A stretch of 61,740 nucleotides of DNA from the IMG/VR virus record IMGVR_UViG_3300045919_000425, positions 97,199 to 158,938 of that record; one strand, given 5' to 3'. Shown piece after piece: positions 1-61,740 of this stretch. The notes beneath the pieces were generated by a model that had not been told where the DNA came from, searched no databases, and saw only the letters and a program-made list of their open reading frames with translations. The position numbers and the translations under genes are program-made. Numbering within the stretch: position 1 is the stretch's first letter; every line of letters begins with the position of its first letter. Source of the stretch: a virus.

Positions 1-38
1 AGCAAATTATCGAAGACGATTCGGACATTCCCTTTTAA
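1..38 (+). CDS. ssb: 3' end of a single-stranded DNA-binding protein gene (partial)
   Basis: Only the last codons lie in the window. The frame starting at base 3 reads QIIEDDSDIPF and then TAA. An acidic tail ending in D-I-P-F is the signature of bacterial SSB proteins (E. coli SSB ends DDDIPF) and is the docking site for host replication and repair proteins. The next genes are nucleic-acid repair and recombination genes, which fits. The OB fold is outside the window, so the call rests on the tail alone; another protein with an SSB-like tail is possible. Confidence 0.6.
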   Translation, partial: QIIEDDSDIPF

Positions 39-62
39 GTCCTTGATTTAATATGCAATAAT

Positions 63-114
63 AATAGAAAATACCACAGCTTGACTTTCGGTTAAGTTTG
101 TGGTATTTTCTATT
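63..114. repeat. 16-bp perfect inverted repeat enclosing a promoter
   Basis: Bases 63-78 are the exact reverse complement of 99-114, with a 20-base spacer. The -35 box of the promoter at 81-109 lies in the spacer and its -10 lies in the right arm. There is no U-tract after the right arm, so a standard terminator for the preceding gene is not obvious. It could be an operator, or a hairpin at the end of the upstream transcript. Confidence 0.8.
81..109 (+). promoter_or_regulatory. Sigma-70-type promoter P1
   Basis: TTGACT at 81-86, a 17-base spacer carrying GTTAA, TGG before the -10, and TATTTT at 104-109. It drives the RNA ligase-kinase gene at 127. Confidence 0.75.
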
Positions 115-126
115 CAAGGAGGAATT

Positions 127-1539
127 ATGAATAAAGAAGAGTTAAGGAAATTTGTATTAGAAAATCCAGAACTTGTTGATATGAAGAGAACCTCAAAAGA
201 AGGCATTTATATCTTGAAATACAAGAAAACAGTTTTCTTTAATAGTTTGTGGAATGAGTTTCTTGAAGAATGCCGAGGGACAATTATTGACAGTGAGTTT
301 AATGTGATCTCAAGGCCATTTACCAAGATCTATAACTTTGGAGTAGAAGAAAAAAGTCCAAAGTTACCAGAGGAAACTCCAATAATAGCGTACAGAAAAG
401 TTAATGGATTCATGGTTGCCGTAACTCTTTACAATAATGAACCATTAATCTCTACAACTGGAACGATTGATTCTCAGCATGTAATTTACGCAAAAGAGAT
501 GATGTTGAAGTCCTGCGCATGGAGTAAGTGGGTTCATTTCTTCAGATCTAACCCTAACCTTACGTTTATGTTTGAATGTGTTCATAAAGAAGATCCCCAC
601 ATCATCGCTGAAGATGAAGGCATTTATCTTTTAGGTTGGAGGGAGAATAGGTGGGATTCTAAGGTTGATGGATGGTTAACATCAGAGGATGATGTTATTC
701 AGAACACGGCGAATCATCTTGGATGTAAGTTCGCAGAATCGCATAAAACATCAGTTGGAGAGTTAATTATCCTTTCTAAGAAAATTAAGCACGAAGGATT
801 TGTTTTCTACACACAAGACAATATCAGCGCAAAGATTAAGACACCTTATTATCTTGTGAAGAAATTTATAGCAAGAGCACCAAGGGACTCTAAGCTTATG
901 AACCCTAATGTTAAGAAGAACGTGGACGAGGAATATTACCCATTAATTGACGCTATTCAAGCGAACATTAGAAAGTTCATGCTGTTAAGTGAACAGGCAA
1001 GACTTGAGTGGATAACCAAGTTTCTTACTTCTGGTAGTGTAGAATTTACGGTCAGGAATACTAATTCCCCAATATTTTACATGTTGATTGGGGTGCCAGG
1101 ATCAGGAAAATCAACATGGATTAAAGATAACATCACAGAAGATTTTACGATCTTATCCACAGATGATTACATAGAAAGAAAAGCTAAGGAAGAAGGTAAG
1201 TCCTATAACGAAGCTTTTAATTCGAATATTTCGGAAGCGTTCAGGGTTTTGAGAAGGGAGATGGATAAGGCCATCTCCGAGAAACGTAATATCGTATGGG
1301 ATCAAACAAATACGGACAGTAAAAGTAGGCGAGCTAAATTAAACCTAATTCCTTCTTTCTATAGGAAAGTTGCAGTTGTGATTTCATTACCAGAAAGAAA
1401 AGAATTAGAAAGAAGGCTTTTATTAAGACCGGGGAAGACTATCTCAAACAATACACTGGAAGATATGATTAATATGTTTATAGCTACTATTCCTAACCTT
1501 CACGATGAGTTCGAGGAAATACTAACCTCAGCTACTTGA
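127..1539 (+). CDS. RNA ligase-polynucleotide kinase fusion
   Basis: 470 residues from the ATG at 127, which has GGAGG at 118-122 and is preferred over the upstream ATG at 100. The N-terminal ~320 residues look like a T4 Rnl1-type RNA ligase: nucleotidyl-lysine motif KVNG with K91, FMFEC (motif III), GIYLLGW (IIIa), HEGFVF (IV) and AKIK (V). The C-terminal ~150 residues are a P-loop 5'-kinase domain: GVPGSGKST at 322-330, then DDYIERK and WDQTNTD. T4 carries ligase (RnlA) and kinase-phosphatase (Pnkp) as two proteins that repair cleaved host tRNA; here ligase and kinase are joined and no phosphatase domain is present. The likely role is RNA end healing and sealing in the infected cell. The stop codon overlaps the next promoter. 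Confidence 0.9.
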   Translation: MNKEELRKFVLENPELVDMKRTSKEGIYILKYKKTVFFNSLWNEFLEECRGTIIDSEFNVISRPFTKIYNFGVEEKSPKLPEETPIIAYRKVNGFMVAVTLYNNEPLISTTGTIDSQHVIYAKEMMLKSCAWSKWVHFFRSNPNLTFMFECVHKEDPHIIAEDEGIYLLGWRENRWDSKVDGWLTSEDDVIQNTANHLGCKFAESHKTSVGELIILSKKIKHEGFVFYTQDNISAKIKTPYYLVKKFIARAPRDSKLMNPNVKKNVDEEYYPLIDAIQANIRKFMLLSEQARLEWITKFLTSGSVEFTVRNTNSPIFYMLIGVPGSGKSTWIKDNITEDFTILSTDDYIERKAKEEGKSYNEAFNSNISEAFRVLRREMDKAISEKRNIVWDQTNTDSKSRRAKLNLIPSFYRKVAVVISLPERKELERRLLLRPGKTISNNTLEDMINMFIATIPNLHDEFEEILTSAT

Positions 1540-1564
1540 CTTTTAGTTAAACATCTGATAGGTT
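1536..1564 (+). promoter_or_regulatory. Sigma-70-type promoter P2
   Basis: TTGACT at 1536-1541, 17-base spacer with GTTAA at the same offset as P1, extended TGA, and TAGGTT at 1559-1564. The -35 contains the TGA stop codon of the preceding gene. It serves the AAA+ gene at 1622. Confidence 0.75.
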
Positions 1565-1621
1565 ACTTATATGGAAGATTTCATACCAGAAGCAATGTCA
1601 CTTAATAAATAGGGAGGTTTC

Positions 1622-2653
1622 ATGAGTTCTGTGATTACTAGTGAGCATTCAGGATCAGAAGTTGTCGTAACTGATGTAGTAAGACTTGAGAAGGGCGTTC
1701 GATTCAAGCTAACTCCATTTCAGGTAATGAGTCATGACCAGGACGGGAATGTAAATGCAATAACAATGCAAGTGGATTCAAAGAAGGAAAGTGTCGATTA
1801 TGAAATAAAGCCAGGTGCATTTAGGTTGACACCAAAAGCAGGATTGCAAAGAATTGATTTTCCAGATACCCCTTATTTTAAGACACCACAGTCTGAAGAA
1901 TTAAGAAAGATATTTACAAACTTCCGTAATAAGATCCATGTATATGTTAGAGCAAAACTAGAACTTAAAAGATCGGCATTGTTAGGTTCAGAGCCAGGGG
2001 TAGGTAAGACTTCCCTGATCACTGATTTTTGTAAGGAAGCGATACTTAAAGATCCTAGTACTTGCGCACTATTTGTCGATTCAGAGGAAGTTTCACCAGA
2101 AATACTTCATAGGATGTTTAGAACTCAGACAGAAAGTTCAAAGGATGTTAAGTTTATTATATTAGTCATAGAAGACATTGGCGGAACTGGATTAAATCAG
2201 AAAATGGACAGAGTATCAGGCGAACTTCTTTCATTTCTTGAGGGTTCTCCGGGGTTGTTCACTAAGCAGACGTTAATAGTGGGTACAACTAACTATCTGG
2301 ATGATCTGTCAGAGACATTGAAAGGAAGACCTGGCAGGTTTGACGTAACGATTCAAATTACCCCTCCAGACGATAGTTCTTGTAAGATTCTGGCACAAAA
2401 TTATTCATCCTTAATAAAGGAAAGAGACCTAACAGGAGAGGAGATCGGATTTATTATTGGAAAGAAGTTCACACCTGCTTACATTAAAGAGATCATATTA
2501 AGGTCAGAGCTTAATGATATTTCAATCCAAGAATCTGTTAAAGAACTAGAAATACAAAGGAAGAAGTCAGACAAGAAAGAGCATGGGATCAATGATAGAA
2601 CCTCAGACAGTAAGGTTGGATTCGGGTTTAATGATGACGATGATGATTTTTGA
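1622..2653 (+). CDS. AAA+ ATPase
   Basis: 343 residues; AGGGAGG lies just before the ATG. A ~115-residue N-terminal region of unknown fold is followed by an AAA+ module: Walker A GSEPGVGKT at 122-130, Walker B IILVIED at 179-185, sensor-1 GTTN at 221-224 and an arginine-finger-like GRPGRFD at 235-241. The C-terminus is strongly acidic and ends in five Asp and a Phe, reminiscent of the SSB tail encoded upstream, so it may bind an SSB-tail receptor (inference). Lying between RNA repair and recombinase genes it probably acts in nucleic-acid or protein remodelling, but its substrate cannot be read from the sequence. Confidence 0.85.
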   Translation: MSSVITSEHSGSEVVVTDVVRLEKGVRFKLTPFQVMSHDQDGNVNAITMQVDSKKESVDYEIKPGAFRLTPKAGLQRIDFPDTPYFKTPQSEELRKIFTNFRNKIHVYVRAKLELKRSALLGSEPGVGKTSLITDFCKEAILKDPSTCALFVDSEEVSPEILHRMFRTQTESSKDVKFIILVIEDIGGTGLNQKMDRVSGELLSFLEGSPGLFTKQTLIVGTTNYLDDLSETLKGRPGRFDVTIQITPPDDSSCKILAQNYSSLIKERDLTGEEIGFIIGKKFTPAYIKEIILRSELNDISIQESVKELEIQRKKSDKKEHGINDRTSDSKVGFGFNDDDDDF

Positions 2654-2662
2654 GTTCAATAC

Positions 2663-2691
2663 TTGACTTTAAAGATTACTCGTGATAGGTT
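2663..2691 (+). promoter_or_regulatory. Sigma-70-type promoter P3
   Basis: TTGACT 2663-2668, 17-base spacer, TGA, TAGGTT 2686-2691. Its -10 region is identical to P2. It precedes the gene at 2719. Confidence 0.75.
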
Positions 2692-2718
2692 GATTGAAGG
2701 AAATAAATAGGAGGGGAT

Positions 2719-3195
2719 ATGAGTTCTTTAGTAACAAGCATTACGAAAGAGGCAGTTTCAATTGCAGTTAATGAGGTACAGGGGTTATTAGTAAAAGCAC
2801 AGAGATTGGATAGGATTGAGCCAACCGGCACTCATGGGATTCACTCATTCTTAAGAGCAATGACAGTAGGGTTGGGAACTATATCGACACTTATGTCTCA
2901 GGTAGGATGGAAATTATCCGCTGCGGAAAGACAAGTCAAGCTTGCACAGTCAATTGCAGCACTAGAGTTATTCCCGCAGTATTGTACGGAAAAAGGAATC
3001 AAAGGAACCGCCGAATTGATGAAATTCTTCATTCAGGGACATGAAACGGTATTACAAGCACAAGAAGAGGCATCTTACTGGGAACACTTACACGAATACT
3101 TGAAGGGAATTTTATCTACTGTAAATGAGGCAAATACCAACGCCAGAAAACTATGGTGTGATATGAAAATGACACCAGTTATGAGAGGCGAATAA
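2719..3195 (+). CDS. Hypothetical protein, mostly helical
   Basis: 158 residues, with GGAGGGG just before the ATG. No family recognised. The sequence looks largely alpha-helical with no membrane segment. It lies between the AAA+ ATPase and the RecA-like recombinase and has its own promoter (P3). A replication or recombination accessory role is inferred from position only. Confidence 0.75.
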   Translation: MSSLVTSITKEAVSIAVNEVQGLLVKAQRLDRIEPTGTHGIHSFLRAMTVGLGTISTLMSQVGWKLSAAERQVKLAQSIAALELFPQYCTEKGIKGTAELMKFFIQGHETVLQAQEEASYWEHLHEYLKGILSTVNEANTNARKLWCDMKMTPVMRGE

Positions 3196-3242
3196 TACGA
3201 TACCGTACATGCAGTTTAAGATATTAACACTTAGGAGGAATA

Positions 3243-4457
3243 ATGAATACAGTAATTCAACCAAAATCCGTGAAGAAACCAAGCTACTTTTCCGCATTTG
3301 CTAAGATTGAGAATATTAAAACTGCACAGTTCCATTATGATAATCCCGGAGAGCTTTTAACCACAGGCTCTATTTCATTAGATTACGCATTGGGTGGTGG
3401 AATCCCCCGTGGCAGGATCTCTTTATTTTGGGGAGAAGCAGGAACAGGTAAAACATGGCAAGCGCTCAGAATGATGTCAGCAGAGTTAAGTAAATTTCCA
3501 GAAAAGACAGCTTTGTGGATTGACACCGAAGGATCCTTTGATGCACAAAGGGCACTAGACTTAGGAGTTGATCTGGATAGAGTGCAGGTTCTTTCTGGGA
3601 ATACTGCCGAAGAAATCATCACACCTCTAGCTAAGGTAAAGAAATTAATGCTAGAAGGAAAAGACTGCTGCTTTATAGGATTGGACTCTGTAAAAGCCCT
3701 CGTGCCGTCTTCTGTAGAGTCAGCGCTGGAGAATGGGAACATATCAGGAGCAACAAATGCGTATGGTGGTATTGCAAAAACAGTAAACCCGTTAGTTTCA
3801 TTGTTCAAGGAACTTTCCGAGAAGCTAGATATTCCAATAGTCATGATTAATCACGCATCTGATGAGATGGATGCAATGAAAGCTATGAAGAGTAAAGTAA
3901 AAATGGGCGGAGGACACTATTTGAGACATATGGCATCAGTAGTGATGCAATTCATCAAGTCAGATTCCTCAAAGACAAACCTTATTGATGAATCTGAAAA
4001 AACGATGAACGATAAGTCGGTCATCGTAGGATACCGTACTCGTGTGAAGGTCGGTAAAACAAGAAGAACTGTGGAAGGTAAAGAGGGTGAGTTTTACGTA
4101 AATTTTGCCAATGGAATTATTGTTAATAAAGAAGAAGAGGCGATAGACTTAGGAATGAACTTAGGACTCATTACAACAACAGGAACAAAACACCACTTCG
4201 GCGAAATGACTTCAAATAATTACGGAGTTCATAAGTCAGGATATGTAGGCTTCTTAAAAGAGAATCCATCGGTACTTGCAGATATTGAGAAAGCGATCCT
4301 GGCTAGGTGTACTAAGAAAACTGCTTTTCAACTAAAGTTAGACGAGCAAGAGGAGTTAAAAGAAAAAGAATTAGCAGAGCAAGAGCTTGAGGAATTTGGA
4401 AGTGACACAGTAGAAGTTCTTGCAGAGAAGTTGGTTAGTAAAAAGAAGACAAAATAA
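3243..4457 (+). CDS. RecA/UvsX-like recombinase
   Basis: 404 residues; TAGGAGG precedes the ATG. It has the RecA core: TGSISLDYALGGGIPRG leading to Walker A GEAGTGKT at 64-71, LWIDTEGSFD with the catalytic-type Glu near 96, and Walker B CCFIGLDS with D148. MINHASDEM resembles the region after the RecA DNA-binding loop. It would form filaments on single-stranded DNA and drive strand exchange for recombination-dependent replication and repair, together with SSB. The last ~60 residues are charged and Lys/Glu-rich. Phage UvsX and bacterial RecA types cannot be separated with confidence by eye. Confidence 0.9.
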   Translation: MNTVIQPKSVKKPSYFSAFAKIENIKTAQFHYDNPGELLTTGSISLDYALGGGIPRGRISLFWGEAGTGKTWQALRMMSAELSKFPEKTALWIDTEGSFDAQRALDLGVDLDRVQVLSGNTAEEIITPLAKVKKLMLEGKDCCFIGLDSVKALVPSSVESALENGNISGATNAYGGIAKTVNPLVSLFKELSEKLDIPIVMINHASDEMDAMKAMKSKVKMGGGHYLRHMASVVMQFIKSDSSKTNLIDESEKTMNDKSVIVGYRTRVKVGKTRRTVEGKEGEFYVNFANGIIVNKEEEAIDLGMNLGLITTTGTKHHFGEMTSNNYGVHKSGYVGFLKENPSVLADIEKAILARCTKKTAFQLKLDEQEELKEKELAEQELEEFGSDTVEVLAEKLVSKKKTK

Positions 4458-4468
4458 CATCAAGATAC

Positions 4469-4497
4469 TTGACTTCTTTTCAAAATTAGTATAGCTT
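4469..4497 (+). promoter_or_regulatory. Sigma-70-type promoter P4
   Basis: TTGACT 4469-4474, 17-base spacer, TAGCTT 4492-4497. A 7-bp hairpin (GGAAGGA/TCCTTCC, 4505-4523, 5-base loop) would lie at the very 5' end of its transcript. Confidence 0.7.
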
Positions 4498-4549
4498 ACT
4501 TAAAGGAAGGAATTTCTCCTTCCGAGTCACAAATCCAAAGGAGTTCACC

Positions 4550-4699
4550 ATGGCTAAATCACAGTTTCGTAAAAGTACTAACCAAAAATCAAAAAAAGGA
4601 TTAATCACAACAACAGTATTTAAGCTAGGTAATGTTAAGGTTTGCATTCAAAAGCCAGTAGAATCTAAGAAAAAGATGAGCCAAAAAAGGCAAAAGTAG
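4550..4699 (+). CDS. Small basic hypothetical protein
   Basis: 49 residues, ATG at 4550 preceded by AAAGGAG. The protein is rich in Lys, Gln and Ser and may bind nucleic acid. Near the end, a -1 shift at AAG AAA AAG (about 4667-4675) would avoid the TAG at 4697 and add a Lys-rich tail (DEPKKAKVEVKTVK) ending at 4719. Either programmed frameshifting or a simple sequence difference could explain this. It has its own promoter, P4. No family recognised. Confidence 0.6.
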   Translation: MAKSQFRKSTNQKSKKGLITTTVFKLGNVKVCIQKPVESKKKMSQKRQK

Positions 4700-4790
4700 A
4701 AGTTAAGACAGTTAAGTAATTCATATTCTAGGTTCTATCTGAGCATATACGATTAAGCGTAAACAAAAAAGAGTGATTTTAGTGGAAAGC

Positions 4791-4829
4791 AAGTCCTGTA
4801 TGCTTCAGTTTCGGAGCGACACAGGACTT
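4791..4829 (+). other. Structured RNA leader upstream of the phosphoesterase
   Basis: AAGTCCTGT at 4791-4799 pairs with ACAGGACTT at 4821-4829 (9 bp), with a possible inner stem GCTTC/GGAGC. It sits in the 285 bases without a gene between 4700 and 4984. No U-tract follows, so it is not a clear terminator. It is not a tRNA. The rest of the gap holds only a possible extended -10 (TGCTATAAA, ending at 4950). Confidence 0.5.
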
Positions 4830-4941
4830 CTGAATATCTTTACCGTGATATCATCGAACTAATATTTAGGCTCATATGCCGTAATAGTGTGCGGGTAAGT
4901 TAGGTGGATTTTCTGATTAAACACTACAAGAAACATCAAAA

Positions 4942-4950
4942 TGCTATAAA
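4942..4950 (+). promoter_or_regulatory. Possible extended -10 promoter
   Basis: TG, one base, then TATAAA at 4945-4950, 35 bases before the gene at 4985. There is no convincing -35, so the call rests on the extended -10 only. Confidence 0.3.
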
Positions 4951-4984
4951 TTGAGTTCTGCGATGCGAAGGGGAGAAAGCATAA

Positions 4985-6400
4985 ATGAGTTCAAATAAAA
5001 AAGTTATGGAAAATAATGAAGAATATTCTTTTGGTTACAGCGATGTAAAAAACCATCAAGAAGAAAAAATAGTAAAAGGGTTTTACGTTGTACACGCTCC
5101 AGTAGCAGGAGCGATACTGCACCAGGGATTAATAAGGTCGATAGAGAATATCTGCTCAAGAAAAAAAGGACAGCAAGTAATCATCCCAATAAGACATCAT
5201 GCGCAATCCTTTGAAGTTCAAAATGAGAACTTTGACCCAACAGTACTTCAATTATCCAAGAAGTTTCCTATGGTAAAGACATTTAAGTTTAATAAAAATC
5301 TTAAAGCAGTAGACCTTCAGTTGAACGCACAGAACTTAAACCCACTTTCAGGTATCGAGAGATTTACTCAGGATGGAAATCATAGACATTCAGTGATCGT
5401 AGCACATCCAAAACAGGACTATAAAGTGATTCCATTCTCACACATCAAGTCCCCTCATCTTGCATTCACTACAGGAGCATCTACTTATCCATGTTACCGT
5501 GATAACACTCAGGGAAGAAAAGCAGAACAGGAGCATAAGATTGGTTGCGTTATTATCGAGATCTATTCAGAACAAAGATTCCGTATGACACAAGTAGAAG
5601 CAGCGAAAGATGGATCGTTCATCTATGACGGTGTGAAGTACTTACCAAATGGAAGAATTATTGAGAATTTCCAAGTTGAAGCATACATAGCAGGAGACCT
5701 TCACCCAGGTAACCACTCTGAGTTTGCTGTGAATGAGATGCTGAAATTGATTCGTAAATACAAACCAGAGAACTTATTACTTCATGATGCAATGGATTTC
5801 TTCTCGCTAAACCACCATGAAGCGCACAGTGTTCCACTCATGAGAGATCGTATTGTTAATGGACGTACGTTAGACTTTGAAAGAAAAGAAATACTAAAGA
5901 TATTCAATCGACTTGATAGAGCTATGGATGGAAGAGACATTATTATCGTTCCTTCTAATCATAATGACTTCCTTGGTAGAAGACTTCATGAACTTAGATT
6001 AGACCAAGATCCAGTGAACTCAGTGTTGTTAGCCGAGATATACGCTAAGTGGATGAAAGATGGAAGAACAAGGTTTCCAGAAGAGTATTTATTAGATCTT
6101 CCAGATAACTTCCTATTCCCTTCATTGAATCAAGATGTTATTATCGAAGGTTATAACAATATACATGGGGATAAATCGGCAGGTGGAGCAAAAGGTAGCC
6201 CAGGTGCTCTCAATAGAATCTATCAAAAGAGTATCTCAGGCCACACACATAGCCCATGTAAGATAGGTGACACAATTGTAGTTGGAACGAATTCCTTATT
6301 AAAACAAGGCTATAACAACGGTGTACAGAGCTGGCTCCACTCCGATGTGATTATTTATAAAGGTGGACAAACGCAAACAATATTCAAAATACCGGAATAG
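4985..6400 (+). CDS. Calcineurin-like metallophosphoesterase with large N-terminal domain
   Basis: 471 residues; GGGGAG precedes the ATG. The C-terminal half carries the metal-ligand series of calcineurin-like phosphoesterases in order: GDLH at 237-240, HDAMD near 267-271, SNHND at 324-328 (in place of GNHD) and GHTHSP near residue 418. The N-terminal ~230 residues, rich in His and aromatic residues, match no family I recognise. Phage enzymes of this class include nucleases and phosphatases; a DNA or nucleotide target is plausible but not shown. It follows a structured leader with no close copy of the common promoter. Length is well above a minimal phosphoesterase (~200 residues). Confidence 0.8.
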   Translation: MSSNKKVMENNEEYSFGYSDVKNHQEEKIVKGFYVVHAPVAGAILHQGLIRSIENICSRKKGQQVIIPIRHHAQSFEVQNENFDPTVLQLSKKFPMVKTFKFNKNLKAVDLQLNAQNLNPLSGIERFTQDGNHRHSVIVAHPKQDYKVIPFSHIKSPHLAFTTGASTYPCYRDNTQGRKAEQEHKIGCVIIEIYSEQRFRMTQVEAAKDGSFIYDGVKYLPNGRIIENFQVEAYIAGDLHPGNHSEFAVNEMLKLIRKYKPENLLLHDAMDFFSLNHHEAHSVPLMRDRIVNGRTLDFERKEILKIFNRLDRAMDGRDIIIVPSNHNDFLGRRLHELRLDQDPVNSVLLAEIYAKWMKDGRTRFPEEYLLDLPDNFLFPSLNQDVIIEGYNNIHGDKSAGGAKGSPGALNRIYQKSISGHTHSPCKIGDTIVVGTNSLLKQGYNNGVQSWLHSDVIIYKGGQTQTIFKIPE

Positions 6401-6409
6401 AAGGGAGAA

Positions 6410-7141
6410 GTGTTGGAACAAGATTTCTTAAGAAGTATTCTGCACTACAATACAGAATCAGGAGAACTGGTTTGGCGTAATAATAGCGGGAGGTGGACAA
6501 AAAGAGAGGATGGAAGAAACCCTTGTCATTATGATAAAGATGGATATCTCATTCTGGTAATTCAGGGTAAGAAATATAAGGCTCATAGGATTGCCTGGTT
6601 CTATTGCCATAATGAGTGGCCAGAACAGATTAATCACATAAATGGAGTGCCTGACGACAACCGTCTTGCTAATTTAGAAGCAAGCAATCAGAGAGCTAAC
6701 TGTCAAAACAGGGTCGAGCATAGGAATGGAGGCTTGGTTGGGGTAAGGTACAAGGAAGGTAAAGTGTACGAGTCATATATAAACGTGGAACTAATAAACT
6801 ATTTCCTTGGAACCTACGACACAGATGAAGAAGCTCATAAGGCTCATGTGATCGCCACTAATCAAGCACTTAATGGAACTTTTCATGATTGGTTGATTAA
6901 ACATCGCATAGAAAGAGAGAGGGTTTTAATAGAAAGAAGGAAAAAGAGAACCGTATCTCATATATCGCAAAGGGGGAAAAGTTACATACTTAGAATAACT
7001 TATGAAAACGTAAGGTACTTAGTACTACACTCAGCCTATAAGGAAGAAGTTGAGAAGTATAAGACAGTAGTTGATGACTTATTCCGAGAAGGAAAATTTG
7101 ATCCCTCGGTTCACTGCATAAGAAAGAAGAAAACCAATTAA
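6410..7141 (+). CDS. HNH endonuclease (free-standing homing type)
   Basis: About 243 residues. The start is GTG at 6410 or TTG at 6413; AAGGGAG at 6401-6407 is better spaced for the TTG. The HNH core is seen as AHRIAWFYCHNEWPEQINHINGVPDDNRLANLEA-like sequence at about residues 58-92, with INHINGVPDDNRLANL typical of phage HNH enzymes that carry an AP2-like DNA-binding part. A second segment (GLVGVRY... YFLGTYDTDEEAHKAH) matches the AP2-like domain. Such genes usually act as selfish homing enzymes that cut related phage DNA. It is wedged between two unrelated genes. Confidence 0.85.
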   Translation: MLEQDFLRSILHYNTESGELVWRNNSGRWTKREDGRNPCHYDKDGYLILVIQGKKYKAHRIAWFYCHNEWPEQINHINGVPDDNRLANLEASNQRANCQNRVEHRNGGLVGVRYKEGKVYESYINVELINYFLGTYDTDEEAHKAHVIATNQALNGTFHDWLIKHRIERERVLIERRKKRTVSHISQRGKSYILRITYENVRYLVLHSAYKEEVEKYKTVVDDLFREGKFDPSVHCIRKKKTN

Positions 7142-7156
7142 CTAACAAGGAGAAGC

Positions 7157-7537
7157 ATGTCACAGTTTTTAACCGCTCTAGATGTCATTCAGATAGAAGA
7201 TGCTTCACATGAAGGAAGGGGTACTTGGATAACCCAAGCACCCTTAGTTTACCAGTCAGACAGTATTGGGGACATAGTGGTTCCGGTAGGATTTTCAACT
7301 GACTTTGCGTCAGTGCCGAGAATTCCAGTATTGTTTGATATCGCAGGAGATCGTGGCAATTCGGCAGGCACAGTCCATGATTTTCTGTATGATGTAAAAT
7401 GCACATTACCGGTAAGCCGTAAGCAGGCCGACGCTGTATTGATGGAAGCTTTAATCTCTCAAGGTGTAGCAAAATGGATAGCGTTTGGTATGTATTTAGC
7501 AGTAAGAGTATTTGCGTCAAGCCACTATAGGAAATAA
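7157..7537 (+). CDS. DUF1353-family phage protein
   Basis: 126 residues; AAGGAGAA precedes the ATG. The pattern VPVGFSTDFASVPR, followed by AGTVHDFLYD and a hydrophobic C-terminal segment (AKWIAFGMYLAVRVF), is that of DUF1353, a small phage family of unknown function often found near lysis or tail genes. Here it follows the HNH gene. Confidence 0.8.
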   Translation: MSQFLTALDVIQIEDASHEGRGTWITQAPLVYQSDSIGDIVVPVGFSTDFASVPRIPVLFDIAGDRGNSAGTVHDFLYDVKCTLPVSRKQADAVLMEALISQGVAKWIAFGMYLAVRVFASSHYRK

Positions 7538-7550
7538 TGGTTCGGGATAC

Positions 7551-7579
7551 TTGACTTTAAGTTAATACTATGGCAGATT
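7551..7579 (+). promoter_or_regulatory. Sigma-70-type promoter P5
   Basis: TTGACT 7551-7556, 17-base spacer with GTTAA at the common offset, TGG, CAGATT 7574-7579. The -10 is weak. It precedes the gene at 7600. Confidence 0.65.
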
Positions 7580-7599
7580 AATTAAAGAGGAGGTTACGG

Positions 7600-7815
7600 A
7601 TGAAATTAAAAGATCTGATAGATACCTTGGGTAAATTCAACCCAGAGATTCAGATAATTAGTTCGTATTATTCTGGCATGAGCCATAGTGTAACTGAACC
7701 AAATCTAACCCTAGTAAAAAAGGGAATCAATTTAATTGATGAGTTTGACACTTATGGAGAGGGGACTGTATGTGACGAATCTGAGATTGTAATACAAGAT
7801 TTAATTCCTATCTAG
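7600..7815 (+). CDS. Hypothetical small protein
   Basis: 71 residues; GAGGTT precedes the ATG. Acidic, no membrane segment, no family recognised. The start MKLKDLIDTLGKFNPEIQI resembles small phage proteins of unknown role. It is a single-gene unit between P5 and P6. Confidence 0.65.
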   Translation: MKLKDLIDTLGKFNPEIQIISSYYSGMSHSVTEPNLTLVKKGINLIDEFDTYGEGTVCDESEIVIQDLIPI

Positions 7816-7820
7816 GGCAC

Positions 7821-7849
7821 TTGACTTTTTGTTTCATTCATGGTAGATT
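7821..7849 (+). promoter_or_regulatory. Sigma-70-type promoter P6
   Basis: TTGACT 7821-7826, 17-base spacer, TGG, TAGATT 7844-7849. It precedes the gene at 7880. Confidence 0.75.
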
Positions 7850-7879
7850 AATTGAAGTTCCAACACCAAAGGAGATTTT

Positions 7880-8425
7880 ATGAGCCGCAAGAGTAAAAAG
7901 AAAGCTAACCGTATTAATCAATCTGGCTCTAAGTACGAAGCGAAGTTTCTAAAACACTACGACGACCGTGAAGCTGATATTTTGAGAGAAAAAAGCTCCG
8001 ATGAATTATTGAATATTGTGGCAAAGTGCCAAGCAAATGTTATGCGGGTTGCCGAAGAGTTAGAAGAAAACAGTGACTATCAAGCAGCTAAAGAAGTGTT
8101 AAAGGACTTTAAGTCAGAAATAACACGGATTACAAAGGAAGCTGAAGAAGACGCTGACTATCAGTCCGCTAAGGCATTTGTAGAAGAGTTCAAAGAAAGA
8201 CTTACTAAGACAATAGAAGAAGCAGAAGGCAATAGTGAGTACGTAGAAGCAAAAGAAACAGTAAAAGCAGTAAGAGCCTCATTAAAGGAAGCAAAAGATT
8301 TCCAAGACGCAAAACAACTATTTTGCGTATCTCTTCTTCATGGACGTGGAGTGGTAGACGCAGGAATATCTCCAAACATACTTGAAGGTGTAGAAATAAC
8401 ATTTAATGGAATAAAAGTAGATTAA
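7880..8425 (+). CDS. Coiled-coil protein with 27-residue internal repeats
   Basis: 181 residues; AAGGAG precedes the ATG. After a basic N-terminus, the middle holds three tandem copies of a ~27-residue helical unit starting at DYQAAK, DYQSAK and EYVEAK, and a shortened fourth (DFQDAK). The composition (Glu, Lys, Ala) predicts long helices or a coiled coil. The last ~40 residues form a different segment with a Cys. No family recognised. The repeats suggest duplication within the gene. Confidence 0.7.
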   Translation: MSRKSKKKANRINQSGSKYEAKFLKHYDDREADILREKSSDELLNIVAKCQANVMRVAEELEENSDYQAAKEVLKDFKSEITRITKEAEEDADYQSAKAFVEEFKERLTKTIEEAEGNSEYVEAKETVKAVRASLKEAKDFQDAKQLFCVSLLHGRGVVDAGISPNILEGVEITFNGIKVD

Positions 8426-8430
8426 TCTAC

Positions 8431-8459
8431 TTGACTAATTAGCCAATTCATTCTATAGT
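8431..8459 (+). promoter_or_regulatory. Sigma-70-type promoter P7 with leader hairpin
   Basis: TTGACT 8431-8436, 17-base spacer, TATAGT 8454-8459. Just downstream, ATAGCAG (8464-8470) pairs with CTGCTAT (8484-8490), with an inner GAG/CTC, so the lon transcript would begin with a hairpin. Confidence 0.75.
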
Positions 8460-8516
8460 TAAGATAGCAGTGAGGTTCTGCTCCTGCTATGCAAGTTCTA
8501 TGACCAGGAGGTTAAG

Positions 8517-10706
8517 ATGAGCGGTGATTTCATGAAATTCAAGAAGCTCCCAGAGTCGGTGAAGTCTAAAATTTTGGACTTAGAAGTTAGTAGGTTCCTT
8601 CGAGGAACGGCAGAGTTCCATCAGGTTGATGGGTATTCCATAAGCATTGTAAAGTTCCGCCTCTCAAAGTCTCAGTTTCCTGACTCGCTCTATCTTTATA
8701 ACGCATGCGTAAGCGAAGGATTTCCGAACGAAGAACTCCAGAACTCGCTCCCATGGGAATTAGGCGAAGATATATCCAAAACACATCCTAACTTATCGTA
8801 TCGCAGTCCTAACGCTCTTTGGAAATTCATTTCTGGCATCCCCGTAACCGATAATATTGGAGAAGGTTACTGTGGAGAACTTGCTCAGGTAGCTTTAACT
8901 AAATCTAGCGAATTAACTGAAGATGAGGAGAATGCACGTATGCAAGATGAAAATATGAACGAATTAAAAGAGTTGAGCCTTCGTATTCAGAATTCTAAGA
9001 TGGGAAGAGAGCAAAAAGAAAAAGTAAAGAAAGAATACCGGAAATTAACCATGCTTGCCCCGCAAACGTCAGAGTCCGCCTTGCAACGTGTATATCTCGA
9101 TACAGTGCTTTCATTGCCATGGAATGAATACGCAGTAGAAACGAATGATCTTATAAGGTCTGAAGAAGTATTAAATAGTAGCCATTATGGATTAAAGGCA
9201 GTAAAAGAAAGAGTTTTAGAGTATTTAGCAGTTAACCAATTCACAGGAACAACCAGCAATGGGACAATGCTTTGTCTTTATGGTCCTCCTGGAGTAGGAA
9301 AAACGTCAATAGCTCAATCCATCGCAGATGCAACAGGCAGGGAACTTGTAACAGTAGCGCTAGGCGGAGTATCAGACGAAGCAGATATCCGTGGACATAG
9401 GAAGACATACATAGGCTCAATGCCTGGAAGAATTATGGCAGCGATAAAAAAAGCAAACAAGATGAATCCGATTATCTTACTAGATGAGATAGATAAGATG
9501 GGCGCAACAAATAAAGGAGACCCAGCCGCAGCATTATTAGAGGTATTAGACCCATCACAAAACAAGAAATTTGTGGATCATTACCTGGAAATGGAATTTG
9601 ACTTGTCTAAGGTTATGTTTATAGCAACAGCAAATAGCTTAAATACAATCTCCTCCCCATTAAGAGATCGCATGGAGATTGTTACATTAACAGGATATAC
9701 AGACCAGGAAAAAGTAGAAATAGGACGCAAACACTTAGCTGTGAGTGTCCTTAAGAAGTCAGGGCTATTAAACAGGGGGATTAAGTTCTCTGTAGAGTCA
9801 ATTGAGGAAATAATCAAACACTATACAAAAGAAGCAGGAGTCCGTAACTTAGAAAAAGAAATGTCTAAAGTTTGTCGTAAGATAGTAAAGTCAGCTTTAG
9901 ACGGGAAGAAAGAGTTGGTGTCTGGAATTAGCCGTATGAGCTTTAAAGGTGCAGAAAAAGATAATGAACGGAATATTACACCTGCAATAGTTAATAAGTT
10001 GCTCGGTGTTCGTAAATTCGAAGATGAGCTTAAGAATAAGAAGAACGAGGTTGGAGTAGCACAAGGTCTGGCTTACACTTCAGTCGGCGGATGTCTTCTG
10101 TTTGTAGAAGTAGCTATCACTAAAGGGAAGGGCGGATTCAAGACTACAGGGCAGTTGGGTGATGTTATGAAAGAATCCTCACAGATCGCATTAACTTACA
10201 TTCAAACTAGAAGTGAAATGTTAGGAATATCTGATGAATTCTTCGAGAAACATAACATTCACATTCACTTTCCTGACGGAAATACGCCAAAAGATGGACC
10301 TTCTGCTGGCATTGCTCTTACTCTAGCTATTACCTCTGCAATTACAGGTATTCCTTATAACAGGAATGTTGCAGGGACAGGTGAAGTCGATTTAAGAGGG
10401 AATGCTTTACCTATTGGTGGAGTAAAGGAGAAAATGATCGGAGCTTATGTGGCAGGCGTATCTCAGGTATTTATCCCTAGAACTAATATTAAGGATTTAT
10501 ACGAAGTATCCGATGAGATTAAGGGTAAGATAGAAATACTTCCTATTTCTTGTGCAGAAGAAGCGCTTTTAATAGCTTTAGATTTCAATACCCCGAAAGC
10601 ACTAGAAGTAAAGCAAAAAATAAGTGACTTTCTATTCTTAAATGGAGTCTCTGCCGTCACTGTTAAGCATTCATTAGAGTCTCATCCGAGTTTATCCAGT
10701 AAGTAA
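8517..10706 (+). CDS. lon: ATP-dependent Lon protease
   Basis: 729 residues; CCAGGAGG precedes the ATG. The AAA+ part has Walker A GPPGVGKT at 256-263, the Lon hallmark GHRKTYIGSMPGR near 293-305, Walker B ILLDEID at 320-326 and ATANS sensor 1. The protease domain has the Ser-Lys dyad: S596 in PKDGPSAG and K639 in GGVKEKM, 43 residues apart as in E. coli (S679/K722). The N-terminal substrate domain (~200 residues before the ATPase) is shorter and diverged. The enzyme should be an active cytoplasmic protease. In a phage it could clear host regulators or antiphage proteins, or process virion proteins; the target is unknown. It ends at an 11-bp hairpin. Confidence 0.95.
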   Translation: MSGDFMKFKKLPESVKSKILDLEVSRFLRGTAEFHQVDGYSISIVKFRLSKSQFPDSLYLYNACVSEGFPNEELQNSLPWELGEDISKTHPNLSYRSPNALWKFISGIPVTDNIGEGYCGELAQVALTKSSELTEDEENARMQDENMNELKELSLRIQNSKMGREQKEKVKKEYRKLTMLAPQTSESALQRVYLDTVLSLPWNEYAVETNDLIRSEEVLNSSHYGLKAVKERVLEYLAVNQFTGTTSNGTMLCLYGPPGVGKTSIAQSIADATGRELVTVALGGVSDEADIRGHRKTYIGSMPGRIMAAIKKANKMNPIILLDEIDKMGATNKGDPAAALLEVLDPSQNKKFVDHYLEMEFDLSKVMFIATANSLNTISSPLRDRMEIVTLTGYTDQEKVEIGRKHLAVSVLKKSGLLNRGIKFSVESIEEIIKHYTKEAGVRNLEKEMSKVCRKIVKSALDGKKELVSGISRMSFKGAEKDNERNITPAIVNKLLGVRKFEDELKNKKNEVGVAQGLAYTSVGGCLLFVEVAITKGKGGFKTTGQLGDVMKESSQIALTYIQTRSEMLGISDEFFEKHNIHIHFPDGNTPKDGPSAGIALTLAITSAITGIPYNRNVAGTGEVDLRGNALPIGGVKEKMIGAYVAGVSQVFIPRTNIKDLYEVSDEIKGKIEILPISCAEEALLIALDFNTPKALEVKQKISDFLFLNGVSAVTVKHSLESHPSLSSK

Positions 10707-10717
10707 TACTGGATAAA
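10691..10717 (+). repeat. 11-bp perfect hairpin at the end of lon
   Basis: TTTATCCAGTA (10691-10701) and TACTGGATAAA (10707-10717) with a 5-base loop; the lon stop codon lies in it. There is no U-tract, so it is not a standard intrinsic terminator. It may protect the 3' end of the mRNA. Confidence 0.7.
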
Positions 10718-10751
10718 AATCCATAACAATGCTCAATAATTAGGAGGATTT

Positions 10752-11132
10752 ATGAAATTTGAAATCACTGAAGGAAATATTACATTAGGTACATCAATCA
10801 CCACAGTAGAAAAATTCTGTAAGTATCATGAAGTAGACAAACCTAACCCGAGTAATACTCATGAAGATAATATTCGCTGGTTCATGTCAGTTGTCGAATC
10901 TAAAAAGATACCAGCATCTTTTGCAGTACAGGATGCCTCCGAAGGCGCACAGAAGACAAAAAAATTCAGAGCCAAAGAGTTAGAATTCTTCAAAGAAAAA
11001 GGGATGCTCAGGTATTCCGGGAATCAGGACAAATCCCGGTATTGCAACTATTGTTCTTCATTGTTCATCAGTATTGGTGGTTCCCGGAAATGCCATGAAT
11101 GTATAGAGAAGACAAACCATTATTACTACTGA
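10752..11132 (+). CDS. Hypothetical protein with C-terminal zinc-ribbon-like motif
   Basis: 126 residues; TAGGAGG precedes the ATG. The C-terminal ~30 residues carry YCNYC and KCHEC, two CxxC pairs 18 residues apart, as in a small zinc ribbon. The N-terminal part has no recognised domain. It follows lon by 45 bases with no common promoter between, so it may be co-transcribed with it. It could be a DNA- or RNA-binding regulator (inference). Confidence 0.7.
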   Translation: MKFEITEGNITLGTSITTVEKFCKYHEVDKPNPSNTHEDNIRWFMSVVESKKIPASFAVQDASEGAQKTKKFRAKELEFFKEKGMLRYSGNQDKSRYCNYCSSLFISIGGSRKCHECIEKTNHYYY

Positions 11133-11165
11133 TAATACTTACAAAAAAAATACGACAGATATAAT

Positions 11166-11199
11166 CCTCATTGAACTAAACACTCAATGAGGATTTTTC
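11166..11199 (+). terminator. Rho-independent terminator
   Basis: CCTCATTGA and TCAATGAGG form a 9-bp stem with a 9-base loop, followed by ATTTTT. It ends the lon unit. The right arm also supplies GAGG, the likely ribosome site for the next gene at 11202, so termination and translation start share bases. A TATAAT at 11160-11165 just upstream could be a -10 but lacks a good -35. Confidence 0.75.
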
Positions 11200-11201
11200 G
11201 T

Positions 11202-11783
11202 ATGGCAATAGAAAACAAAGCAATAAAAGCACTGAAAGATAAGCTCTCTCACCTAAAAAGTGGCAGAGATTTACAAACCCCAGGAAAGATTAAGTCTGAC
11301 GGTACAAAGCTCAAAGAGCCAGAGTTACCTGGATTAAAATCTCCAAGAACAGCAGCAGCCGCTCCGATTCCAGGGCTAGCTAAGTCCGATGATAAGTCAA
11401 ACTACCTTAAAGGGTTATTTGACTTACAGGACAGATCTTACAAACAAGAAGAGTCATTCAGGAAATCACAGGAATTAAAGAAAGAGGAACCATTAAGGAA
11501 ACCATTCAAAAGTGACGCACAGCGGCGTGCAATGTTCGCCGCTGCCGAGGGAAGTTCAACTTTGGATATTCCAAAAAAGGTGGGTAAGGAGTTTATAAGC
11601 GCATCAAAAGGTGAGGATGTTAAGGATCTGCCAGAGAAAGTAAAGAAATCAAATAAGGTAGAGTCATACGGAGATGCGAAAAAATGGTTAGAGAAGAGGG
11701 TGATTCCATTTGAAGGTTCATTACGGAAAATGGAGAAAAATATTGTTCCATTTGAGGAAAAACCCAGGAAAGGTAAGTTATGA
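11202..11783 (+). CDS. Hypothetical protein with FKSDAQRRAMFA motif
   Basis: 193 residues from the ATG at 11202; the ATG at 11187 lies in the terminator stem and is unlikely. The protein is basic, Lys-rich and probably poorly folded. The motif PFKSDAQRRAMFAAAEG in its middle is seen, to my knowledge, in many phage proteins of unknown role. A virion or packaging-related function is possible. Its end overlaps the next gene by 4 bases (ATGA). Confidence 0.65.
   Translation: MAIENKAIKALKDKLSHLKSGRDLQTPGKIKSDGTKLKEPELPGLKSPRTAAAAPIPGLAKSDDKSNYLKGLFDLQDRSYKQEESFRKSQELKKEEPLRKPFKSDAQRRAMFAAAEGSSTLDIPKKVGKEFISASKGEDVKDLPEKVKKSNKVESYGDAKKWLEKRVIPFEGSLRKMEKNIVPFEEKPRKGKL
11520..11544 (+). repeat. 8-bp GC-rich intragenic hairpin
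   Basis: CAGCGGCG and CGCCGCTG with a 9-base loop, all within the coding sequence of the gene at 11202, over the AQRRAMFAAAE segment. It is unusually G+C-rich for this genome. Confidence 0.5.
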
Positions 11784-12349
11784 GTTATTTGCCATTAAGC
11801 CCTATTAAAGTAAGCCCAGGTATCGCTATAGGTGGGATTGCTATTTCAATGATAGTTGGCGGAGTATTAACAAAAACCCTATTGCCAACAAAGACCATAG
11901 AGATTACTAAGACGATAGAAATAGAGAAGAAGACAGAACTAAAGTCGGATAAAACAATAGCGCAGTCTTCAGATAATTTAGTGCAGGATAATGTAATTAC
12001 TTACACTACAATAAAAAGAAAAGACGGTACCGTAATTACTACCGAAAAGATAGATAAATCAATTAAGCATAATAAAGAAAATACCACTTCCCATGATAAA
12101 CAGGAAGTGGTGAAAGAAGAGCATGAGTTTTCTAGGGAGGATAAGAAGATTACTGAATTAAACAAGTCAAGTAATTGGGGATTAGGCTTATCATACAAGG
12201 CTTCTAATTTTAGGGATATTTCTTTAGAGTATCCAAATGTAAAGAACTTAGGAGGGTCTTTAGAGTACAAGGCATTAGACACTTTAGGGTTTCAGTTACA
12301 GGTCTTTACAGACCTTTCCGCAACTCTAACAGTGAAGTACTGGTTTTAG
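11780..12349 (+). CDS. Membrane-anchored hypothetical protein
   Basis: 189 residues, overlapping the preceding gene by ATGA. One N-terminal membrane segment (about residues 14-36, Gly/Ile/Val-rich), then a long Lys/Glu/Thr linker with the repeated-type TKTIEITKTIEIEKK, then a C-terminal beta-rich region ending in KYWF. This layout is common in phage envelope proteins; a spanin-like or lysis-related role is possible but unproved. A 9-bp intragenic hairpin lies at 12083-12111. The gene overlaps the convergent dnaE 3' half by 44 bases. Confidence 0.65.
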   Translation: MSYLPLSPIKVSPGIAIGGIAISMIVGGVLTKTLLPTKTIEITKTIEIEKKTELKSDKTIAQSSDNLVQDNVITYTTIKRKDGTVITTEKIDKSIKHNKENTTSHDKQEVVKEEHEFSREDKKITELNKSSNWGLGLSYKASNFRDISLEYPNVKNLGGSLEYKALDTLGFQLQVFTDLSATLTVKYWF

Positions 12350-12806
12350 TCTTTTTCATTGATTCCTTCTTTGGAGCTTTCTCTTTCACAATCTTCTTAG
12401 AACATATATCTTCCAAATTAAAGCTTAGAAATTTCTCCAGATTAGCAGCAAAAGCACCTCCAACTCCCTTGAGTGAAGAAAGAGGCGGCCTAAGCTTATC
12501 CCCTTCAATGGTAAATTCAGATGGATGACTTTTAAGAATATCTGCCGGAAGAATCATTTCTGACAATTCTTTTGAATACTCTCTGAGCTTATCCCTATCA
12601 GCAGATTCGGCAGAAAGCTCAGCAAGCCAAAAATCCATCGGGTAATGCTTCTTTAGGAATGCTGAATTATATGAAACAATTGAATAAGAACAGTTGTGAG
12701 CTACAGTACCGTTTTCAAGTACAAAGTTGTGGTTAGTCGGCATAACTAGATCAAACACTTGCTGTTCACCTAACGACTTAACACTCTTCACCTTTAATTT
12801 CTTCAT
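12306..12806 (-). CDS. dnaE: Split intein C-half fused to the C-terminal part of DNA polymerase III alpha
   Basis: 166 residues with its own strong ribosome site (AAGGAGG then ATG at 12806). Residues 1-38 are an intein C-terminal half: VFDLVMPTNHNFVLENG (block F) and TVAHN followed by Cys (block G, the His-Asn-Cys splice junction). From C39, CSYSIVSYNSAFLKKHYP continues the DnaE fold exactly where the N-half gene breaks off (compare FNKSHSAAYALV... in bacterial DnaE). The C-extein is 128 residues, including a helix-hairpin-helix-like SLKGVGGAFAANL. Protein trans-splicing with the product of the gene at 13760-16579 would give a polymerase of ~959 residues. It overlaps the endonuclease gene by 29 bases. 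Confidence 0.92.
   Translation of the reverse strand: MKKLKVKSVKSLGEQQVFDLVMPTNHNFVLENGTVAHNCSYSIVSYNSAFLKKHYPMDFWLAELSAESADRDKLREYSKELSEMILPADILKSHPSEFTIEGDKLRPPLSSLKGVGGAFAANLEKFLSFNLEDICSKKIVKEKAPKKESMKKTKTSTSLLELRKGL
12693..12806 (-). other. Intein C-half (IntC, 38 residues)
   Basis: It holds intein blocks F and G with the terminal His-Asn and the +1 Cys in the extein (TGT at 12690-12692). Its size is close to known split-intein C-halves (about 35-40 residues). Confidence 0.9.
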
Positions 12807-13803
12807 AAATCCTCCTTAGTTCAGATTCCCATGTTTCTTGTTGATCATCCCAGAATACTAGTAAATCCTTACCGTTCTCCTCGGCTATCTTCTTCTTGAA
12901 TTCATCATTCTTAATATTCTTGGTTACTACATCCCTTAAAATTTCTTTAGTGTAATCATGCCACACTCGCCCGTGCATTTCGAATAAAGTATTAATCTTA
13001 GGGGAATAAATATCAAAACTACGATACCTACTAAAACACTTAATCCTATACTCCATAACAGCAGCAGGATCATACTCCTTCACCATCCCATATAGCTTCT
13101 GTTGAGGCTTAGTGACTCTCCACTTAGATAGCATTTGCGATCCCATCCTAGAAGCGCTCTCAATACACTTAGGCGAAGCTTTCTGTCCTTTACTTATAAA
13201 CAAGCCTCGTCTTTTAATGTTCATACTAACCACCTCCTCTATTGGTAATTCAAGCAAGTAAGCAATCACGGCATTTTGTTGATTATGACCTCTTTTTTCC
13301 GGGTCTTGAATCTCAACCTCACAGAACTGATACATGAAATCAGGAAATAACTTACTTAGCTTGCTGTGAATATCTTTAAAAGGAAGTGTCTCATCTTTCT
13401 TAAAATTACTAAACAGTTCTTTACTTTTTCTCCTTATCTTATCTACAGGATAGTTTTTTATACGAGTCTTACATGCAGGGTTATTAAGACCTACCCTTTT
13501 CTTACTCATAGTGTTAGCACTAGAACTCCTCATAACTCCGGTAGCACGAGGAGGGATAAAAACCCAGTCTTCGAGTGAATTAACTTTCTCAAGAACTCTA
13601 ATCCACCAGTCAGTGTAAGCAATACTATCAGTCCCGTCAGACTTCAACCAAGCAATATGGTTAACTCTTACACGGTCAATCATTGTAAGTACTTCACTCT
13701 TCCAATCTTCTGAAGAAGTGCACTTAGGGCCAGTAATATGAACCCTTAAGGTATTACCTTTAACGTTCTTTCCGCACCGGCATGTAACATAACTCATTTT
13801 CAT
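12778..13803 (-). CDS. Vsr-like homing endonuclease lying between the split intein halves
   Basis: 341 residues (ATG at 13803 or 13797; only a weak ribosome site, so translation is probably coupled to the upstream gene). The C-terminal ~100 residues match the Vsr/EDxHD nuclease pattern: TKPQQKLYGMVKE, then SFDIYSPKINTLFEMHGRVWH, then KNDEFKKKIAEENGKDLLVFW with conserved D, E, H and K. The N-terminus has a possible zinc site (CRC...H...C). KKRVGLNNPACK resembles a NUMOD DNA-binding helix. It overlaps dnaE-N/IntN by 44 bases and IntC/dnaE-C by 29, each in a different frame. Vsr-like enzymes are the known partners of fractured genes with split inteins, so it probably cuts intein-less dnaE alleles. 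Confidence 0.85.
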   Translation of the reverse strand: MKMSYVTCRCGKNVKGNTLRVHITGPKCTSSEDWKSEVLTMIDRVRVNHIAWLKSDGTDSIAYTDWWIRVLEKVNSLEDWVFIPPRATGVMRSSSANTMSKKRVGLNNPACKTRIKNYPVDKIRRKSKELFSNFKKDETLPFKDIHSKLSKLFPDFMYQFCEVEIQDPEKRGHNQQNAVIAYLLELPIEEVVSMNIKRRGLFISKGQKASPKCIESASRMGSQMLSKWRVTKPQQKLYGMVKEYDPAAVMEYRIKCFSRYRSFDIYSPKINTLFEMHGRVWHDYTKEILRDVVTKNIKNDEFKKKIAEENGKDLLVFWDDQQETWESELRRIYEEIKGEEC

Positions 13804-16579
13804 CTAGCATAGACCATTCTCCCCCATCCTTGATTGCGTGATTCAACTCCACCCATTGCCCATTATACCACACTCTATGGTCACTCGTAAGCTGAATTTT
13901 ACTTCCGTCCTCAAACTCAACCTCAAAAACTTCCTTTATACCTTGATTCAGTAGCTCCAATGGCTTCTCATATTTAACAGCGCCATCTTGATCGATAAAC
14001 TTAACTTCAGGAAGATTATCATTACTCATATCGCCTATCTTTACATTACCGATAGAAGTTTGAATTTCTTGCTCGGAAAATACACAACTATGACTCCTAT
14101 TAAATCCGTATTTTCCGCTAGCTTCAATCATCTCACCTAACTCCTTCGCTTGTTCCAAGCTCCACCCTCGCTTATCCATAACGGTACTTTTTAATCCTCC
14201 TAAGTGCTTAATCAATGCCTGAGCGTCTTTTTTTCCAATTGCACGCCTAACTCCCTCAGCGTCTTCGTATGTGTACCCACCAAGATCACGAAACACTCTT
14301 AAGGTCTGTTCCTGAAATAAAGGAACACCAAAGGTAGATTCAAATATTGGAATCATGTCAGGATGGATGTATCTCGGAGACAACTTACCTGACGAGCATT
14401 GAATGTAATATTCAACCGCATTTCCTTTAAAATCCTCCCTGTCAATTATCCAGTCCAGGCATGATGGCCTATAAAGAGCAATAAGGTTAGAAATTTGGTC
14501 AATATTTTTAGGTTTAGTCTGAATACAAAGATTCGTAATTCCCTTTGTCTTAGTTTGAAATGTCGCTGAGGTATCTCCTGTGTGGTAAATATCCTCATAA
14601 ACTTTCGGATCTTGTCTGAATAGTTCCCATTTCATCACCTCTCCGGTTCTTTTCTTTATGTTATTCATCGCTCTTTGTATTGTATTAAGAGCCGTGACTC
14701 CTAAAATATCAACCTTTAATCCACCCACATATTCTACGTCTTTAGGACTAAAAGCCGCAGCTAACGTCGCTTTCTTGCCAGCGCCAACTCGACAAAGAGG
14801 CATAAAGTGATGAATAGGCTCATCCGCAACAATCACAGCACAAGCATGCACGGACTTTTGACGAGAAATTCCACACATAGCTAGCACGGACTCCCAGATC
14901 TCTGGATTGTTCTTCGCATAAAGCTGTAAGTCTGGCGCATCTTCAAAATATCCCTTTACGTGCTCCCCTTCCTGATTTGTATATCCAAACATCCAGTCAT
15001 TCTCAGATATCCCTTGAGGTATCTGAGGCATCTTGATAGTCATCCTGTTCGTTTCTTCCCGCACGCTTCCTAAAATGAACCGCTCTGAATCCTTAATGGC
15101 AGATTTTGGCTTCATCAAAATATCTATAGAGAGTGGAACCATATGGGTTCCGTATTTTTCTTTCATTAGGTCGAGAATTTTATGCTTATCAGAAAAGTCC
15201 ATATCAAAGTCTGGAGGAGTATTTGCATTAATACGACCCCTCGTAAGAAACCGCTCAAATGGTAAGTCGTATTCTAATGAATTTGTAACGGAAATCCCAA
15301 GAGCGTTAGCAAGTAAGCAACCACCGCCAGAACCACGTAGCTGCATTAAGATATCGTTCTTTTTTGCCATTTCCGCAATATCTGACACCATAAGAAGGTA
15401 ATTTAAGCCATCTAGTTTCTGATTACTGTTTAGTACGGAAACTTCGTAGTTTAATCGATCCTTGTTCACTTGTTCTGATAAGTCTAAGATTTTAGATTCC
15501 TCCGCTCTTTTAACAATCTCTCTCTTGGGTGTAGTAGATACTTTCGGTATTTTCCATGCCCGTTCATTGATTGTTAAGAATTCGTATCCTGAGAACATAT
15601 CAGCATACGCATGAGTGTTATCAATTAGTTCCTCGAAATCACGGTCAGATAGAATGTCGGAATGGGATTTCCTAGCTTCTTCGACAATTTCACCTGCGCA
15701 CATAACATGTTGAAATTGACTCATAACCCAGCCATCATTTTTAGCATCCTGTGCCACCTTATGAGCCTTTTCCGCATAATGAGCATCTTGACTGAATAGC
15801 GGCTTAATGCCAAGAGATTTAGTTAAAGGCAGCCTTAGTCTGTTAATTTCCCTTTGAATATCAGGGTGGTTAAAATAAGGCTTACATTCGTTAACTTCTA
15901 GTCTGGATGGCAACCCAAGCTCGGCATCTTCTTTTTTATACTGATGAGTCAAATCCTCAACAATTATTTCATCGAATAAGTTCTCTTTACCTATCACATC
16001 AATCATCATGTTAATTCGTTTAGCGGCCTCAGCAAGACCATATCCATCGAGAATAGGTTTGTTGCACCACGATCCTACACAACCCGTACCAACAGTAATT
16101 CCATGACCAGAGAGTTCGATAAACTCCTCCCAATTCATAACGGGCTTACCTTTATAGTACCGCTCATCCGAATAAAGCACGGCAGTTAATTTACAGTAAG
16201 ACTCATACGCAGCCCTTGTCTTAAACCCAATAGTTATATGGGAATAAACCTTACTTTCGTTGCCGTATCTGTCCACTTTTCCTTTCATAATATCATTAGG
16301 CCAGAAAATATAAGCTTCAACCCCATGAATGACTTTCATTCCGAATTCTTTGGCATATCTGTGAACCGAGGCAGCGGAATTCAATGAGCCGTGTTCCGTA
16401 ACTGATACATGAGTCATTCCACATGTTTTCATTCTTTTTACCATAGATTTAACAGTAGACGCACCATCTAATGAACCGCAATCTGTATGAGCATGCACTG
16501 CGCATGCCAGCCTTTTCCCCTTAAACTGATTCTCTCCTTTGAAGGGTGTAAAATCCCACAGACTCTTGACTCCACTCAT
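13760..16579 (-). CDS. dnaE: DNA polymerase III alpha, N-terminal part, fused to split intein N-half
   Basis: 939 residues; AAGGAGG precedes the ATG. Residues 1-831 are a C-family polymerase: PHP domain from HAHTDCGSLDG (29-39) with TEHG at 61-64 and DAHY near 265; GSGGGCLLANALGIS; catalytic PPDFDMDF with D459 and D461; and the third Asp D624 in LKVDILG. EGVRRAIGKKD and KYGFNRSHS complete the fingers. From C832 the remaining 108 residues are an intein N-half (blocks A and B, with LTSDH). The break falls after FNRSHS, seven residues beyond the cyanobacterial DnaE split-intein site. It should be the phage replicase after trans-splicing; the PHP domain could supply proofreading, as no separate exonuclease gene was seen. 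It is driven by promoter P8. Confidence 0.95.
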   Translation of the reverse strand: MSGVKSLWDFTPFKGENQFKGKRLACAVHAHTDCGSLDGASTVKSMVKRMKTCGMTHVSVTEHGSLNSAASVHRYAKEFGMKVIHGVEAYIFWPNDIMKGKVDRYGNESKVYSHITIGFKTRAAYESYCKLTAVLYSDERYYKGKPVMNWEEFIELSGHGITVGTGCVGSWCNKPILDGYGLAEAAKRINMMIDVIGKENLFDEIIVEDLTHQYKKEDAELGLPSRLEVNECKPYFNHPDIQREINRLRLPLTKSLGIKPLFSQDAHYAEKAHKVAQDAKNDGWVMSQFQHVMCAGEIVEEARKSHSDILSDRDFEELIDNTHAYADMFSGYEFLTINERAWKIPKVSTTPKREIVKRAEESKILDLSEQVNKDRLNYEVSVLNSNQKLDGLNYLLMVSDIAEMAKKNDILMQLRGSGGGCLLANALGISVTNSLEYDLPFERFLTRGRINANTPPDFDMDFSDKHKILDLMKEKYGTHMVPLSIDILMKPKSAIKDSERFILGSVREETNRMTIKMPQIPQGISENDWMFGYTNQEGEHVKGYFEDAPDLQLYAKNNPEIWESVLAMCGISRQKSVHACAVIVADEPIHHFMPLCRVGAGKKATLAAAFSPKDVEYVGGLKVDILGVTALNTIQRAMNNIKKRTGEVMKWELFRQDPKVYEDIYHTGDTSATFQTKTKGITNLCIQTKPKNIDQISNLIALYRPSCLDWIIDREDFKGNAVEYYIQCSSGKLSPRYIHPDMIPIFESTFGVPLFQEQTLRVFRDLGGYTYEDAEGVRRAIGKKDAQALIKHLGGLKSTVMDKRGWSLEQAKELGEMIEASGKYGFNRSHSCVFSEQEIQTSIGNVKIGDMSNDNLPEVKFIDQDGAVKYEKPLELLNQGIKEVFEVEFEDGSKIQLTSDHRVWYNGQWVELNHAIKDGGEWSMLDENELCYMPVRKER
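13763..14086 (-). other. Intein N-half (IntN, 108 residues)
   Basis: It starts with Cys (C832 of the fusion). CVFSEQEIQTSIGNVKIGDM is block A and DGSKIQLTSDHRVWYNGQW is block B with the TxxH motif. There is no endonuclease domain in this frame. The frame ends about where a cis-intein would carry its homing domain. Confidence 0.9.
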
Positions 16580-16606
16580 AATTCCTCCTTATGTTGGTTT
16601 AAAGAC

Positions 16607-16635
16607 AGTGTATATCAAACTTAACCAGAAGTCAA
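16607..16635 (-). promoter_or_regulatory. Sigma-70-type promoter P8 for dnaE
   Basis: Read on the - strand: TTGACT (16630-16635), 17-base spacer with GTTAA at the common offset, TACACT (16607-16612). It lies 28 bases before the dnaE start. Confidence 0.7.
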
Positions 16636-16637
16636 GT

Positions 16638-16919
16638 TTAAAATTCAGGTAATTCTACGTTGTCTTCTGACTCGAATGAAACGAAGTAATCCCGTACCTT
16701 ATATGGCTCAGCTTTTCTTGAAAAATGGATAGTCGCAGATTTATGTAGGTGTTTCCAGACGTTCAGGTGCTTTCTCGTAGGCTTAATGGATTCTGTGCGA
16801 CCTGCAAATACAGAATTAAGCATATCTTCTTCATTTACAAAGCTATTCTGCTTAATCATGATGCTTAGTAGTTTGACGGACTCATTTTTCTTGGAGCGAG
16901 TTTTTCTAATGACAGTCAT
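16638..16919 (-). CDS. Hypothetical basic protein
   Basis: 93 residues; AAGGAT precedes the ATG. The N-terminus is very basic (RKTRSKK) and the rest has no recognised domain; it could bind nucleic acid. It lies directly upstream of dnaE on the same strand. Its promoter (P9) overlaps the start of the divergent baseplate operon. Confidence 0.65.
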   Translation of the reverse strand: MTVIRKTRSKKNESVKLLSIMIKQNSFVNEEDMLNSVFAGRTESIKPTRKHLNVWKHLHKSATIHFSRKAEPYKVRDYFVSFESEDNVELPEF

Positions 16920-16939
16920 AACTTATCCTTATATTGCAG

Positions 16940-16969
16940 TTGTCTAATCCTAAGATGGCCGACTATAGT
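16940..16969 (+). promoter_or_regulatory. Possible promoter of the baseplate operon
   Basis: TTGTCT 16940-16945, 18-base spacer, TATAGT 16964-16969. The -35 is weaker than in the main promoter family and GTTAA is absent, which may mean a different timing for virion genes. Confidence 0.45.
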
Positions 16970-16983
16970 ATAAGTAACAATAA

Positions 16984-17012
16984 ATCATAACAGAAAGAAT
17001 GAATTATGTCAA
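16984..17012 (-). promoter_or_regulatory. Sigma-70-type promoter P9 (divergent)
   Basis: On the - strand: TTGACA (17007-17012), 17-base spacer, TGT, TATGAT (16984-16989). The -35 lies within the start codon region of the divergent gene at 17006, so the two units cannot easily be transcribed together. Confidence 0.7.
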
Positions 17013-18586
17013 CAACCTCTCTAGCCCCGAATCCATATGCAACCATATCATCATATACAGATAAAGACACGTTACTTTTAGACCTGGATTTATACAGGGT
17101 ATTCAAGACTAATCAAACATTAACCTTGGATCTATTTCCGCAGATTGCAGTTAATAGGTGGTCATATATAGTAAATGCTTGGCCTACTTCACTATCTAAA
17201 GTGTTCTTGGATTCAATTAATGGTGATGGGTACTTATTAAACTCCTACACTCAGTTACAGAATGCTATTTATGCAAGCTCTGTCGATCCAAATTACAATC
17301 CATTAACGGATCGTACTTTTTATCAAGAGGTACAAGACTTTTTGGCTTTGCTAACACTGGACTCGTTAAGGCTTACTCCACTAGAGACCGATATCGTGAA
17401 TAAAGAAAAACAGAGAATATCCAAGTTCACAATCGCTACATTCCAGGCTATGATTTCTTTCCTGAGAATAGAAAAGGCAAATGCTTTTGACCAGATTGGA
17501 TTAGGGAATAGTAAATATAACTCATGGATTGGGAGAAAAGGATTAGCTGTTGTTCGTGAGTACTTTTTATCTGACTTAGACATCATTCAGGAAATGATAA
17601 ATCTTGAAAATAAAATACTTGGGATAATCGTAACCCTAAAAAGAACAGTGATTACCGATCCAAATCTCCTTGCTTTTTCGAATAGGAATATTAATCCTGG
17701 GTCTGGTGTTCAGGTTTTAGATATCTACAGGTCATACACAATGATGCCATTTGAACAATCATTAGAGGTGATGGCAGTAAAGTACTTGGGTGATATCCAA
17801 AGAAAATATGAAATAATCACAGTAAACAACCTTAAAGCTCCTTTTGTAGATCAGCAAGGGCTTAAAGTCCCTTTGCTCGGTAATGGGACAGCTAATTCTA
17901 TTGTAGTTCCAAATACATTTATAGATCGCTGTAGGGTAGGCGCAACAGTTCGTGTAGGATCTAGGATAACACCCGAAACTACACGTAAAATCCTTAAAGT
18001 AGTGGACAATAAAATTAACGAACTGATTCTGTTCTTGAGTGGCGATAATACGCTTGGGTCCTTGCTTCAGTCCCAGGGAGCGTACTTGAGGTGTTATGCC
18101 CCAGACACCTTACAGGATTTCTCGTTTGTGAGGATTCCGTCCACCGTAACTCCAAAGACTCCGCCGTTATCTCAGCCTTCTATTTCCGAGATCAGGAAGC
18201 TGGATGACGCATTAATAGCTTTTGGTGTGGATATAGCGTCAGACCCTATTACAAGAGACTGGCAGTCAGATCTTTCAGGTAACATAAAGTTAGCTTATGG
18301 TATGACGAACGTTGCACAGGCGATTAGGAATATCATGAGGGTTCCTACGGGATCTTTATCGAATCATCCTAATTACGGAATTAAGGATTCCACAGGAGAT
18401 CAATTCACCAGAGATGTTCCGACAAAAGTATCAGGCGATATCCAGGCATCCGTCTTAAGAGATCCACGAATTGTTTCCATGCGAATTAACGAGTTGACTG
18501 TTACGGAAGAGGGTGTTATTGTTGTGTCATCTGCGGTTAAAATAGCAGGGGCGGGGCAGTATTTACCATTATCTTTTAATCGATAA
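17006..18586 (+). CDS. Baseplate wedge protein with gp25-like C-terminus
   Basis: 526 residues, with only a modest ribosome site (AGAAAGAAT). The last ~110 residues resemble T4 gp25 / P2 gpW: DWQSDLSGNIKLAYGMTNVAQAIRNIMRVPTG, then HPNYGIKD and DPRIVSMRINEL. The ~400 N-terminal residues are an extra helical domain not present in gp25 (~130 residues). It heads the baseplate block, directly before a J-like protein, the same order as W-J in P2-like phages. It should form part of the wedge that triggers sheath contraction. Confidence 0.8.
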   Translation: MSTTSLAPNPYATISSYTDKDTLLLDLDLYRVFKTNQTLTLDLFPQIAVNRWSYIVNAWPTSLSKVFLDSINGDGYLLNSYTQLQNAIYASSVDPNYNPLTDRTFYQEVQDFLALLTLDSLRLTPLETDIVNKEKQRISKFTIATFQAMISFLRIEKANAFDQIGLGNSKYNSWIGRKGLAVVREYFLSDLDIIQEMINLENKILGIIVTLKRTVITDPNLLAFSNRNINPGSGVQVLDIYRSYTMMPFEQSLEVMAVKYLGDIQRKYEIITVNNLKAPFVDQQGLKVPLLGNGTANSIVVPNTFIDRCRVGATVRVGSRITPETTRKILKVVDNKINELILFLSGDNTLGSLLQSQGAYLRCYAPDTLQDFSFVRIPSTVTPKTPPLSQPSISEIRKLDDALIAFGVDIASDPITRDWQSDLSGNIKLAYGMTNVAQAIRNIMRVPTGSLSNHPNYGIKDSTGDQFTRDVPTKVSGDIQASVLRDPRIVSMRINELTVTEEGVIVVSSAVKIAGAGQYLPLSFNR

Positions 18587-18604
18587 TAAAAAGAGGAATT
18601 TGAA

Positions 18605-21600
18605 ATGAGTGTTGACGTAAGAAGTTCATTGACTATTTTAACTGAAATGATTTCTAAGATTCTGGCCGAGACAAATCTGACAGACATCGCTCCTGGTTCT
18701 GAAGTGTCAAAGATTCTGGAAGCAGCCGCAAACTCAGACTTCCAGAACTCTGTTGCTGTACTGAATATTTTACAGTCCATAGACCTTGACTCTTTAGTGG
18801 GTACGGATTTAGATAAAAAATCGGAAGATTTAAATCTTCCGAATGGTGTTGGCGGTATTGGTAGATTACCTGCAAGGAAATCATCGGGAACTGTTACGAT
18901 TAATTCCGCATTCAAAAAACTATCATCACTCATATATCAAGGTAAGCCAGCGCCATTTATCGGAACTACAACCGTGTATGTACAGGACGCTACTGAATGG
19001 CCATCATCAGGAGGCCAGATTTACTTAGGAAGAGGGACGGATCATGAAGAAGGTCCTTTGACTTATACGGCAATTGATAATACTCAGGTAAGACCTTTCT
19101 ATACAGTTACTTTAAGTTCAACAACACCAGTTACAAAGAATCATGTAATTGGAGAGACTGTTATTTTAGCTCAAGGTGGAGTTAGGACAATTTCATCTGG
19201 AACTACCGTAGTGGCTCCATCTGTGAACTCCGTACCCGCAGTTCAATTTACTACAGACACAAATCTAACCTTATTGGATGGAGAATCATTCGGAACCATT
19301 AGTGCAACATGCTCCCAATTTGGGACGACCGGTAATGTTCAATCAAATTCCATCATTCAGTTCGGAAGCATCCCATTCACCGGCGCAACTATAACGAATC
19401 AATCCTCATTTTCATCAGGGCAGGACTCGGAGGACGATAACTCTTTGCGCCAAAGGATTAAAGATTATGCCGCAACCCTTTCCAGAGGAACTGTACGAGC
19501 AATCCAATCTTATTTAAGAGGGCTTAGTGACCTAAGCTCTGGCCGGACGATCACCTCGGTTAACGTTATCCAGCCTACTGTTTTAGGGAATGCGTCAAGG
19601 GCTTATATCGATGATGGACAAGGATTGGAGCCAAAATACCAAGGAATACCTTTTGAAAGCTTACTGAGCTTCTCTACTGGTAACGAAAATTTATTTAGGA
19701 CATCAAAATCACCAGTTATCCCACCTGTAGCTAAAGGCTCCGTTGCAGAGCCATACACTTTAATGGACGGCGAAACTTTAGTTATTACTATTGATGATGT
19801 TATTGAGACGTTCATTGTGAATGCTAAAAATTATGTAAATGTTTCAGCGGCTCTTGCTACAGAGATTGTAAATGACTTTAATACTCAAAACTCCAGGATA
19901 AGGTTTAGGGCTGTTAATAGTCAGTCTCAAGTTAATGCGTTTGACTTGAATGGGGACTCTGAGACGATGACAGTTGGATTAGGTACGGTTCAGACGGTGT
20001 TAGGCTTGCCGCTTTACACTATTCGACCACTGTTCTTATATAAAAATAACACATTACTGAGCCAAAAAGGCACCACCGCTTCATTAACTACGAATAATTT
20101 CCCGTGGGTGGGACTAACGTCTGGATTGTTAACATCTAATCAAATTTCTGTTGATGGTGTAATCCAAACATTTTCCCTTACTGATAATGACTTTAATCCA
20201 GCAACAATTCAAACTGCTAATATTTCCCAGTGGGCAACAGTACTGTCCCGTAAAATTGCAGGAGTTAGTATTACTCCAGTAATCAAGCCTGATGGTTCCT
20301 CATATTTATTATTTCAGACACGATTTCTTACCAACCCAGGAGGCACATTACAGATTATTTCAACCTCCTGGGTTGGTGATGGCTTAATGTGGAATACTGC
20401 ATCAACATTATTAAAGTCAGGGAAAACATCGGATTATTCATTTAATAGGTTTTCTGGACAAATTTCTCTTGCTACGGCACCAGCATATGGTGATTCTATT
20501 ACCGTAGCATCAAAACTCACACGAGCGCTCGCTTATTCTAAAACCACAGCTAATGCTATTTACTCTTTAGGCGTAAGTAATGTTGGAAATCCTAAAATCA
20601 TAGTAGGGGTTGATGGTATTTTCAGTGTCAGGGATTTAAGTAGTATCCCTAACGGATCAACACTAACTCCTTCTGACCCTTACCCTACCTCAACAATAGT
20701 AAGGCTCCTTGCAAATAATCTAAACATAATCCCAAACATTTCCGTGAATGACTTTATTTATTTGGCAAATGATACAGGTGCGGTTAATCAAATACCAGCA
20801 CAAGCAGTTTGGAAGTATAGGGTGCGCCGTAAGGGCTTCAATACAACACCAACTTCAGTAACTCTTACCGGATGTTCTTTTACTGTGTCGAGTGGTTCCA
20901 GCTTAATAAGCGTCACCTCTCCATCCAATCATGGATTAATTACCGGAATGTCGGTAACGATCTCTTCCGTGACTATGGCAAACCCATCAATTATTCCTGG
21001 CGGAACCACTGCAATATCTGGCGTAAGGAGTGTGAACGTCACGTCACCTACGACATTTACATTCTCAATGACTGTTACGGCAACAGGCAACTCTACACCA
21101 CCGAATACATTTACATTTACATTGGCTCCTGATTCTTGGATTGAGATTGAAGCAAGTACATCTAGCTCAGGAACCAGTAACAAAGCTTTGTTACTTGCAA
21201 TTCCGTCCATCGCTGTAAGCCAATACAACCTATTTGCGTTCCAGTGTGATGGAGCTGTACCTCAAATTATTGATTTTGGAACATCGGCGCAAGTAACTAC
21301 AGATGTTGTAGTTACAACTATTAATAATATAATAAGCTCTGCAACTGCTGTAAAAGAGTCACCACGTAGGTTGTTTATTAGGACAAATAAGTTTAATTCA
21401 ACAGGCTCGATAGCAATCTTAGCATCCATTGGGAGTGCGATTAATATATTTAGCACAGGAGTTACGAATAATATTCAGACACATACAGGAAATGCACTTA
21501 GCTCTACTGTTTGGTCGGGAACCCCTAAAATACTCGGAGCCGTCGCTCCGACTGGGAGTTATTATCAGACACGGAATTACTTGCAAGTAAAAAGGGATTA

Positions 21601-24600
21601 CTTGCAAGTAATGGATGCTTTGAGTAATCCTACTATTTCCGAAGACTCCTCCGTAAGCAGCTATCCTGTCGGCATGAATAGTGCCTTCATAACTGGGCTT
21701 AATTCTGGAATAATGGCTCGTGTTTACAATAACAACACAACAGCACCATTTGCTGGGTTTGCTCGTGGGATGAATGTCTATAAGCCAGAAACACAGCCAA
21801 GTTCGCTTACATACTCCTCTATGTATGACAACGAAACTATGAGAATGGAGGAGATTCCATTCGGTGTAAATGATAAGCTGGTAGTGATTGCAGATAACGA
21901 TTCTGTTAGCAAGTCGTCTAATATTTATTTAGCTAAAAATGCAACAATTTTGAATATGGTTCAAAACCCTGCTGGCGCACCAGGAAGTCAGATGATATTT
22001 ACCTTAGCTGATTCAGATGACACACCAGCTAACTTCCCACAAGGCCGCCCATTTTTTGATAACTCGTCCGTATTTAATACTTTCGATTTAACAGATTTTA
22101 ACATCTTGTTTCATCCAATGATAGTAAATTACATATATCCGAACTTTAATTCATCACTAACAACGCTCCCATCCGGTAATCCGGCAGCAGCAATTATTAT
22201 CCGTTCAACACAGTGGGGAGACTCACATCGTGTGAAGTTTTCTGCTAACTATGCGAACACCCCAAACTATGTGGGCGTGACTATTCTGCATTCTAACGTT
22301 GCCCAATCTAGCGCAATACTAGAAATATCAGCGACATTGCCGACAGGATCTTTAGTAAATGGTTCCACGTTCACATCAGCGACTTACACAATAACTCCAT
22401 CAGATTATCCCTGGACATCTCCATCCACATCTCCAGCAATAGTACAACTTGTTATAGCATCAAGTGGGATAAACCCAAACAACGTATATCAAGTAGGGAA
22501 TTACCTTAATATCGGAGGAGTGATTCCTACAACTTATGCTGGAACTTACTTAATCACAGCCGCTACGGCCAACTCTATAACTGTTGCTGCACCAGGAATC
22601 CGTTCATCTTCCTATAGCCCTGCAACGCTAGATGCGTCAATTTTCCCTGTTTCATCATTTTTCAGTAAGCCAGCAACCATTGGAGATGTGGTTACTGCCA
22701 TTAATAATTATTCTCCAGATAATCCTGTAATAACGGCACAATTCACAACTTCAAATCCTTCGGCTTTTAGCCTTGCGTCGTTTTATTATTATCCTACATA
22801 TTTTACTCAAGGAAACTTAACGCCAATAACTACATTGTCGGACATTCCAACTAGTATTGAATACCATTCAGCACCATCCCCATTTGGCTGTATTGCGAGT
22901 ATTCACACAAATAATAGCCCCACAGGTTACACGGCACTTGTCCAGTATCCTGAATCTGTCCTACCTACAACGGCACAAGTAGCAAATGTAGGGTATTTCT
23001 ATACCATGGAGCCAGTTAAGATTATTCCTGCATCAATGAAATCAATATCTAATTGGATTAACTTAAAGGCCGTAACACCATTAACGTCCCACGCCGATGT
23101 TTTACGTTGTGGGCTGGATAATGCGTTCCAGATTAGCACTCAAACACTCGGAGGTTCTGGCTCTATTCAGGTGTCTGGGGTGAAAGCTAATTCACTTACT
23201 ACGCCATTACTTGCGAATCCGATTAATGTTGCCCCAAATATCAGCACCACCATTGCCTTTAGTGACGCAGAGAGCTTGGTCCGTGGCTCTCTGGTTAAAG
23301 TAAAAAATGCAGCTACTACGAATATTTTAAGGGCTTATAGAGCAACTCCTAGTGGTAGTTCGATAACTTCAGCTAATCCGGTTAATATTCAGAATTATTT
23401 CAGATCAACCACTGTAGTGAATTACACAAATCCAGGATTAGGATTAGGTAGGTTTACTTTCGTAAGTTCTCCCTCCGGGCTAATCGCAGGAGGAACTATT
23501 GTAATCACTAAGATAGACACATTTGTGACAAAGATTACATGTTCTACAGGAAACTTATCTGCAAGAGTGGGAGATATGTTATACATATCTCCATCATCTA
23601 ATGCAAATACGTCCAATAAGTGCTATTCTGTTGTCGCCGACACACCCAATCAATATCTGGGATATCCCGTGATCTCGGTTGCTAGCTCTACTGAGATATA
23701 TGTATTGGGTTCGAATATTATTGCAGATACTTTCACTGTCAATGCAGCCAGTGATTTTGTGTTTATTCCAATGATGAAGAATGAGAAGAATATCGCCACA
23801 AATTACAAATCATCCGCATTGTTTAGAGATAAAGTATCGGGCGCTAGTTCGTTGTTTGTTCGTTTAAAGGCGTTAGGGAACGGAATAATGTACTGCTCTG
23901 CTAACACAGAATCTACGTCAGATTTACAGTTATCGGGACTCTCTGTTTCAACCGATGATTATGTTGTATTTAGTACTGGATTTAAGCTACCAAATCAAGG
24001 AAAATATAGATTAATAGCGCACGATGGCGCTTCGTGTTTCATATTCTATAACCAAAATGGAGTCGATGAATTAATCAATACAGGAATTTCTAGCTTTTCT
24101 GTGGATTCTATCGATAGTTATGGTTCGGTTATTTGGGGAACTCAATTATCAGACACTTCAGTCCCAGCCCTAACAGATAAGCGTCAAATTCGTATGTATG
24201 ATGCGGACTCTGTATTTGAGGGAGATTATTTATCAATCCTTTCTCCAACATCCGGCACAGTAAGTTGGTTTACCTCAGATTTGATAGGAAAATGGAAAAT
24301 TACAGAAATTGGAATTGACGGCTCACTGAATGCTTACTGTCAAGTGGCTATCCCTAATGCTAATGTAACTCCGCAATCTGTAACATTAAATGCAAACATA
24401 AATGCTATGAATTTCATAGAAAAATCACCATACTGTGGATTTAAGTCAGTGGTAGGTTCTTGTATTAACCCACAAACCTCTACATATTCTGACCTCGTAT
24501 TAGCTCCATCATCGTCATTTTCTAAACTTTCTCCTTCTAACGGGACGATACTGTCCTGCTTATTTAAGACTGGATTTAATAACAATATTAATTCAGGAAT

Positions 24601-25009
24601 TGACGGATACCAGACTTACTCCGAACTTTTAGCACTTGCAGCAACTGTCATCGATGGCTCCCCAACAGACTCGGTTTCATATCCAGGAGTGAGAGCAGCA
24701 GGCACGGCTGTGGATATTCAGGCTCCACTAGAGAGAACCGTTAGCATGTCAGTAAACTTGCAGTCTACTCCTGGCGTTGGACTTAATAGTATTAAAGATC
24801 CTGTAAAATCAGCGATTTCTAACTACGTGAAGGCATTAGGAGTAGGAGACTCTGTTATTCTATCTGAGATAATTAAGAGGGTGCAACAAATCCCAGGAGT
24901 TTTATCAGTAGTTATTGAAAGCACTATCCCTGCGGCTATTAATGGGGTAATATCAGTTAGTCCTATTGAAGTAGCAAGAATAGCAAGAGATTCTGATATA
25001 TCCATATAA
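18605..25009 (+). CDS. Giant baseplate J-like protein
   Basis: 2134 residues; AGAGGAATTTGAA precedes the ATG. The N-terminal ~110 residues follow the J pattern (APGSEVSKILEAAANSDF..., then LVGTDLDKKSEDLNLP, and a beta segment with GTVTI). DSEDDNSLRQRIKDYAATLSRGTVRAIQSYL near 275-305 is the J core. The last ~130 residues (GVRAAGTAVDIQAP..., then DPVKSAISNYVKALGVGDSVILSEIIKRVQQIPGV) are the J C-terminal domain. P2 gpJ is ~300 residues and T4 gp6 ~660, so about 1500 residues of Ser/Thr-rich, beta-rich sequence are inserted between. They may form peripheral baseplate arms or receptor-contact modules. Several perfect palindromes lie inside the gene. Confidence 0.85.
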   Translation: MSVDVRSSLTILTEMISKILAETNLTDIAPGSEVSKILEAAANSDFQNSVAVLNILQSIDLDSLVGTDLDKKSEDLNLPNGVGGIGRLPARKSSGTVTINSAFKKLSSLIYQGKPAPFIGTTTVYVQDATEWPSSGGQIYLGRGTDHEEGPLTYTAIDNTQVRPFYTVTLSSTTPVTKNHVIGETVILAQGGVRTISSGTTVVAPSVNSVPAVQFTTDTNLTLLDGESFGTISATCSQFGTTGNVQSNSIIQFGSIPFTGATITNQSSFSSGQDSEDDNSLRQRIKDYAATLSRGTVRAIQSYLRGLSDLSSGRTITSVNVIQPTVLGNASRAYIDDGQGLEPKYQGIPFESLLSFSTGNENLFRTSKSPVIPPVAKGSVAEPYTLMDGETLVITIDDVIETFIVNAKNYVNVSAALATEIVNDFNTQNSRIRFRAVNSQSQVNAFDLNGDSETMTVGLGTVQTVLGLPLYTIRPLFLYKNNTLLSQKGTTASLTTNNFPWVGLTSGLLTSNQISVDGVIQTFSLTDNDFNPATIQTANISQWATVLSRKIAGVSITPVIKPDGSSYLLFQTRFLTNPGGTLQIISTSWVGDGLMWNTASTLLKSGKTSDYSFNRFSGQISLATAPAYGDSITVASKLTRALAYSKTTANAIYSLGVSNVGNPKIIVGVDGIFSVRDLSSIPNGSTLTPSDPYPTSTIVRLLANNLNIIPNISVNDFIYLANDTGAVNQIPAQAVWKYRVRRKGFNTTPTSVTLTGCSFTVSSGSSLISVTSPSNHGLITGMSVTISSVTMANPSIIPGGTTAISGVRSVNVTSPTTFTFSMTVTATGNSTPPNTFTFTLAPDSWIEIEASTSSSGTSNKALLLAIPSIAVSQYNLFAFQCDGAVPQIIDFGTSAQVTTDVVVTTINNIISSATAVKESPRRLFIRTNKFNSTGSIAILASIGSAINIFSTGVTNNIQTHTGNALSSTVWSGTPKILGAVAPTGSYYQTRNYLQVKRDYLQVMDALSNPTISEDSSVSSYPVGMNSAFITGLNSGIMARVYNNNTTAPFAGFARGMNVYKPETQPSSLTYSSMYDNETMRMEEIPFGVNDKLVVIADNDSVSKSSNIYLAKNATILNMVQNPAGAPGSQMIFTLADSDDTPANFPQGRPFFDNSSVFNTFDLTDFNILFHPMIVNYIYPNFNSSLTTLPSGNPAAAIIIRSTQWGDSHRVKFSANYANTPNYVGVTILHSNVAQSSAILEISATLPTGSLVNGSTFTSATYTITPSDYPWTSPSTSPAIVQLVIASSGINPNNVYQVGNYLNIGGVIPTTYAGTYLITAATANSITVAAPGIRSSSYSPATLDASIFPVSSFFSKPATIGDVVTAINNYSPDNPVITAQFTTSNPSAFSLASFYYYPTYFTQGNLTPITTLSDIPTSIEYHSAPSPFGCIASIHTNNSPTGYTALVQYPESVLPTTAQVANVGYFYTMEPVKIIPASMKSISNWINLKAVTPLTSHADVLRCGLDNAFQISTQTLGGSGSIQVSGVKANSLTTPLLANPINVAPNISTTIAFSDAESLVRGSLVKVKNAATTNILRAYRATPSGSSITSANPVNIQNYFRSTTVVNYTNPGLGLGRFTFVSSPSGLIAGGTIVITKIDTFVTKITCSTGNLSARVGDMLYISPSSNANTSNKCYSVVADTPNQYLGYPVISVASSTEIYVLGSNIIADTFTVNAASDFVFIPMMKNEKNIATNYKSSALFRDKVSGASSLFVRLKALGNGIMYCSANTESTSDLQLSGLSVSTDDYVVFSTGFKLPNQGKYRLIAHDGASCFIFYNQNGVDELINTGISSFSVDSIDSYGSVIWGTQLSDTSVPALTDKRQIRMYDADSVFEGDYLSILSPTSGTVSWFTSDLIGKWKITEIGIDGSLNAYCQVAIPNANVTPQSVTLNANINAMNFIEKSPYCGFKSVVGSCINPQTSTYSDLVLAPSSSFSKLSPSNGTILSCLFKTGFNNNINSGIDGYQTYSELLALAATVIDGSPTDSVSYPGVRAAGTAVDIQAPLERTVSMSVNLQSTPGVGLNSIKDPVKSAISNYVKALGVGDSVILSEIIKRVQQIPGVLSVVIESTIPAAINGVISVSPIEVARIARDSDISI
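18821..18842. repeat. 22-base perfect palindrome in the J-like gene
   Basis: TCGGAAGATTT followed at once by AAATCTTCCGA, covering the KSEDLNLP codons near the 5' end of the gene. Confidence 0.75.
20330..20377. repeat. 14-bp perfect inverted repeat in the J-like gene
   Basis: ACCAACCCAGGAGG at 20330-20343 and its exact complement at 20364-20377, with a 20-base loop. Confidence 0.75.
21534..21611. repeat. Cluster of a hairpin and two identical palindromes
   Basis: TCGGAGC/GCTCCGA hairpin at 21534-21551 (4-base loop), then TTACTTGCAAGTAA at 21577-21590 and again at 21598-21611, 21 bases apart. Each copy is a perfect 14-base palindrome. The repeat encodes YLQV twice (NYLQVKRDYLQVM). Confidence 0.75.
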
Positions 25010-25020
25010 GGAATAGATTA

Positions 25021-28000
25021 ATGGCTCTACCTGTTTTATATAATTTCCTGCCAGAAGACTATCGTACGATAGTTCCTCCGGCAGATCCCACAAAAAAGGC
25101 AATCTTAACATCCATAGTAGAAGCCATTAGTGAACAAGACACTAAAGTGGTGGAACTCGCTACACAGGCGAGAGACCAGTTATTCCTGAATTCTGCTACA
25201 GGAAAATACTTGATCAACCTAGCAGCACAGAGCGGATTTAGTATCCCTCAAAGGTCTGGGCTAGATCAGTTAAGTATTGGTAAATTAGCGATGCCAGTAG
25301 TGAATTTACCTAAGCAATTATTAAGTACAATAAACACATTAACGGAAATAGTCTACTCCGCAAATGTACTCCATCCATCATTTTATAGCGAAGCGTTTGA
25401 ACCATTTTCCTTAACCGATGGTGACAATCTGTTATTCACTACCGATCAGTCAACTGTTGAGATAGTATTCAAGGCAACTTCTTTTGGGAATATTTCTAAC
25501 GTTTCCGCTAGTGAATTGGCAGGCTATATAAATGGGATAGAGCAATCTGATATTTTTGCTGACACGTTCTTTGATAGAGGTGTGAATGCAAAAAGATTGC
25601 GAATTTCAGCGAAAACATTTGGGAATAGTGCGACGATACGGTGCTCTGGAGGAACCTCGCAAAACGTCCTTCGCTTTCCGAGCATAAAGAGTATGAAAAA
25701 TAAAACAGGGACAAATTGGATAGTAACTAAGGTTGCATCATATAACGATTTTACTGTTTTTACTTGGGACGGAATAGGAGTAAACCCTCAAACATATCTG
25801 CTAGATATGGGGGATGTTTGCGCTATTAGAGGGATTCAAGATAGCAGCACAGCTAACTTCTCTGCATTGAATGGAACCTTTAGTGTTGTTGATTGCGGAA
25901 GTAATTATTTCACAATAAAAACAGTCGGACTGAATTCAACTTCCGCAATACTAACCCAAATCGGTGATTATGATATAGTCTTCACTTCAAGTACAGCACG
26001 AACATTATACGATAACGAGCAATATGCCATCAATTATGAACCACAGGTTGGCTTAATTAATATGGATATTCCACCAATTCCTTCGATTGTATCCAGGGAA
26101 ATTAAAGGGGCTACTCATATTCATGGCGCAAGTTATCAAATACTTAACTTCACCCAAACAGACCTTACAGTAGTTGCCCCGAATTCATTACCGTCATCGG
26201 GCGTATTCACCTTACGATCCAGTCAGTTTGATAAATCATTGCAACCTAAATACTACTCTTATTCAGGAAAGTCTCCTGTAATTAATGGGACACAGTCACT
26301 AATACTAGACACAACTAAAGGGTCATCATTCCCTTATTTTACCGAATCATCCGCTGCGCCAATGAAAGCGATACAAGATCCTTTTGGCGCAACGCTCGAC
26401 TCGAATATTTATTCCATTTCTGCACCAGGGATAGACTTATTCATGGAAAATACCATGGAGTTCAATTTAGCTGGGGTGGCATTCAATCGAGCACCTGCTG
26501 TTACTAGCCATAATTACTACACAGCGTCTTCGATATACTTAGATCCTAATCAGAACAGTGTGGAATTTATCCATAACAGAGGCTCCAAGAATCTCTACCT
26601 ACAGTTTACTGATCCTATTTCTGGACAAATACTATACCTAAGTTACAATGCAAGTCCTATTGATCCTTTAAATAGGACGGTTGTTAGTTATGGAGATCCA
26701 CTAAAAGGAAAAATTGTCACAGCGAGTATGATTGTTTGTCAATCGACATTCCCTGTTCCAACCAATGAAGCTACATTGGCATTATCTCGGTCGATAGCAT
26801 CAGGGACAGGAAGCGTAACTATTTCACATAATATGGGAACCACAAATATTATGTTCATGGTGTTGAAGGATTCCGATGGCTCTGTAGTAAACGCAGAAAG
26901 GCTAATAGTGGATGCCAATAATATTCAATTTTCCTATGTGAATATTATTGGAGGAACTTATACGTTCTTGTTCGTGAATATGGATACACCTCCTGTATCT
27001 GGAATTGACACGAACCCTTTGAGATACATCCAAACTGGAATACTAATGCCAGCAAGTCAGACATCGGTGATTGTTACACACAGTCAAAGAACGTCTTCTG
27101 TGATGTGTGAGTTTCGGAAATCTGGTGGATTAATTTCAATGTTGAATGGAACTGAGATTGAGTTTCTTGGAGTCACGACAATAGACCAAGATCATTTACG
27201 TATAGATTACATAAACCTGGCTTCTGATTTAACTGTTGATATGTTTATGGCATTTGATACTAAAAACACATCAACAGATTCCGTAGATGGCGGATTAATC
27301 TTGTCGGATATCAATACTACCCATATTGTGAAAAGATCAGTAACTAAGGATAGGATAATCTTTGAGATAAATAATGCAGACGGAACTCCTAAGAAGTACA
27401 CAGGCGCTATTATTTCTGGATTTGATATCATCGCTGAAAAAGATATTAATGGAAATTATGATGCTTATATGAAATTCAGTAACTCTCTGTCACGTCAGGA
27501 TGCCCGAATAAGTGACGGATCAAAAATTAGTATCACTGATGATGGTATTAAGCCACAGCCTTTCTACTTTAATCAGCTTCGTAGTAGGTATGTCTCTGTT
27601 GTATCACAATCGGGCGATAAGATCTACTTAAACACAGGCATACAAGCAATGCCTGGTCCGATTGTATCAGGAGCTAAATGTAGGGCATCGGCTCAATTCG
27701 GTGGTTCTGGAATATTCATAACAGTAGATCCCAACTCAACCTGGAATGCAAGTCATTACTATCAAAACATTAAGTTAAATCTCTTAACAGCATTACAATA
27801 TCCGAATGAAATAGTCACATCGGGACCCGATATCGTGGATGTTCCAACAAAAAACTATGTTGGAACATATATTTATGATATTACGGGAATTAAGACAAAC
27901 TTTGTTATAGGCGGGGCTGATGGTGTCGCTACCTTATTACAGACAGCTCAATTAGCTTCCTCTCCGGGCCTATTAGTTGTTGATTCATTGTCAGGTTTTA

Positions 28001-28350
28001 GCCCCTCTGGAGGCTACCTCTGCATTAACTATGGTGGAAGTGAGATAGAAGGGCCGATTAGATATTTCAGCTTGATAAGCGGAGCAGTAAATTATATTAT
28101 TATCGACAGTGCTTATGTGTTCTCAAAAAAACATTCAGTGGGAACAAAGGTGTTTAATCTAAGGTCGGTCTATAGGTATTTACCTTCCAGGAACGCTTCG
28201 GATTATCCATCTTATGTCACAGGATCAATAGAAGCTAGAAATACTTTTATTGGAATCATCAGAACAATAATTGCATCGGGAGTGCTGCTGAATATAGAAG
28301 TCCAGCAGCCTAATGTTAAGTTTGAAGATCCTGGAATTTTAATTTTCTAA
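25021..28350 (+). CDS. Baseplate/tail protein, gpI-like N-terminus
   Basis: 1109 residues, starting 11 bases after the J-like gene. The N-terminal ~85 residues (LPEDYRTIVPPADPTKKAIL..., then ATGKYLINLAAQSGFSIPQR) resemble the beginning of P2 gpI-type tail proteins, which follow gpJ. The remaining ~1000 residues are beta-rich repeats typical of virion attachment modules. The C-terminal ~130 residues (LPSRNASDYPSYVTG... near the end) are distinct. It probably links the wedge to fibres; function inferred from order and the N-terminus. Confidence 0.65.
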   Translation: MALPVLYNFLPEDYRTIVPPADPTKKAILTSIVEAISEQDTKVVELATQARDQLFLNSATGKYLINLAAQSGFSIPQRSGLDQLSIGKLAMPVVNLPKQLLSTINTLTEIVYSANVLHPSFYSEAFEPFSLTDGDNLLFTTDQSTVEIVFKATSFGNISNVSASELAGYINGIEQSDIFADTFFDRGVNAKRLRISAKTFGNSATIRCSGGTSQNVLRFPSIKSMKNKTGTNWIVTKVASYNDFTVFTWDGIGVNPQTYLLDMGDVCAIRGIQDSSTANFSALNGTFSVVDCGSNYFTIKTVGLNSTSAILTQIGDYDIVFTSSTARTLYDNEQYAINYEPQVGLINMDIPPIPSIVSREIKGATHIHGASYQILNFTQTDLTVVAPNSLPSSGVFTLRSSQFDKSLQPKYYSYSGKSPVINGTQSLILDTTKGSSFPYFTESSAAPMKAIQDPFGATLDSNIYSISAPGIDLFMENTMEFNLAGVAFNRAPAVTSHNYYTASSIYLDPNQNSVEFIHNRGSKNLYLQFTDPISGQILYLSYNASPIDPLNRTVVSYGDPLKGKIVTASMIVCQSTFPVPTNEATLALSRSIASGTGSVTISHNMGTTNIMFMVLKDSDGSVVNAERLIVDANNIQFSYVNIIGGTYTFLFVNMDTPPVSGIDTNPLRYIQTGILMPASQTSVIVTHSQRTSSVMCEFRKSGGLISMLNGTEIEFLGVTTIDQDHLRIDYINLASDLTVDMFMAFDTKNTSTDSVDGGLILSDINTTHIVKRSVTKDRIIFEINNADGTPKKYTGAIISGFDIIAEKDINGNYDAYMKFSNSLSRQDARISDGSKISITDDGIKPQPFYFNQLRSRYVSVVSQSGDKIYLNTGIQAMPGPIVSGAKCRASAQFGGSGIFITVDPNSTWNASHYYQNIKLNLLTALQYPNEIVTSGPDIVDVPTKNYVGTYIYDITGIKTNFVIGGADGVATLLQTAQLASSPGLLVVDSLSGFSPSGGYLCINYGGSEIEGPIRYFSLISGAVNYIIIDSAYVFSKKHSVGTKVFNLRSVYRYLPSRNASDYPSYVTGSIEARNTFIGIIRTIIASGVLLNIEVQQPNVKFEDPGILIF
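25058..25073. repeat. 16-base perfect palindrome near a gene start
   Basis: ACTATCGTACGATAGT, 37 bases after the start codon of the gpI-like gene, within the DYRTIV codons. Confidence 0.6.
27839..27868. repeat. 11-bp perfect intragenic hairpin
   Basis: ATGTTCCAACA and TGTTGGAACAT with an 8-base loop, within the gpI-like gene. Confidence 0.7.
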
Positions 28351-28363
28351 AAAGGAACGAACC

Positions 28364-30223
28364 ATGAGTGTACTCGCTAGAGTAAATATTTTGTCACAGC
28401 AACGGTTAGACCAATCCCATCTTATGGGGACTGACTCATTTAATGCAGCAGACTTCCGTGCATTTCAGAAGGTTTTTGCAGGAATCTCAAATAATTACAT
28501 AATAAGAGGACTTGAAATAACTGCTGTTACTGGGTTATCAGCAACAATTGGCATAGCTAATTCCGCAGTCTTTTGTGGATTAGATAACACATCCTCTTTT
28601 TATGTTGCAGGGTCGGACGAACAGCCCGTTACTGTTACTGTCCCTGGAGGTTATCCAAATATTTACATTGAGGCGGTATGCCAAAGAGTGACTGGAACAA
28701 AAGTTAATACGGCATTTTGGGACCCAAGTATTCCGACAAATACTAACTCGGCAGGGTCGGAGTTCTTAGCTCCCGCAGATTTCCAGGAATTCGTACAATT
28801 AGTGATATCTTCAAATACGACAGGTTTTTCTCCGACATCGATTAAGATTGCTGTCGTTTCCACATCTTCCTCAGCAATCTTAACAGTAACCCCAGCCCGT
28901 GAAATGTTTTATCGTCTGGGAACTGGCGGAGCTATACCAAACCCAAATAATAGTTTCGGATGGTCTAATAACAGAAGAGATGCTGTGGTTACGGGACCTG
29001 CTTCCTCGATTGGCACTCAAAACTCTAATAACCCCTACCTAAGTAGTGATGGTGTTGGCGCTGTAAACGATTTTGCAATCACATCAATAAAGCAATGGAT
29101 GGACGCTGTAATGTCATCCATCAAAAGTTTAAATGGCACTCCATACTGGTTTATGCCGTTTGGTGGAACATCAGGCGGAACTGCACCATCTCTAAGTCTG
29201 TTTCAGTATGATTCTACGTTTAATCGGATGCTAATAAGAAATCACCTAAGTGCGATATCTTGGTCGTCATCATCAGATTTCAAGTTACGAGGATTAGGTA
29301 CGGTTCCAACTCAATGGGAGTACGCATTTGGCGGAATTGTTATAAATCTAGGGAATGTTTTTGATGCAGGAAAAAGAACCTTTACCGATCCCGATTTTGT
29401 CTCTCCTGTAGTAGGAGATAAATCGGCACTTTATCTTAAATTAAATAGAGAGTATGTTCCAATCCCAGCAAATAATTCAGCATTTGGAGGTAATACTGTA
29501 TCTTTCGGTCAGTCCGCAATAGGATCTAATGCTGCGAATATTTGTATTGTTGGAAATGCCGGAGATTTCACAGGGATAGCATTAGGCGACTATATCCGCA
29601 GAGTAGGAGATCCTTACTTCTCTTATGTTAGAGTGAATGCTATTATCTCTGGCTCTAAAACCTCAACAACAACCGTAATTAAGACATCCGACTCTACGGC
29701 AACTGGAACAACCGTTACGGTTGCCGACGGAACCGTTGCAACTAGTTCTATTGATGGGTTGATTGTTGATACGGCATATAGTACTCCGACTTCGGATAAG
29801 TATTACACGTTCCAGACATCTTATGATTCAAGTTCTCTCTACTCTTCACAGTCTCCATCATTCTTCACGGCAATTAATTCGGCATCTACTGTTATCCCAT
29901 TGAATAATTTAGACTTAATGATAGTAGGAATTAGATCTGGGAATAATTTCAACTTAGAAGGATTCGGAGTTCTTTCAGGTAATCAAAACACTGACACCTC
30001 TAGCTCTGTGGTTAGCGTCTCTACTTCTACATCAGCTACTACAAGTGTACCTCATGGGTTCGCCATACCCACTATGAATTATATTTTCCAAGCATACGAT
30101 ACAACAGGCTCTCCCGTCGTACCTTCTGCCGTAATGGTTAGCTCAATTACAACAACAGGGATTGTGTTAGCGATTACGGGCACGGTAAAGAACGTCACTG
30201 TAATGTTTCAGAAAATCCGTTAA
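28364..30223 (+). CDS. Tail or fibre-type virion protein
   Basis: 619 residues; AAAGGAACGAACC precedes the ATG. The N-terminus (ARVNILSQQRLDQSHLMGTDSF...) is followed by beta-rich, Ser/Thr/Gly-rich sequence and a C-terminal beta domain. There are no enzyme motifs. It is the last gene of the baseplate operon, where tail fibre or peripheral baseplate genes usually lie. No precise family recognised. Confidence 0.6.
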   Translation: MSVLARVNILSQQRLDQSHLMGTDSFNAADFRAFQKVFAGISNNYIIRGLEITAVTGLSATIGIANSAVFCGLDNTSSFYVAGSDEQPVTVTVPGGYPNIYIEAVCQRVTGTKVNTAFWDPSIPTNTNSAGSEFLAPADFQEFVQLVISSNTTGFSPTSIKIAVVSTSSSAILTVTPAREMFYRLGTGGAIPNPNNSFGWSNNRRDAVVTGPASSIGTQNSNNPYLSSDGVGAVNDFAITSIKQWMDAVMSSIKSLNGTPYWFMPFGGTSGGTAPSLSLFQYDSTFNRMLIRNHLSAISWSSSSDFKLRGLGTVPTQWEYAFGGIVINLGNVFDAGKRTFTDPDFVSPVVGDKSALYLKLNREYVPIPANNSAFGGNTVSFGQSAIGSNAANICIVGNAGDFTGIALGDYIRRVGDPYFSYVRVNAIISGSKTSTTTVIKTSDSTATGTTVTVADGTVATSSIDGLIVDTAYSTPTSDKYYTFQTSYDSSSLYSSQSPSFFTAINSASTVIPLNNLDLMIVGIRSGNNFNLEGFGVLSGNQNTDTSSSVVSVSTSTSATTSVPHGFAIPTMNYIFQAYDTTGSPVVPSAVMVSSITTTGIVLAITGTVKNVTVMFQKIR

Positions 30224-30229
30224 TCCTAC

Positions 30230-30258
30230 TTGACTGGCTTTAGGTTTCACCTTATATT
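30230..30258 (+). promoter_or_regulatory. Sigma-70-type promoter P11
   Basis: TTGACT 30230-30235, 17-base spacer, TATATT 30253-30258, immediately after the end of the baseplate operon. It serves the gene at 30290. Confidence 0.7.
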
Positions 30259-30289
30259 AAGATAGTCCCAAATACATAAGGAAGAAACC

Positions 30290-30820
30290 ATGATTAAAAA
30301 AATTGAAATTGAAGCTAGTCCATTGAAGTTTTTACCAGAGTCTTCTCAGGAAGTCATAAGGGAACGGATTGAATCAGGCAATCCGTTCCCTTATGAGCTT
30401 GATTCAAACTTAAAGAAGATTCAGGAATTCTTAGGTGTTGAGGGCGTAGAAAGTACAATGACCTTATCCCTTAATTTAGAGAATTTACTGTATTTTCTAT
30501 TCTTAAAATTAGATCCACCAACATCTCCATTGAAGCTTCATGCCTTTACCGAGAATTTGAAGAAGAATGTCTTCTCTGAATTGGTTCGTACATTAAACTT
30601 AAGCGAACTCCCTAAAATCCCGAAAGTAGATTTAGATAAAATAGAGCACTTCCTATCAGATGATGCGGAGTTCCGTAATTTGCAAATACCGTTTCAGTTT
30701 ATTCATGGCAAAAGCGGCCAGGAAAGCGAAGTACCTCTTCCGTCTAACTTAATCCTAGCTTCCCCTGCATTTGTTGAGTCACTTTCCAAGATATTTTATG
30801 GGGAAAATAATGACAAATAG
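30290..30820 (+). CDS. Hypothetical protein
   Basis: 176 residues; AAGGAAG precedes the ATG. Leu- and Pro-rich, probably helical, no family recognised. Codons 22-36 lie in a 17-bp perfect inverted repeat (30355-30395), the longest such repeat noticed in a gene here. The end overlaps the next gene by 11 bases. Confidence 0.65.
   Translation: MIKKIEIEASPLKFLPESSQEVIRERIESGNPFPYELDSNLKKIQEFLGVEGVESTMTLSLNLENLLYFLFLKLDPPTSPLKLHAFTENLKKNVFSELVRTLNLSELPKIPKVDLDKIEHFLSDDAEFRNLQIPFQFIHGKSGQESEVPLPSNLILASPAFVESLSKIFYGENNDK
30355..30395. repeat. 17-bp perfect inverted repeat in coding sequence
   Basis: CATAAGGGAACGGATTG (30355-30371) and its exact complement (30379-30395) with a 7-base loop. No U-tract follows. 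It lies 65 bases after the start codon of the gene at 30290. Confidence 0.85.
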
Positions 30821-31136
30821 TACGGTAGAAGTATTCTCATTAGCATCGAAGATGATGTCCATATCAGACCCTGATAGATTGCTACAGCAGACCTTATCTG
30901 CAACAGTTCAAGCAAGCTTGCGTCGTTCTTACCCGGGAGTCTTGATATTTTTCTGTGATCATAGGTATTTTGTATTTCTCCAAATGAGTTTGATTAAGTA
31001 TTTACTATTTGTGGTCTTTTCAAGAAGAAGTCTTCATAAGGATATGGTAAAAGAGATGAAGGAAGTAGATGATAATTTTGAAGAGTTGATATTTGTCGAT
31101 AAGTTATCAGAAAAGGCAGTCAGCTTCCTTCCTTAA
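30810..31136 (+). CDS. Hypothetical protein
   Basis: 108 residues from the ATG at 30810, which has GGGGA 6 bases upstream; the earlier ATG at 30771 has no ribosome site. A hydrophobic stretch (FFCDHRYFVFLQMSLIKYLLFVVF, about residues 48-70) could be a membrane segment. It ends exactly where the convergent gene ends (31137). No family recognised. Confidence 0.6.
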   Translation: MTNSTVEVFSLASKMMSISDPDRLLQQTLSATVQASLRRSYPGVLIFFCDHRYFVFLQMSLIKYLLFVVFSRRSLHKDMVKEMKEVDDNFEELIFVDKLSEKAVSFLP

Positions 31137-31622
31137 TTATTTGCCTATAAATTCCTCATCACCTAAATCCATAAGCGTTTCAGCATTAAAGTCAGAATAA
31201 TCGAAATAAAGGTCGGAATGGTCTTCGTTTCCGTTAAATAAGTTTTCTTCTTTGTGAATGTTCTGTAGTTCTGTAACAGGAGATAGAGCCTTAAGTTTCT
31301 GTAGCGCAGTTTTTTCAATCGCTTCAATTTGCTTAGTATTCAAGCCTATTCTTTTTGAGATTTCTTTATAAGTAAGCCCTTCGTTTGTCATCGCAAGAAA
31401 TTTGAACATGCAGAAGGAATGTTTGTCTTCCGTTAGTATCCCAAAAGGACATCCAGGTGCAGTTTTTTCTAATTTAGCTGAGTATCCGAAATTGTCTTGC
31501 TCCCAAGCTACCCTAGAAACACCTTCTTCGCAAGGCGAAGAAGGAAAGTTCTTAAGGTTCCTAATGCAGACTTCCTGGAATCTACTTTTATTACTACAAC
31601 CAGTTTTAGGCTTTTTTTGCAC
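31137..31622 (-). CDS. Sigma-70 region 4-like DNA-binding protein
   Basis: About 161 residues from a GTG at 31622, with AAAGGA 5 bases before it; the longer frame would need a TTG at 31655 with no ribosome site. The helix-turn-helix LTYKEISKRIGLNTKQIEAIEKTALQKL matches sigma factor region 4. Upstream is a Cys-containing segment (NFPSSPCEEG, APGCPFGI, SFCMFKF) of a type I know from phage sigma-like proteins. It may redirect RNA polymerase to late promoters (inference). The last ~45 residues are acidic. A 10-bp hairpin with a 3-base loop lies at 31522-31544. Confidence 0.7.
   Translation of the reverse strand: MQKKPKTGCSNKSRFQEVCIRNLKNFPSSPCEEGVSRVAWEQDNFGYSAKLEKTAPGCPFGILTEDKHSFCMFKFLAMTNEGLTYKEISKRIGLNTKQIEAIEKTALQKLKALSPVTELQNIHKEENLFNGNEDHSDLYFDYSDFNAETLMDLGDEEFIGK
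31522..31544. repeat. 10-bp perfect hairpin in coding sequence
   Basis: CCTTCTTCGC and GCGAAGAAGG with a 3-base loop, inside the sigma-like gene over the SSPCEEG codons. Confidence 0.7.
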
Positions 31623-32076
31623 GACGAGATCCTTTAGGAGCTGAAAGAAGAGCAACTGCTTTTTCAGCGTTTTCTAGCCTTGATAAAAGCAAACTCAAGG
31701 ATTCTTCGGTAATGTTTGCACGGGAGACAAGAGAATTAACAAGCTTATCTATCCCTGCTACGTTAAAGTATAGTTTTGGAATGGTCTTATCTAGGATAGA
31801 TTCAAGTTCGTTGACATTACATTCAATCTTTGAGATACTGTCCATAATAATAGTTACGGGATCTGGGTAAGGTGTCGAATTAATAGTGCCATTCTTTATA
31901 GAAATAAGTTCGGATTCTAATGCTTCCTCTTTCTTTTCTAATTCCCCTAACTCTAATTTAACTAAAAGCACAGACTCTTCTAGTTTTTCTTTTTCTAGTT
32001 CTATAACATCAACCAATTCAGCATTTTCAGATACTTTTTTTACTAGGGCAGATACAGCTTTACGATTCTTACTCAT
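31606..32076 (-). CDS. Coiled-coil protein, possible scaffold
   Basis: 156 residues from the ATG at 32076, 7 bases from AAAGGA; an ATG six bases earlier is too close to it. Glu/Leu/Lys-rich helices at about 25-65 predict a coiled coil. The C-terminus is basic (KGSRRAKKA). It lies directly downstream of the portal gene, where scaffold or head-completion genes are often found, but no family is recognised. It overlaps the sigma-like gene by 17 bases. Confidence 0.6.
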   Translation of the reverse strand: MSKNRKAVSALVKKVSENAELVDVIELEKEKLEESVLLVKLELGELEKKEEALESELISIKNGTINSTPYPDPVTIIMDSISKIECNVNELESILDKTIPKLYFNVAGIDKLVNSLVSRANITEESLSLLLSRLENAEKAVALLSAPKGSRRAKKA

Positions 32077-32107
32077 GAACATTCCTTTCAGTTAAATTCT
32101 TACTCCT

Positions 32108-34105
32108 TTATTTATCTCCTGAACTAGCTTCGTTGTCAACTGCTTTCTTGCTAGCTATTCTCTCAAGAAAGTTTTTCATCTCATTAATATCAAATCGATT
32201 TAGAAGGTCTTCAGTTTCTTTCTTGTTATCGGGCTTAGATGATTTCTTGTGTGCATTGTTAATAAAATCGTACATCTCTGCTTTGTCTAAGAAATCCTTT
32301 TCGTTCGAACTTTGAGAAGAGGGGATGGAATTCAGGAACGCTTTAGTTTCATTCGGACTAATCTCACTAGAAGGCTCCTCTTCTAGTTGTTCATCGCCTG
32401 TTTGCTGGTTTTGAATAGTGACGGGTTGATTCGCTAAAGTCTTATTCTGCATATATGCCTGATTCATGGACGCATCACAGATAAAATCATAAGCGGGATT
32501 TTTAAGTGCTGTCTTGTCTCCCATAAAATAATACCGTAATTCGGAGTAAAGCATTAGAGGGCGAATATGCGTATGAAAAACAGGTGATGTTGGCATATCT
32601 TGGCAGAATGGAAATGCTTCGGGGTGTTCAGAATGCGCCCATATTCTTCCCATTGTCCCGTCTGTTTGGAGTTGCTCTTTATATATCTGTAAGTCTTTTT
32701 CTTTTGTGTTTTGTCCTAATCCTACAGTTTCAAGTATGAGCACATCTTTTGCGTCAGGAAACACATCCCATGCAATTTCAGTGACAACTCGTGACAATAA
32801 GTTCATAAGCTGACGAAGTCCCCGTTCTTGTCCTTGAACGATCTGTGACTGGGAGCCTTGATCTCCTAATGAGGTTTTTGTTCCAGTCCCATTAAATCCT
32901 ATTTCTTCTGGTGCTATCTGGAAAGAAGCACATAGAATAGCAATAACGTAGTTATATAGGTTTAAGAACTCCATATCTTTCGTTGTGGCATTAAAAGTTT
33001 TAAATTCAACGTCTATATTCCCAGCGAAGATGGGAATCACTGCTGAGTTGTTATAAGAACCGGCAATGTAATTTTGCAGCTCCTTACGATAAATATCAAG
33101 CTCTTCAGGGGATGGCATATCCGAAGAATCAGTAGAGTCTCTTGGGGTTAAGGTAATAAACCCCTTAGATGCCAGCCCTTTGGTTAGGGAATTGTTCATG
33201 TATTGCTGTGCGTTCATATGTAGCTGGAGAGCATTAATAGCCATCTCAAGAGGCGCAAGAGGGTACCCATTAAGATCAGTGTGCGCTTGCTTTTGTAGGT
33301 AATCTATTCTCAAATCTCTTTCGGTAAAGAAAGAGACAACTTTCTCGTTAATTTTCTGTACCCATGCTTGTGGTCTCTGGTTGAAAGGAATACTGTTGTA
33401 TTTTTCAACGTCAATCTTAACCTGCTCAGGAACCTCTGGATCGTTCTCCGTAATGGATAATGGCATTCCTGTCTTATAAATAAAGATGGATTCAATAGGC
33501 AATGGCCTAAACATAAGAATACGACCTTGCGTGTTTCTGATAATCTGCGTAGCCATTCTTCCTGTGATTAGAAGGTTTCTGCCTTGTGAACCGAAGAACT
33601 CGCTTAGCGAGCAGTGCTTGAAGTAGTCATCAGAACCCTGGAAAATGGCGTTCTTTGTTTTTTCATTTGTGGTGCCACAATTCAATATCCATTGGTACAT
33701 CAGCTTAACTAAAGCATCCTTGTTAGCAAGGTCTTGCTCGATCTCTTCCCTTGATTTATTTATTTGTGATCGTGAAGGCTCTACGTCTCTAATCAGTGTT
33801 CCACTTTCATACTTATTTCTTGCTCGAATACCGTAGGAGGAACACTGATTTGCTCTTGTTGAGATAATTAATGAAACAATTGAATCTGACTGAGAAAATA
33901 GTAATAAATCCTTATCAGTCAGTCTTCTTCCTTTGGTGACAAGATTTCCATCATAGGATCGCTCCGACTTGAGGCTGAACACAGCTTTATTCCGATTAAT
34001 TTTTCCATCGAAATACTCCATACCTTCTACTGGCTGTATTACCGATTTCTTCAATTCTTCTTTGCCTTTTATAGCAAAGCTATTCTTTTTATAAAACAAA
34101 GCCAT
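32108..34105 (-). CDS. Portal protein
   Basis: 665 residues; AAAAGGATTAACTA precedes the ATG. Portal features: early NLLITGRMATQIIRNTQGRILMFRPLPIESIFIY, then DLNGYPLAPLEMAINALQLHMNAQQYMNNSL, KGFITL, and the typical LNLYNYVIAILCASFQIAPEEIGFNGTGTKTSLG, in which substrate-facing residues near the channel lie in most portals. The C-terminal ~130 residues are low-complexity and charged. It forms the dodecameric ring through which DNA is packaged by TerL (36145) and to which the tail joins. Confidence 0.85.
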   Translation of the reverse strand: MALFYKKNSFAIKGKEELKKSVIQPVEGMEYFDGKINRNKAVFSLKSERSYDGNLVTKGRRLTDKDLLLFSQSDSIVSLIISTRANQCSSYGIRARNKYESGTLIRDVEPSRSQINKSREEIEQDLANKDALVKLMYQWILNCGTTNEKTKNAIFQGSDDYFKHCSLSEFFGSQGRNLLITGRMATQIIRNTQGRILMFRPLPIESIFIYKTGMPLSITENDPEVPEQVKIDVEKYNSIPFNQRPQAWVQKINEKVVSFFTERDLRIDYLQKQAHTDLNGYPLAPLEMAINALQLHMNAQQYMNNSLTKGLASKGFITLTPRDSTDSSDMPSPEELDIYRKELQNYIAGSYNNSAVIPIFAGNIDVEFKTFNATTKDMEFLNLYNYVIAILCASFQIAPEEIGFNGTGTKTSLGDQGSQSQIVQGQERGLRQLMNLLSRVVTEIAWDVFPDAKDVLILETVGLGQNTKEKDLQIYKEQLQTDGTMGRIWAHSEHPEAFPFCQDMPTSPVFHTHIRPLMLYSELRYYFMGDKTALKNPAYDFICDASMNQAYMQNKTLANQPVTIQNQQTGDEQLEEEPSSEISPNETKAFLNSIPSSQSSNEKDFLDKAEMYDFINNAHKKSSKPDNKKETEDLLNRFDINEMKNFLERIASKKAVDNEASSGDK

Positions 34106-34117
34106 TAGTTAATCCTT

Positions 34118-35143
34118 TTAAAAAGATGCAGTATTAATTCGGGCGTTTATTGGACATGTAGTATTATTTATTGCCATGATAGAGGTAGCGTTTAAGCTAC
34201 CTGCAAAGAATGAGCGATTCTGAGCGTACGTGTACATGGTAATATCTCCCGTTGCGTTATTGTTTAATCTTAACGTAAGGGCACCATCAGCGTCAACTAC
34301 TATGAAGCTGATAATGTCTGAAAAGACACGAATCGGAGGAACGATAACACCACCAAGTGCGACGGCAAACTGATCAACACCTGAAGTGTTGAGAATGTAA
34401 AGATCTCGATCTGTAACCATCTGGACATCCAAGTGTCCACTTTTGTTCTGAATATTTAGCGCACATGTAGGATCAAAAGAAACAGAGTCATTTATTTGCA
34501 CTCCAGAGCCACTAAATACCCTAAAAGAGTCTGAGAAGTTTGCGCCAAGTGTTATGGTTTCTGTTACAAGAGTCCCTGGGTTTTTGACAGTAATACTTGT
34601 CGAATTTTTATCAATCACAGTCAAAAGAGAGCCTGGATACAATCCTGTAGAGGATACATTAAATGGGCTAGTAACAGTGTCGTTTGTGGGCTGTAGGAAT
34701 ACATTATCTCCAATAATAACCGATGAAAAGTCCATAGCGGTTCCTCCGCTTTGAGTAAAAACAGCGGCCGTGGTACCAAGTAAAGAAACGGATATTATTG
34801 TCGTAGCATCTCCTCCAATAGCTCTATTGGTGCGAAAGCCTGGAGCCGCTCCTGTTCCTGTGTATCTGTACATCATCACATCATTCGCAAAAATTGCATG
34901 AGAAACTGACATAGAAGTGGTTCCGTCTGCGGTAACAGTTCGCTCAGTGCTTTTAAGTAGAACGCTTTGACCAGGCTGGACTGTAGTGTCCAGAGAGTGA
35001 GTGTCTCGAACGCATAAGCCTTGTCCTTGAGTGACCCAGTCGTAGGAACGTAATGTTGGATTATTTGTAATAACCCCAGAATCAGAAAAAGCGATCCTGC
35101 TTAATGAGAAATTTAGTCTTGCGGTATATCCAGAATTTGCCAT
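34118..35143 (-). CDS. Beta-rich virion protein
   Basis: 341 residues; AAAGGG lies ~11 bases before the ATG. Ser/Thr/Gly/Val-rich with no enzyme motif and no membrane segment. It lies between the portal and the terminase region. It could be a head decoration or tail-accessory protein. No major capsid gene is recognisable in the window, and this protein does not look like an HK97-fold capsid. Confidence 0.5.
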   Translation of the reverse strand: MANSGYTARLNFSLSRIAFSDSGVITNNPTLRSYDWVTQGQGLCVRDTHSLDTTVQPGQSVLLKSTERTVTADGTTSMSVSHAIFANDVMMYRYTGTGAAPGFRTNRAIGGDATTIISVSLLGTTAAVFTQSGGTAMDFSSVIIGDNVFLQPTNDTVTSPFNVSSTGLYPGSLLTVIDKNSTSITVKNPGTLVTETITLGANFSDSFRVFSGSGVQINDSVSFDPTCALNIQNKSGHLDVQMVTDRDLYILNTSGVDQFAVALGGVIVPPIRVFSDIISFIVVDADGALTLRLNNNATGDITMYTYAQNRSFFAGSLNATSIMAINNTTCPINARINTASF

Positions 35144-35175
35144 CTTTATAAGCCCTTTAATTTATATCCATAGAG

Positions 35176-35204
35176 TTGACTTTTGCTGAATTTTAGTATA
35201 AGGT
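35176..35204 (+). promoter_or_regulatory. Sigma-70-type promoter P12
   Basis: TTGACT 35176-35181, 17-base spacer, TAAGGT 35199-35204. It drives the DNA ligase, divergently from the virion gene at 34118. Confidence 0.7.
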
Positions 35205-35241
35205 GGATGTTAGTGAGGATCAACGTTTAATAGGAGGTTCT

Positions 35242-36153
35242 ATGTTTATAGAGATAAAGAAGCCGATGTTAGCAGAAACATTAGAGTGCGAGAGTCTTAA
35301 TCTTCATTGGCCAGTCCTAGCATCACCGAAGTTGGATGGTATTAGGTGTGTGGTTGTAGGTGGAAAGGCATTGTCTAGGACCCTAAAGCCGATTCCAAAT
35401 AAACACATAAGAGATACATTAGAGGAGTACTTTAAGAACAGGAATGAGGTTTTTGATGGTGAAATAATGGTGGGCGAAACCTTTCAGGAGTGCACTTCTG
35501 GTATTATGACAAGAACCGGAACTCCCGATTTCAAGTTTCATGTTTTTGACGTAATTAAAGACGACAAAAAGAAAACTTATGTTAGCAGAATTAATGACTT
35601 GAAAGATCTTTCTTCTGAGATGGGTATGGAGAAATGTGGATTCATCTCGTTAGTATTGCCCATATTAATAGAAGACGGAGCAGAGCTTTTTAGGTTGGAG
35701 ATGGAGTTACTTGCGAAGGGATTTGAGGGTGTAATGGTTCGCTCCGTCAACTCGCCTTATAAGGAAGGACGCTCAACCTTAAAAGAGGAATACTTACTGA
35801 AAGTTAAAAGATATTCACAAGACGAAGCTGTAATTTTAGGGTACGAGGAATTAATGCACAATGAGAATGAGGCAGAAATCAGCGAAACTGGGAATACGAA
35901 AAGATCATCCCATCAAGAGAATTTAGTTCCAGCAAACATGTTAGGAGCCTTAATAGTGAAGGATCTTGTAACTGGTGTTGATTTTAAGGTCGGTACAGGA
36001 TTCACAGAAGAACACAGGATTGAACTATGGGACACTAAGGAGAACTTGGTCGGGAAGTTTATTACCTATAAACATTTTCCGGTTGGAGTATTAACAAAGC
36101 CAAGACATCCAGTGTTTATAGGGTTTAGGCATCCTGATGATATGTCAAAATAA
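35242..36153 (+). CDS. ATP-dependent DNA ligase
   Basis: 303 residues from the ATG at 35242 (TAGGAGG just before); the frame is open further upstream but lacks a ribosome site. Nucleotidyl-transferase motifs: KLDGIR with the AMP-accepting K30, FDGEIM (III), FHVFDVI (IIIa), EGVMVR (IV), LLKVKR (V). The size is close to T7-type minimal ligases with a C-terminal OB fold. It seals nicks in replication and recombination. It is an isolated + strand gene among - strand packaging genes. It overlaps terL tail to tail by 9 bases. Confidence 0.9.
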   Translation: MFIEIKKPMLAETLECESLNLHWPVLASPKLDGIRCVVVGGKALSRTLKPIPNKHIRDTLEEYFKNRNEVFDGEIMVGETFQECTSGIMTRTGTPDFKFHVFDVIKDDKKKTYVSRINDLKDLSSEMGMEKCGFISLVLPILIEDGAELFRLEMELLAKGFEGVMVRSVNSPYKEGRSTLKEEYLLKVKRYSQDEAVILGYEELMHNENEAEISETGNTKRSSHQENLVPANMLGALIVKDLVTGVDFKVGTGFTEEHRIELWDTKENLVGKFITYKHFPVGVLTKPRHPVFIGFRHPDDMSK

Positions 36154-38037
36154 GGCAGTAAATCCACCCCTTTTCTTTTTCTTTAATTCTTTATCAGCAG
36201 GCGAAGTAAGATCTACACCAAAGTTCTGCTTATAAAAATCAGCTATTTGGTTAGTGGTTTCCTTAACCTGTTTTTGTTGAATATACTGGGGATTATTAAC
36301 ATCCAATGCTTGTTTTGTTCCATATACCGGACGACTAGAGTCCTTTACTATAAAAGAATTAATTGCATAACGAAGGGCATCCAGACTGTGGTTGGGACCG
36401 TCTTTTTGGAATTGGCCGTGCAAGTAGCCAGAATTCGTTTTCATGTAAGACCAGGACTCGAATTCCTGTGCCATGAATTCGTTCTTCTGGTCAGCAACGA
36501 GCATGAATCTAGTTTGCTGACTAATGGGGCTGTAGAGTTTTTGACGTATAAATGATACTCCAGGCTCAACTTTTGGTTTGGAGAACTCTCTAGCCGGCAT
36601 TCCCAAGATTCTCGCCTTTTTTAATGCCACTACGTACGCTAGATCTGGAGCAATTGTGTCAAATCCATAAACATCGTATACGGATTCTTTTACGTACTGA
36701 AGCCATGATTCGTTATCATACATAGTTGCATTCTCTACGTTGATTACAATAAGTTTGCCGGAAGAAGATTGATATCCGATTAAGACAGAGGTCGCTGGAT
36801 CGGGACTATACCCAAAGTCGACACCATTTATAATATGCCAATCTAGTTCTCTTAATTTATTACATAGCATAAGTTTCGTAACATAATGCGACGGTTTTTC
36901 CCCAAAGGCAAACTCCCACACTTCATCTATCGGCCTAAAATGTTTCCTTCTTTCAAAGAAAGAAAATACAAGTCCATTTGATTCTGGTTTTAAGTTAAGG
37001 ACCCGTGCAATGATGGAAGCAGGAGACCCTGATTGAATTATCAGGTTTTTCACATCAGCAATCGAGCGGAGATACTTATTCTCGGATGTTTGTTGGATTG
37101 CACGCCCACGGCACACTGATACAATAGGGCAGCGCATACATCCTTCATGTAGGTGAACACTAGAGTACTCTGATTGTAATGTGGGGGTAAGAGCCTTAAA
37201 GTCTGTTGATTCCATTAGTCCTAATGTGTAGTTATTAATGTGCATCTCTTGTTTTTCGCTGTCGGATTTATAGACTTCGGGAGAGCATTTTTTCATTAAA
37301 TCAACTACAGACCAAGTGTGCAAGGTAATATCATTTCGGGGATCTGCGGCCATATCGATCTTTTTTTGAATAGGTCCAGATGAGGATTGCCTGGAGGACA
37401 AGAACAGTGATATACAAGTCCTGCCATCTAAGGGAACTTGTATGTAGGCAAGTTCGGATAATACCGTAGGATCAACAAGGTCTAATTCATCGCACACAAT
37501 CAAATGTCCACGTTTACCATTTACTCCAGACAGTGTAGCGATCACGACATTTAACTCGCAGTAAGATCGAGAGCGGTACTCTGATTTTGGTAAATTAGTG
37601 AATCTTCGAGACCTTTTATTTGATTTATCTATGAAGCCCTGAATATGTTTATTATCAATAATAAGTTTATCAAACCATCCAAGAGCGGTGACGGATTGGT
37701 GCTCCTCCGCCGCACAGTGAACTACATCTCTTCCGAAGTGAAGCATGGCAAGGATCTCAATTATCACGGCCGATAATGTTTTCGCTCCGCCCCGTGCAAC
37801 CGCAACCACATGGTGGGTTTTTGCAGGATCACCAGTAATCATACTTTCATAAACAGACCAAACCATCTCAAAGGCTGTTGAAGTCGAGTTTTCATCAATC
37901 CGAGAATCAGAAAGGTCGACATCTAAAAACACCAGCAACCATGCTTTTAGAGATTCTCGTGTTTTCTGTACAGCAAGAAGTTGATTTAGGTAAAGAAAGT
38001 CCATATCTTCCTGTGTAAAAGTAACTTCTTCTGACAT
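36145..38037 (-). CDS. terL: Terminase large subunit
   Basis: 630 residues; the start overlaps the terS stop by one base. ATPase: Walker A-like ARGGAKT at 81-87, Walker B LIVCDE at 179-184. Nuclease: INGVDFGYSPDP (first Asp), TIAPDLA (second) and NHSLDALRYA (third). Four Cys, C251 and C300-x2-C303-x5-C309 (GCMRCPIVSVC), lie between the two domains and could bind zinc or an Fe-S cluster. It drives DNA packaging through the portal and cuts the concatemer. Confidence 0.9.
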   Translation of the reverse strand: MSEEVTFTQEDMDFLYLNQLLAVQKTRESLKAWLLVFLDVDLSDSRIDENSTSTAFEMVWSVYESMITGDPAKTHHVVAVARGGAKTLSAVIIEILAMLHFGRDVVHCAAEEHQSVTALGWFDKLIIDNKHIQGFIDKSNKRSRRFTNLPKSEYRSRSYCELNVVIATLSGVNGKRGHLIVCDELDLVDPTVLSELAYIQVPLDGRTCISLFLSSRQSSSGPIQKKIDMAADPRNDITLHTWSVVDLMKKCSPEVYKSDSEKQEMHINNYTLGLMESTDFKALTPTLQSEYSSVHLHEGCMRCPIVSVCRGRAIQQTSENKYLRSIADVKNLIIQSGSPASIIARVLNLKPESNGLVFSFFERRKHFRPIDEVWEFAFGEKPSHYVTKLMLCNKLRELDWHIINGVDFGYSPDPATSVLIGYQSSSGKLIVINVENATMYDNESWLQYVKESVYDVYGFDTIAPDLAYVVALKKARILGMPAREFSKPKVEPGVSFIRQKLYSPISQQTRFMLVADQKNEFMAQEFESWSYMKTNSGYLHGQFQKDGPNHSLDALRYAINSFIVKDSSRPVYGTKQALDVNNPQYIQQKQVKETTNQIADFYKQNFGVDLTSPADKELKKKKRGGFTALF

Positions 38038-38777
38038 TAATTACCACCCTTTGCTTTTTTTAATAGATTCAGTATGTTAAGTTGTTTGGCGGCTTCTTCT
38101 GATGAATCATTAATATCATCGCAAAGAAAATCACCAGATTCAGAATGCTCAGGCAGTGATTTAGCAGTTGTAGGGACAGTTCTTTGAGATGAAACTCCAC
38201 CAGCAGAAGAAATCAAATTCTGGACATTTACAGTAGTAACACCGTTCGACTTATTTTCCGTCGGAACTTCTTTTGATTGAAGACTTTGGAAGATCGAGGC
38301 CAATTCCTTAAGTTCCTTAATATTCTTCGGGATTAGGGAGCATTCATTCGCTAACTCTGGATTTTGTATTACTTGGGATAGTTGGTGTGAGTAGGCAACT
38401 TGCGTAGCATCTAAAACCTTCATTAGTACGCTCATTAGGGTTTTATCAGCCCTCTCTACTGTCTCTCCGCCACGTACTCTCTTTTCCTTCTTGACCTTCT
38501 CAAACCAATTATCGTAAATCGCTGTGTATATTAGGGAGTTGATATCTAAAGACAAAGTGGAAGCAATCTCTTCAAATGAAAATCTCTGATAAAATCTCCC
38601 ATACGCAACTTCTCTTAAGTTTTGTTGAATTCGGGTAGGGTTTTCCATAGCAAAAGATCGAGCATCGTCAAACTCTTCTTGTGTCAATTCTGACGGTTTA
38701 GGATTACTAAAACAATCTAATGGGTCGATTATTTTCCTTCTCCCGTTCTTGATAATATTTGAGGGTTGGATTTTCAT
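38037..38777 (-). CDS. Putative terminase small subunit
   Basis: 246 residues from the ATG at 38777 (AAAGG upstream); an ATG 11 codons earlier lacks a ribosome site. RFSFEEIASTLSLDINSLIYTAIYDNWFEKVKK is a helix-turn-helix followed by a helix typical of TerS DNA-binding domains. The second half is low-complexity. The one-base overlap with terL supports the call. A - strand TTGTCT...TATAAC pair (16-base spacer) upstream could be its promoter. Confidence 0.65.
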   Translation of the reverse strand: MKIQPSNIIKNGRRKIIDPLDCFSNPKPSELTQEEFDDARSFAMENPTRIQQNLREVAYGRFYQRFSFEEIASTLSLDINSLIYTAIYDNWFEKVKKEKRVRGGETVERADKTLMSVLMKVLDATQVAYSHQLSQVIQNPELANECSLIPKNIKELKELASIFQSLQSKEVPTENKSNGVTTVNVQNLISSAGGVSSQRTVPTTAKSLPEHSESGDFLCDDINDSSEEAAKQLNILNLLKKAKGGN

Positions 38778-38860
38778 ATTGCACCTTTCTTGGTTAACTA
38801 TATACTCCAAACGTTATACGAGTTTAAACACATAAGACAAGACAAATTTAAGGGAACATT

Positions 38861-40897
38861 ATGACATATCTACCCTCGAACGTAGGAATACAAAAACAAG
38901 CTACATCCTACGCACTGGATGTAAAGGGACTTACAAATATAGACGACACTACTGTCACCACTTCCCCGACAACAGGCGCTTTTGTAGTAAGAGGCGGAGT
39001 AGGAATTGTAGGAGATTTAACTGTGGGCGGGAACGTTGCATTCGGTTCAGCAACGTTCAATAATATTACCATTACGGGATTAGCTACATTTTCAGAATCC
39101 TCACCATCAAATAATATTTTAGTGGGTATGGTGACAGGAGAGTCTTTTTCTCGATTTTATATGAAAGTCACAGGGGAAATGAATTGGGGGCCTGGCGGAG
39201 CAGGGACTCAGGATGTAAAATTATCAAGAACCGCAACCGGAACATTAGGGGTTACAGGAAATTTCTCTGTCTCAGGTAACACTACTTTAACTGGCAATAT
39301 ATCTGGCTCTGGTACGGTTAATATTAATAATAAATTCCTCGTGGATGCTGGTGGCAATCTAACTACAACATCATTAACTCTGTCTGGCGGCTCAATATCA
39401 GGAACCTATCCTGCATTAACCACTAATGTGGTGACTTTGAGTGTTACAGGGCAAGGTTCACCACAGTTCACTTTAGACGCTTCGGGCGACATGGTTTGGG
39501 GTGCAGGTATGAATCTCAGCCAGTCATCGTCCGGGTCTATTTATGCAAGCAAGATGGTATTTAATTATTTAAATGCGACCACTTCGTTTATTTTGTCAAC
39601 GTCTTCTACAACGTATATAACAGGCTCATCGAACAATGTTAATTATTTAGGCAACCACACCTTTAATAATGGACTCTCTTCGGCAGGAGAAGTACTTCTA
39701 ACAAATATTTTAACAGTAAAGTCATCAACCACAGGATTTAAGACATTTTCAGTGTCGAACAGCGGATTGCTGCAATGGTATTCTACATCGGGAGTTGCAG
39801 GTAATGCTCAACTTATTGGCGATGCAACAGGCAACAGTCTTCAGTCAACAGGCAATTTAATAGTACTAGGCACTTTAAGTGGTAATGGGATCACATCATT
39901 TGGCGAACTAAAGGTCGTTGGAGGAAACTTTACACTACATAATGGCCCATTTAATACTGACACAACGATCACATCCACAGGAACGGTAAATAGAACTTTG
40001 ACGACCCCTGATGCTTCCGGTGTTATTGTAGTTAATACTGCACAACAAACGCTCACTAATAAGATTATGTCTGGAATTCAGGCCGTTTCTACGGCAGGAT
40101 TATGTCCTGGATACGAAGATGCTACTAATACTTCCGTGTTTGTATATACAGGATTAGCCTCTGGTCAGGGAGGGTTGTATGGAATAAAGGATCTTGCAAG
40201 ACAGTCAGCCGCATCAAAGATGGCTACTATTATTAATAATAGTAGCGCTTCTTTGATGGTAATTCCTAACTCACTGTCAGTTCCAGCAGTAGACTCAATC
40301 GTCACTATCGGAGGATTAGCTGTCGGAATAGACCCTGGAGCTACAGCTAGCTTTGTTTATAATATATCGCAAAGCAGATGGGTAATGTCTTCCACTACAA
40401 CAGTTATTAATAAGCAATATTCAGGTCAAGGATATGCTCAGGATACCACTTACTCAACTAATAATATAACTGGTCCAACTGAGAGGGATTTTAATCTCAC
40501 ATTTTCTGGTAATATTCCATTCAGTGGTAACCGCTTCACGGCACCAGTATCGGGTTATTATTCTATTTCTATGCCCATACGGGTTGCCACTAACACTGGT
40601 GGAGTTTCTTTTGGGAGCATCTCTATTGGAGTAAGATTTACATCCCCTGTTGTTGTGCCTGGAGGATTCGTTCCTCTTGCAAGCCAATACGCATCCGACA
40701 CTGGCTCTAATCCCGGCTCGTTATATGCTTGGGCGAATGGGGTTACAGTGTCTGGAGTTGTATACATAGCAGCGGGTACAATGTTTACATTATCCCAAGT
40801 GCTGACTACGTTCACTTCAAGCAATATGTTCTTCAGCATCACCGACGCAGGATATGGCGGTGCTATGCCAATATCAATCGCATTAATTTCCTTATAA
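38861..40897 (+). CDS. Tail fibre with C1q/TNF-like C-terminal domain
   Basis: 678 residues; AAGGGAACATT precedes the ATG. The first ~400 residues are Gly/Thr/Ser/Asn-rich with repeated beta motifs (GNLTVTGN-, GSISGT-type), as in trimeric fibres. The C-terminal ~130 residues (NRFTAPVSGYYSISMPIRV..., then FTLSQVLTTFTSSNMFFSI) look like a C1q/TNF jelly-roll, often a receptor-binding head. It starts the second tail block. A 47-base near-palindrome lies inside at 40212-40258. Confidence 0.7.
   Translation: MTYLPSNVGIQKQATSYALDVKGLTNIDDTTVTTSPTTGAFVVRGGVGIVGDLTVGGNVAFGSATFNNITITGLATFSESSPSNNILVGMVTGESFSRFYMKVTGEMNWGPGGAGTQDVKLSRTATGTLGVTGNFSVSGNTTLTGNISGSGTVNINNKFLVDAGGNLTTTSLTLSGGSISGTYPALTTNVVTLSVTGQGSPQFTLDASGDMVWGAGMNLSQSSSGSIYASKMVFNYLNATTSFILSTSSTTYITGSSNNVNYLGNHTFNNGLSSAGEVLLTNILTVKSSTTGFKTFSVSNSGLLQWYSTSGVAGNAQLIGDATGNSLQSTGNLIVLGTLSGNGITSFGELKVVGGNFTLHNGPFNTDTTITSTGTVNRTLTTPDASGVIVVNTAQQTLTNKIMSGIQAVSTAGLCPGYEDATNTSVFVYTGLASGQGGLYGIKDLARQSAASKMATIINNSSASLMVIPNSLSVPAVDSIVTIGGLAVGIDPGATASFVYNISQSRWVMSSTTTVINKQYSGQGYAQDTTYSTNNITGPTERDFNLTFSGNIPFSGNRFTAPVSGYYSISMPIRVATNTGGVSFGSISIGVRFTSPVVVPGGFVPLASQYASDTGSNPGSLYAWANGVTVSGVVYIAAGTMFTLSQVLTTFTSSNMFFSITDAGYGGAMPISIALISL
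39031..39058. repeat. 9-bp perfect intragenic hairpin
   Basis: GAACGTTGC and GCAACGTTC with a 10-base loop, within the fibre gene. Confidence 0.5.
40212..40258. repeat. 47-base near-perfect palindrome in the fibre gene
   Basis: The centre, 40223-40246, is a 24-base perfect palindrome (GCTACTATTATT and its complement with no loop). Outside a small 2x3 internal loop, 40212-40220 pairs with 40250-40258 for 9 more bp. It encodes SKMATIINNSSASLM. Confidence 0.85.
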
Positions 40898-40909
40898 GGG
40901 TTAATTTAA

Positions 40910-41491
40910 ATGTCAATAAATCTAGGACTTTCAGATTTAGATATAGCACTAAAGCGTGCGGAAATTCTAACAGATCCAACACAAACAGGAATGCTCCCTG
41001 AATTCTCTACTGGGGCAAGGACAAAAATAAGGATCAATGGGAAATTAATGGGGGCAGCTACGGATGTGTCATACACTGTAGAGGGAAACTTTGAACCACT
41101 CCAGACGATTGATAATTATATGCCAGTAGAGATTATGCCTCATCAGTGCTTGATTCGAGCTGAGCTTAAATCATTCATTCATCCAGACTCATCCGCAGCC
41201 GGAGATGGAATGTTCACAATCCTACAATCTTATCTCCATACACCTACTGCAACGTTAGAGTTTGTAGATAGGTTAGGGAACCTAATATTCGCAGCAAGAG
41301 GATCTTTCACTTCAATGCGTGGCTCAATTTCAATAAAAGCCGCCTCCACTTTGAGTGTTTCTTTTTTGGGTTATTACTTCAGGGACTTTACCCAGCAAAC
41401 TTATTCTCCAATTAAGCTTTCATTATTAGACTTGTTAAAGAGTAAGGCGAATGCTAGGATTGATCAAGCAACAGATGCAATTTCTAGCTAA
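40910..41491 (+). CDS. Putative tail tube protein
   Basis: 193 residues, starting 12 bases after the fibre gene with a weak ribosome site (AAGGG). Sequence such as KIRINGKLMGAATDVSYTVEGNFEPLQTIDNYMPVEIMPHQ fits a beta-sandwich tube protein of myoviruses. LRAELKSF and a beta-rich end follow. The size (~190) and its place upstream of the tape measure agree. Alternatively a baseplate component. Confidence 0.5.
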   Translation: MSINLGLSDLDIALKRAEILTDPTQTGMLPEFSTGARTKIRINGKLMGAATDVSYTVEGNFEPLQTIDNYMPVEIMPHQCLIRAELKSFIHPDSSAAGDGMFTILQSYLHTPTATLEFVDRLGNLIFAARGSFTSMRGSISIKAASTLSVSFLGYYFRDFTQQTYSPIKLSLLDLLKSKANARIDQATDAISS

Positions 41492-41502
41492 GGAATATTA
41501 AA

Positions 41503-42543
41503 ATGGCACAAAAGGGTTCATTTAGTGAAGTCGAAGCAACCGCAAACGGGCTTTTATGGCGGATTTATCCACAAAACTGGTTTGAGCAATTTCCGTTTTA
41601 TTTTGTTTTAAAATATCCCGATGACAGGTTAACAACAACGGATGGTATTAGTTTTTCTAGCTCTCCGACCGAACTTAGTCGCTTTTATTTACCTTGCCCA
41701 CCTCAATCTATGGTGGTTCAAGATATGTCAACGTCGGATTCTTATGCAACGTTAGGTGGTGTTGTTGAGGAAACCTCCGCCGGTGTTTTTTCTACTATCA
41801 TTCTTTCGGGAACCACTGGGATTGCATTAAATGATCAGTCTGGAACAGGAGACCCATTATCAACCAGACAAAGAAAATTATTTTCTGAGGCAACTGGCGG
41901 CACAAATGTGTTATCCAGACTCGGTCAATCTGCCATCGGAGCAATAGAAGGAGCAGTGCAGGGAATAACCGGAAACTCTGAGCCAGCGCTGCCTTTTGCG
42001 AATTACGGCTCCGCTGTCCCTACCCCGGACAAAAATACTCCCGTGGAAACTTTTTTCAGTGGAAGGGGGATGGATGTATCCACTGCTATTGCTAAGCTTG
42101 GGGCATTTTTACCAGGAGTCGGTGATGAAACAAAAGGTCAGGCATTTACTAATGGATTTTCTTGGTCAATTGCATTACGTCAGTACTTCCAAAAGTATCA
42201 AATACTTAAACAGCAGTTTCCAGAAATCGAGCTATATTTTATCGACGAAAAAAGAAACAATCAAAGCCGAGTTGTTGTTCGAGACTTTAGGGTACAGAAT
42301 GTAGCTTCGCAACCAATGATTCAGTCCTACAATATCGTACTTAAGGCATGGAATACTCAGGACATAGAAGGTGTTAAAATAGGTCCCATAGACAGGCTTA
42401 AGACAGATTTAAAAGGAGTACAGACCTTAAATGCAGCGTCAGCTATTTTATCTATGGCAAAAACAATTAAGAAATTAAGGCGACCATTAGACTTAGCCGG
42501 TTCCTTAGCATCAGCAACAATTTCATCAAAACTACAAGGATAA
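41503..42543 (+). CDS. Tail/baseplate protein
   Basis: 346 residues. FYLPCPPQSMVVQDMSTSDSYATLGGVVEETSAGVFSTIILSGTTG near the N-terminus is of a kind common in phage tail proteins placed near the tape measure. FIDEKRNNQSRVVVRDFRVQNV in the middle resembles tail-hub sequences. The C-terminal ~90 residues are helical. No enzyme motif. Its place between tube and tape-measure genes supports a structural role. Confidence 0.6.
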   Translation: MAQKGSFSEVEATANGLLWRIYPQNWFEQFPFYFVLKYPDDRLTTTDGISFSSSPTELSRFYLPCPPQSMVVQDMSTSDSYATLGGVVEETSAGVFSTIILSGTTGIALNDQSGTGDPLSTRQRKLFSEATGGTNVLSRLGQSAIGAIEGAVQGITGNSEPALPFANYGSAVPTPDKNTPVETFFSGRGMDVSTAIAKLGAFLPGVGDETKGQAFTNGFSWSIALRQYFQKYQILKQQFPEIELYFIDEKRNNQSRVVVRDFRVQNVASQPMIQSYNIVLKAWNTQDIEGVKIGPIDRLKTDLKGVQTLNAASAILSMAKTIKKLRRPLDLAGSLASATISSKLQG

Positions 42544-42548
42544 TAATA

Positions 42549-42959
42549 ATGTTTGGTGATCATGAAGGATTTATGACCGATGGAAGTTATTTCGATGAGT
42601 TAATTCCTTCACTAAAGAATAGGGCGAAGGTTTTGATCCAGGGAACTGGATCAAACAATATGAATGAATTGATTACACGAATAACATTTTTACTTGCTCA
42701 GCATTACAGGATTCCAGCAAAATCCCCAATATTTTCTACTTACGATCCAGAAGAGTTATTCTTGGAGTATTTTATGATCCAGGAATACGAAGAGTCACTG
42801 AGACCAAAAACAGAGCAAGATAAGCAAAAGGATACAGTAGAGGCGATTAAGGAAAACTTAACGGAAGCAAAAGGACTGTTTGATGATTTTCGGCCAAGAT
42901 CTGAAAATCTGTTCTCATCTGAAGAGGCTGAGGAATTTAGTATGAGCTTTAATGAATAA
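42549..42959 (+). CDS. Small tail gene upstream of the tape measure
   Basis: 136 residues. Acidic, with a helical C-terminal half. Its place, two genes before the tape measure, is that of tail-assembly chaperones, but no frameshift site linking it to the next gene is seen. A 10-bp hairpin with a GGAA tetraloop lies near its start (42632-42655). A hairpin with a T-run follows the stop codon. Confidence 0.55.
   Translation: MFGDHEGFMTDGSYFDELIPSLKNRAKVLIQGTGSNNMNELITRITFLLAQHYRIPAKSPIFSTYDPEELFLEYFMIQEYEESLRPKTEQDKQKDTVEAIKENLTEAKGLFDDFRPRSENLFSSEEAEEFSMSFNE
42632..42655 (+). repeat. 10-bp intragenic hairpin with GGAA tetraloop
   Basis: TTTGATCCAG, GGAA, CTGGATCAAA. As RNA this is a stem capped by a GNRA tetraloop, an unusually stable form. 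It lies over the KVLIQGTGSN codons. Confidence 0.7.
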
Positions 42960-42962
42960 GTG

Positions 42963-42993
42963 TTGACGGATCTCTCACGATCCGTATATTTTT
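42963..42993 (+). terminator. Terminator-like hairpin overlapping a promoter-like pair
   Basis: ACGGATC (42966-42972) and GATCCGT (42979-42985) with a 6-base loop are followed by ATATTTTT. The same bases also read TTGACG (42963-42968), 16-base spacer, TATATT (42985-42990). It lies in the 60 bases between two tail genes, so it either ends one transcript or starts the next. Confidence 0.5.
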
Positions 42994-43019
42994 CATATAA
43001 CCACTTAAGGATGACTATT

Positions 43020-43418
43020 ATGCAAGAACTAGAAGAAGAGTTAGATTACAAAAAATACAAAGATTTATATAAATTAGATATTTCCAGTAAAACGGTTAAT
43101 TTCAATATCAGGGTAAAAGATGAGTACACTGGCCAGTCTTATTCCGGTGATTTTGAGATGAAACTTTTTTTAAATCTCGGTGAAAGATCTGTAAAGGCCA
43201 GAGAAGCGACTCGAAGGAATTTAGATATAGATCCATTCGACCAAATATTTAGATTCAATAGCATAATCTGTGAGCTTAAGGTTCATTGCCTTAATTGTCC
43301 AGATTGGTTCAAGAATGAGGAACCGTTTAATATGGTAGGAATTCAGCCGATTGAACAGATCTTCATTTTATTAAGCGCAGCACAGAAAGAATACAAAGAG
43401 CGAGTTGTCAACGTCTAA
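43020..43418 (+). CDS. Small tail gene next to the tape measure
   Basis: 132 residues from the ATG at 43020, with AAGG 9 bases upstream; the frame is open back to 42960 but that part holds the hairpin above. LDYKKYKDLYKLDISSKTVNFNIRVKDEYTG is beta-like, followed by helical sequence with CPDWF. Probably a tail-assembly chaperone or tail-completion protein (position). No family recognised. Confidence 0.55.
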   Translation: MQELEEELDYKKYKDLYKLDISSKTVNFNIRVKDEYTGQSYSGDFEMKLFLNLGERSVKAREATRRNLDIDPFDQIFRFNSIICELKVHCLNCPDWFKNEEPFNMVGIQPIEQIFILLSAAQKEYKERVVNV

Positions 43419-43470
43419 AATTCCTAGATAATGCTTGATGATGATAAATACAAATCAAGCATTAGGAATT
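43419..43470 (+). promoter_or_regulatory. Hairpin that would hide the tape-measure ribosome site
   Basis: 43419-43439 pairs with 43454-43470 in 17 bp interrupted only by a 3-base bulge (GAT, 43427-43429), with a 14-base loop. The right arm contains TAGGAATT, the ribosome site of the tape measure (ATG at 43475). It could limit tape-measure translation so that copy number suits the tail. Confidence 0.65.
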
Positions 43471-43474
43471 AACA

Positions 43475-46400
43475 ATGGCAAATTCAGATGACATATTTCG
43501 CTCCATAACTTCCGGTTCCAAAGAGGCAGGCGAAGCGTTACGCAAGACTATTGATCTATTTCGTCAATTAAATTCTATGGCATCAAAAGGAGTATTCTCT
43601 AATCCTTCTTTTGGTGGCATTCCTATCCCTGGTACATCTTCCACTAATTCCAGCCTAATTCGTGCTCTTTCTAATATGAATTCAGGCAGATCTATAAATA
43701 ATGTAATGTCTGGTTCGGCATTTTCTATACCTCCGCCTACTTTTGTGCCACCACCATTATTCACTCCATCAGGCAATGCTCAAATAGATAAAATATTGTC
43801 TTCTGCCGCTTATTCTTCTAGTATCCCTGGAGCAAAGCTAGGAAAGCTATATCAAGGGATGACAGGAGTAGCAAGAAACCCCCTCATCCCCCCATTAGAG
43901 AGAGCTAAGGCTCTGGAAAATTTCCTAGATATTACCAACAAGCGTGGGATTTCACTAGGCTCCGAACGTTCAGATAAATTAACTTATGGAATGATAGATC
44001 CACTAAAACACACGGCCGCAAGACAGTCTATGCAAGCAGACTATCATCGAGCGATGCAAGAGAGAGATATAACCAAAAGAGCTTCTATGCTTGAGTCGTT
44101 ATCTCAGAATTCTCCTATAAAATCGGGCAGGGATTACGAGTACATTCAACGGGGATTAAACAAGGCAAAACAGTCTGCAAACGACCTTGGATTTCAGAAT
44201 CAGCTTAAGGGGGCAGGAACCCCAACGCAGTTAACTGAGCTTAGATCAGCAGCAGCCGCCTCTAATGTATCAAACCAGTTGCTTGATAGGATTGATAAAA
44301 AGCTAGCAAGGTTAAATGACACTACCGAAAAAGAGCAAAAAAAACAAGAAAGAGATCAAAAGAAGTTCCAAGAGGAACATCCTTACTTAAGTAAGATCCT
44401 ACCTTCACGTCGGGCAGTAGGGTTAGCTGGCGGATTAGCCGCTGTTGGAGGAACAGTACTTAAGTCAGCATATCAATTAACAGGTATGCAGCTTCAGGCT
44501 CCAACTCAGGCAATATTTGCACAGGCTGAGTATGAAAAATCCAGACAAGACAGATTCCTATCATTAGGCGGGGACTATTCAGGAGAGGGTAGGCTCCGTG
44601 GAGCAGGCAACATCCTCCTTGCCGGCAAATCAGCGAATACAGGATTTTTAGGTGCTAACGGTTTTGGGAACGCACTTGGCATGTCAGGAGCCTTAACATC
44701 ACAAGCCGGACAAAGGTCAATTTTAGGTAATCTCGGATCAATCCTTGGTGGCGCAGCAATGACAGTTGGTGGCGGAGCGCTGATGATAGGCGGAGCACCT
44801 ACTGTTGCTGGCGGCATAATGGGCGCTGGTTTATTATCATCAGGTTTATCTATGTTAGGTGGCGGATTATCTGACGCAATGGGAAATAACGCAGTCAGGG
44901 CGACCGGAATACTAGGAAAGGGGATGCAAGAGCAAGGAATTGCTATGCAAAACTCCGAGACATATATCCGAGCTTTAGCGTTACAGCAAGCAGATGTTGA
45001 TAAGAATAGAATCTACTCCCGCCAAATAGATGCCGCAGAAGAACAATATGCGGCGAATAGGGACTCTATTTCCAGGATGGGTGCCAAAGCCTTTACTATG
45101 GGAGCAATGGCAATTCCAGGTGGTGGTATTACGAATTTCTCTCGGTCAGAGGCCGCAAAATACGCAAGCATGGACCCGATGCAAAGAGAAATGATGTTAA
45201 CTGGGAAATTAGCCAGCTCGTTAGGAACCGGAAACACGAGCTGGGACAGAGCCACCTCGCTCGGGATGTCTGGTGCAGAATACACCAGCGCAATTTCTCG
45301 AACACAAATGGCATTAGGTGTAGGCGGAGGTGGTGCGGAGTCTACAGGTAATGCGTTGATTAGGCTTTCCCGGTCAGGCTATGGCTCTATGGAGCAATTA
45401 TTAGGTAATATGTCCTCCCTTTCTTCTTTATCGGGGAAAGGAAATTCATTAGGAGACCTAAAGGCCATTTTAGGCGCTGCGGTAGCTTCTGGTTTTGATG
45501 GCAGTAGGCTGGGTCAAAAATTTGTTGAAACTACTACAAAAGTGGCTTCATCTTTAGGGTTAATGGATGTTTCCTCTGTCGGAAAAAACCTCGGATTTAT
45601 GGCAGGACAGTTTGGGATGGGAGAAAGAGGTCTCTCGTTGGCTGCTTCTGGGATGGAAGGGTTTAATAAGGCCACGTCAACAAACCCATTAATATCTACA
45701 CTGGTAGATGCAAACTTATCGATTCAAGGCAAGTTGGGGGACGCTACGGCATATTCCTTAGCTCATAATAGCCCAGCAAAGCAAGCAGAGACAGTGTCGC
45801 AGGTAGAAGCTATTCGTTCTGGTAAAATGAAGATATCAAACGCTTCTCTTGAAACTCGTGCAGTTATTTATGGGCAAGGCGGACTATCTGGCGCAAAGAA
45901 AATGTTAACCTCTACATTGAATGCAAGTATGCCATTTTTATCTTCTCGTCCTGAACTACTACAGGGGCTTAAGGGACTTAAAGGGGAGGCAATCAATAAG
46001 TATCTGATGAGTTCTAATCCGGCCTTGGGAGGAGAATCAATCCTTGCTCAAGTTCAGAAATTAGAAGGATTCGGCGATGTCGGAACGGCTATGTCAGGAA
46101 TCACAGCATTAGCTATGTCACAAGGGATATTAGCACCAGGCGCAACAGGAGGGCCGTCGACCAAGGGTGCTGATATGTACGCTGCAAATAATATTACAGC
46201 AAGAGCGAAGGCACAGTTTGCAAATCAACTTTCTCGTTCAGGGATGTCGATGCTTGGTCAAACATTAGCCGGAAATGCCTCAACGTCGGGATTAGAAAAC
46301 TCGGCTATTGGTAGGTATTTATCCGCAGCAGGTTCTAGCGGTGCAACAATTGGCGGCGCAGTATTTCATAATATGAAAGAAGTGGAATCTGCAATGAAGC

Positions 46401-46654
46401 TCACAGGGAAATCAGACACCGAGCTAATGGCAATGCAAAAAAGTTCGGCGACTGCTGGAGAAGCAGCACGGGCGTTAGCCTTAAAGGATACAACAGTGAA
46501 TCAACTCGCAGTGCAGGCACAGTCAGAAGCAGTTAGCGATAGCTCTGCACAGTTAGTTAAGCTTGCGCCAGAGTCAATACTAGGGCTTGCCATGGCTATA
46601 GCAGGAGCCTCTTCTTTTAATATTGATAAGGATGGCAAAAAGACTGGCAAGTAA
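43475..46654 (+). CDS. Tape measure protein
   Basis: 1059 residues. Long and helical, with an N-terminal Ser/Gly-rich part, a charged helix (EKEQKKQERDQKKFQEE near 290), and a Gly/Ala/Leu-rich hydrophobic zone (about 310-470) typical of tape measures. At roughly 1.5 angstrom per residue the tail would be about 160 nm (rule of thumb). It lies between the small tail genes and the hub, the usual order. Its translation start is enclosed by a hairpin. Confidence 0.85.
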   Translation: MANSDDIFRSITSGSKEAGEALRKTIDLFRQLNSMASKGVFSNPSFGGIPIPGTSSTNSSLIRALSNMNSGRSINNVMSGSAFSIPPPTFVPPPLFTPSGNAQIDKILSSAAYSSSIPGAKLGKLYQGMTGVARNPLIPPLERAKALENFLDITNKRGISLGSERSDKLTYGMIDPLKHTAARQSMQADYHRAMQERDITKRASMLESLSQNSPIKSGRDYEYIQRGLNKAKQSANDLGFQNQLKGAGTPTQLTELRSAAAASNVSNQLLDRIDKKLARLNDTTEKEQKKQERDQKKFQEEHPYLSKILPSRRAVGLAGGLAAVGGTVLKSAYQLTGMQLQAPTQAIFAQAEYEKSRQDRFLSLGGDYSGEGRLRGAGNILLAGKSANTGFLGANGFGNALGMSGALTSQAGQRSILGNLGSILGGAAMTVGGGALMIGGAPTVAGGIMGAGLLSSGLSMLGGGLSDAMGNNAVRATGILGKGMQEQGIAMQNSETYIRALALQQADVDKNRIYSRQIDAAEEQYAANRDSISRMGAKAFTMGAMAIPGGGITNFSRSEAAKYASMDPMQREMMLTGKLASSLGTGNTSWDRATSLGMSGAEYTSAISRTQMALGVGGGGAESTGNALIRLSRSGYGSMEQLLGNMSSLSSLSGKGNSLGDLKAILGAAVASGFDGSRLGQKFVETTTKVASSLGLMDVSSVGKNLGFMAGQFGMGERGLSLAASGMEGFNKATSTNPLISTLVDANLSIQGKLGDATAYSLAHNSPAKQAETVSQVEAIRSGKMKISNASLETRAVIYGQGGLSGAKKMLTSTLNASMPFLSSRPELLQGLKGLKGEAINKYLMSSNPALGGESILAQVQKLEGFGDVGTAMSGITALAMSQGILAPGATGGPSTKGADMYAANNITARAKAQFANQLSRSGMSMLGQTLAGNASTSGLENSAIGRYLSAAGSSGATIGGAVFHNMKEVESAMKLTGKSDTELMAMQKSSATAGEAARALALKDTTVNQLAVQAQSEAVSDSSAQLVKLAPESILGLAMAIAGASSFNIDKDGKKTGK

Positions 46655-46655
46655 G

Positions 46656-46684
46656 TTGACTTTCTGGTTAATCACTGCTATGAT
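46656..46684 (+). promoter_or_regulatory. Sigma-70-type promoter P13
   Basis: TTGACT 46656-46661, 17-base spacer with GGTTAA one base off the common place, TGC, TATGAT 46679-46684, directly after the tape measure. One of the better -10 boxes of the set. Confidence 0.75.
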
Positions 46685-46705
46685 GATTTAGAAAGTGAGG
46701 TACTT

Positions 46706-46942
46706 ATGGGAAAGAGTCTGGTCTTATATAAGTTAAATGAGCAGTGCGTCGTAATGGTTCCATTTAGAAGTATTTTGATGGCTCGAGTCCAGCAGGACAC
46801 AATTACTATTTCAATTAAGCATCGTGCGGATTTCACTTTTTCTAACACCGATATTATTAACTTCACAGAAGCGAAAAAATCATTGATTGATTATTTTCAG
46901 GATGGAATTTTAATCAACAAAGGAGAGACTCTTGGCAATTAA
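46706..46942 (+). CDS. Hypothetical small protein in the tail region
   Basis: 78 residues; GTGAGGT precedes the ATG. Beta-rich, with SILMARVQQDTITISI. It has a promoter of its own (P13) although it lies between the tape measure and hub genes, which is unusual within a tail operon. Its 3' end overlaps the hub gene. No family recognised. Confidence 0.6.
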   Translation: MGKSLVLYKLNEQCVVMVPFRSILMARVQQDTITISIKHRADFTFSNTDIINFTEAKKSLIDYFQDGILINKGETLGN

Positions 46943-48869
46943 CGAACAATTCACAGAAAATATAGCAAACGACGCAGCACTAATAGTCTACCCGTTTACT
47001 CAGGAATTCCCAATACAACAAAGAACTCCAGGAATTTCAGAGATCGATATGACAACAAAGCCAGCAGTTTTAATCTCTCTCGGGGCTATTAATGCCGGCT
47101 TTACTAGGTCAAAGAAGATAGGCTCCATGGAGGTTTCTTATAAGGGATACGTAGATTCGGACGCTGTTAGGCCGGGTAATTGGGTAGTTTTTAAAACATC
47201 GGCCTCTGGAAAAATTAAGGATTACATTAAGGATGGTATTCCGAGATTTATCGGTCAAATTTATTCAGTAATACCTGATTATTATGTAGATGGTAATGGG
47301 AAAAAGAGCCGGATAATTAAAATATCCATAAGGGAATGGTCTCATGTATTGTTCTGTCCTGTGCGATATGATCAATACGCAACAGCCGGGCAAGGAACAG
47401 CGTCGACAGTTTCTAATATTAAATCCGACTCTGTTCCTATTTCCCCTTCTTCACCTAAGAGTTCTCAGTCTGGTAGTAACTATAGCTATCAGAAAGAAAA
47501 AACGACTATTTCTATTCCGCCAGAACAGAATAAGGTAGTCGAACCTATTGATACTGCACCGTCTGTAGAGTCTATTTTTGCACATTTCCGGCAGCCTTTT
47601 CAGTATGTTTTGAGTATTCTCGCTCTTGTATCGAATATGTCCAAGAATATTGATTCAGTAACAGCCGCCATTGGCCAAAAGAATGTTGAAGATATTGTTC
47701 ATGCGTTTTCTAGCACTTATAAGGTGAATATGCGAATGCCCGGTATTCCAACACAATTAGTGGCAGATCACATCTACACTACTGATGACATAGGAAACTA
47801 TGATCCATTAGCTCCAATGACAACAGGATTTCTTTGGCCGATTATCGGGGTACAGAAGTGGGATCAGAATCCCACAGCATTTGACAGTGAGACAGGTTTA
47901 TATGATATGTCGCAGTTTAGAGGATCTGATATCACTAAGCTAACATATGCCCCAAAGGAAGCATTAAGGCCAGGAGCTTTCCTAAGTCCAAGAACAATAG
48001 CATCAGGAATTACTGTGGATTCTATTTTAAATGAGATTTGCGATCCATCGTCATATGATTACTACACAGATATGGTTTATACGACTGATTTTGATGGGTC
48101 AATAAAGGCGTGCCCATTGTTAATAGTTCGAGATATACCATACTCACTTAAGAATTATAAGGAAGTATTCCCTGCTTCAACTAATTCGCAATTTAAGTGG
48201 ACATTTTATGATGATTTACCAAGAACAACGATTAGGCTTTCTAGTATTTTGCGTATTCCAATAACACAAAACATCCTAGAGTCTCCAACATATATCAGGG
48301 TTGTGCCGAATTCAAATGGAGTAATGACGGGGGCAACTCAGTCTATCGCTACTTTTAATGGTACAGCAACGATACCTTCGCTACAGTACAGATTCGGTGG
48401 TAAGGAAATGGTGATCACCACATATGCTGGTGTCGTAACTCCGAAAGGTGATGGAGTTACTGTGGATTACATTCCACAGTGGATGGAGGAGTTACGCAAC
48501 AGAGCTGTTGAGTGGCATTGCAATTTACATTTATGGGTAAAAGCAACCCTAATTTTGAAAGATTCTGATTATTTAATATCTGTTGGTTCTAATGTGAGAA
48601 TACCATTAGGAGAAGATAAGCCTGTTATTGTTGGCCATGTGGACTCAATAGATTATCGAATGAAAATGGAAGACACGGGTCAAATCACTAATCAGATTAT
48701 TGTGAGCCTCTCCAGAGTAGGAATGCAGGAAATTTCAGACTCCCTCAGAAATACGGGGAATATATCACCACTTCCTCCAGGGTATATTACAGACTTATTT
48801 ACTCTGGATAATACTGTTCAGGATGGATTAATGTATATGGTTCAGGCAGAACAGCCTGTCGCAAGGTAA
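46932..48869 (+). CDS. Putative baseplate hub protein
   Basis: 645 residues from a TTG at 46932 with AGGAGAG upstream, overlapping the preceding gene by 11 bases. Beta-rich N-terminal part (PAVLISLGAINAGFTRSKKIGSMEVSYKGYVD...), a Ser/Lys-rich linker near 150-200, then a large domain with PLLIVRDIPYSL and a C-terminal region (VGSNVRIPLGEDKPVIVGHVDSIDYRMKMEDTGQ). This pattern and its place before the spike agree with a gp27/gpD-like hub. Function inferred. Confidence 0.65.
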   Translation: MAINEQFTENIANDAALIVYPFTQEFPIQQRTPGISEIDMTTKPAVLISLGAINAGFTRSKKIGSMEVSYKGYVDSDAVRPGNWVVFKTSASGKIKDYIKDGIPRFIGQIYSVIPDYYVDGNGKKSRIIKISIREWSHVLFCPVRYDQYATAGQGTASTVSNIKSDSVPISPSSPKSSQSGSNYSYQKEKTTISIPPEQNKVVEPIDTAPSVESIFAHFRQPFQYVLSILALVSNMSKNIDSVTAAIGQKNVEDIVHAFSSTYKVNMRMPGIPTQLVADHIYTTDDIGNYDPLAPMTTGFLWPIIGVQKWDQNPTAFDSETGLYDMSQFRGSDITKLTYAPKEALRPGAFLSPRTIASGITVDSILNEICDPSSYDYYTDMVYTTDFDGSIKACPLLIVRDIPYSLKNYKEVFPASTNSQFKWTFYDDLPRTTIRLSSILRIPITQNILESPTYIRVVPNSNGVMTGATQSIATFNGTATIPSLQYRFGGKEMVITTYAGVVTPKGDGVTVDYIPQWMEELRNRAVEWHCNLHLWVKATLILKDSDYLISVGSNVRIPLGEDKPVIVGHVDSIDYRMKMEDTGQITNQIIVSLSRVGMQEISDSLRNTGNISPLPPGYITDLFTLDNTVQDGLMYMVQAEQPVAR

Positions 48870-48877
48870 GGAGAATT

Positions 48878-50050
48878 ATGATTTATTATGGTGAAATTAT
48901 TTGCAGTTATCCTCCATCGGATACTAGGAATAAGTACAAGCTCAGGCAAGAATACAGTGTTAAATTGTTAATGGACTCCAGTGCGCCAATCATATCTAAT
49001 GTTGTTATGTTAAGTGATAACGAAGGCGTAGATGACTTTACTGAGGTAGTATTAAGAGGGTCTCGTGATGATGGAGGAAGGGGCGGATACTTAGCCGCAA
49101 CAATAGAGGAAGACAGCCTAATGGCAGGAGTTAGGGTTGTTGTGGGTTTTCCTGGAGGTAGCGGGCAGGAAAACCTTTATTGTGGGTTTATTTTAGGCTG
49201 CTTGCCTCATATTAGTAATGTGATATCACAAAATCCAAGCAAGCTAAACACACTACCAGCAATAATTCAAGCAAATGCAAAGCCCCAATTCAGGAAAAAG
49301 ATGAATGGAATTTTGCATTCAATTGACTCACTTGGGCAGTTAAGATTCCAATACAATGGCATCGCTAAGATTAACCCAAACAAAGATCCACTAAGAGAAA
49401 TTCCACAGGTTTCATCTGTTGGGAATATGACCATGGATTTTTTACAGAAAAGCGTGTTTCGTTTAGTGGATAACAACCATCAGGCAGTGGTTGTTGATTC
49501 ATTCGGCCAGTTTGTGTCCGTTAATAACACAACCGAACCACCGAAACCTACTTATGGATCTGAAGAGAAGTTGGTGATCAACGAAGTATCAGGATTAAGC
49601 AAGCCTATAGGTCAAGAAGTTAGATTAGATAAATCAAGTAGCACTCTTTTTTTACGTTCGTCGGATAAGATAGTAGCAGTGTGTAATGATGAAACTATGA
49701 AAAATGAATCACTATTGGTAGACTCTAAAAATATTACAATGAAGGATAATAATGGCTCCACTGTTTCTATTACCGGTGGAAATATTACAACAGAAAGTAA
49801 TAATTTAACCCAAAAGGCTAGTTCTATTACACTAAAAGACACAGCAGCGGCCAGCTTGAAAATTGCAGGCGGTAAAGTCTCTCTTGGAACCGGAGCCGCC
49901 GAAGTTATCACCTTAGCAATCCAAACTATTGACGATATTCTAACAAGTACGCCATTAGCAATATCTGCTGTAGGTCCATGCCAAGCTTCACCCGCCTTAA
50001 TAGCTTCTCTAACAGTAACAAAAACTCTACTTTCAACGATCAAGTTTTGA
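48878..50050 (+). CDS. Baseplate spike protein (gpV/gp5-like)
   Basis: 390 residues; AAGGAG precedes the ATG. An OB-fold-like N-terminal half (GVRVVVGFPGGSGQENLYCGFILG) is followed by a repetitive beta segment (SKNITMKDNNGSTVSITGGNITTESNN...). The end, AASLKIAGGKVSLGTGAAEVITLAIQTIDDILTS, is the pattern seen at the end of gpV/gp5-type spikes. It should form the trimeric membrane-piercing tip of the tail. It ends the tail block. Confidence 0.75.
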   Translation: MIYYGEIICSYPPSDTRNKYKLRQEYSVKLLMDSSAPIISNVVMLSDNEGVDDFTEVVLRGSRDDGGRGGYLAATIEEDSLMAGVRVVVGFPGGSGQENLYCGFILGCLPHISNVISQNPSKLNTLPAIIQANAKPQFRKKMNGILHSIDSLGQLRFQYNGIAKINPNKDPLREIPQVSSVGNMTMDFLQKSVFRLVDNNHQAVVVDSFGQFVSVNNTTEPPKPTYGSEEKLVINEVSGLSKPIGQEVRLDKSSSTLFLRSSDKIVAVCNDETMKNESLLVDSKNITMKDNNGSTVSITGGNITTESNNLTQKASSITLKDTAAASLKIAGGKVSLGTGAAEVITLAIQTIDDILTSTPLAISAVGPCQASPALIASLTVTKTLLSTIKF

Positions 50051-50053
50051 TAC

Positions 50054-50082
50054 TTGACAACTGGTTAATACTCTGATAGATT
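50054..50082 (+). promoter_or_regulatory. Sigma-70-type promoter P14
   Basis: TTGACA 50054-50059, 17-base spacer with GTTAA at the common offset, TGA, TAGATT 50077-50082. It drives the group of small genes from 50103. Confidence 0.8.
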
Positions 50083-50102
50083 ATTTGAAGGAGGAATAAT
50101 CT

Positions 50103-50459
50103 ATGAGAATGAAAGTCTACCGAATAGAGAATATTTTTAATGAGGGGCCTTATAGTTCTGGGGAGCAAAAGCTCTGGAGGAGAAGATCTCACGGTGGAGT
50201 TTCACATCCAGAGCCACAAGAAGACCTGATTAATGGATTCAAGAAAGGTCCTCATTTTTGTGGATTCTCCTCTATGCAACATTTATTTCAGTGGTTCGCA
50301 AAAACTGAGTTACTCAGATTACATGATTTAGGTTTCAGGATTCAGGTTTACTCAGTAGATTCAAAATATGTCAGGTTGGGAGTAAAGCAGGTAGTTTTCA
50401 CGCATTCTAAAGCTAAAGCAATTGGAAAGGGAAGAGCTATTACAGAGGAATTAAAATGA
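50103..50459 (+). CDS. Hypothetical protein
   Basis: 118 residues; GGAGGAAT precedes the ATG. Contains HFCGFSSMQHLFQWFAKTELLRLHDLGFRIQVYSVD, a layout of a small alpha/beta protein seen in phage accessory genes. It overlaps the next gene by ATGA, starting a tightly packed unit of five genes. No function assigned. Confidence 0.7.
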   Translation: MRMKVYRIENIFNEGPYSSGEQKLWRRRSHGGVSHPEPQEDLINGFKKGPHFCGFSSMQHLFQWFAKTELLRLHDLGFRIQVYSVDSKYVRLGVKQVVFTHSKAKAIGKGRAITEELK

Positions 50460-50653
50460 AGAAAAGTATCGATAGTGATTATTTATATGATGAGGTTTAC
50501 TGGAAACTCAATTACACTAATACTGAATCATTTTCAACCAGGTGGGATGATTATGAGGAATTTATCGTTGATGTAACTGAGCGTGGCTTAATATATCAAG
50601 ATATGGATGGGGATTTTTGGGCATTAATGGATTCATGGGAGGGAATGATATGA
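50456..50653 (+). CDS. Hypothetical small acidic protein
   Basis: 65 residues. Rich in Tyr, Asp and Trp. Both ends overlap neighbours by ATGA, so it is translated as part of the 50103 operon. No family recognised. Confidence 0.65.
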   Translation: MKKSIDSDYLYDEVYWKLNYTNTESFSTRWDDYEEFIVDVTERGLIYQDMDGDFWALMDSWEGMI

Positions 50654-51162
50654 TTCAATCGATAAACACCGAAGATATGAAAGTGGGAGATACTTTCTTT
50701 GTTTTACCTCGGGGTGATTTACTGAGTGCAATGAAAAGAGTCAGGAAGTTAGAAGTCACTTCTATTGATTTCTTGTACGAAAAAGTGAAAGATCCGAGAT
50801 ATAAGCAACCAAATGCACCGCTTTTAAGGTATGATATCAAGGCAAAGGAATTAATATCTCCAGTTAAGATTTCTGAGAAAGAAATCTGTTATGCAGCGTA
50901 TCATGGGCACGTTTTCATTCCAAATAACGGAACCATTCAGACAACGCCAGTAAATAAAATGACTATCAGATTTTCATCGTTTGAAGCTTTGAAGTGTTAC
51001 TTGGTTTTACAATCATTCAATCAAACGAATGAAATTAAGGAGAATATCAGGAAAGCAGAACAAGAGTTATTTCAAATGAGATTAGATGTGAACAAGTACG
51101 AATCAGAGTGTAAGGAGGTGATAGGATCCTTAAATCTCCTTAAAAAGGGGCTAAAAGAATGA
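50650..51162 (+). CDS. Hypothetical protein with C-terminal coiled coil
   Basis: 170 residues from the ATG at 50650 (GGGAGGG upstream). The N-terminal part is beta-rich (EDMKVGDTFFVLPRGD). The last ~60 residues (NEIKENIRKAEQELFQMRLDVNKYESECKEV) predict a coiled coil. It overlaps both neighbours by ATGA. No function assigned. Confidence 0.65.
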   Translation: MIQSINTEDMKVGDTFFVLPRGDLLSAMKRVRKLEVTSIDFLYEKVKDPRYKQPNAPLLRYDIKAKELISPVKISEKEICYAAYHGHVFIPNNGTIQTTPVNKMTIRFSSFEALKCYLVLQSFNQTNEIKENIRKAEQELFQMRLDVNKYESECKEVIGSLNLLKKGLKE

Positions 51163-51704
51163 CAATTCCCAGTCTCATAGTGTTCGAGAATTCACTTCTG
51201 GCATTACCCCTAATCAGTGCATCTGATTACACAAATATTGCTGGATGGATTGCGAGTAATACTAACAGTTTAATGTGGCTAACTAATATTCTCCCAACAT
51301 CAGGGATTGTTTTTACTTTCAATCAATCAGTAATGAAAACACAGATGACCTCAACGTTGGTATTGACAGGAGATTTAGCTGTTGCAGCTTCCAATTTCTT
51401 CACTTGCATGGAAGCTGCAATTATCGCAAGTTTAATGCAGGTTTCATCGGGATCATACTTAGGTTCAAGCTCTCCTGCTACAACATGGAGTGCACCTCCT
51501 GTGTCAGTACCAGATCCAGCTTCTTTAATTTTAGCAAAGTCTTCGGCAGTTTCTTTTATGTCATCAGCGTCTTTAAGTGCTAATCATCCAATACTAGCCA
51601 ATGCTGTTAGGGTTTATTTATCAGCTTTGACTTATACAGTAACAGGGGTTAATTCATTACCAATACCAACTCCATTGGTATCTGCATTAACCCCAGTAAT
51701 ATAG
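51159..51704 (+). CDS. Hypothetical Ser/Ala-rich protein
   Basis: 181 residues, overlapping the preceding gene by ATGA. Ser/Ala/Leu/Thr-rich with several hydrophobic helices. A minor virion protein is possible. A 12-bp perfect inverted repeat lies at 51382-51420 and a 7-bp one at 51663-51681. No family recognised. Confidence 0.6.
   Translation: MTIPSLIVFENSLLALPLISASDYTNIAGWIASNTNSLMWLTNILPTSGIVFTFNQSVMKTQMTSTLVLTGDLAVAASNFFTCMEAAIIASLMQVSSGSYLGSSSPATTWSAPPVSVPDPASLILAKSSAVSFMSSASLSANHPILANAVRVYLSALTYTVTGVNSLPIPTPLVSALTPVI
51382..51420. repeat. 12-bp perfect inverted repeat in coding sequence
   Basis: TTGCAGCTTCCA (51382-51393) and TGGAAGCTGCAA (51409-51420) with a 15-base loop. Confidence 0.75.
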
Positions 51705-51713
51705 GCGGCGAAC

Positions 51714-51920
51714 ATGTACACTGTAGCATACATAAAAGATGATAGACTTGCCACAACACTAGTCTTTTCAGAGATAGGAAGTGCCAAGGCTTTTATGCTT
51801 TCTATAGTGATGTCTCATCCACAATTATTGGCAGCACTGCATGTCATCATCCTTGATCCTGCACTATTTAAACTTAAAAGGACTTTAAATGAAGGAGAAT
51901 TCCGAATAATTGCCCATTAA
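51714..51920 (+). CDS. Hypothetical small protein
   Basis: 68 residues, with a weak ribosome site (AGGCGG). MYTVAYIKDDRLATTLVFSEIGSAKAF at the start suggests a small alpha/beta fold. It is the last gene of the 50103 unit, followed by promoter P15. No function assigned. Confidence 0.55.
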   Translation: MYTVAYIKDDRLATTLVFSEIGSAKAFMLSIVMSHPQLLAALHVIILDPALFKLKRTLNEGEFRIIAH

Positions 51921-51925
51921 TTCCA

Positions 51926-51954
51926 TTGACAGGGAAACAGTTTCCTAATACAAT
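51926..51954 (+). promoter_or_regulatory. Sigma-70-type promoter P15 with palindromic spacer
   Basis: TTGACA 51926-51931, 17-base spacer, TACAAT 51949-51954. The spacer contains GGAAAC-A-GTTTCC, a 13-base palindrome that could be an operator. It serves the membrane protein at 51984. Confidence 0.7.
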
Positions 51955-51983
51955 TCAGTAAAAAGAATTTAAAGGGTATTAAC

Positions 51984-52598
51984 ATGCAAGAAAAGGTTCC
52001 TCCGCCGCAGGCAATAAAGCAATCCAAGCTTTCATTAGTAAAAAGCCGCAAGGTTTCTCCATTTATTCCACCAAAAACTCCAAATGAGGAAAATTACAAT
52101 CAAGCTCAGACATCCTGGAAAAAGACATGGAAATTGATCTATATATCATACCTTCCGATGGCATTCTTGGTGGAGTTATTTATCGTTACAATGGCTTATT
52201 CTTGGCCAGCATCAGATATTGTCGGAATAACCAGAACACCTGGTATTATTTCAGGGTTCTGGTTTATGATGTTTTTCCAAGTTTCATTCCCTTTAGCTTC
52301 GATTTTATTAGCTGAGGTTATGAGTATTTTTGCAAAAAAGAAATACGATATAAACTGGGCAATGTATTTGAAAAAAGTTAAGTTCATTCCAGTATTATTC
52401 ACATTATTTTTGCTAGGGGAATCATTCGCCATTATCCTGACATTTGCGTTTCAGATAATAGATTTATTCATTATTGTGGCGAATTTATTCTTTTATTTGA
52501 ATTTCTTCTTTTGTGGATTTATTACGGCAATCTATTGGGTTCTATTCATATTAAGTAGGATGAATCCTTATGAAAGAACCCAGACAGCTAAGTCTTAG
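51984..52598 (+). CDS. Membrane protein with about four membrane segments
   Basis: 204 residues; AAAGGG precedes the ATG. After ~45 soluble residues, hydrophobic segments lie near 50-72, 88-110, 130-150 and 155-185. No enzyme motifs. It might be a lysis or superinfection-exclusion protein. It overlaps the convergent holin candidate by 4 bases. Confidence 0.65.
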   Translation: MQEKVPPPQAIKQSKLSLVKSRKVSPFIPPKTPNEENYNQAQTSWKKTWKLIYISYLPMAFLVELFIVTMAYSWPASDIVGITRTPGIISGFWFMMFFQVSFPLASILLAEVMSIFAKKKYDINWAMYLKKVKFIPVLFTLFLLGESFAIILTFAFQIIDLFIIVANLFFYLNFFFCGFITAIYWVLFILSRMNPYERTQTAKS

Positions 52599-52981
52599 TC
52601 CTTAGCTTTTGTGATTAGGGGCTTTTCTTCTGTCTCAGTAGGCTCAGCTTCAGCTACTTCAGGAGTTTCTTCTTCGACCGTAGGCTTAGCTATCACCGGC
52701 TTATCTGTGGGCTTGTCTGCTCCTGGTTCCTGCTGCGTCTTAAAGAGCTGACCACCGATAACCAGAGTAAAGAAAGTTCCGACCAGAGAAATCATAGTCT
52801 TAGCAAAGTCAGAATTCATAGTAGCTAAGGACTGTAAAAGCGGAACCACGTCAACATGCTGATTATTAGAAACAACTAAAATCGCAATAAGTGACACAAT
52901 CTTATCAAAACAACAATATACGAAACTCGCACCAATCAGTAGTAATACGATGTCCCAGGAAAACAATAACTTTTTCTGCAT
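52595..52981 (-). CDS. Two-segment membrane protein, holin candidate
   Basis: 128 residues from the ATG at 52981, with GAAGGAT upstream; the frame is open further but that part has no ribosome site. Two membrane segments (about 10-38 and 60-82) joined by a short loop, then a charged, Pro/Glu/Thr-rich tail of ~45 residues. This topology fits many holins, but no endolysin gene is seen nearby. It is alone on the - strand in this region, so may be regulated separately. Confidence 0.55.
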   Translation of the reverse strand: MQKKLLFSWDIVLLLIGASFVYCCFDKIVSLIAILVVSNNQHVDVVPLLQSLATMNSDFAKTMISLVGTFFTLVIGGQLFKTQQEPGADKPTDKPVIAKPTVEEETPEVAEAEPTETEEKPLITKAKD

Positions 52982-53090
52982 TTCTGAATCCTTCACAGAA
53001 AGAGATGGAGAGGGATAATATGAAAACAGTATAAAATCTATGAAGCTGTTTTGTTCTTTATGGATTGACAAATGGAATGTTTTCTGGGCA

Positions 53091-53119
53091 TTGACATTTG
53101 ATGAGAAATCTGGTAGTTT
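53091..53119 (+). promoter_or_regulatory. Sigma-70-type promoter P16
   Basis: TTGACA 53091-53096, 17-base spacer, TGG, TAGTTT 53114-53119. It serves the gene at 53152. Confidence 0.7.
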
Positions 53120-53151
53120 AATTTCATGGAATTATTCCAAAGGAGGGTGTC

Positions 53152-53667
53152 ATGAAGGCATTCATTAGGGTCACTGAAACCAGCAGCTATTGTGAATGCT
53201 GCGGATCGTACGAAAGTGTAGGCGCTCATATTAGAGTAGGTGATAAGGAAGATTGTCGAGGATATGACACTCATTTGGGTGGTGGAAACTGGGAAAACCA
53301 CGGAGACTGTGCCGAGCTATACCTGTCGGTTTTAAACTTAATTGGTTACACAGTGGAACTTGCAGGAGTTCGTAGCGATTCTTTTACTACTGAGGAACAA
53401 TTGAAAATCTTAGACCGAGAAGAGGTTGAAAGAAAGGGTGTAATCGATATTCTCATGTCCGAATCCACAAATCAAGATGAATTCACATCTTACCACTGCC
53501 AAAAGATCGAGATTGATGGTAAATCAGTATGGATGGCAGACAAAGAGGGTAGGTGCGAATTACCAATAGCACTCGAAATACTGCTAAGAGATATTTTAGG
53601 ATGCGAACTTATTATTGAAACTGAATATGAGTACGATGATTGGCCGACAGATGATGATATGGTTTAG
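53152..53667 (+). CDS. Hypothetical protein with N-terminal CxxC
   Basis: 171 residues; AAGGAGG precedes the ATG. YCECCGSYESVGAHI near the N-terminus has Cys that could bind metal. DCRGYDTHLGGGNWENHGDCAELY adds more Cys and His. The C-terminus is acidic and rich in Asp and Tyr. It may be a small metal-binding protein. No family recognised. Confidence 0.7.
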   Translation: MKAFIRVTETSSYCECCGSYESVGAHIRVGDKEDCRGYDTHLGGGNWENHGDCAELYLSVLNLIGYTVELAGVRSDSFTTEEQLKILDREEVERKGVIDILMSESTNQDEFTSYHCQKIEIDGKSVWMADKEGRCELPIALEILLRDILGCELIIETEYEYDDWPTDDDMV

Positions 53668-53735
53668 TTTAATTATCACATAAGGTAGCTACAATCATGG
53701 GATTGTTATGAATTCGGCTTCCACTAGGAGTGAAT

Positions 53736-55154
53736 ATGAGTGAATATGAATTATCAAGCATTAAGGGTCTATCTGGATTTTATGAGTCCCCCGCTGAATT
53801 AATCCTATCGGGTTCTGATCAGTGTATCGAATCAGCCATACAGGAACTTACAATAACAAACCTAAGCCTCCAGAGCGAGCTTAGGGGTCTGAAGTTCCAG
53901 ATACCAAAGAATAAGGCTCATGAGATGGCTATTAAGAAAAGAATCTCCGAGATTGAACCAAAAGTAACGCATAGAATGTTTTCGATCCAATCTGACGGTT
54001 CATTAAGCGTACCTCCTGGTTTTTATGGTTTATGTGAGAGTATTAAGAATAATCAGCATTACAGTCCTATAAAGCCAATGTTGGAATACGAAGGAGAAAA
54101 ATGGGCGGCAAGGTATTATCAAAGGGAAGCCGTCAGTAATCTAATGAAGTACAAAAGAGCGACATTCTTAGGTGCAACGGGTTGTGGTAAATCTAAAGTA
54201 ATTTCCATGCTCGTAAATTCTTTCGTAAAGGAGGAAGCGAGGGTATTTATCATAACCCCTTCGACTTACTTAATGCGGCAGCTTTTTTACTCAACAAAAG
54301 AAAGCTTAATGGAAGCATTTCCTGGGAAGAAGATTACGATCTCGATGAACGGTGACGGAGAGAAACCTACACCCGGCTCAAGTGTAGTAATATCCACAAT
54401 ACAGTCTGCCTTATCTTATATAGATTCATATGACGTGGTAATTGCAGATGAGCTGCATACGATTGGTGCAGAGACTTATATGGAAGTAGCACTAGCTTCT
54501 ATAAATGCACCATTTTGGTATGGAATGACAGGGTCGCTCAAGAGATTAGACGGGATGCAAAAGACTATCCCAGCGTGGGCTGGAAATATCTCATATAGAT
54601 ATTTATATCTCGATGGAGTCAGAGATGGATACTTAAACCCGATAAGATATATGCAGCGAGCGATTTCAACAGGAATAACACCAAAGCCAGGCTCACAGCC
54701 CATCATAGAATATCAAAGGCAGTATGGTTCACCAAATATGGTTCACAATATTTTATCTTTGATAGTAAAAGCACTTAAAGCTGGACGTACTCCGATGGTG
54801 TTAGGAAGGTCTTTAAAAACATTGAAGTTGTTGGCGAATGAGATCGGAGCTGACGTTGCCGACGCTGATTACAAGTACCCCGTTCATCAATACATTAAAG
54901 GTGAGACGAAGATTCTTTTTGCTACGACAAAACTAGTCGGCACAGGAGTAGATACCAAGGCTTGTGATTGCTTATTCTTTTTAAATAATGGGGCTAGTGA
55001 GATAGATTTATTACAAGCTGCTGGTCGGACTACTCGAATCCTTGACGGAAAGAAGGAGTCTTTAGTAGTTGATATATTCCCTGAAAATGACCGAGGCGCA
55101 GACTTAGCTGAACGTCGATTAGGGATAGCGGTGGAGCAGGGATGGAACATGTAA
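53736..55154 (+). CDS. DEAD/DEAH-type helicase, UvsW-like
   Basis: 472 residues from the ATG at 53736 (TAGGAG 5 bases upstream). Superfamily 2 motifs: RYYQREA (Q-like), GATGCGKS at 146-153 (I), DELH at 238-241 (II), GMTGS (III), and LLQAAGRTTRI near 430 (VI). The ~120-residue N-terminal region resembles that of phage UvsW-type helicases, which unwind branched DNA and R-loops and help switch from origin- to recombination-dependent replication. RNase HI follows at 55164, so the two may together remove R-loops and primers. Confidence 0.85.
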   Translation: MSEYELSSIKGLSGFYESPAELILSGSDQCIESAIQELTITNLSLQSELRGLKFQIPKNKAHEMAIKKRISEIEPKVTHRMFSIQSDGSLSVPPGFYGLCESIKNNQHYSPIKPMLEYEGEKWAARYYQREAVSNLMKYKRATFLGATGCGKSKVISMLVNSFVKEEARVFIITPSTYLMRQLFYSTKESLMEAFPGKKITISMNGDGEKPTPGSSVVISTIQSALSYIDSYDVVIADELHTIGAETYMEVALASINAPFWYGMTGSLKRLDGMQKTIPAWAGNISYRYLYLDGVRDGYLNPIRYMQRAISTGITPKPGSQPIIEYQRQYGSPNMVHNILSLIVKALKAGRTPMVLGRSLKTLKLLANEIGADVADADYKYPVHQYIKGETKILFATTKLVGTGVDTKACDCLFFLNNGASEIDLLQAAGRTTRILDGKKESLVVDIFPENDRGADLAERRLGIAVEQGWNM

Positions 55155-55163
55155 AGGAGTACT

Positions 55164-55637
55164 ATGAAGAAGGTAACTATTTATACGGATGGTTCATCAT
55201 TCGGTAAGTCTAATGATTGCGGTGGGTGGGGTTGCGCACTTATCCATGAAAAAACCTTATTAAAGCTCTCTGGGTATGATTCGAATGCAACGAATCAGAC
55301 TATGGAATTAATGGCTGCATTACAAGGGCTGCTTATTCTGAAAGAATCTTGTGAAGTGTTAATAATTCTTGACTCGCAGTACGTTATGCACGGATTCACT
55401 AAGTTCTGGGTTAAGAACTGGAAAAAGAACAATTGGATAAACTCATCAGGTGATCCAGTAAAGAATAAGGATCTCTGGATGAGATTGGATGAGGAAGTAA
55501 GCAAACATAAGGTAACGTGGATGTGGGTTAAGGGACACTCCGGTGACTTTTACAATGAAATGGTGGATAAGTTAGCCAAGGCAGCAAAAATCAGCAAGAT
55601 GGGTGTCAAAGAGTATTCAAAGATCCTTGACATTTAA
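55164..55637 (+). CDS. rnhA: Ribonuclease HI
   Basis: 157 residues; AAAGGAG precedes the ATG. RNase HI catalytic set in order: D9 (IYTDGSS), E48 (TMELMA), D70 (ILDSQYV) and D135 (VDKLAK), with H125 in VKGHSG. Length matches E. coli RNase HI (155). It removes RNA from RNA-DNA hybrids, such as Okazaki primers. It lies 9 bases after the helicase gene and ends over promoter P17. Confidence 0.95.
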   Translation: MKKVTIYTDGSSFGKSNDCGGWGCALIHEKTLLKLSGYDSNATNQTMELMAALQGLLILKESCEVLIILDSQYVMHGFTKFWVKNWKKNNWINSSGDPVKNKDLWMRLDEEVSKHKVTWMWVKGHSGDFYNEMVDKLAKAAKISKMGVKEYSKILDI

Positions 55638-55655
55638 AATTAAGACTGATAGGAT
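55627..55655 (+). promoter_or_regulatory. Sigma-70-type promoter P17
   Basis: TTGACA 55627-55632, 17-base spacer, TGA, TAGGAT 55650-55655. The -35 lies in the last codons of rnhA. Confidence 0.75.
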
Positions 55656-55672
55656 TATTTTAAGGAGGTTTT

Positions 55673-55945
55673 ATGAATAGGTATTTAACGGCAAGGCTCT
55701 TGCATAATGATGGTACCACAAAAGATCCTTTTAAAAGGGACGCTTATAACCACCAGACACTTCTGACGTATGCAAAGAAACCTAAAGAACAGCTTAATGA
55801 TAAGCTGTTCTTGAAGAATCTGTTATTAGCCAGGGCATGTAATCAGATATTAGAGATCGAAATTAACAATGATGAACTTAGCTCACTTAAAGAGCTATTA
55901 GTTCAAATTGAACAAGAATCCCAGGAAGCGTTGAATAACATGTAA
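55673..55945 (+). CDS. Hypothetical protein
   Basis: 90 residues; AAGGAGG precedes the ATG. Helical, Leu/Asn/Lys-rich. A 12-bp hairpin with a 4-base loop lies in it at 55785-55812. First gene of a long run of small genes. No family recognised. Confidence 0.65.
   Translation: MNRYLTARLLHNDGTTKDPFKRDAYNHQTLLTYAKKPKEQLNDKLFLKNLLLARACNQILEIEINNDELSSLKELLVQIEQESQEALNNM
55785..55812. repeat. 12-bp perfect hairpin in coding sequence
   Basis: AAGAACAGCTTA, ATGA loop, TAAGCTGTTCTT. It covers the EQLNDKLFL codons. Confidence 0.75.
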
Positions 55946-55953
55946 GGAGATTT

Positions 55954-56178
55954 ATGTATTTTAATAAGGCAAAGGATTTGCGAGAGTTCTTGCTAGACTC
56001 AGGCGATATTGTTGACCAGATTCAAACAGGGGAACATACATTCTATTGTACAGTTTTAGGGGTCACAGGAAACGACTGGAATGTTAAGTTAATAGACGGG
56101 AAATCAGGGAGTATTTGGGAATTCTCCGAGTTCTTCCACGTTTTTGCGTTTGATAATTTTACAATCTCTTTAATTTAG
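55954..56178 (+). CDS. Hypothetical small protein
   Basis: 74 residues; AAGGAG precedes the ATG. Beta-rich (YCTVLGVTGNDWNVKLIDGKSGSIWEF). It lies 8 bases after the preceding gene and is probably translated with it. No family recognised. Confidence 0.65.
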   Translation: MYFNKAKDLREFLLDSGDIVDQIQTGEHTFYCTVLGVTGNDWNVKLIDGKSGSIWEFSEFFHVFAFDNFTISLI

Positions 56179-56188
56179 GTAGGATGAT

Positions 56189-56857
56189 ATGCAAGACTGT
56201 GATTTATCTGAGTTTAATCAGAAGCATTGTCAACACCTGGAATTTTACCATAATCAAACAGGAAGCCCGTTGAGATTTGATAGAAGGAGGTTTAACGACA
56301 AATCCTTTACAGCTCTTAATCTTACGGACACTGTATTTAATCAGTGTTATTTTGAGCACTGTAATTTCAGCGCAGCGAATCTTACGCAGGCACGACTTAC
56401 TTCTTGTGAGTTCAGGAAGTGTAGTTTTGAGCAAGCAGATCTTACAATGACTGATATAAGATTCTCAAGGTTCCATGAGTGTAAGTTTACGAAAGCAATG
56501 TTAAGCGCTTCTGTTGGTGGAGAGACTTGTTTTAATCATTGTGATTTTAGTGAAATTAACATGATAGTAGGTGGTTATGCGTTTTGTAATTTCCAGGAGT
56601 GTAATTTCACAGACGCAACATTAAGTCAGTCAAATTTCTACGCCTCTAATTTTGAGCGCTCCGACTTCACAAATACTTGCGCAGATCTCTCTAATTTTAG
56701 TTCTTGTAATTTAATGTTAGTAGACTTTAATAAAGCGAATGTGTATGGTTCAAATTTTACGGATGCAATCTTAACAAAATCTAGAACTCTTAATATCGGA
56801 ACTACGAAAAAGACATTAGGATTACTAAAAAGTAAAAAGGTGAAGGAGATTGGATGA
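56189..56857 (+). CDS. Pentapeptide-repeat protein
   Basis: 222 residues. Residues ~45-195 carry tandem A(N/D)(L/F)XX-type repeats (CNFSAANLTQARL, CEFRKCSFEQADL, SDFTNTCADLSNF and others), which fold as a right-handed beta-helix resembling DNA in shape and charge. Many repeats have Cys at the first position. Some members (MfpA, Qnr) shield DNA gyrase; others have no known role. A gyrase- or nuclease-binding function is a guess. It overlaps the next gene by ATGA. Confidence 0.85.
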   Translation: MQDCDLSEFNQKHCQHLEFYHNQTGSPLRFDRRRFNDKSFTALNLTDTVFNQCYFEHCNFSAANLTQARLTSCEFRKCSFEQADLTMTDIRFSRFHECKFTKAMLSASVGGETCFNHCDFSEINMIVGGYAFCNFQECNFTDATLSQSNFYASNFERSDFTNTCADLSNFSSCNLMLVDFNKANVYGSNFTDAILTKSRTLNIGTTKKTLGLLKSKKVKEIG

Positions 56858-57090
56858 TTTACGTAATCATATTATTATCCTTGTTAATGGCTTTCACGTT
56901 CCCTGCCTGCGTTAGCTTGGTTATAGCGTCATACTTTTATCATCATAAGCGCAAGAGCCTTATAGTGACGGCCATTATTCTGGGCGGATTGTTTCTAATC
57001 ACAGCCAGCTCTTGGTCAGTTTTATTAATAACTAGGGATACTACAAACTCAGTTCAATGTTTCCCTAAAGAAGATAAGGTTGAAAAATAG
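56854..57090 (+). CDS. Small membrane protein
   Basis: 78 residues. Two hydrophobic segments (about 2-28 and 38-62) separated by a basic loop (YHHKRKS). Small two-segment phage membrane proteins include holins and exclusion proteins; no family recognised. It overlaps the pentapeptide-repeat gene by ATGA. Confidence 0.65.
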   Translation: MIYVIILLSLLMAFTFPACVSLVIASYFYHHKRKSLIVTAIILGGLFLITASSWSVLLITRDTTNSVQCFPKEDKVEK

Positions 57091-57107
57091 GAGGTTTTAT
57101 GGGAATG
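57085..57107 (+). repeat. 23-base direct repeat at a gene junction, copy 1
   Basis: The 23 bases, covering the stop codon of one gene (AAATAG), the ribosome site GGAGG and the start ATGGGAATG of the next, recur exactly at 58177-58199. Confidence 0.75.
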
Positions 57108-57497
57108 AATTTATCTGCCGATATTTGGTATGGAGTCCCTGTAAGTGGGGATATATTAGACACTTTTTTAAGTAATCGGGATATTATTAATGAAATATAC
57201 GGAGAAAATGCAGAAGAGGATATGGATTTAGATATTTACGAATTCATAGAATATTTAGAGAGTAAGTTTAAGCTCATAGAAGCCGGGGTTTTCTGGAATT
57301 CTAGTCATTATTATGATGACTCATCTAATTATCTGTGCACTGTAAGTGAGCGCTCGTATTGTGGCGATCCGACCAATATCACTAAAGTGTTAAGTTACTC
57401 GCCAGATTGTAATACTTTGAATAAATTTAAAGAGGTATGTACTTACTTAGGAGTAGAGTTAAGTCTGGGTTGGCATATTTCTGGTAGCTTTTATTAG
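57099..57497 (+). CDS. Hypothetical phage protein
   Basis: 132 residues; TAGGAGG precedes the ATG. It begins MGMNLSADIWYGVPVSGDI, a start I associate with small conserved phage proteins of unknown role. Acidic, with a C-terminal aromatic region (SLGWHISGSFY). It shares its start-codon context with the gene at 58191. Confidence 0.65.
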   Translation: MGMNLSADIWYGVPVSGDILDTFLSNRDIINEIYGENAEEDMDLDIYEFIEYLESKFKLIEAGVFWNSSHYYDDSSNYLCTVSERSYCGDPTNITKVLSYSPDCNTLNKFKEVCTYLGVELSLGWHISGSFY

Positions 57498-57519
57498 GAG
57501 TAATTAGGAACTGTCGGTG

Positions 57520-57534
57520 TTAGGTTAAACCTAA
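57520..57534. promoter_or_regulatory. 15-base palindrome between two genes
   Basis: TTAGGTT-A-AACCTAA in the 65-base gap before the gene at 57563. It could be a repressor site or an RNA hairpin; no promoter was seen beside it. Confidence 0.35.
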
Positions 57535-57562
57535 TGGCCATAACCACATTAATAGGTAGAAC

Positions 57563-57856
57563 ATGAAATATTATGCGTTTTACGACATGGCTGGATTCCT
57601 ACCTTCTGTCTTTAAAAAACACACAGCAGATAACTTATGCTCAAGGCTGTTCATAGAAGCGGAGTCTATAGAAGACGCAGAGTTTGTGTGTGATAAGTTA
57701 AATGCAGATTTTGATACCGTTTACTTCTCTTCTGGCACAGAACCTTGCGTTCTTACAGATAATGAGATACTGAAGGCTTTGACCGGAAGTAATTTAAGTT
57801 TAACGATTGTTTATCGAGACGGCAAGATGAGGAAAATAGGAGAAAGGAGTCGATGA
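57563..57856 (+). CDS. Hypothetical protein
   Basis: 97 residues, with a weak ribosome site (TAGGTAG). SIEDAEFVCDKLNADFDTVYFSSG suggests a small alpha/beta fold. It overlaps the next gene by ATGA. No family recognised. Confidence 0.6.
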   Translation: MKYYAFYDMAGFLPSVFKKHTADNLCSRLFIEAESIEDAEFVCDKLNADFDTVYFSSGTEPCVLTDNEILKALTGSNLSLTIVYRDGKMRKIGERSR

Positions 57857-58182
57857 TTTTTACAAGAAGTGATTTTAGGGGCAGACAGACATTCTCGGAG
57901 TTAGATCAGAGCCGTGACCCTAGATCTTGGAGCTGGTTTGTTCTTTATGACGCAGAATCATTGAGTGAGTTTATTCGGTTAACGTTAATCGGCCAAAGAA
58001 ATACTTTCTATATAGAGTATCTTGACGGCTCTGTTATTAAGGTAGTTCCGCAAGAGGAACCTCAGTGTGTTATTGTTAAGTCGGAACGTCCAGGATACTC
58101 ATTTGACGTTCAGTACAACGGCGAGATCCTAGAATCCTACCCGACAGAAAGTAAAGCAAGGTTTTATTATTATTGCAAATAG
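57853..58182 (+). CDS. Hypothetical protein
   Basis: 109 residues, overlapping the preceding gene by ATGA with GGAG upstream. Beta-rich (NTFYIEYLDGSVIKVVPQ). Its last codon and stop lie in the 23-base repeat. No family recognised. Confidence 0.6.
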   Translation: MIFTRSDFRGRQTFSELDQSRDPRSWSWFVLYDAESLSEFIRLTLIGQRNTFYIEYLDGSVIKVVPQEEPQCVIVKSERPGYSFDVQYNGEILESYPTESKARFYYYCK

Positions 58183-58199
58183 GAGGTTTTATGGGAATG
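58177..58199 (+). repeat. 23-base direct repeat at a gene junction, copy 2
   Basis: Exact copy of 57085-57107, again spanning stop codon, GGAGG and ATGGGAATG. Confidence 0.75.
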
Positions 58200-58610
58200 T
58201 ATACCGAATTAAAACTATCAGTAGCTTTTATTACAGAAATACCAGAAAACGTCATAAAAACATTGCAGTTTTTGTCAAATTTTCGTCACGATGAAGATGA
58301 GATAGATTTCACTACTGAGCATGAACTATTTAAAACTGAGCGATGGATGATGATTTCCACCGGAAGTTCCTGTTATTTTGAGGAAGATTCTTATTTCGAA
58401 TTCCTGCAATCTGGCGGCATATATTATTTACATATGAGATCAAATATTAAAAACTACAAAAACGAGTACGAGAAATTCCTAGATTTTTTATCTCCATGGG
58501 TTCAATCCGAAGGGGAAGTGGGACATTACCAGTATGAGGAAGATGAAGAAGCTTCACCAATATTCGCTGCAAATGGAAAGCTGGTGATAAATCACTTCTG
58601 TGGGTATTGA
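58191..58610 (+). CDS. Conserved hypothetical phage protein
   Basis: 139 residues from the ATG at 58191 (AGGAGG just upstream). The start MGMYTELKLSVAFI, a middle SRW/ERWMM-SxGSSCYF motif, NIKNYKNEYEKFLDFLSPWV and a late YQYEEDEEASPIF all match a small phage family I know only as hypothetical. No function is known to me. The TGA stop lies within promoter P18. Confidence 0.7.
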   Translation: MGMYTELKLSVAFITEIPENVIKTLQFLSNFRHDEDEIDFTTEHELFKTERWMMISTGSSCYFEEDSYFEFLQSGGIYYLHMRSNIKNYKNEYEKFLDFLSPWVQSEGEVGHYQYEEDEEASPIFAANGKLVINHFCGY

Positions 58611-58635
58611 CAAATAGTTTATTATTTGCTATGGT
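58607..58635 (+). promoter_or_regulatory. Sigma-70-type promoter P18
   Basis: TTGACA 58607-58612, 17-base spacer, TGC, TATGGT 58630-58635. Its -35 contains the TGA stop of the preceding gene, as in P2. Confidence 0.75.
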
Positions 58636-58655
58636 AATTAAGGAGGATGAATGAA

Positions 58656-58865
58656 ATGTTTGGGACCATGCTACTTAAAAGGTATTATCGCTGGCGAATG
58701 AGATTAATTGTTAAGTTTATGAAGTCCATAAAGTTTCCAATAGATAATTTGTCCGCTCAGGAATGGGATAACTTACAGGAGGAAGTTTCTGTTTTACAGA
58801 AAAAGTATAGTTATTTTACTGCCAAACACGAACAATTAAGGAGAAAGAGCAATGTCAGATCTTGA
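58656..58865 (+). CDS. Hypothetical small basic protein
   Basis: 69 residues from the ATG at 58656, 9 bases after AAGGAGG; the ATG at 58647 touches the ribosome site. Arg/Lys-rich with a helical second half. It overlaps the next gene by 14 bases. No family recognised. Confidence 0.6.
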   Translation: MFGTMLLKRYYRWRMRLIVKFMKSIKFPIDNLSAQEWDNLQEEVSVLQKKYSYFTAKHEQLRRKSNVRS

Positions 58866-59133
58866 AACTGATAAATTACAGGAAATTCTTTTTACTAGGG
58901 ATGAAAGCTTATTTTATCAAGCCCAGATGAAGAAAGATGGTTCTAAGAAATGGGACGTACTGAATTATGGTTTGTTGCCAGTAGTCTCGTTATCGGAAGC
59001 TGTTTGGAAGTTCAATCAATACCTTAAGGATTTAAAGCCCGGCGACCAAATCAGGATAGTCAAGATGTCTAAGTATTTAACATCAGGCGCATTATCTATT
59101 TCATCAGTTTATAGATTTCAGGAGAAGAAATAA
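58852..59133 (+). CDS. Hypothetical protein
   Basis: 93 residues, with AAGGAGAAAG upstream. Alpha/beta-like, with LKPGDQIRIVKM near the end. It overlaps the next gene by one base (TAATG). No family recognised. Confidence 0.6.
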   Translation: MSDLETDKLQEILFTRDESLFYQAQMKKDGSKKWDVLNYGLLPVVSLSEAVWKFNQYLKDLKPGDQIRIVKMSKYLTSGALSISSVYRFQEKK

Positions 59134-59342
59134 TGACTAGAAGCCCTAAGTTATCAGCAATAGAATCGCCAAAGATAGAAAAGGAGTCTCCATTATCTCA
59201 GGTAGCGATTCTGGTAGGATTATTGGATTCTATGGAGGAAGAGAATCACACCTTACGCCTCTGCCTTGAGCAAGCTCTCGCAGAAGTGTCCAGACAAAAG
59301 TATCGAATAGACAGATTCAGAAAAGAACTTAAAAGAGGTTGA
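59133..59342 (+). CDS. Hypothetical small coiled-coil protein
   Basis: 69 residues. The second half (LDSMEEENHTLRLCLEQALAEVSRQKYRIDRFRKEL) predicts one long helix, probably a coiled-coil dimer. The start overlaps the preceding stop. No family recognised. Confidence 0.6.
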   Translation: MTRSPKLSAIESPKIEKESPLSQVAILVGLLDSMEEENHTLRLCLEQALAEVSRQKYRIDRFRKELKRG

Positions 59343-59344
59343 TT

Positions 59345-59866
59345 ATGGCGAATTGGTTCACTTCAGATACACACTTTTTTCATAAGAACGTAATAAGTCT
59401 TTGTGACAGACCTTTTGATGATATTGATACTATGCACGAAGCGTTAATTAAGAATTGGAATGCTTGTGTCTCTACAGATGATAAAGTATACGTTTTAGGC
59501 GACTTTTCATTCGGAAGTAAAAACAAGACGAACGAGATAATTAGCCGATTAAATGGCCACAAGATTCTCATAATTGGAAATCATGACCGTGAAGTAAAAA
59601 AGTGTAATTTCAATGAAAAATACGACCACCTTGAAATAAAGGTAAAAGATCGTGAAGTACACTTGTCGCATTACCCATTCATAGGTAATGGAGATGATCG
59701 GTATGAATCATCGAAGGTGTTGGATGATGGAAGTAGAATTCTTCTTCACGGGCACGTCCATAATTCTTGGAAAATCAATGGTCGTCAAATTAATGTAGGT
59801 TGTGATGTGTGGGGATTTACTCCAATCTCTGAGGATGAATTGTACGAGGTAATTAAACTTTTATGA
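59345..59866 (+). CDS. Calcineurin-like phosphoesterase
   Basis: 173 residues from the ATG at 59345 (AAGAGG 6 bases upstream). Metal-ligand motifs in order: SDTHFFH (D8, H10), GDFSFG, GNHDRE, LSHYPF, and HGHVHNSW. This compact form matches small phage and bacterial phosphoesterases of the MJ0936/YfcE-like group, some of which act on cyclic nucleotides or nucleotides. The substrate is unknown. It overlaps the next gene by ATGA. Confidence 0.85.
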   Translation: MANWFTSDTHFFHKNVISLCDRPFDDIDTMHEALIKNWNACVSTDDKVYVLGDFSFGSKNKTNEIISRLNGHKILIIGNHDREVKKCNFNEKYDHLEIKVKDREVHLSHYPFIGNGDDRYESSKVLDDGSRILLHGHVHNSWKINGRQINVGCDVWGFTPISEDELYEVIKLL

Positions 59867-60171
59867 ATCTAAATCCACGGTGTTATCTCCAATTAGGTCC
59901 TACCGTAGTGATTAATCGAGAATTTGGAATTGGCCGACTAGTTGTTGTAGAACCACAACAACATCCAATATTTAAGACCAATAAGGGGCTTATACATTAC
60001 AAAGATGCAGAATTATTCCAGAATACACGAATGGAAGCCATCTACTCTCTTGAGAAGTTAATCGAACTAGTAGTATGCGGAATTGGCGTGAAATTCCCAC
60101 TTATGAATAACGTAATTATGGAGTTTCCGATTCATTATTCTTCAGGCCAGATAGGATGGATTAGCTTATGA
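59863..60171 (+). CDS. Hypothetical protein
   Basis: 102 residues, overlapping the phosphoesterase gene by ATGA. Beta-rich. An 8-bp hairpin lies at 59941-59962. No family recognised. Confidence 0.6.
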   Translation: MNLNPRCYLQLGPTVVINREFGIGRLVVVEPQQHPIFKTNKGLIHYKDAELFQNTRMEAIYSLEKLIELVVCGIGVKFPLMNNVIMEFPIHYSSGQIGWISL

Positions 60172-60506
60172 CAATAATACCTTATATCCAAAACACGAAA
60201 AAGGGAGATAGTCCCATATCACAGAAGGATCAGTTTATTTCTCGTGTTATTTTAGTAGAGACGGCTTGTCGCAAAATATCGGACGCACCGTATTTTTGGA
60301 AACTCAAGTCATTCGACAGTAAAGACTTGTCAACCTCTGATCTGACTTTTTACATAGCGGCGAATGGTTATTTCCTCTCATCCGCCGCCGGAGATGGAAT
60401 ATTAGAAGGCTTACTGTCAGGAAGGAGTGTTTTTGCAGAAAATGGAGAGGTTACAGAAATTGCCGTGTATTACTTAGATAAGACGAAGAAATGGATGGAG
60501 AAATGA
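60168..60506 (+). CDS. Hypothetical protein
   Basis: 112 residues, overlapping the preceding gene by ATGA. Alpha/beta-like, with AANGYFLSSAAGDGILEGLLSG in the middle. No family recognised. Confidence 0.6.
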   Translation: MTIIPYIQNTKKGDSPISQKDQFISRVILVETACRKISDAPYFWKLKSFDSKDLSTSDLTFYIAANGYFLSSAAGDGILEGLLSGRSVFAENGEVTEIAVYYLDKTKKWMEK

Positions 60507-60691
60507 AATCATATACGTTCTATGAACCAGAGGTCGGAAACCCAATAACTCACACAGAGGATGAAATAATACAGATATTTTGGGATTATTATGTAAAGCA
60601 GATGGAATTCGTAGGCAGACGTGAGGAAATATCAAGAGAAGGCTGCATATTAAGCTATTGCTCAGTTCATTGGGCAGTACTTGACAAGTGA
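60503..60691 (+). CDS. Hypothetical small protein
   Basis: 62 residues from the ATG at 60503, which overlaps the preceding stop by ATGA; the earlier ATG at 60491 has no better ribosome site. Aromatic-rich, acidic. Its stop overlaps the -35 of P19. No family recognised. Confidence 0.55.
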   Translation: MKSYTFYEPEVGNPITHTEDEIIQIFWDYYVKQMEFVGRREEISREGCILSYCSVHWAVLDK

Positions 60692-60709
60692 TTAATTTCA
60701 TGCTACCTT
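60681..60709 (+). promoter_or_regulatory. Sigma-70-type promoter P19
   Basis: TTGACA 60681-60686, 17-base spacer with ATTAA at the common place, TGC, TACCTT 60704-60709. It serves the gene at 60735. Confidence 0.7.
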
Positions 60710-60734
60710 ATAAATATGAAGCAAGGAGGAGCTA

Positions 60735-60989
60735 ATGGATATAGGAAGTAAGGTGATTATTCAGGAAGAGGTAGTAGTTCTTAATATCACCAGCAGTGAG
60801 GTTACATTACAGGCGAATAATAGGATTAGACATATAACTAGAGAACATTTTAACCAGATAAGCACCGATAGGATAGTAGTTGTAGCAGATGTTCTCTACG
60901 AAGATTATTACGACCTTTATGAAAATATTCATGTGTTAACCGGAGAGCTTGTTGCAAAATTCCAAGCAAAAAACTACCAAAACCATTGA
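60735..60989 (+). CDS. Hypothetical small protein
   Basis: 84 residues; AAGGAGGA precedes the ATG. Beta-rich N-terminal half (KVIIQEEVVVLNITSSEVTLQ) then a Tyr/Asp-rich segment. Single-gene unit between two promoters. Its stop lies in the -35 of the next. No family recognised. Confidence 0.6.
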   Translation: MDIGSKVIIQEEVVVLNITSSEVTLQANNRIRHITREHFNQISTDRIVVVADVLYEDYYDLYENIHVLTGELVAKFQAKNYQNH

Positions 60990-61014
60990 CATCTGGTAGG
61001 TATAGAATCACACT
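60986..61014 (+). promoter_or_regulatory. Possible promoter P20
   Basis: TTGACA 60986-60991 is a perfect -35, but the -10 at the usual 17-base spacing is poor (CACACT 61009-61014). Included because it stands where the family's promoters stand, 15-40 bases before a gene. Confidence 0.45.
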
Positions 61015-61028
61015 AGAAAGGGTCGCCG

Positions 61029-61196
61029 ATGAACAAAGCCAAGAAAGTGTTTAAAGTTATTGTAGAGCATGATGGTAAGTATTTCTCCTTTGCGTTAAAG
61101 ACTAAGACTGCAAAATTAGCGGAACAAAAAGCGAATGAGGCCATCTCAAGGATTTACGGCAGTAAAGATTATGTGTTTTTTATGGAGGAGTTATGA
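61029..61196 (+). CDS. Small hypothetical protein
   Basis: 55 residues; AAAGGGTC lies upstream of the ATG at 61029. Basic N-terminus, then a beta-alpha pattern. It overlaps the next gene by ATGA. No family recognised. Confidence 0.55.
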   Translation: MNKAKKVFKVIVEHDGKYFSFALKTKTAKLAEQKANEAISRIYGSKDYVFFMEEL

Positions 61197-61435
61197 GAAG
61201 TCATTTTCTGCCAGAGCTACTAAAAAGCGAGGATCTGACTCCTGTTATGGCATTAAGTCTTTATCTTGAAGGATGGCCGATTCAGTATTCAGATGAAGAT
61301 AATTCAGGAAAATGGTTCACAATTACTGAAGGAGATTGCTTAGCCTGTCTCACAAAAAGAAAGTTAAGGATTGGTCAGTCATCTCCAGGATTCAATGAAA
61401 CATTCCATAAAGTGTTTTGGGATATTTTAGCTTAG
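61193..61435 (+). CDS. Hypothetical protein
   Basis: 80 residues; GGAGG lies directly upstream. It includes a single Cys pair (CLACL), and no domain is recognised. It overlaps the preceding gene by ATGA. Confidence 0.6.
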   Translation: MRSHFLPELLKSEDLTPVMALSLYLEGWPIQYSDEDNSGKWFTITEGDCLACLTKRKLRIGQSSPGFNETFHKVFWDILA

Positions 61436-61443
61436 GAGCCGTC

Positions 61444-61620
61444 ATGCGTACAGTACCGGTATTTCTGTTACTAATCTTAGCAGTAGGGTTAGGGATGGTC
61501 TGGAATCTTATTATCGCTGGGTTTTTAGGGTACGGGATTCATTATTTTTTCGGGTTTCATTTACTATCAAGCATTATCTGGACATTTATTGTGATATTTA
61601 TCATGAGGTTAGCTGTATGA
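61444..61620 (+). CDS. Small membrane protein
   Basis: 58 residues from the ATG at 61444 (TAGGAG upstream); the frame is open from 61417. Almost wholly hydrophobic, with two membrane segments (about 5-24 and 30-55). It overlaps the next gene by ATGA. Function unknown. Confidence 0.6.
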   Translation: MRTVPVFLLLILAVGLGMVWNLIIAGFLGYGIHYFFGFHLLSSIIWTFIVIFIMRLAV

Positions 61621-61740
61621 AATTAACAACTAGGACAGAGGTCAAAACACACCCATATTTTACGGTTTTAGATTTCATGAATTGTCCTGGTTGTCATTCA
61701 GAACAGCGGGCAATATCTCACACTGATAGGAAAGTAGGGA
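61617..61740 (+). CDS. Partial gene with CxxCH motif
   Basis: The first 41 codons of a gene that runs off the window. NCPGCHSEQ has a CxxCH motif that may bind zinc (or haem). It starts with ATGA overlap, so continues the same operon. No family can be assigned. Confidence 0.5.
   Translation, partial: MKLTTRTEVKTHPYFTVLDFMNCPGCHSEQRAISHTDRKVG

Follow-up and report, generated by a model that had tools for sequence, protein, structure and literature searches.

A phage-encoded LonA-type protease core with a short orphan N-terminal region

A large phage contig from the IMG/VR database encodes a protein of the Lon family, denoted here wLon, in which an apparently complete LonA-type ATPase–protease core is preceded by a short orphan sequence instead of the substrate-binding domain and tyrosine-doublet collar of ordinary Lons. 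Carriage of Lon by a phage is not in itself exceptional; what sets wLon apart is this front end, in which both the N-terminal domain and the collar are replaced. We consider it fairly probable that wLon is a catalytically competent ATP-dependent protease of the LonA type with an exchanged substrate-selection front end, whose N-terminal region recruits a narrow set of proteins. The window analyzed here (61,740 nucleotides) corresponds to positions 97,199 to 158,938 of the virus record IMGVR_UViG_3300045919_000425, which comprises 158,938 bases and is apparently a fragment. The features of the wLon gene are listed in Table 1; all coordinates are those of the window unless stated otherwise.

Table 1. 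Features of the wLon gene and its upstream region (window coordinates; residue numbers refer to the wLon protein)
Feature	Position	Strand	Basis or remarks
Predicted sigma-70-like promoter, TTGACT-17-TATAGT	8431..8459	+	ends 57 bases before the wLon ATG
Leader hairpin (weak)	8464..8490	+	in the predicted 5' UTR of wLon
Shine-Dalgarno sequence, AGGAGG	8506..8511	+	sequence; strong, 5 nt before the ATG
wLon (phage LonA-type protease)	8517..10706	+	729 aa, ATG start; open reading frame present as annotated
Orphan N-terminal region, residues 1-140	8517..8936	+	in place of the LonA substrate-binding domain and upper connecting helix
Predicted long helix, residues 119-159	8871..8993	+	AlphaFold2, alignment and motif count; shortened connecting helix without tyrosine doublet
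AAA+ large domain	9270..9689	+	Pfam AAA, 252-391; invariant columns
Walker A GPPGVGKT (256-263), Walker B LLDEIDK (321-327)	within AAA+ large domain
Pore loop Y298, sensor 1 N373, Arg finger R385	within AAA+ large domain
AAA+ lid domain, sensor 2 R443	9753..9911	+	Pfam Lon_lid, 413-465
S16 Ser-Lys proteolytic domain	9975..10580	+	Pfam Lon_C, 487-688; Foldseek to LonA structures
Catalytic S596	10302..10304	+	in DGPSAG; invariant in the 36-Lon alignment
Catalytic K639	10431..10433	+	in GGVKEK; invariant in the 36-Lon alignment
C-terminal extension, residues 690-729	10584..10703	+	AlphaFold2: predicted helix 693-708

The assignment of the core draws on several searches. Pfam analysis of wLon produced hits to Lon_C (5e-73), AAA (4e-27) and Lon_lid (2e-18), each well beyond its curated cut-off. 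The NCBIfam equivalog model for lon (TIGR00763) scored 706.7 bits against a cut-off of 608, with the alignment starting at residue 142. Bacterial LonA proteins are the closest solved structures among PDB sequences, and a Foldseek search seeded with the AlphaFold2 model of wLon also retrieved LonA structures, with E-values down to 8.6e-57. In a conservation alignment of wLon with 35 other Lons (36 in total), the Walker A and B motifs, Y298, N373, R385, R443, S596 and K639 are all retained in wLon; the AAA+ residues are named by homology to LonA. The Pfam and TIGR00763 matches and the alignment bear out the full AAA+ and Ser-Lys protease (S596, K639) proposed in the initial annotation, and residues ~142-690 constitute a complete LonA core. 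The models for LonB (TIGR00764, 112.5 against a cut-off of 516.6) and BrxL (TIGR02653, 45.4 against 628) scored far below threshold on wLon, and the core is assigned to LonA and to neither of these families.

Upstream of the core, the resemblance to Lon ends. PF02190, the LAN substrate-binding domain, was not found in wLon by Pfam, in which the first 143 residues matched nothing even at a maximum E-value of 10. Residues 1-140 could not be matched to aligned Lon N-domains (0.1% probability in hhalign), and no relative of the N-terminal region was detected among PDB sequences, INPHARED phages, IMG/VR, the contig itself or the other loci examined. Walker A starts at residue 256 in wLon, compared with 313-415 in 162 other Lons, making the N-terminal part of wLon by far the shortest among the 163 Lons in which Walker A follows the canonical pattern; the hhalign result and the position of Walker A agree with the earlier description of this domain as shorter and different. 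In other Lons, a conserved aromatic doublet (QREYYLNEQ) marks the connecting helix of the collar. The tyrosine-doublet motif precedes Walker A in 164 of 171 Lons but is absent from wLon; it is likewise missing from one fragment at a contig end, a possible chimera, the Lon of a candidate phylum and three diverged Lons of phages. AlphaFold2 gave pLDDT values below 50 for residues 1-121, and the helix at about 119-159 is confidently predicted only from about residue 140, while the mean pLDDT of a single-sequence model of the N-domain was 46.5. The third-position G+C of the segment encoding this domain (0.43) is slightly higher than that of the rest of the gene. The domain, which is known from one genome, could be a diverged form or a degenerate remnant. 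Since PF02190 is absent, we classify wLon, judging by sequence, as a LonA-core variant and not as a canonical LonA. At the other end of the protein, no relative of residues 686-729 was found in the contig itself or in the other loci examined.

A careful Lon tree (42 rows, 534 columns), for which the sampling of bacterial Lons was skewed to the best matches with the addition of some Bacillota, placed wLon within a supported set of 18 rows (100/97) that includes Pseudomonadota, Bdellovibrionota, Myxococcota and Thermodesulfobacteriota, apart from the phage Lons. Given the long branches, that of wLon among them, this placement is unsure, and the apparent affinity of wLon to the proteobacterial and Bdellovibrionota/Myxococcota lineages is weak. 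Forcing all phage Lons and wLon into one clade was not rejected (p-AU 0.13), and forcing wLon together with the main phage clade was weakly rejected (p-AU 0.034). The end branch of wLon amounts to 1.8-2.1 changes per column, and the sampled Lons share about 50% identity with it at best, so that the tight grouping with host Lon that the initial annotation had named as grounds for abandoning its proposal is not seen. Nor does wLon group closely with any one host lineage among the sampled Lons, as recent acquisition from a host would lead one to expect.

Despite an end branch of about two changes per column, wLon has kept 118 of the 124 positions that are near-invariant in the 35 other Lons, three of the six departures being located in the protease domain (A589N, M620G, A642G). 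This pattern of conservation, which is distinct from a dN/dS estimate, indicates long purifying selection on both the ATPase and the protease. The same pattern bears on the possibility that wLon is a decayed or dominant-negative Lon, a truncated protein that would poison or replace subunits of the host enzyme and so attain the effect of the T4 inhibitor PinA by other means. The loss of the N-domain and collar would fit such a function, phages do inhibit Lon (PinA; PMC8835725), and mixed hexamers are conceivable. However, full retention of the catalytic and ATPase residues on a very long branch would be unexpected without selection for activity, and with about 50% or less identity between wLon and the sampled host Lons, co-assembly is uncertain; we hold this scenario to be quite improbable.

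The wLon gene is a genuine phage gene and does not represent host contamination. The same window encodes a portal protein, terminase, DNA ligase, baseplate protein, helicase and DnaE-like polymerase, and the G+C content of the gene (39.7%) as well as its codon-position G+C match those of the other phage genes, which suggests that the gene has long resided in the phage. The nearest deposited phage by TerL, portal and baseplate J is Myxococcus phage Mx1, at 25-31% identity, and the wLon phage is therefore a distant relative of a known phage; IMG/VR searches with TerL and the DNA polymerase as queries detected no close relatives. The setting of the gene is relevant to a role in virion maturation, that is, cleavage of structural precursors. 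In favor of such a role, wLon is a protease and its phage is tailed, with numerous large structural proteins. Yet wLon is located in a cluster of replication and host-interaction genes and not with the head genes, and Lon typically degrades its substrates processively rather than by limited cleavage. Furthermore, a separate 260-aa homolog of the putative prohead protease of Mx1 is encoded elsewhere on the contig, which speaks against such processing by wLon, and we assign this role a very low probability.

Several other genes in the vicinity merit description. A T5 A1-like protein (phrog_1745) with relatives in more than 1,000 deposited phages is encoded at positions 4985-6400, 2 kb upstream of lon; in T5, A1 is linked to the destruction of host DNA. 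Approximately 13-16 kb upstream of lon (L012:9557-12190; contig positions 89557-92190, before the start of the window) lie a PRPP-synthetase-like gene and an adjacent nicotinamide/nicotinate phosphoribosyltransferase-like (NAMPT) gene, the product of which has ~125 residues beyond the family model, a possible insertion. We take this pair to resemble the NAD+ reconstitution pair of phages (NARP1-like). The T5 A1-, NAMPT- and PRPP-synthetase-like neighbors are plausibly involved in host takeover or counter-defense, which is compatible with such a role for wLon. Downstream of lon, on the minus strand, the gene for the DnaE-like DNA polymerase III alpha subunit (12306-16579) is broken by a split intein in a 'fractured gene' layout: the N-terminal piece (13760-16579) has an intein N-terminal region at its end (TIGR01445, marginally below the cut-off), the C-terminal piece (12306-12806) has an intein C-terminal region at its start (TIGR01443), and between the two lies a separate ORF of 341 aa (12778-13803) with an endonuclease-like appearance. 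A possible phage sigma factor of 172 aa, containing a sigma-70 region 4 domain, is encoded on the minus strand at 31137-31655.

Expression of wLon would be driven by a promoter of phage type. For the pattern TTGACT-N16-18-TANNNT, 13 sites were counted in the window, where 3.1 would be expected (0 of 100 shuffles), and further copies are spread over the contig, often a short way ahead of genes and often in the form TTGACTTNTAGTTAA; given this enrichment and recurrence, it appears to define a phage promoter class, of which the wLon copy is a looser member. The extended motif TTGACTTNTAGTTAA...TANNNT is found contig-wide, with several near-identical copies at contig positions 3.8-16.4 kb. A generic promoter scan of the window yielded 47 sites against 46.7 by chance, that is, no enrichment, which is seen only for the TTGACT pattern. 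Folding of the leader was modest when compared with shuffles (z -1.84), 6 of 200 of which folded equally well; of the promoter with a leader hairpin that had been proposed for this gene, the promoter thus holds up and the hairpin does not stand out. The gene directly upstream of lon (7880-8425), which has its own copy of the TTGACT promoter at 7821, encodes a charged protein of 181 aa with about three imperfect repeats (DYQxAK) and no family match at cut-off; a role as an adaptor is conceivable.

Phages were initially stated to encode, as a rule, inhibitors of Lon instead of Lon itself. PinA is real, but an alignment-based scan of IMG/VR, which yielded 102 Lon-encoding contigs, 80 of them kept, revealed at least five other large phage contigs (158, 437, 372, 190 and 113 kb) that combine a terminase (TerL) match with Lon, so this generalization is not supported. 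The phage Lons considered are those of contigs L064, L068, L070, L083 and L089 and of the Moraxella prophage Mcat3. In the other large phages, the N-terminal half of Lon is always of normal length. PF02190 was recognized in 34 of the 36 Lons aligned, and single checks of the diverged phage Lons showed it to be missing only from that of L089. Phage-encoded Lon is thus recurrent, and wLon is distinct by its front end. A scan of IMG/VR with wLon alone found no close relative, and a limited open-access text search found no papers on phage-encoded Lon.

Several candidates did not qualify. Most Lon matches in INPHARED were rejected as phage Lons: that of Acinetobacter 'phage MD-2021a' lies among the host genes gdhA, adk and ubiH, and those of human-faecal contigs are of bacterial type. 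Many IMG/VR matches, with lon at the very edge of contigs of 20-60 kb, were taken to represent host lon next to a provirus. The protein of L083 was rejected as an N-truncated Lon, as a full PF02190 domain is encoded from an earlier non-ATG start. In an 8.7-kb contig, a single ORF (L079:1203-3935) joins a prohead-protease-like N-terminal part in frame to a Pseudomonas-like Lon core; as this fusion may be a chimera of assembly, it was not counted among the phage Lons.

The phage Lons with normal N-domains raise the possibility that wLon is a general proteostasis helper that adds quality-control capacity in a large-phage infection, the change of its N-domain being incidental. Their neighbors include genes for DnaB helicase and RNR (L064), topoisomerase II (L068, L089) and phage GroEL (L070), and the core of wLon is ordinary. 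However, wLon is missing exactly those parts, the N-domain and collar, that capture and feed generic unfolded substrates, and E. coli Lon 253-784, which is deprived of both by removal of residues 1-252, is impaired on HspQ and degrades casein poorly (PMC8835725). We regard a purely general role as unlikely.

We favor instead a protease with an exchanged front end. Judging from the conserved residues and the fold, wLon would assemble as a hexamer, the AAA+ pore of which would thread proteins into the Ser596/Lys639 chamber for cleavage. The unrelated N-terminal region of ~140 aa and the shortened helix would stand in for the N-domain and collar, with the N-terminal region supplying substrate capture, directly or via an adaptor, most likely for a narrow range of proteins. 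The product of a gene with its own phage-type promoter might in this way rid the infected cell of selected host or phage proteins. The initial annotation had proposed that the changed N-domain may send the protease to new targets, such as host regulators, antiphage proteins or precursors of virion proteins. Published work on T. thermophilus and E. coli Lon assigns substrate recognition to the N-domains and reports a need for the collar in degradation (PMC8835725), so that a changed substrate choice may be expected. Host regulators and antiphage proteins are candidate targets; virion precursors are improbable ones in view of the gene cluster and the prohead protease homolog. Retargeting is accordingly plausible on the strength of the loss of the collar as well as of the N-domain. 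A more specific version, in which the N-terminal region is a dedicated recruiter for phage-owned, targeted degradation of one or a few host proteins, such as a defense protein or a transcription regulator, can be put forward tentatively.

The N-domain and collar of Lon are thought to be needed for choosing and feeding substrates, and the wLon engine appears to have been long conserved without either, so that wLon offers a natural test of the function of the Lon front end. It is also a candidate agent by which the phage may destroy selected host proteins. The Lons of other large phage contigs suggest that phages have repeatedly taken to carrying Lon themselves and do not confine themselves to blocking it.

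Among known systems, bacterial LonA (endopeptidase La; TIGR00763, MEROPS S16) shares with wLon the AAA+ and S16 domains, the catalytic residues and the predicted fold of the core, with 45-50% identity over wLon residues 142-690 to the Lons of E. coli, Y. pestis, T. thermophilus and M. taiwanensis. Unlike LonA, wLon has no LAN domain (PF02190), no tyrosine-doublet collar and about 100 residues fewer before Walker A, and it carries a C-terminal extension. In ordinary Lon, the beta-rich N-domain captures the substrate, and the connecting-helix collar with its tyrosine doublet passes it on; wLon, by its sequence, has neither. In LonB and BrxL, a Lon-type protease domain works with different targeting domains. 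The other phage Lons resemble wLon in being complete Lons in tailed-phage or prophage genomes but differ in that their N-terminal part is of normal length and in nearly all cases contains a recognizable PF02190 domain; in Myxococcus phage Mx1, no Lon was found at an E-value of 1e-5. T4 PinA, a phage inhibitor of host Lon (PMC8835725), and wLon both represent phage handling of Lon-type proteolysis, although PinA is not itself a protease. If the N-terminal region is a dedicated recruiter, wLon would be the phage equivalent of proteolysis directed by adaptors, created through replacement of the front end and collar of Lon.

What the first reader, a model, noticed from the sequence alone, without database searches (positions are those of the whole stretch)
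12306..16579. Fractured dnaE: split intein halves with a Vsr-like endonuclease gene overlapping both
Seen: the polymerase alpha gene stops after FNRSHS and continues as an intein N-half (108 residues). A separate gene 954 bases further on begins with a 38-residue intein C-half ending His-Asn and continues CSYSIVSYNSAFL. Each part has its own AAGGAGG and ATG. Between them is a 341-residue gene with a Vsr-type nuclease pattern, overlapping the two by 44 and 29 bases in different frames. Known: fractured genes with split inteins and Vsr-like endonucleases were described from environmental phage-like sequence (helicase, ribonucleotide reductase and others). The well-known cyanobacterial DnaE split intein lies before CFNKSHS; here the site is seven residues further on. 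Inference: the polymerase is rebuilt by protein trans-splicing, and the endonuclease spreads the locus into intein-less dnaE. It may be an independent split-intein site in a phage replicase.
Basis: partly seen in the sequence, partly recalled or inferred. Interest (0 to 1): 0.95.

Follow-up and report, generated by a model that had tools for sequence, protein, structure and literature searches.

The report
Phage replicase split by trans-splicing intein
A bacterial virus carries its DNA-copying enzyme in separate gene pieces, two of which are predicted to be stitched together after translation by a split self-splicing protein element that has a DNA-cutting gene lodged inside it; the arrangement is known in phages, but this exact insertion point and the third, displaced piece of the enzyme look new.

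Summary
On the minus strand, dnaE runs as N-half plus IntN (16579-13760), a 341-aa nuclease (13803-12778) and IntC plus C-half (12806-12306), in three frames with overlaps of 44 and 29 bases. Profile searches confirm DnaE domains, both intein ends and an EDxHD/Vsr-type nuclease domain. The cassette is therefore a 'fractured gene', expected to yield a 959-aa polymerase by trans-splicing. No splicing assay exists.

Four additions. (1) The closest relative found (L019, 33% identical) has an uninterrupted site. (2) A second phage contig (L018) has the same gene order with its intein three residues upstream, and other phage contigs carry contiguous DnaE inteins close by; none of the 80-odd phage dnaE loci fetched shares this site. 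(3) The spliced 959 residues are not the whole enzyme: the C-terminal part appears to be a third gene about 15 kb away on the opposite strand, beside the SSB gene, where relatives L019 and Mx1 keep dnaE. (4) The nuclease has Gln where most relatives have the first catalytic Glu, and lacks a clear ribosome-binding site, so current homing activity is doubtful.

Verdict: a new variant of the known fractured-gene arrangement, not a new kind.

The parts
14087..16579 (-). DnaE N-extein, 831 aa: PHP, palm/NTPase and finger domains, ending KYGFNRSHS
   Evidence: Pfam PHP 1e-20, DNA_pol3_alpha 6.8e-42, finger 2.4e-29; coordinates
13763..14086 (-). IntN, 108 aa (CVFSEQEIQ...; block B LTSDHR); stop codon at 13760-13762
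   Evidence: NCBIfam intein_Nterm 7.6e-5, Pfam Intein_splicing 0.0033, Ssp DnaE intein structure
12778..13803 (-). 341-aa nuclease gene between the halves, overlapping both
   Evidence: ORF; PHROG 559 1.6e-6 and PHROG 9084 homing endonuclease 7.5e-4
12781..13113 (-). EDxHD/Vsr-type nuclease domain, nuclease residues 231-341: Q234 at the Glu position, D264, E275, H282
   Evidence: held-out profile of seven phage EDxHD/Hef nucleases picks this ORF at 5.4e-16 among 1274 ORFs of the record, next best 1.9; family profile hits 3R3P 8e-5; residue numbers
12693..12806 (-). IntC, 38 aa, ending VAHN
   Evidence: Pfam Intein_splicing 1.3e-5; NCBIfam intein_Cterm 7.4e-5, above its curated cut-off
12309..12692 (-). 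DnaE C-extein, 128 aa (CSYSIVSYNSAFL...), ending in the first part of the HHH domain; stop codon 12306-12308
   Evidence: phrog_405 DNA polymerase 1.2e-14; 44% identity to the intact relative L019 over the aligned part
16584..16590 (-). AAGGAGG ribosome-binding site of the N-half
   Evidence: sequence
12811..12817 (-). AAGGAGG ribosome-binding site of the C-half, inside the 3' end of the nuclease gene
   Evidence: sequence

Best explanation
The cassette is a fractured gene. Two separately translated halves of a phage DNA polymerase III alpha subunit carry the two parts of a class 1 split intein (Cys1, TxxH block B, penultimate His, terminal Asn, Cys+1). The halves associate through IntN and IntC and splice in trans, restoring ...YGFNRSHS-CSYSIVSYN... 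and the 959-residue catalytic core. Between them sits a free-standing EDxHD (Vsr-like) nuclease gene that probably entered the intein at the usual endonuclease position, broke the reading frame, and spread or once spread the cassette by cutting intein-less dnaE. The rest of alpha (second half of HHH plus the C-terminal part) is probably made from a third gene at record 93736-94782 (+) and must bind non-covalently. Shown: gene anatomy, domains, intein motifs, nuclease family, an uninterrupted-site relative, a parallel locus, and synteny of the third gene. Inferred: splicing, homing, subunit assembly.
For: Domains and motifs. Uninterrupted-site relative L019 runs across the predicted junction: YSFNKAHS|ASYAIVGYN against YGFNRSHS|CSYSIVSYN. 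Parallel fractured dnaE in L018: N-half+IntN, EDxHD nuclease, IntC+C-half in the same order, site FNR|SHA. Nuclease family. The same architecture is annotated in PolB of phage PTm1 and in MIJ3-type jumbo phages (PMC6892783). Third polymerase gene: phmmer 3.5e-5 and 2.3e-5, hhalign P 1.1e-5 over the SGAMDSLF region, same gene order as L019.
Against: No splicing or cleavage data. The nuclease has Gln234 where relatives usually have Glu and no good ribosome-binding site. The AlphaFold2 models were too poor to use (mean pLDDT 39 and 44). Sequence similarity of the third gene to DnaE is confined to a short stretch; no Pfam family matches it.
Confidence: 0.87

Rival explanations
1. The splicing cassette is real but no longer mobile: the nuclease is a decaying passenger and the fracture is fixed. 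(Compatible with the splicing part of the best explanation; it differs on mobility.)
For: Gln instead of Glu at the first catalytic position and a weak start region; no second phage with this site among the loci fetched.
Against: The nuclease ORF is intact over 341 codons and keeps Asp264, Glu275 and His282. The Staphylococcus phage Maine relative also has Gln there, so Gln may be tolerated.
Confidence: 0.35
2. The two halves work as a non-covalent two-chain polymerase and the intein ends are remnants that do not splice, like a phage ribonucleotide reductase broken in two by a homing endonuclease.
For: Genes-in-pieces without splicing exist (Friedrich et al. 2007, cited in PMC10448857), and the third piece here would have to work that way.
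Against: All splicing residues are present at both ends and both intein halves are full length. A 108-residue IntN tail left on the polymerase next to the FNRSHS motif would be expected to disturb it.
Confidence: 0.06
3. An assembly or sequencing error has broken one contiguous intein with an in-frame nuclease.
For: No raw reads were available.
Against: Three frames would need two indels. The C-half has its own AAGGAGG and ATG inside the nuclease gene. L018 shows the same broken order independently.
Confidence: 0.02
4. The polymerase is a dead gene and the phage uses another replicase.
For: The gene is in pieces and its front part sits apart from the other replication genes.
Against: Intact ORFs, the PDFDMDF catalytic motif kept, and the extein sequence close to an intact relative. 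The rest of the record was not checked for another polymerase family.
Confidence: 0.04

Closest known systems
Fractured genes with split inteins and EDxHD nucleases (Dassa et al. 2009; paper not held, known from memory and as cited in PMC7090010 and PMC12350094)
   Same: Enzyme gene broken by a split intein with a free-standing Vsr-like nuclease gene in between, in phage
   Different: Here in dnaE at FNRSHS|C, with a third polymerase piece displaced about 15 kb; whether the 2009 list includes dnaE could not be checked
PolB split intein with Hef-like nuclease in phages MIJ3, PA5oct and PAC2 (PMC6892783)
   Same: Replicative polymerase, split intein, nuclease gene between the halves, short overlap
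   Different: Family B polymerase, unrelated insertion site
Tenacibaculum phage PTm1 PolB locus (ORF-236 to ORF-241)
   Same: Polymerase annotated in three genes, one junction carrying a split intein with a VSR endonuclease, another nuclease between the remaining pieces
   Different: Family B polymerase; all pieces on one strand and close together
Cyanobacterial DnaE split intein (Ssp, Npu)
   Same: Same host protein, same region of the active site, typical split position, best sequence match of the intein (3e-13)
   Different: Site seven residues upstream, no nuclease gene between the halves (from general knowledge), cellular gene
I-Bth0305I (3R3P) and Hef-type homing endonucleases
   Same: Nuclease domain with the Asp, Glu-His-Gly and Trp-His motifs
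   Different: Glu of the first helix replaced by Gln; the N-terminal DNA-binding part is not recognisably shared

Membership tests
Fractured gene (split intein plus free-standing nuclease) | Conserved enzyme broken in two, each half fused to one intein part | tested here: met
Fractured gene (split intein plus free-standing nuclease) | Separate nuclease gene between the halves | tested here: met
Fractured gene (split intein plus free-standing nuclease) | Trans-splicing restores the enzyme | not testable with these tools
   needs co-expression; only the junction logic was tested against L019
Class 1 intein | Cys1, block B TxxH, penultimate His, terminal Asn, nucleophile at +1 | tested here: met
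   CVFSEQ, LTSDHR, VAHN|C read in the sequence
Cyanobacterial DnaE split intein allele | Insertion before C/G-FNKSHS | tested here: not met
   site is after FNRSHS, seven residues downstream
EDxHD / Vsr-like homing endonuclease | Profile match to the nuclease domain | tested here: met
   held-out profile 5.4e-16; family profile hits 3R3P 8e-5 and Vsr 0.43
EDxHD / Vsr-like homing endonuclease | Conserved first Glu | tested here: not met
   Gln234 aligns there; Staphylococcus phage Maine also has Gln
EDxHD / Vsr-like homing endonuclease | Cuts the intein-less allele | not testable with these tools
   needs the purified enzyme
DNA polymerase III alpha (DnaE) | PHP, palm and finger domains with catalytic Asp residues | tested here: met
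DNA polymerase III alpha (DnaE) | C-terminal HHH/OB region | tested here: inconclusive
   not in the C-half; third gene at record 93736-94782 matches in the HHH part only

The most novel reading that the evidence does not exclude
A phage replicase assembled from three genes by two different routes: a covalent joint made by a split intein at a DnaE site not seen in any other locus examined, and a non-covalent joint to a C-terminal subunit left behind beside the SSB gene when the intein-bearing front of dnaE moved about 15 kb and changed strand.
Probability: 0.6. Interest if true: 0.62.

Novelty: new variant of a known kind. Interest (0 to 1): 0.52.

Why it matters
It shows that the few residues around FNKSHS at the DnaE active site have been invaded by inteins at several closely spaced positions in phages, twice as fractured genes with an EDxHD nuclease. 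This gives a natural series (uninterrupted site, contiguous intein, fractured gene) for studying how split inteins arise. It also supplies a candidate natural split intein, and a replicase whose C-terminal region is a separate subunit, which makes the role of that region testable.

Tried and rejected
Close relatives by single-protein pattern scans: none. tblastn of the whole nuclease in phages: none; only the isolated domain finds weak Hef-like hits. Group I intron explanation: no Rfam intron near the locus; the KLEB27-3 dnaE locus, where the nuclease sits in an insert between the dnaE parts and no intein ends are seen, was set aside as a different arrangement. Read-through of the C-half stop: the apparent blast extension beyond it is noise. 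IntC-based scans found only a contiguous intein in a ribonucleotide reductase gene and nothing in bacterial genomes. AlphaFold2 of the nuclease and of the L019 C-terminal protein: confidence too low, not used. Intein tree: ours next to Ssp DnaE with weak support (68), so no claim of descent. Promoter and terminator scans: no more hits than in shuffles. The Dassa 2009 and Taylor 2011 papers are not held.

Full report
What is there. The window is positions 97199-158938 of a 158,938-base IMG/VR virus record. On the minus strand three ORFs follow each other: a 939-aa protein (16579-13760), a 341-aa protein (13803-12778) and a 166-aa protein (12806-12306). The first is a DnaE-type polymerase (PHP, palm and finger domains) that ends its host sequence with KYGFNRSHS and continues for 108 residues as an intein N-part. 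The third starts with a 38-residue intein C-part ending VAHN and continues as polymerase (CSYSIVSYNSAFL). Both intein ends match curated intein models, the C-part above its cut-off and the N-part just below, and joined they match the Ssp DnaE intein structure at 3e-13. Joining the exteins gives 959 residues. AAGGAGG precedes the two polymerase halves but not the nuclease.

Is it more than chance or error? A single indel cannot join three frames, and the C-half has its own start signals inside the nuclease gene. The same order occurs independently in another virus contig, L018: N-half with IntN, EDxHD nuclease, IntC with C-half. Its intein interrupts FNR|SHA, three residues upstream of the site here. 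The closest polymerase relative, L019 (33% identity), is not interrupted, and its sequence runs across the predicted junction.

The middle gene. No Pfam or NCBIfam family matches above its cut-off, but PHROGs of homing endonucleases do, and the same PHROGs match the L018 nuclease. A profile built from seven phage EDxHD/Hef domains, with this protein left out, picks it alone from 1274 ORFs of the record (5.4e-16 against 1.9 for the next). The family profile finds I-Bth0305I (3R3P) at 8e-5 and Vsr more weakly. Asp264, Glu275 and His282 are kept; the usual first Glu is Gln234. Activity is therefore uncertain, although a Staphylococcus phage relative has Gln as well.

The site. Aligned to E. coli alpha, the break lies after residue 761, against 754 for cyanobacteria. 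Among some 80 phage dnaE loci fetched, none has an insert here. Others have contiguous inteins at FN(K/M)|SH (L020, L023) and FG|SYGFN (L041, L060, L064, L082), and one further upstream (L081). The region is a cluster of insertion sites. A small tree of splicing domains does not group this intein with the L018 one, but support is weak.

A third polymerase piece. The C-half stops inside the HHH domain, much earlier than in Mx1. In L019 dnaE also stops there, and the rest is a separate overlapping ORF. In this record the counterpart is a 348-aa gene at 93736-94782 on the plus strand, just outside the window. Evidence: phmmer 3.5e-5 and 2.3e-5; profile comparison with DnaE C-termini, P 1.1e-5 over the SGAMDSLF segment; and gene order, since a 188-aa HNH-like gene, an SSB-like gene and a UvsX-like gene follow it in the same order as in L019. 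In Mx1 an intact dnaE lies near its ssDNA-binding gene. The simplest reading is that the third piece marks the old dnaE position and the intein-bearing front part moved about 15 kb and changed strand. That history is inference from three genomes.

How it works. Shown: gene anatomy, domains, splicing motifs, nuclease family, an uninterrupted-site relative, a parallel locus, synteny. Inferred: both halves are made, splice in trans, and the 959-residue core binds the third protein; the nuclease spreads, or once spread, the cassette.

What is known. Fractured genes of this kind were described in 2009 (Dassa et al.; from memory, paper not held), and PolB examples are published or annotated: MIJ3 (PMC6892783) and PTm1, whose PolB is annotated in three genes with nuclease genes between them. 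The present locus is a new variant: a dnaE case at a site not seen in the other loci examined, with a displaced third piece.

Noticed in passing
record 93736-94782 (+), outside the window (L103:3737-4783): Candidate C-terminal piece of the polymerase as a separate gene, beside HNH-like and SSB-like genes.
   Followed up: yes
L018:5974-10665: Second fractured dnaE with an EDxHD nuclease, site FNR|SHA; its C-half carries a longer C-terminus than the one here.
   Followed up: partly
L020, L023, L041, L060, L064, L081, L082: Contiguous DnaE inteins in phage contigs at several sites, most of them within ten residues of FNKSHS; L023, L041, L060 and L064 appear to carry HNH-like inserts.
   Followed up: partly
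window 6410-7141 (+): HNH endonuclease (PHROG 99, 8.8e-41), a second nuclease of the mobile type in the window.
   Followed up: no
window 8517-10706 (+): Phage-encoded Lon protease with AAA+ and S16 domains (Lon_C 5.2e-73).
   Followed up: no
record 90421-92190 (L103:422-2191): Nicotinamide/nicotinate phosphoribosyltransferase-like gene (NAPRTase 1.1e-34), suggesting NAD salvage.
   Followed up: no
L102 / L108 (Tenacibaculum phage PTm1): PolB annotated as three genes with EDxHD/VSR-type nuclease genes between them, one junction with a split intein; a parallel to the three-gene DnaE here.
   Followed up: partly
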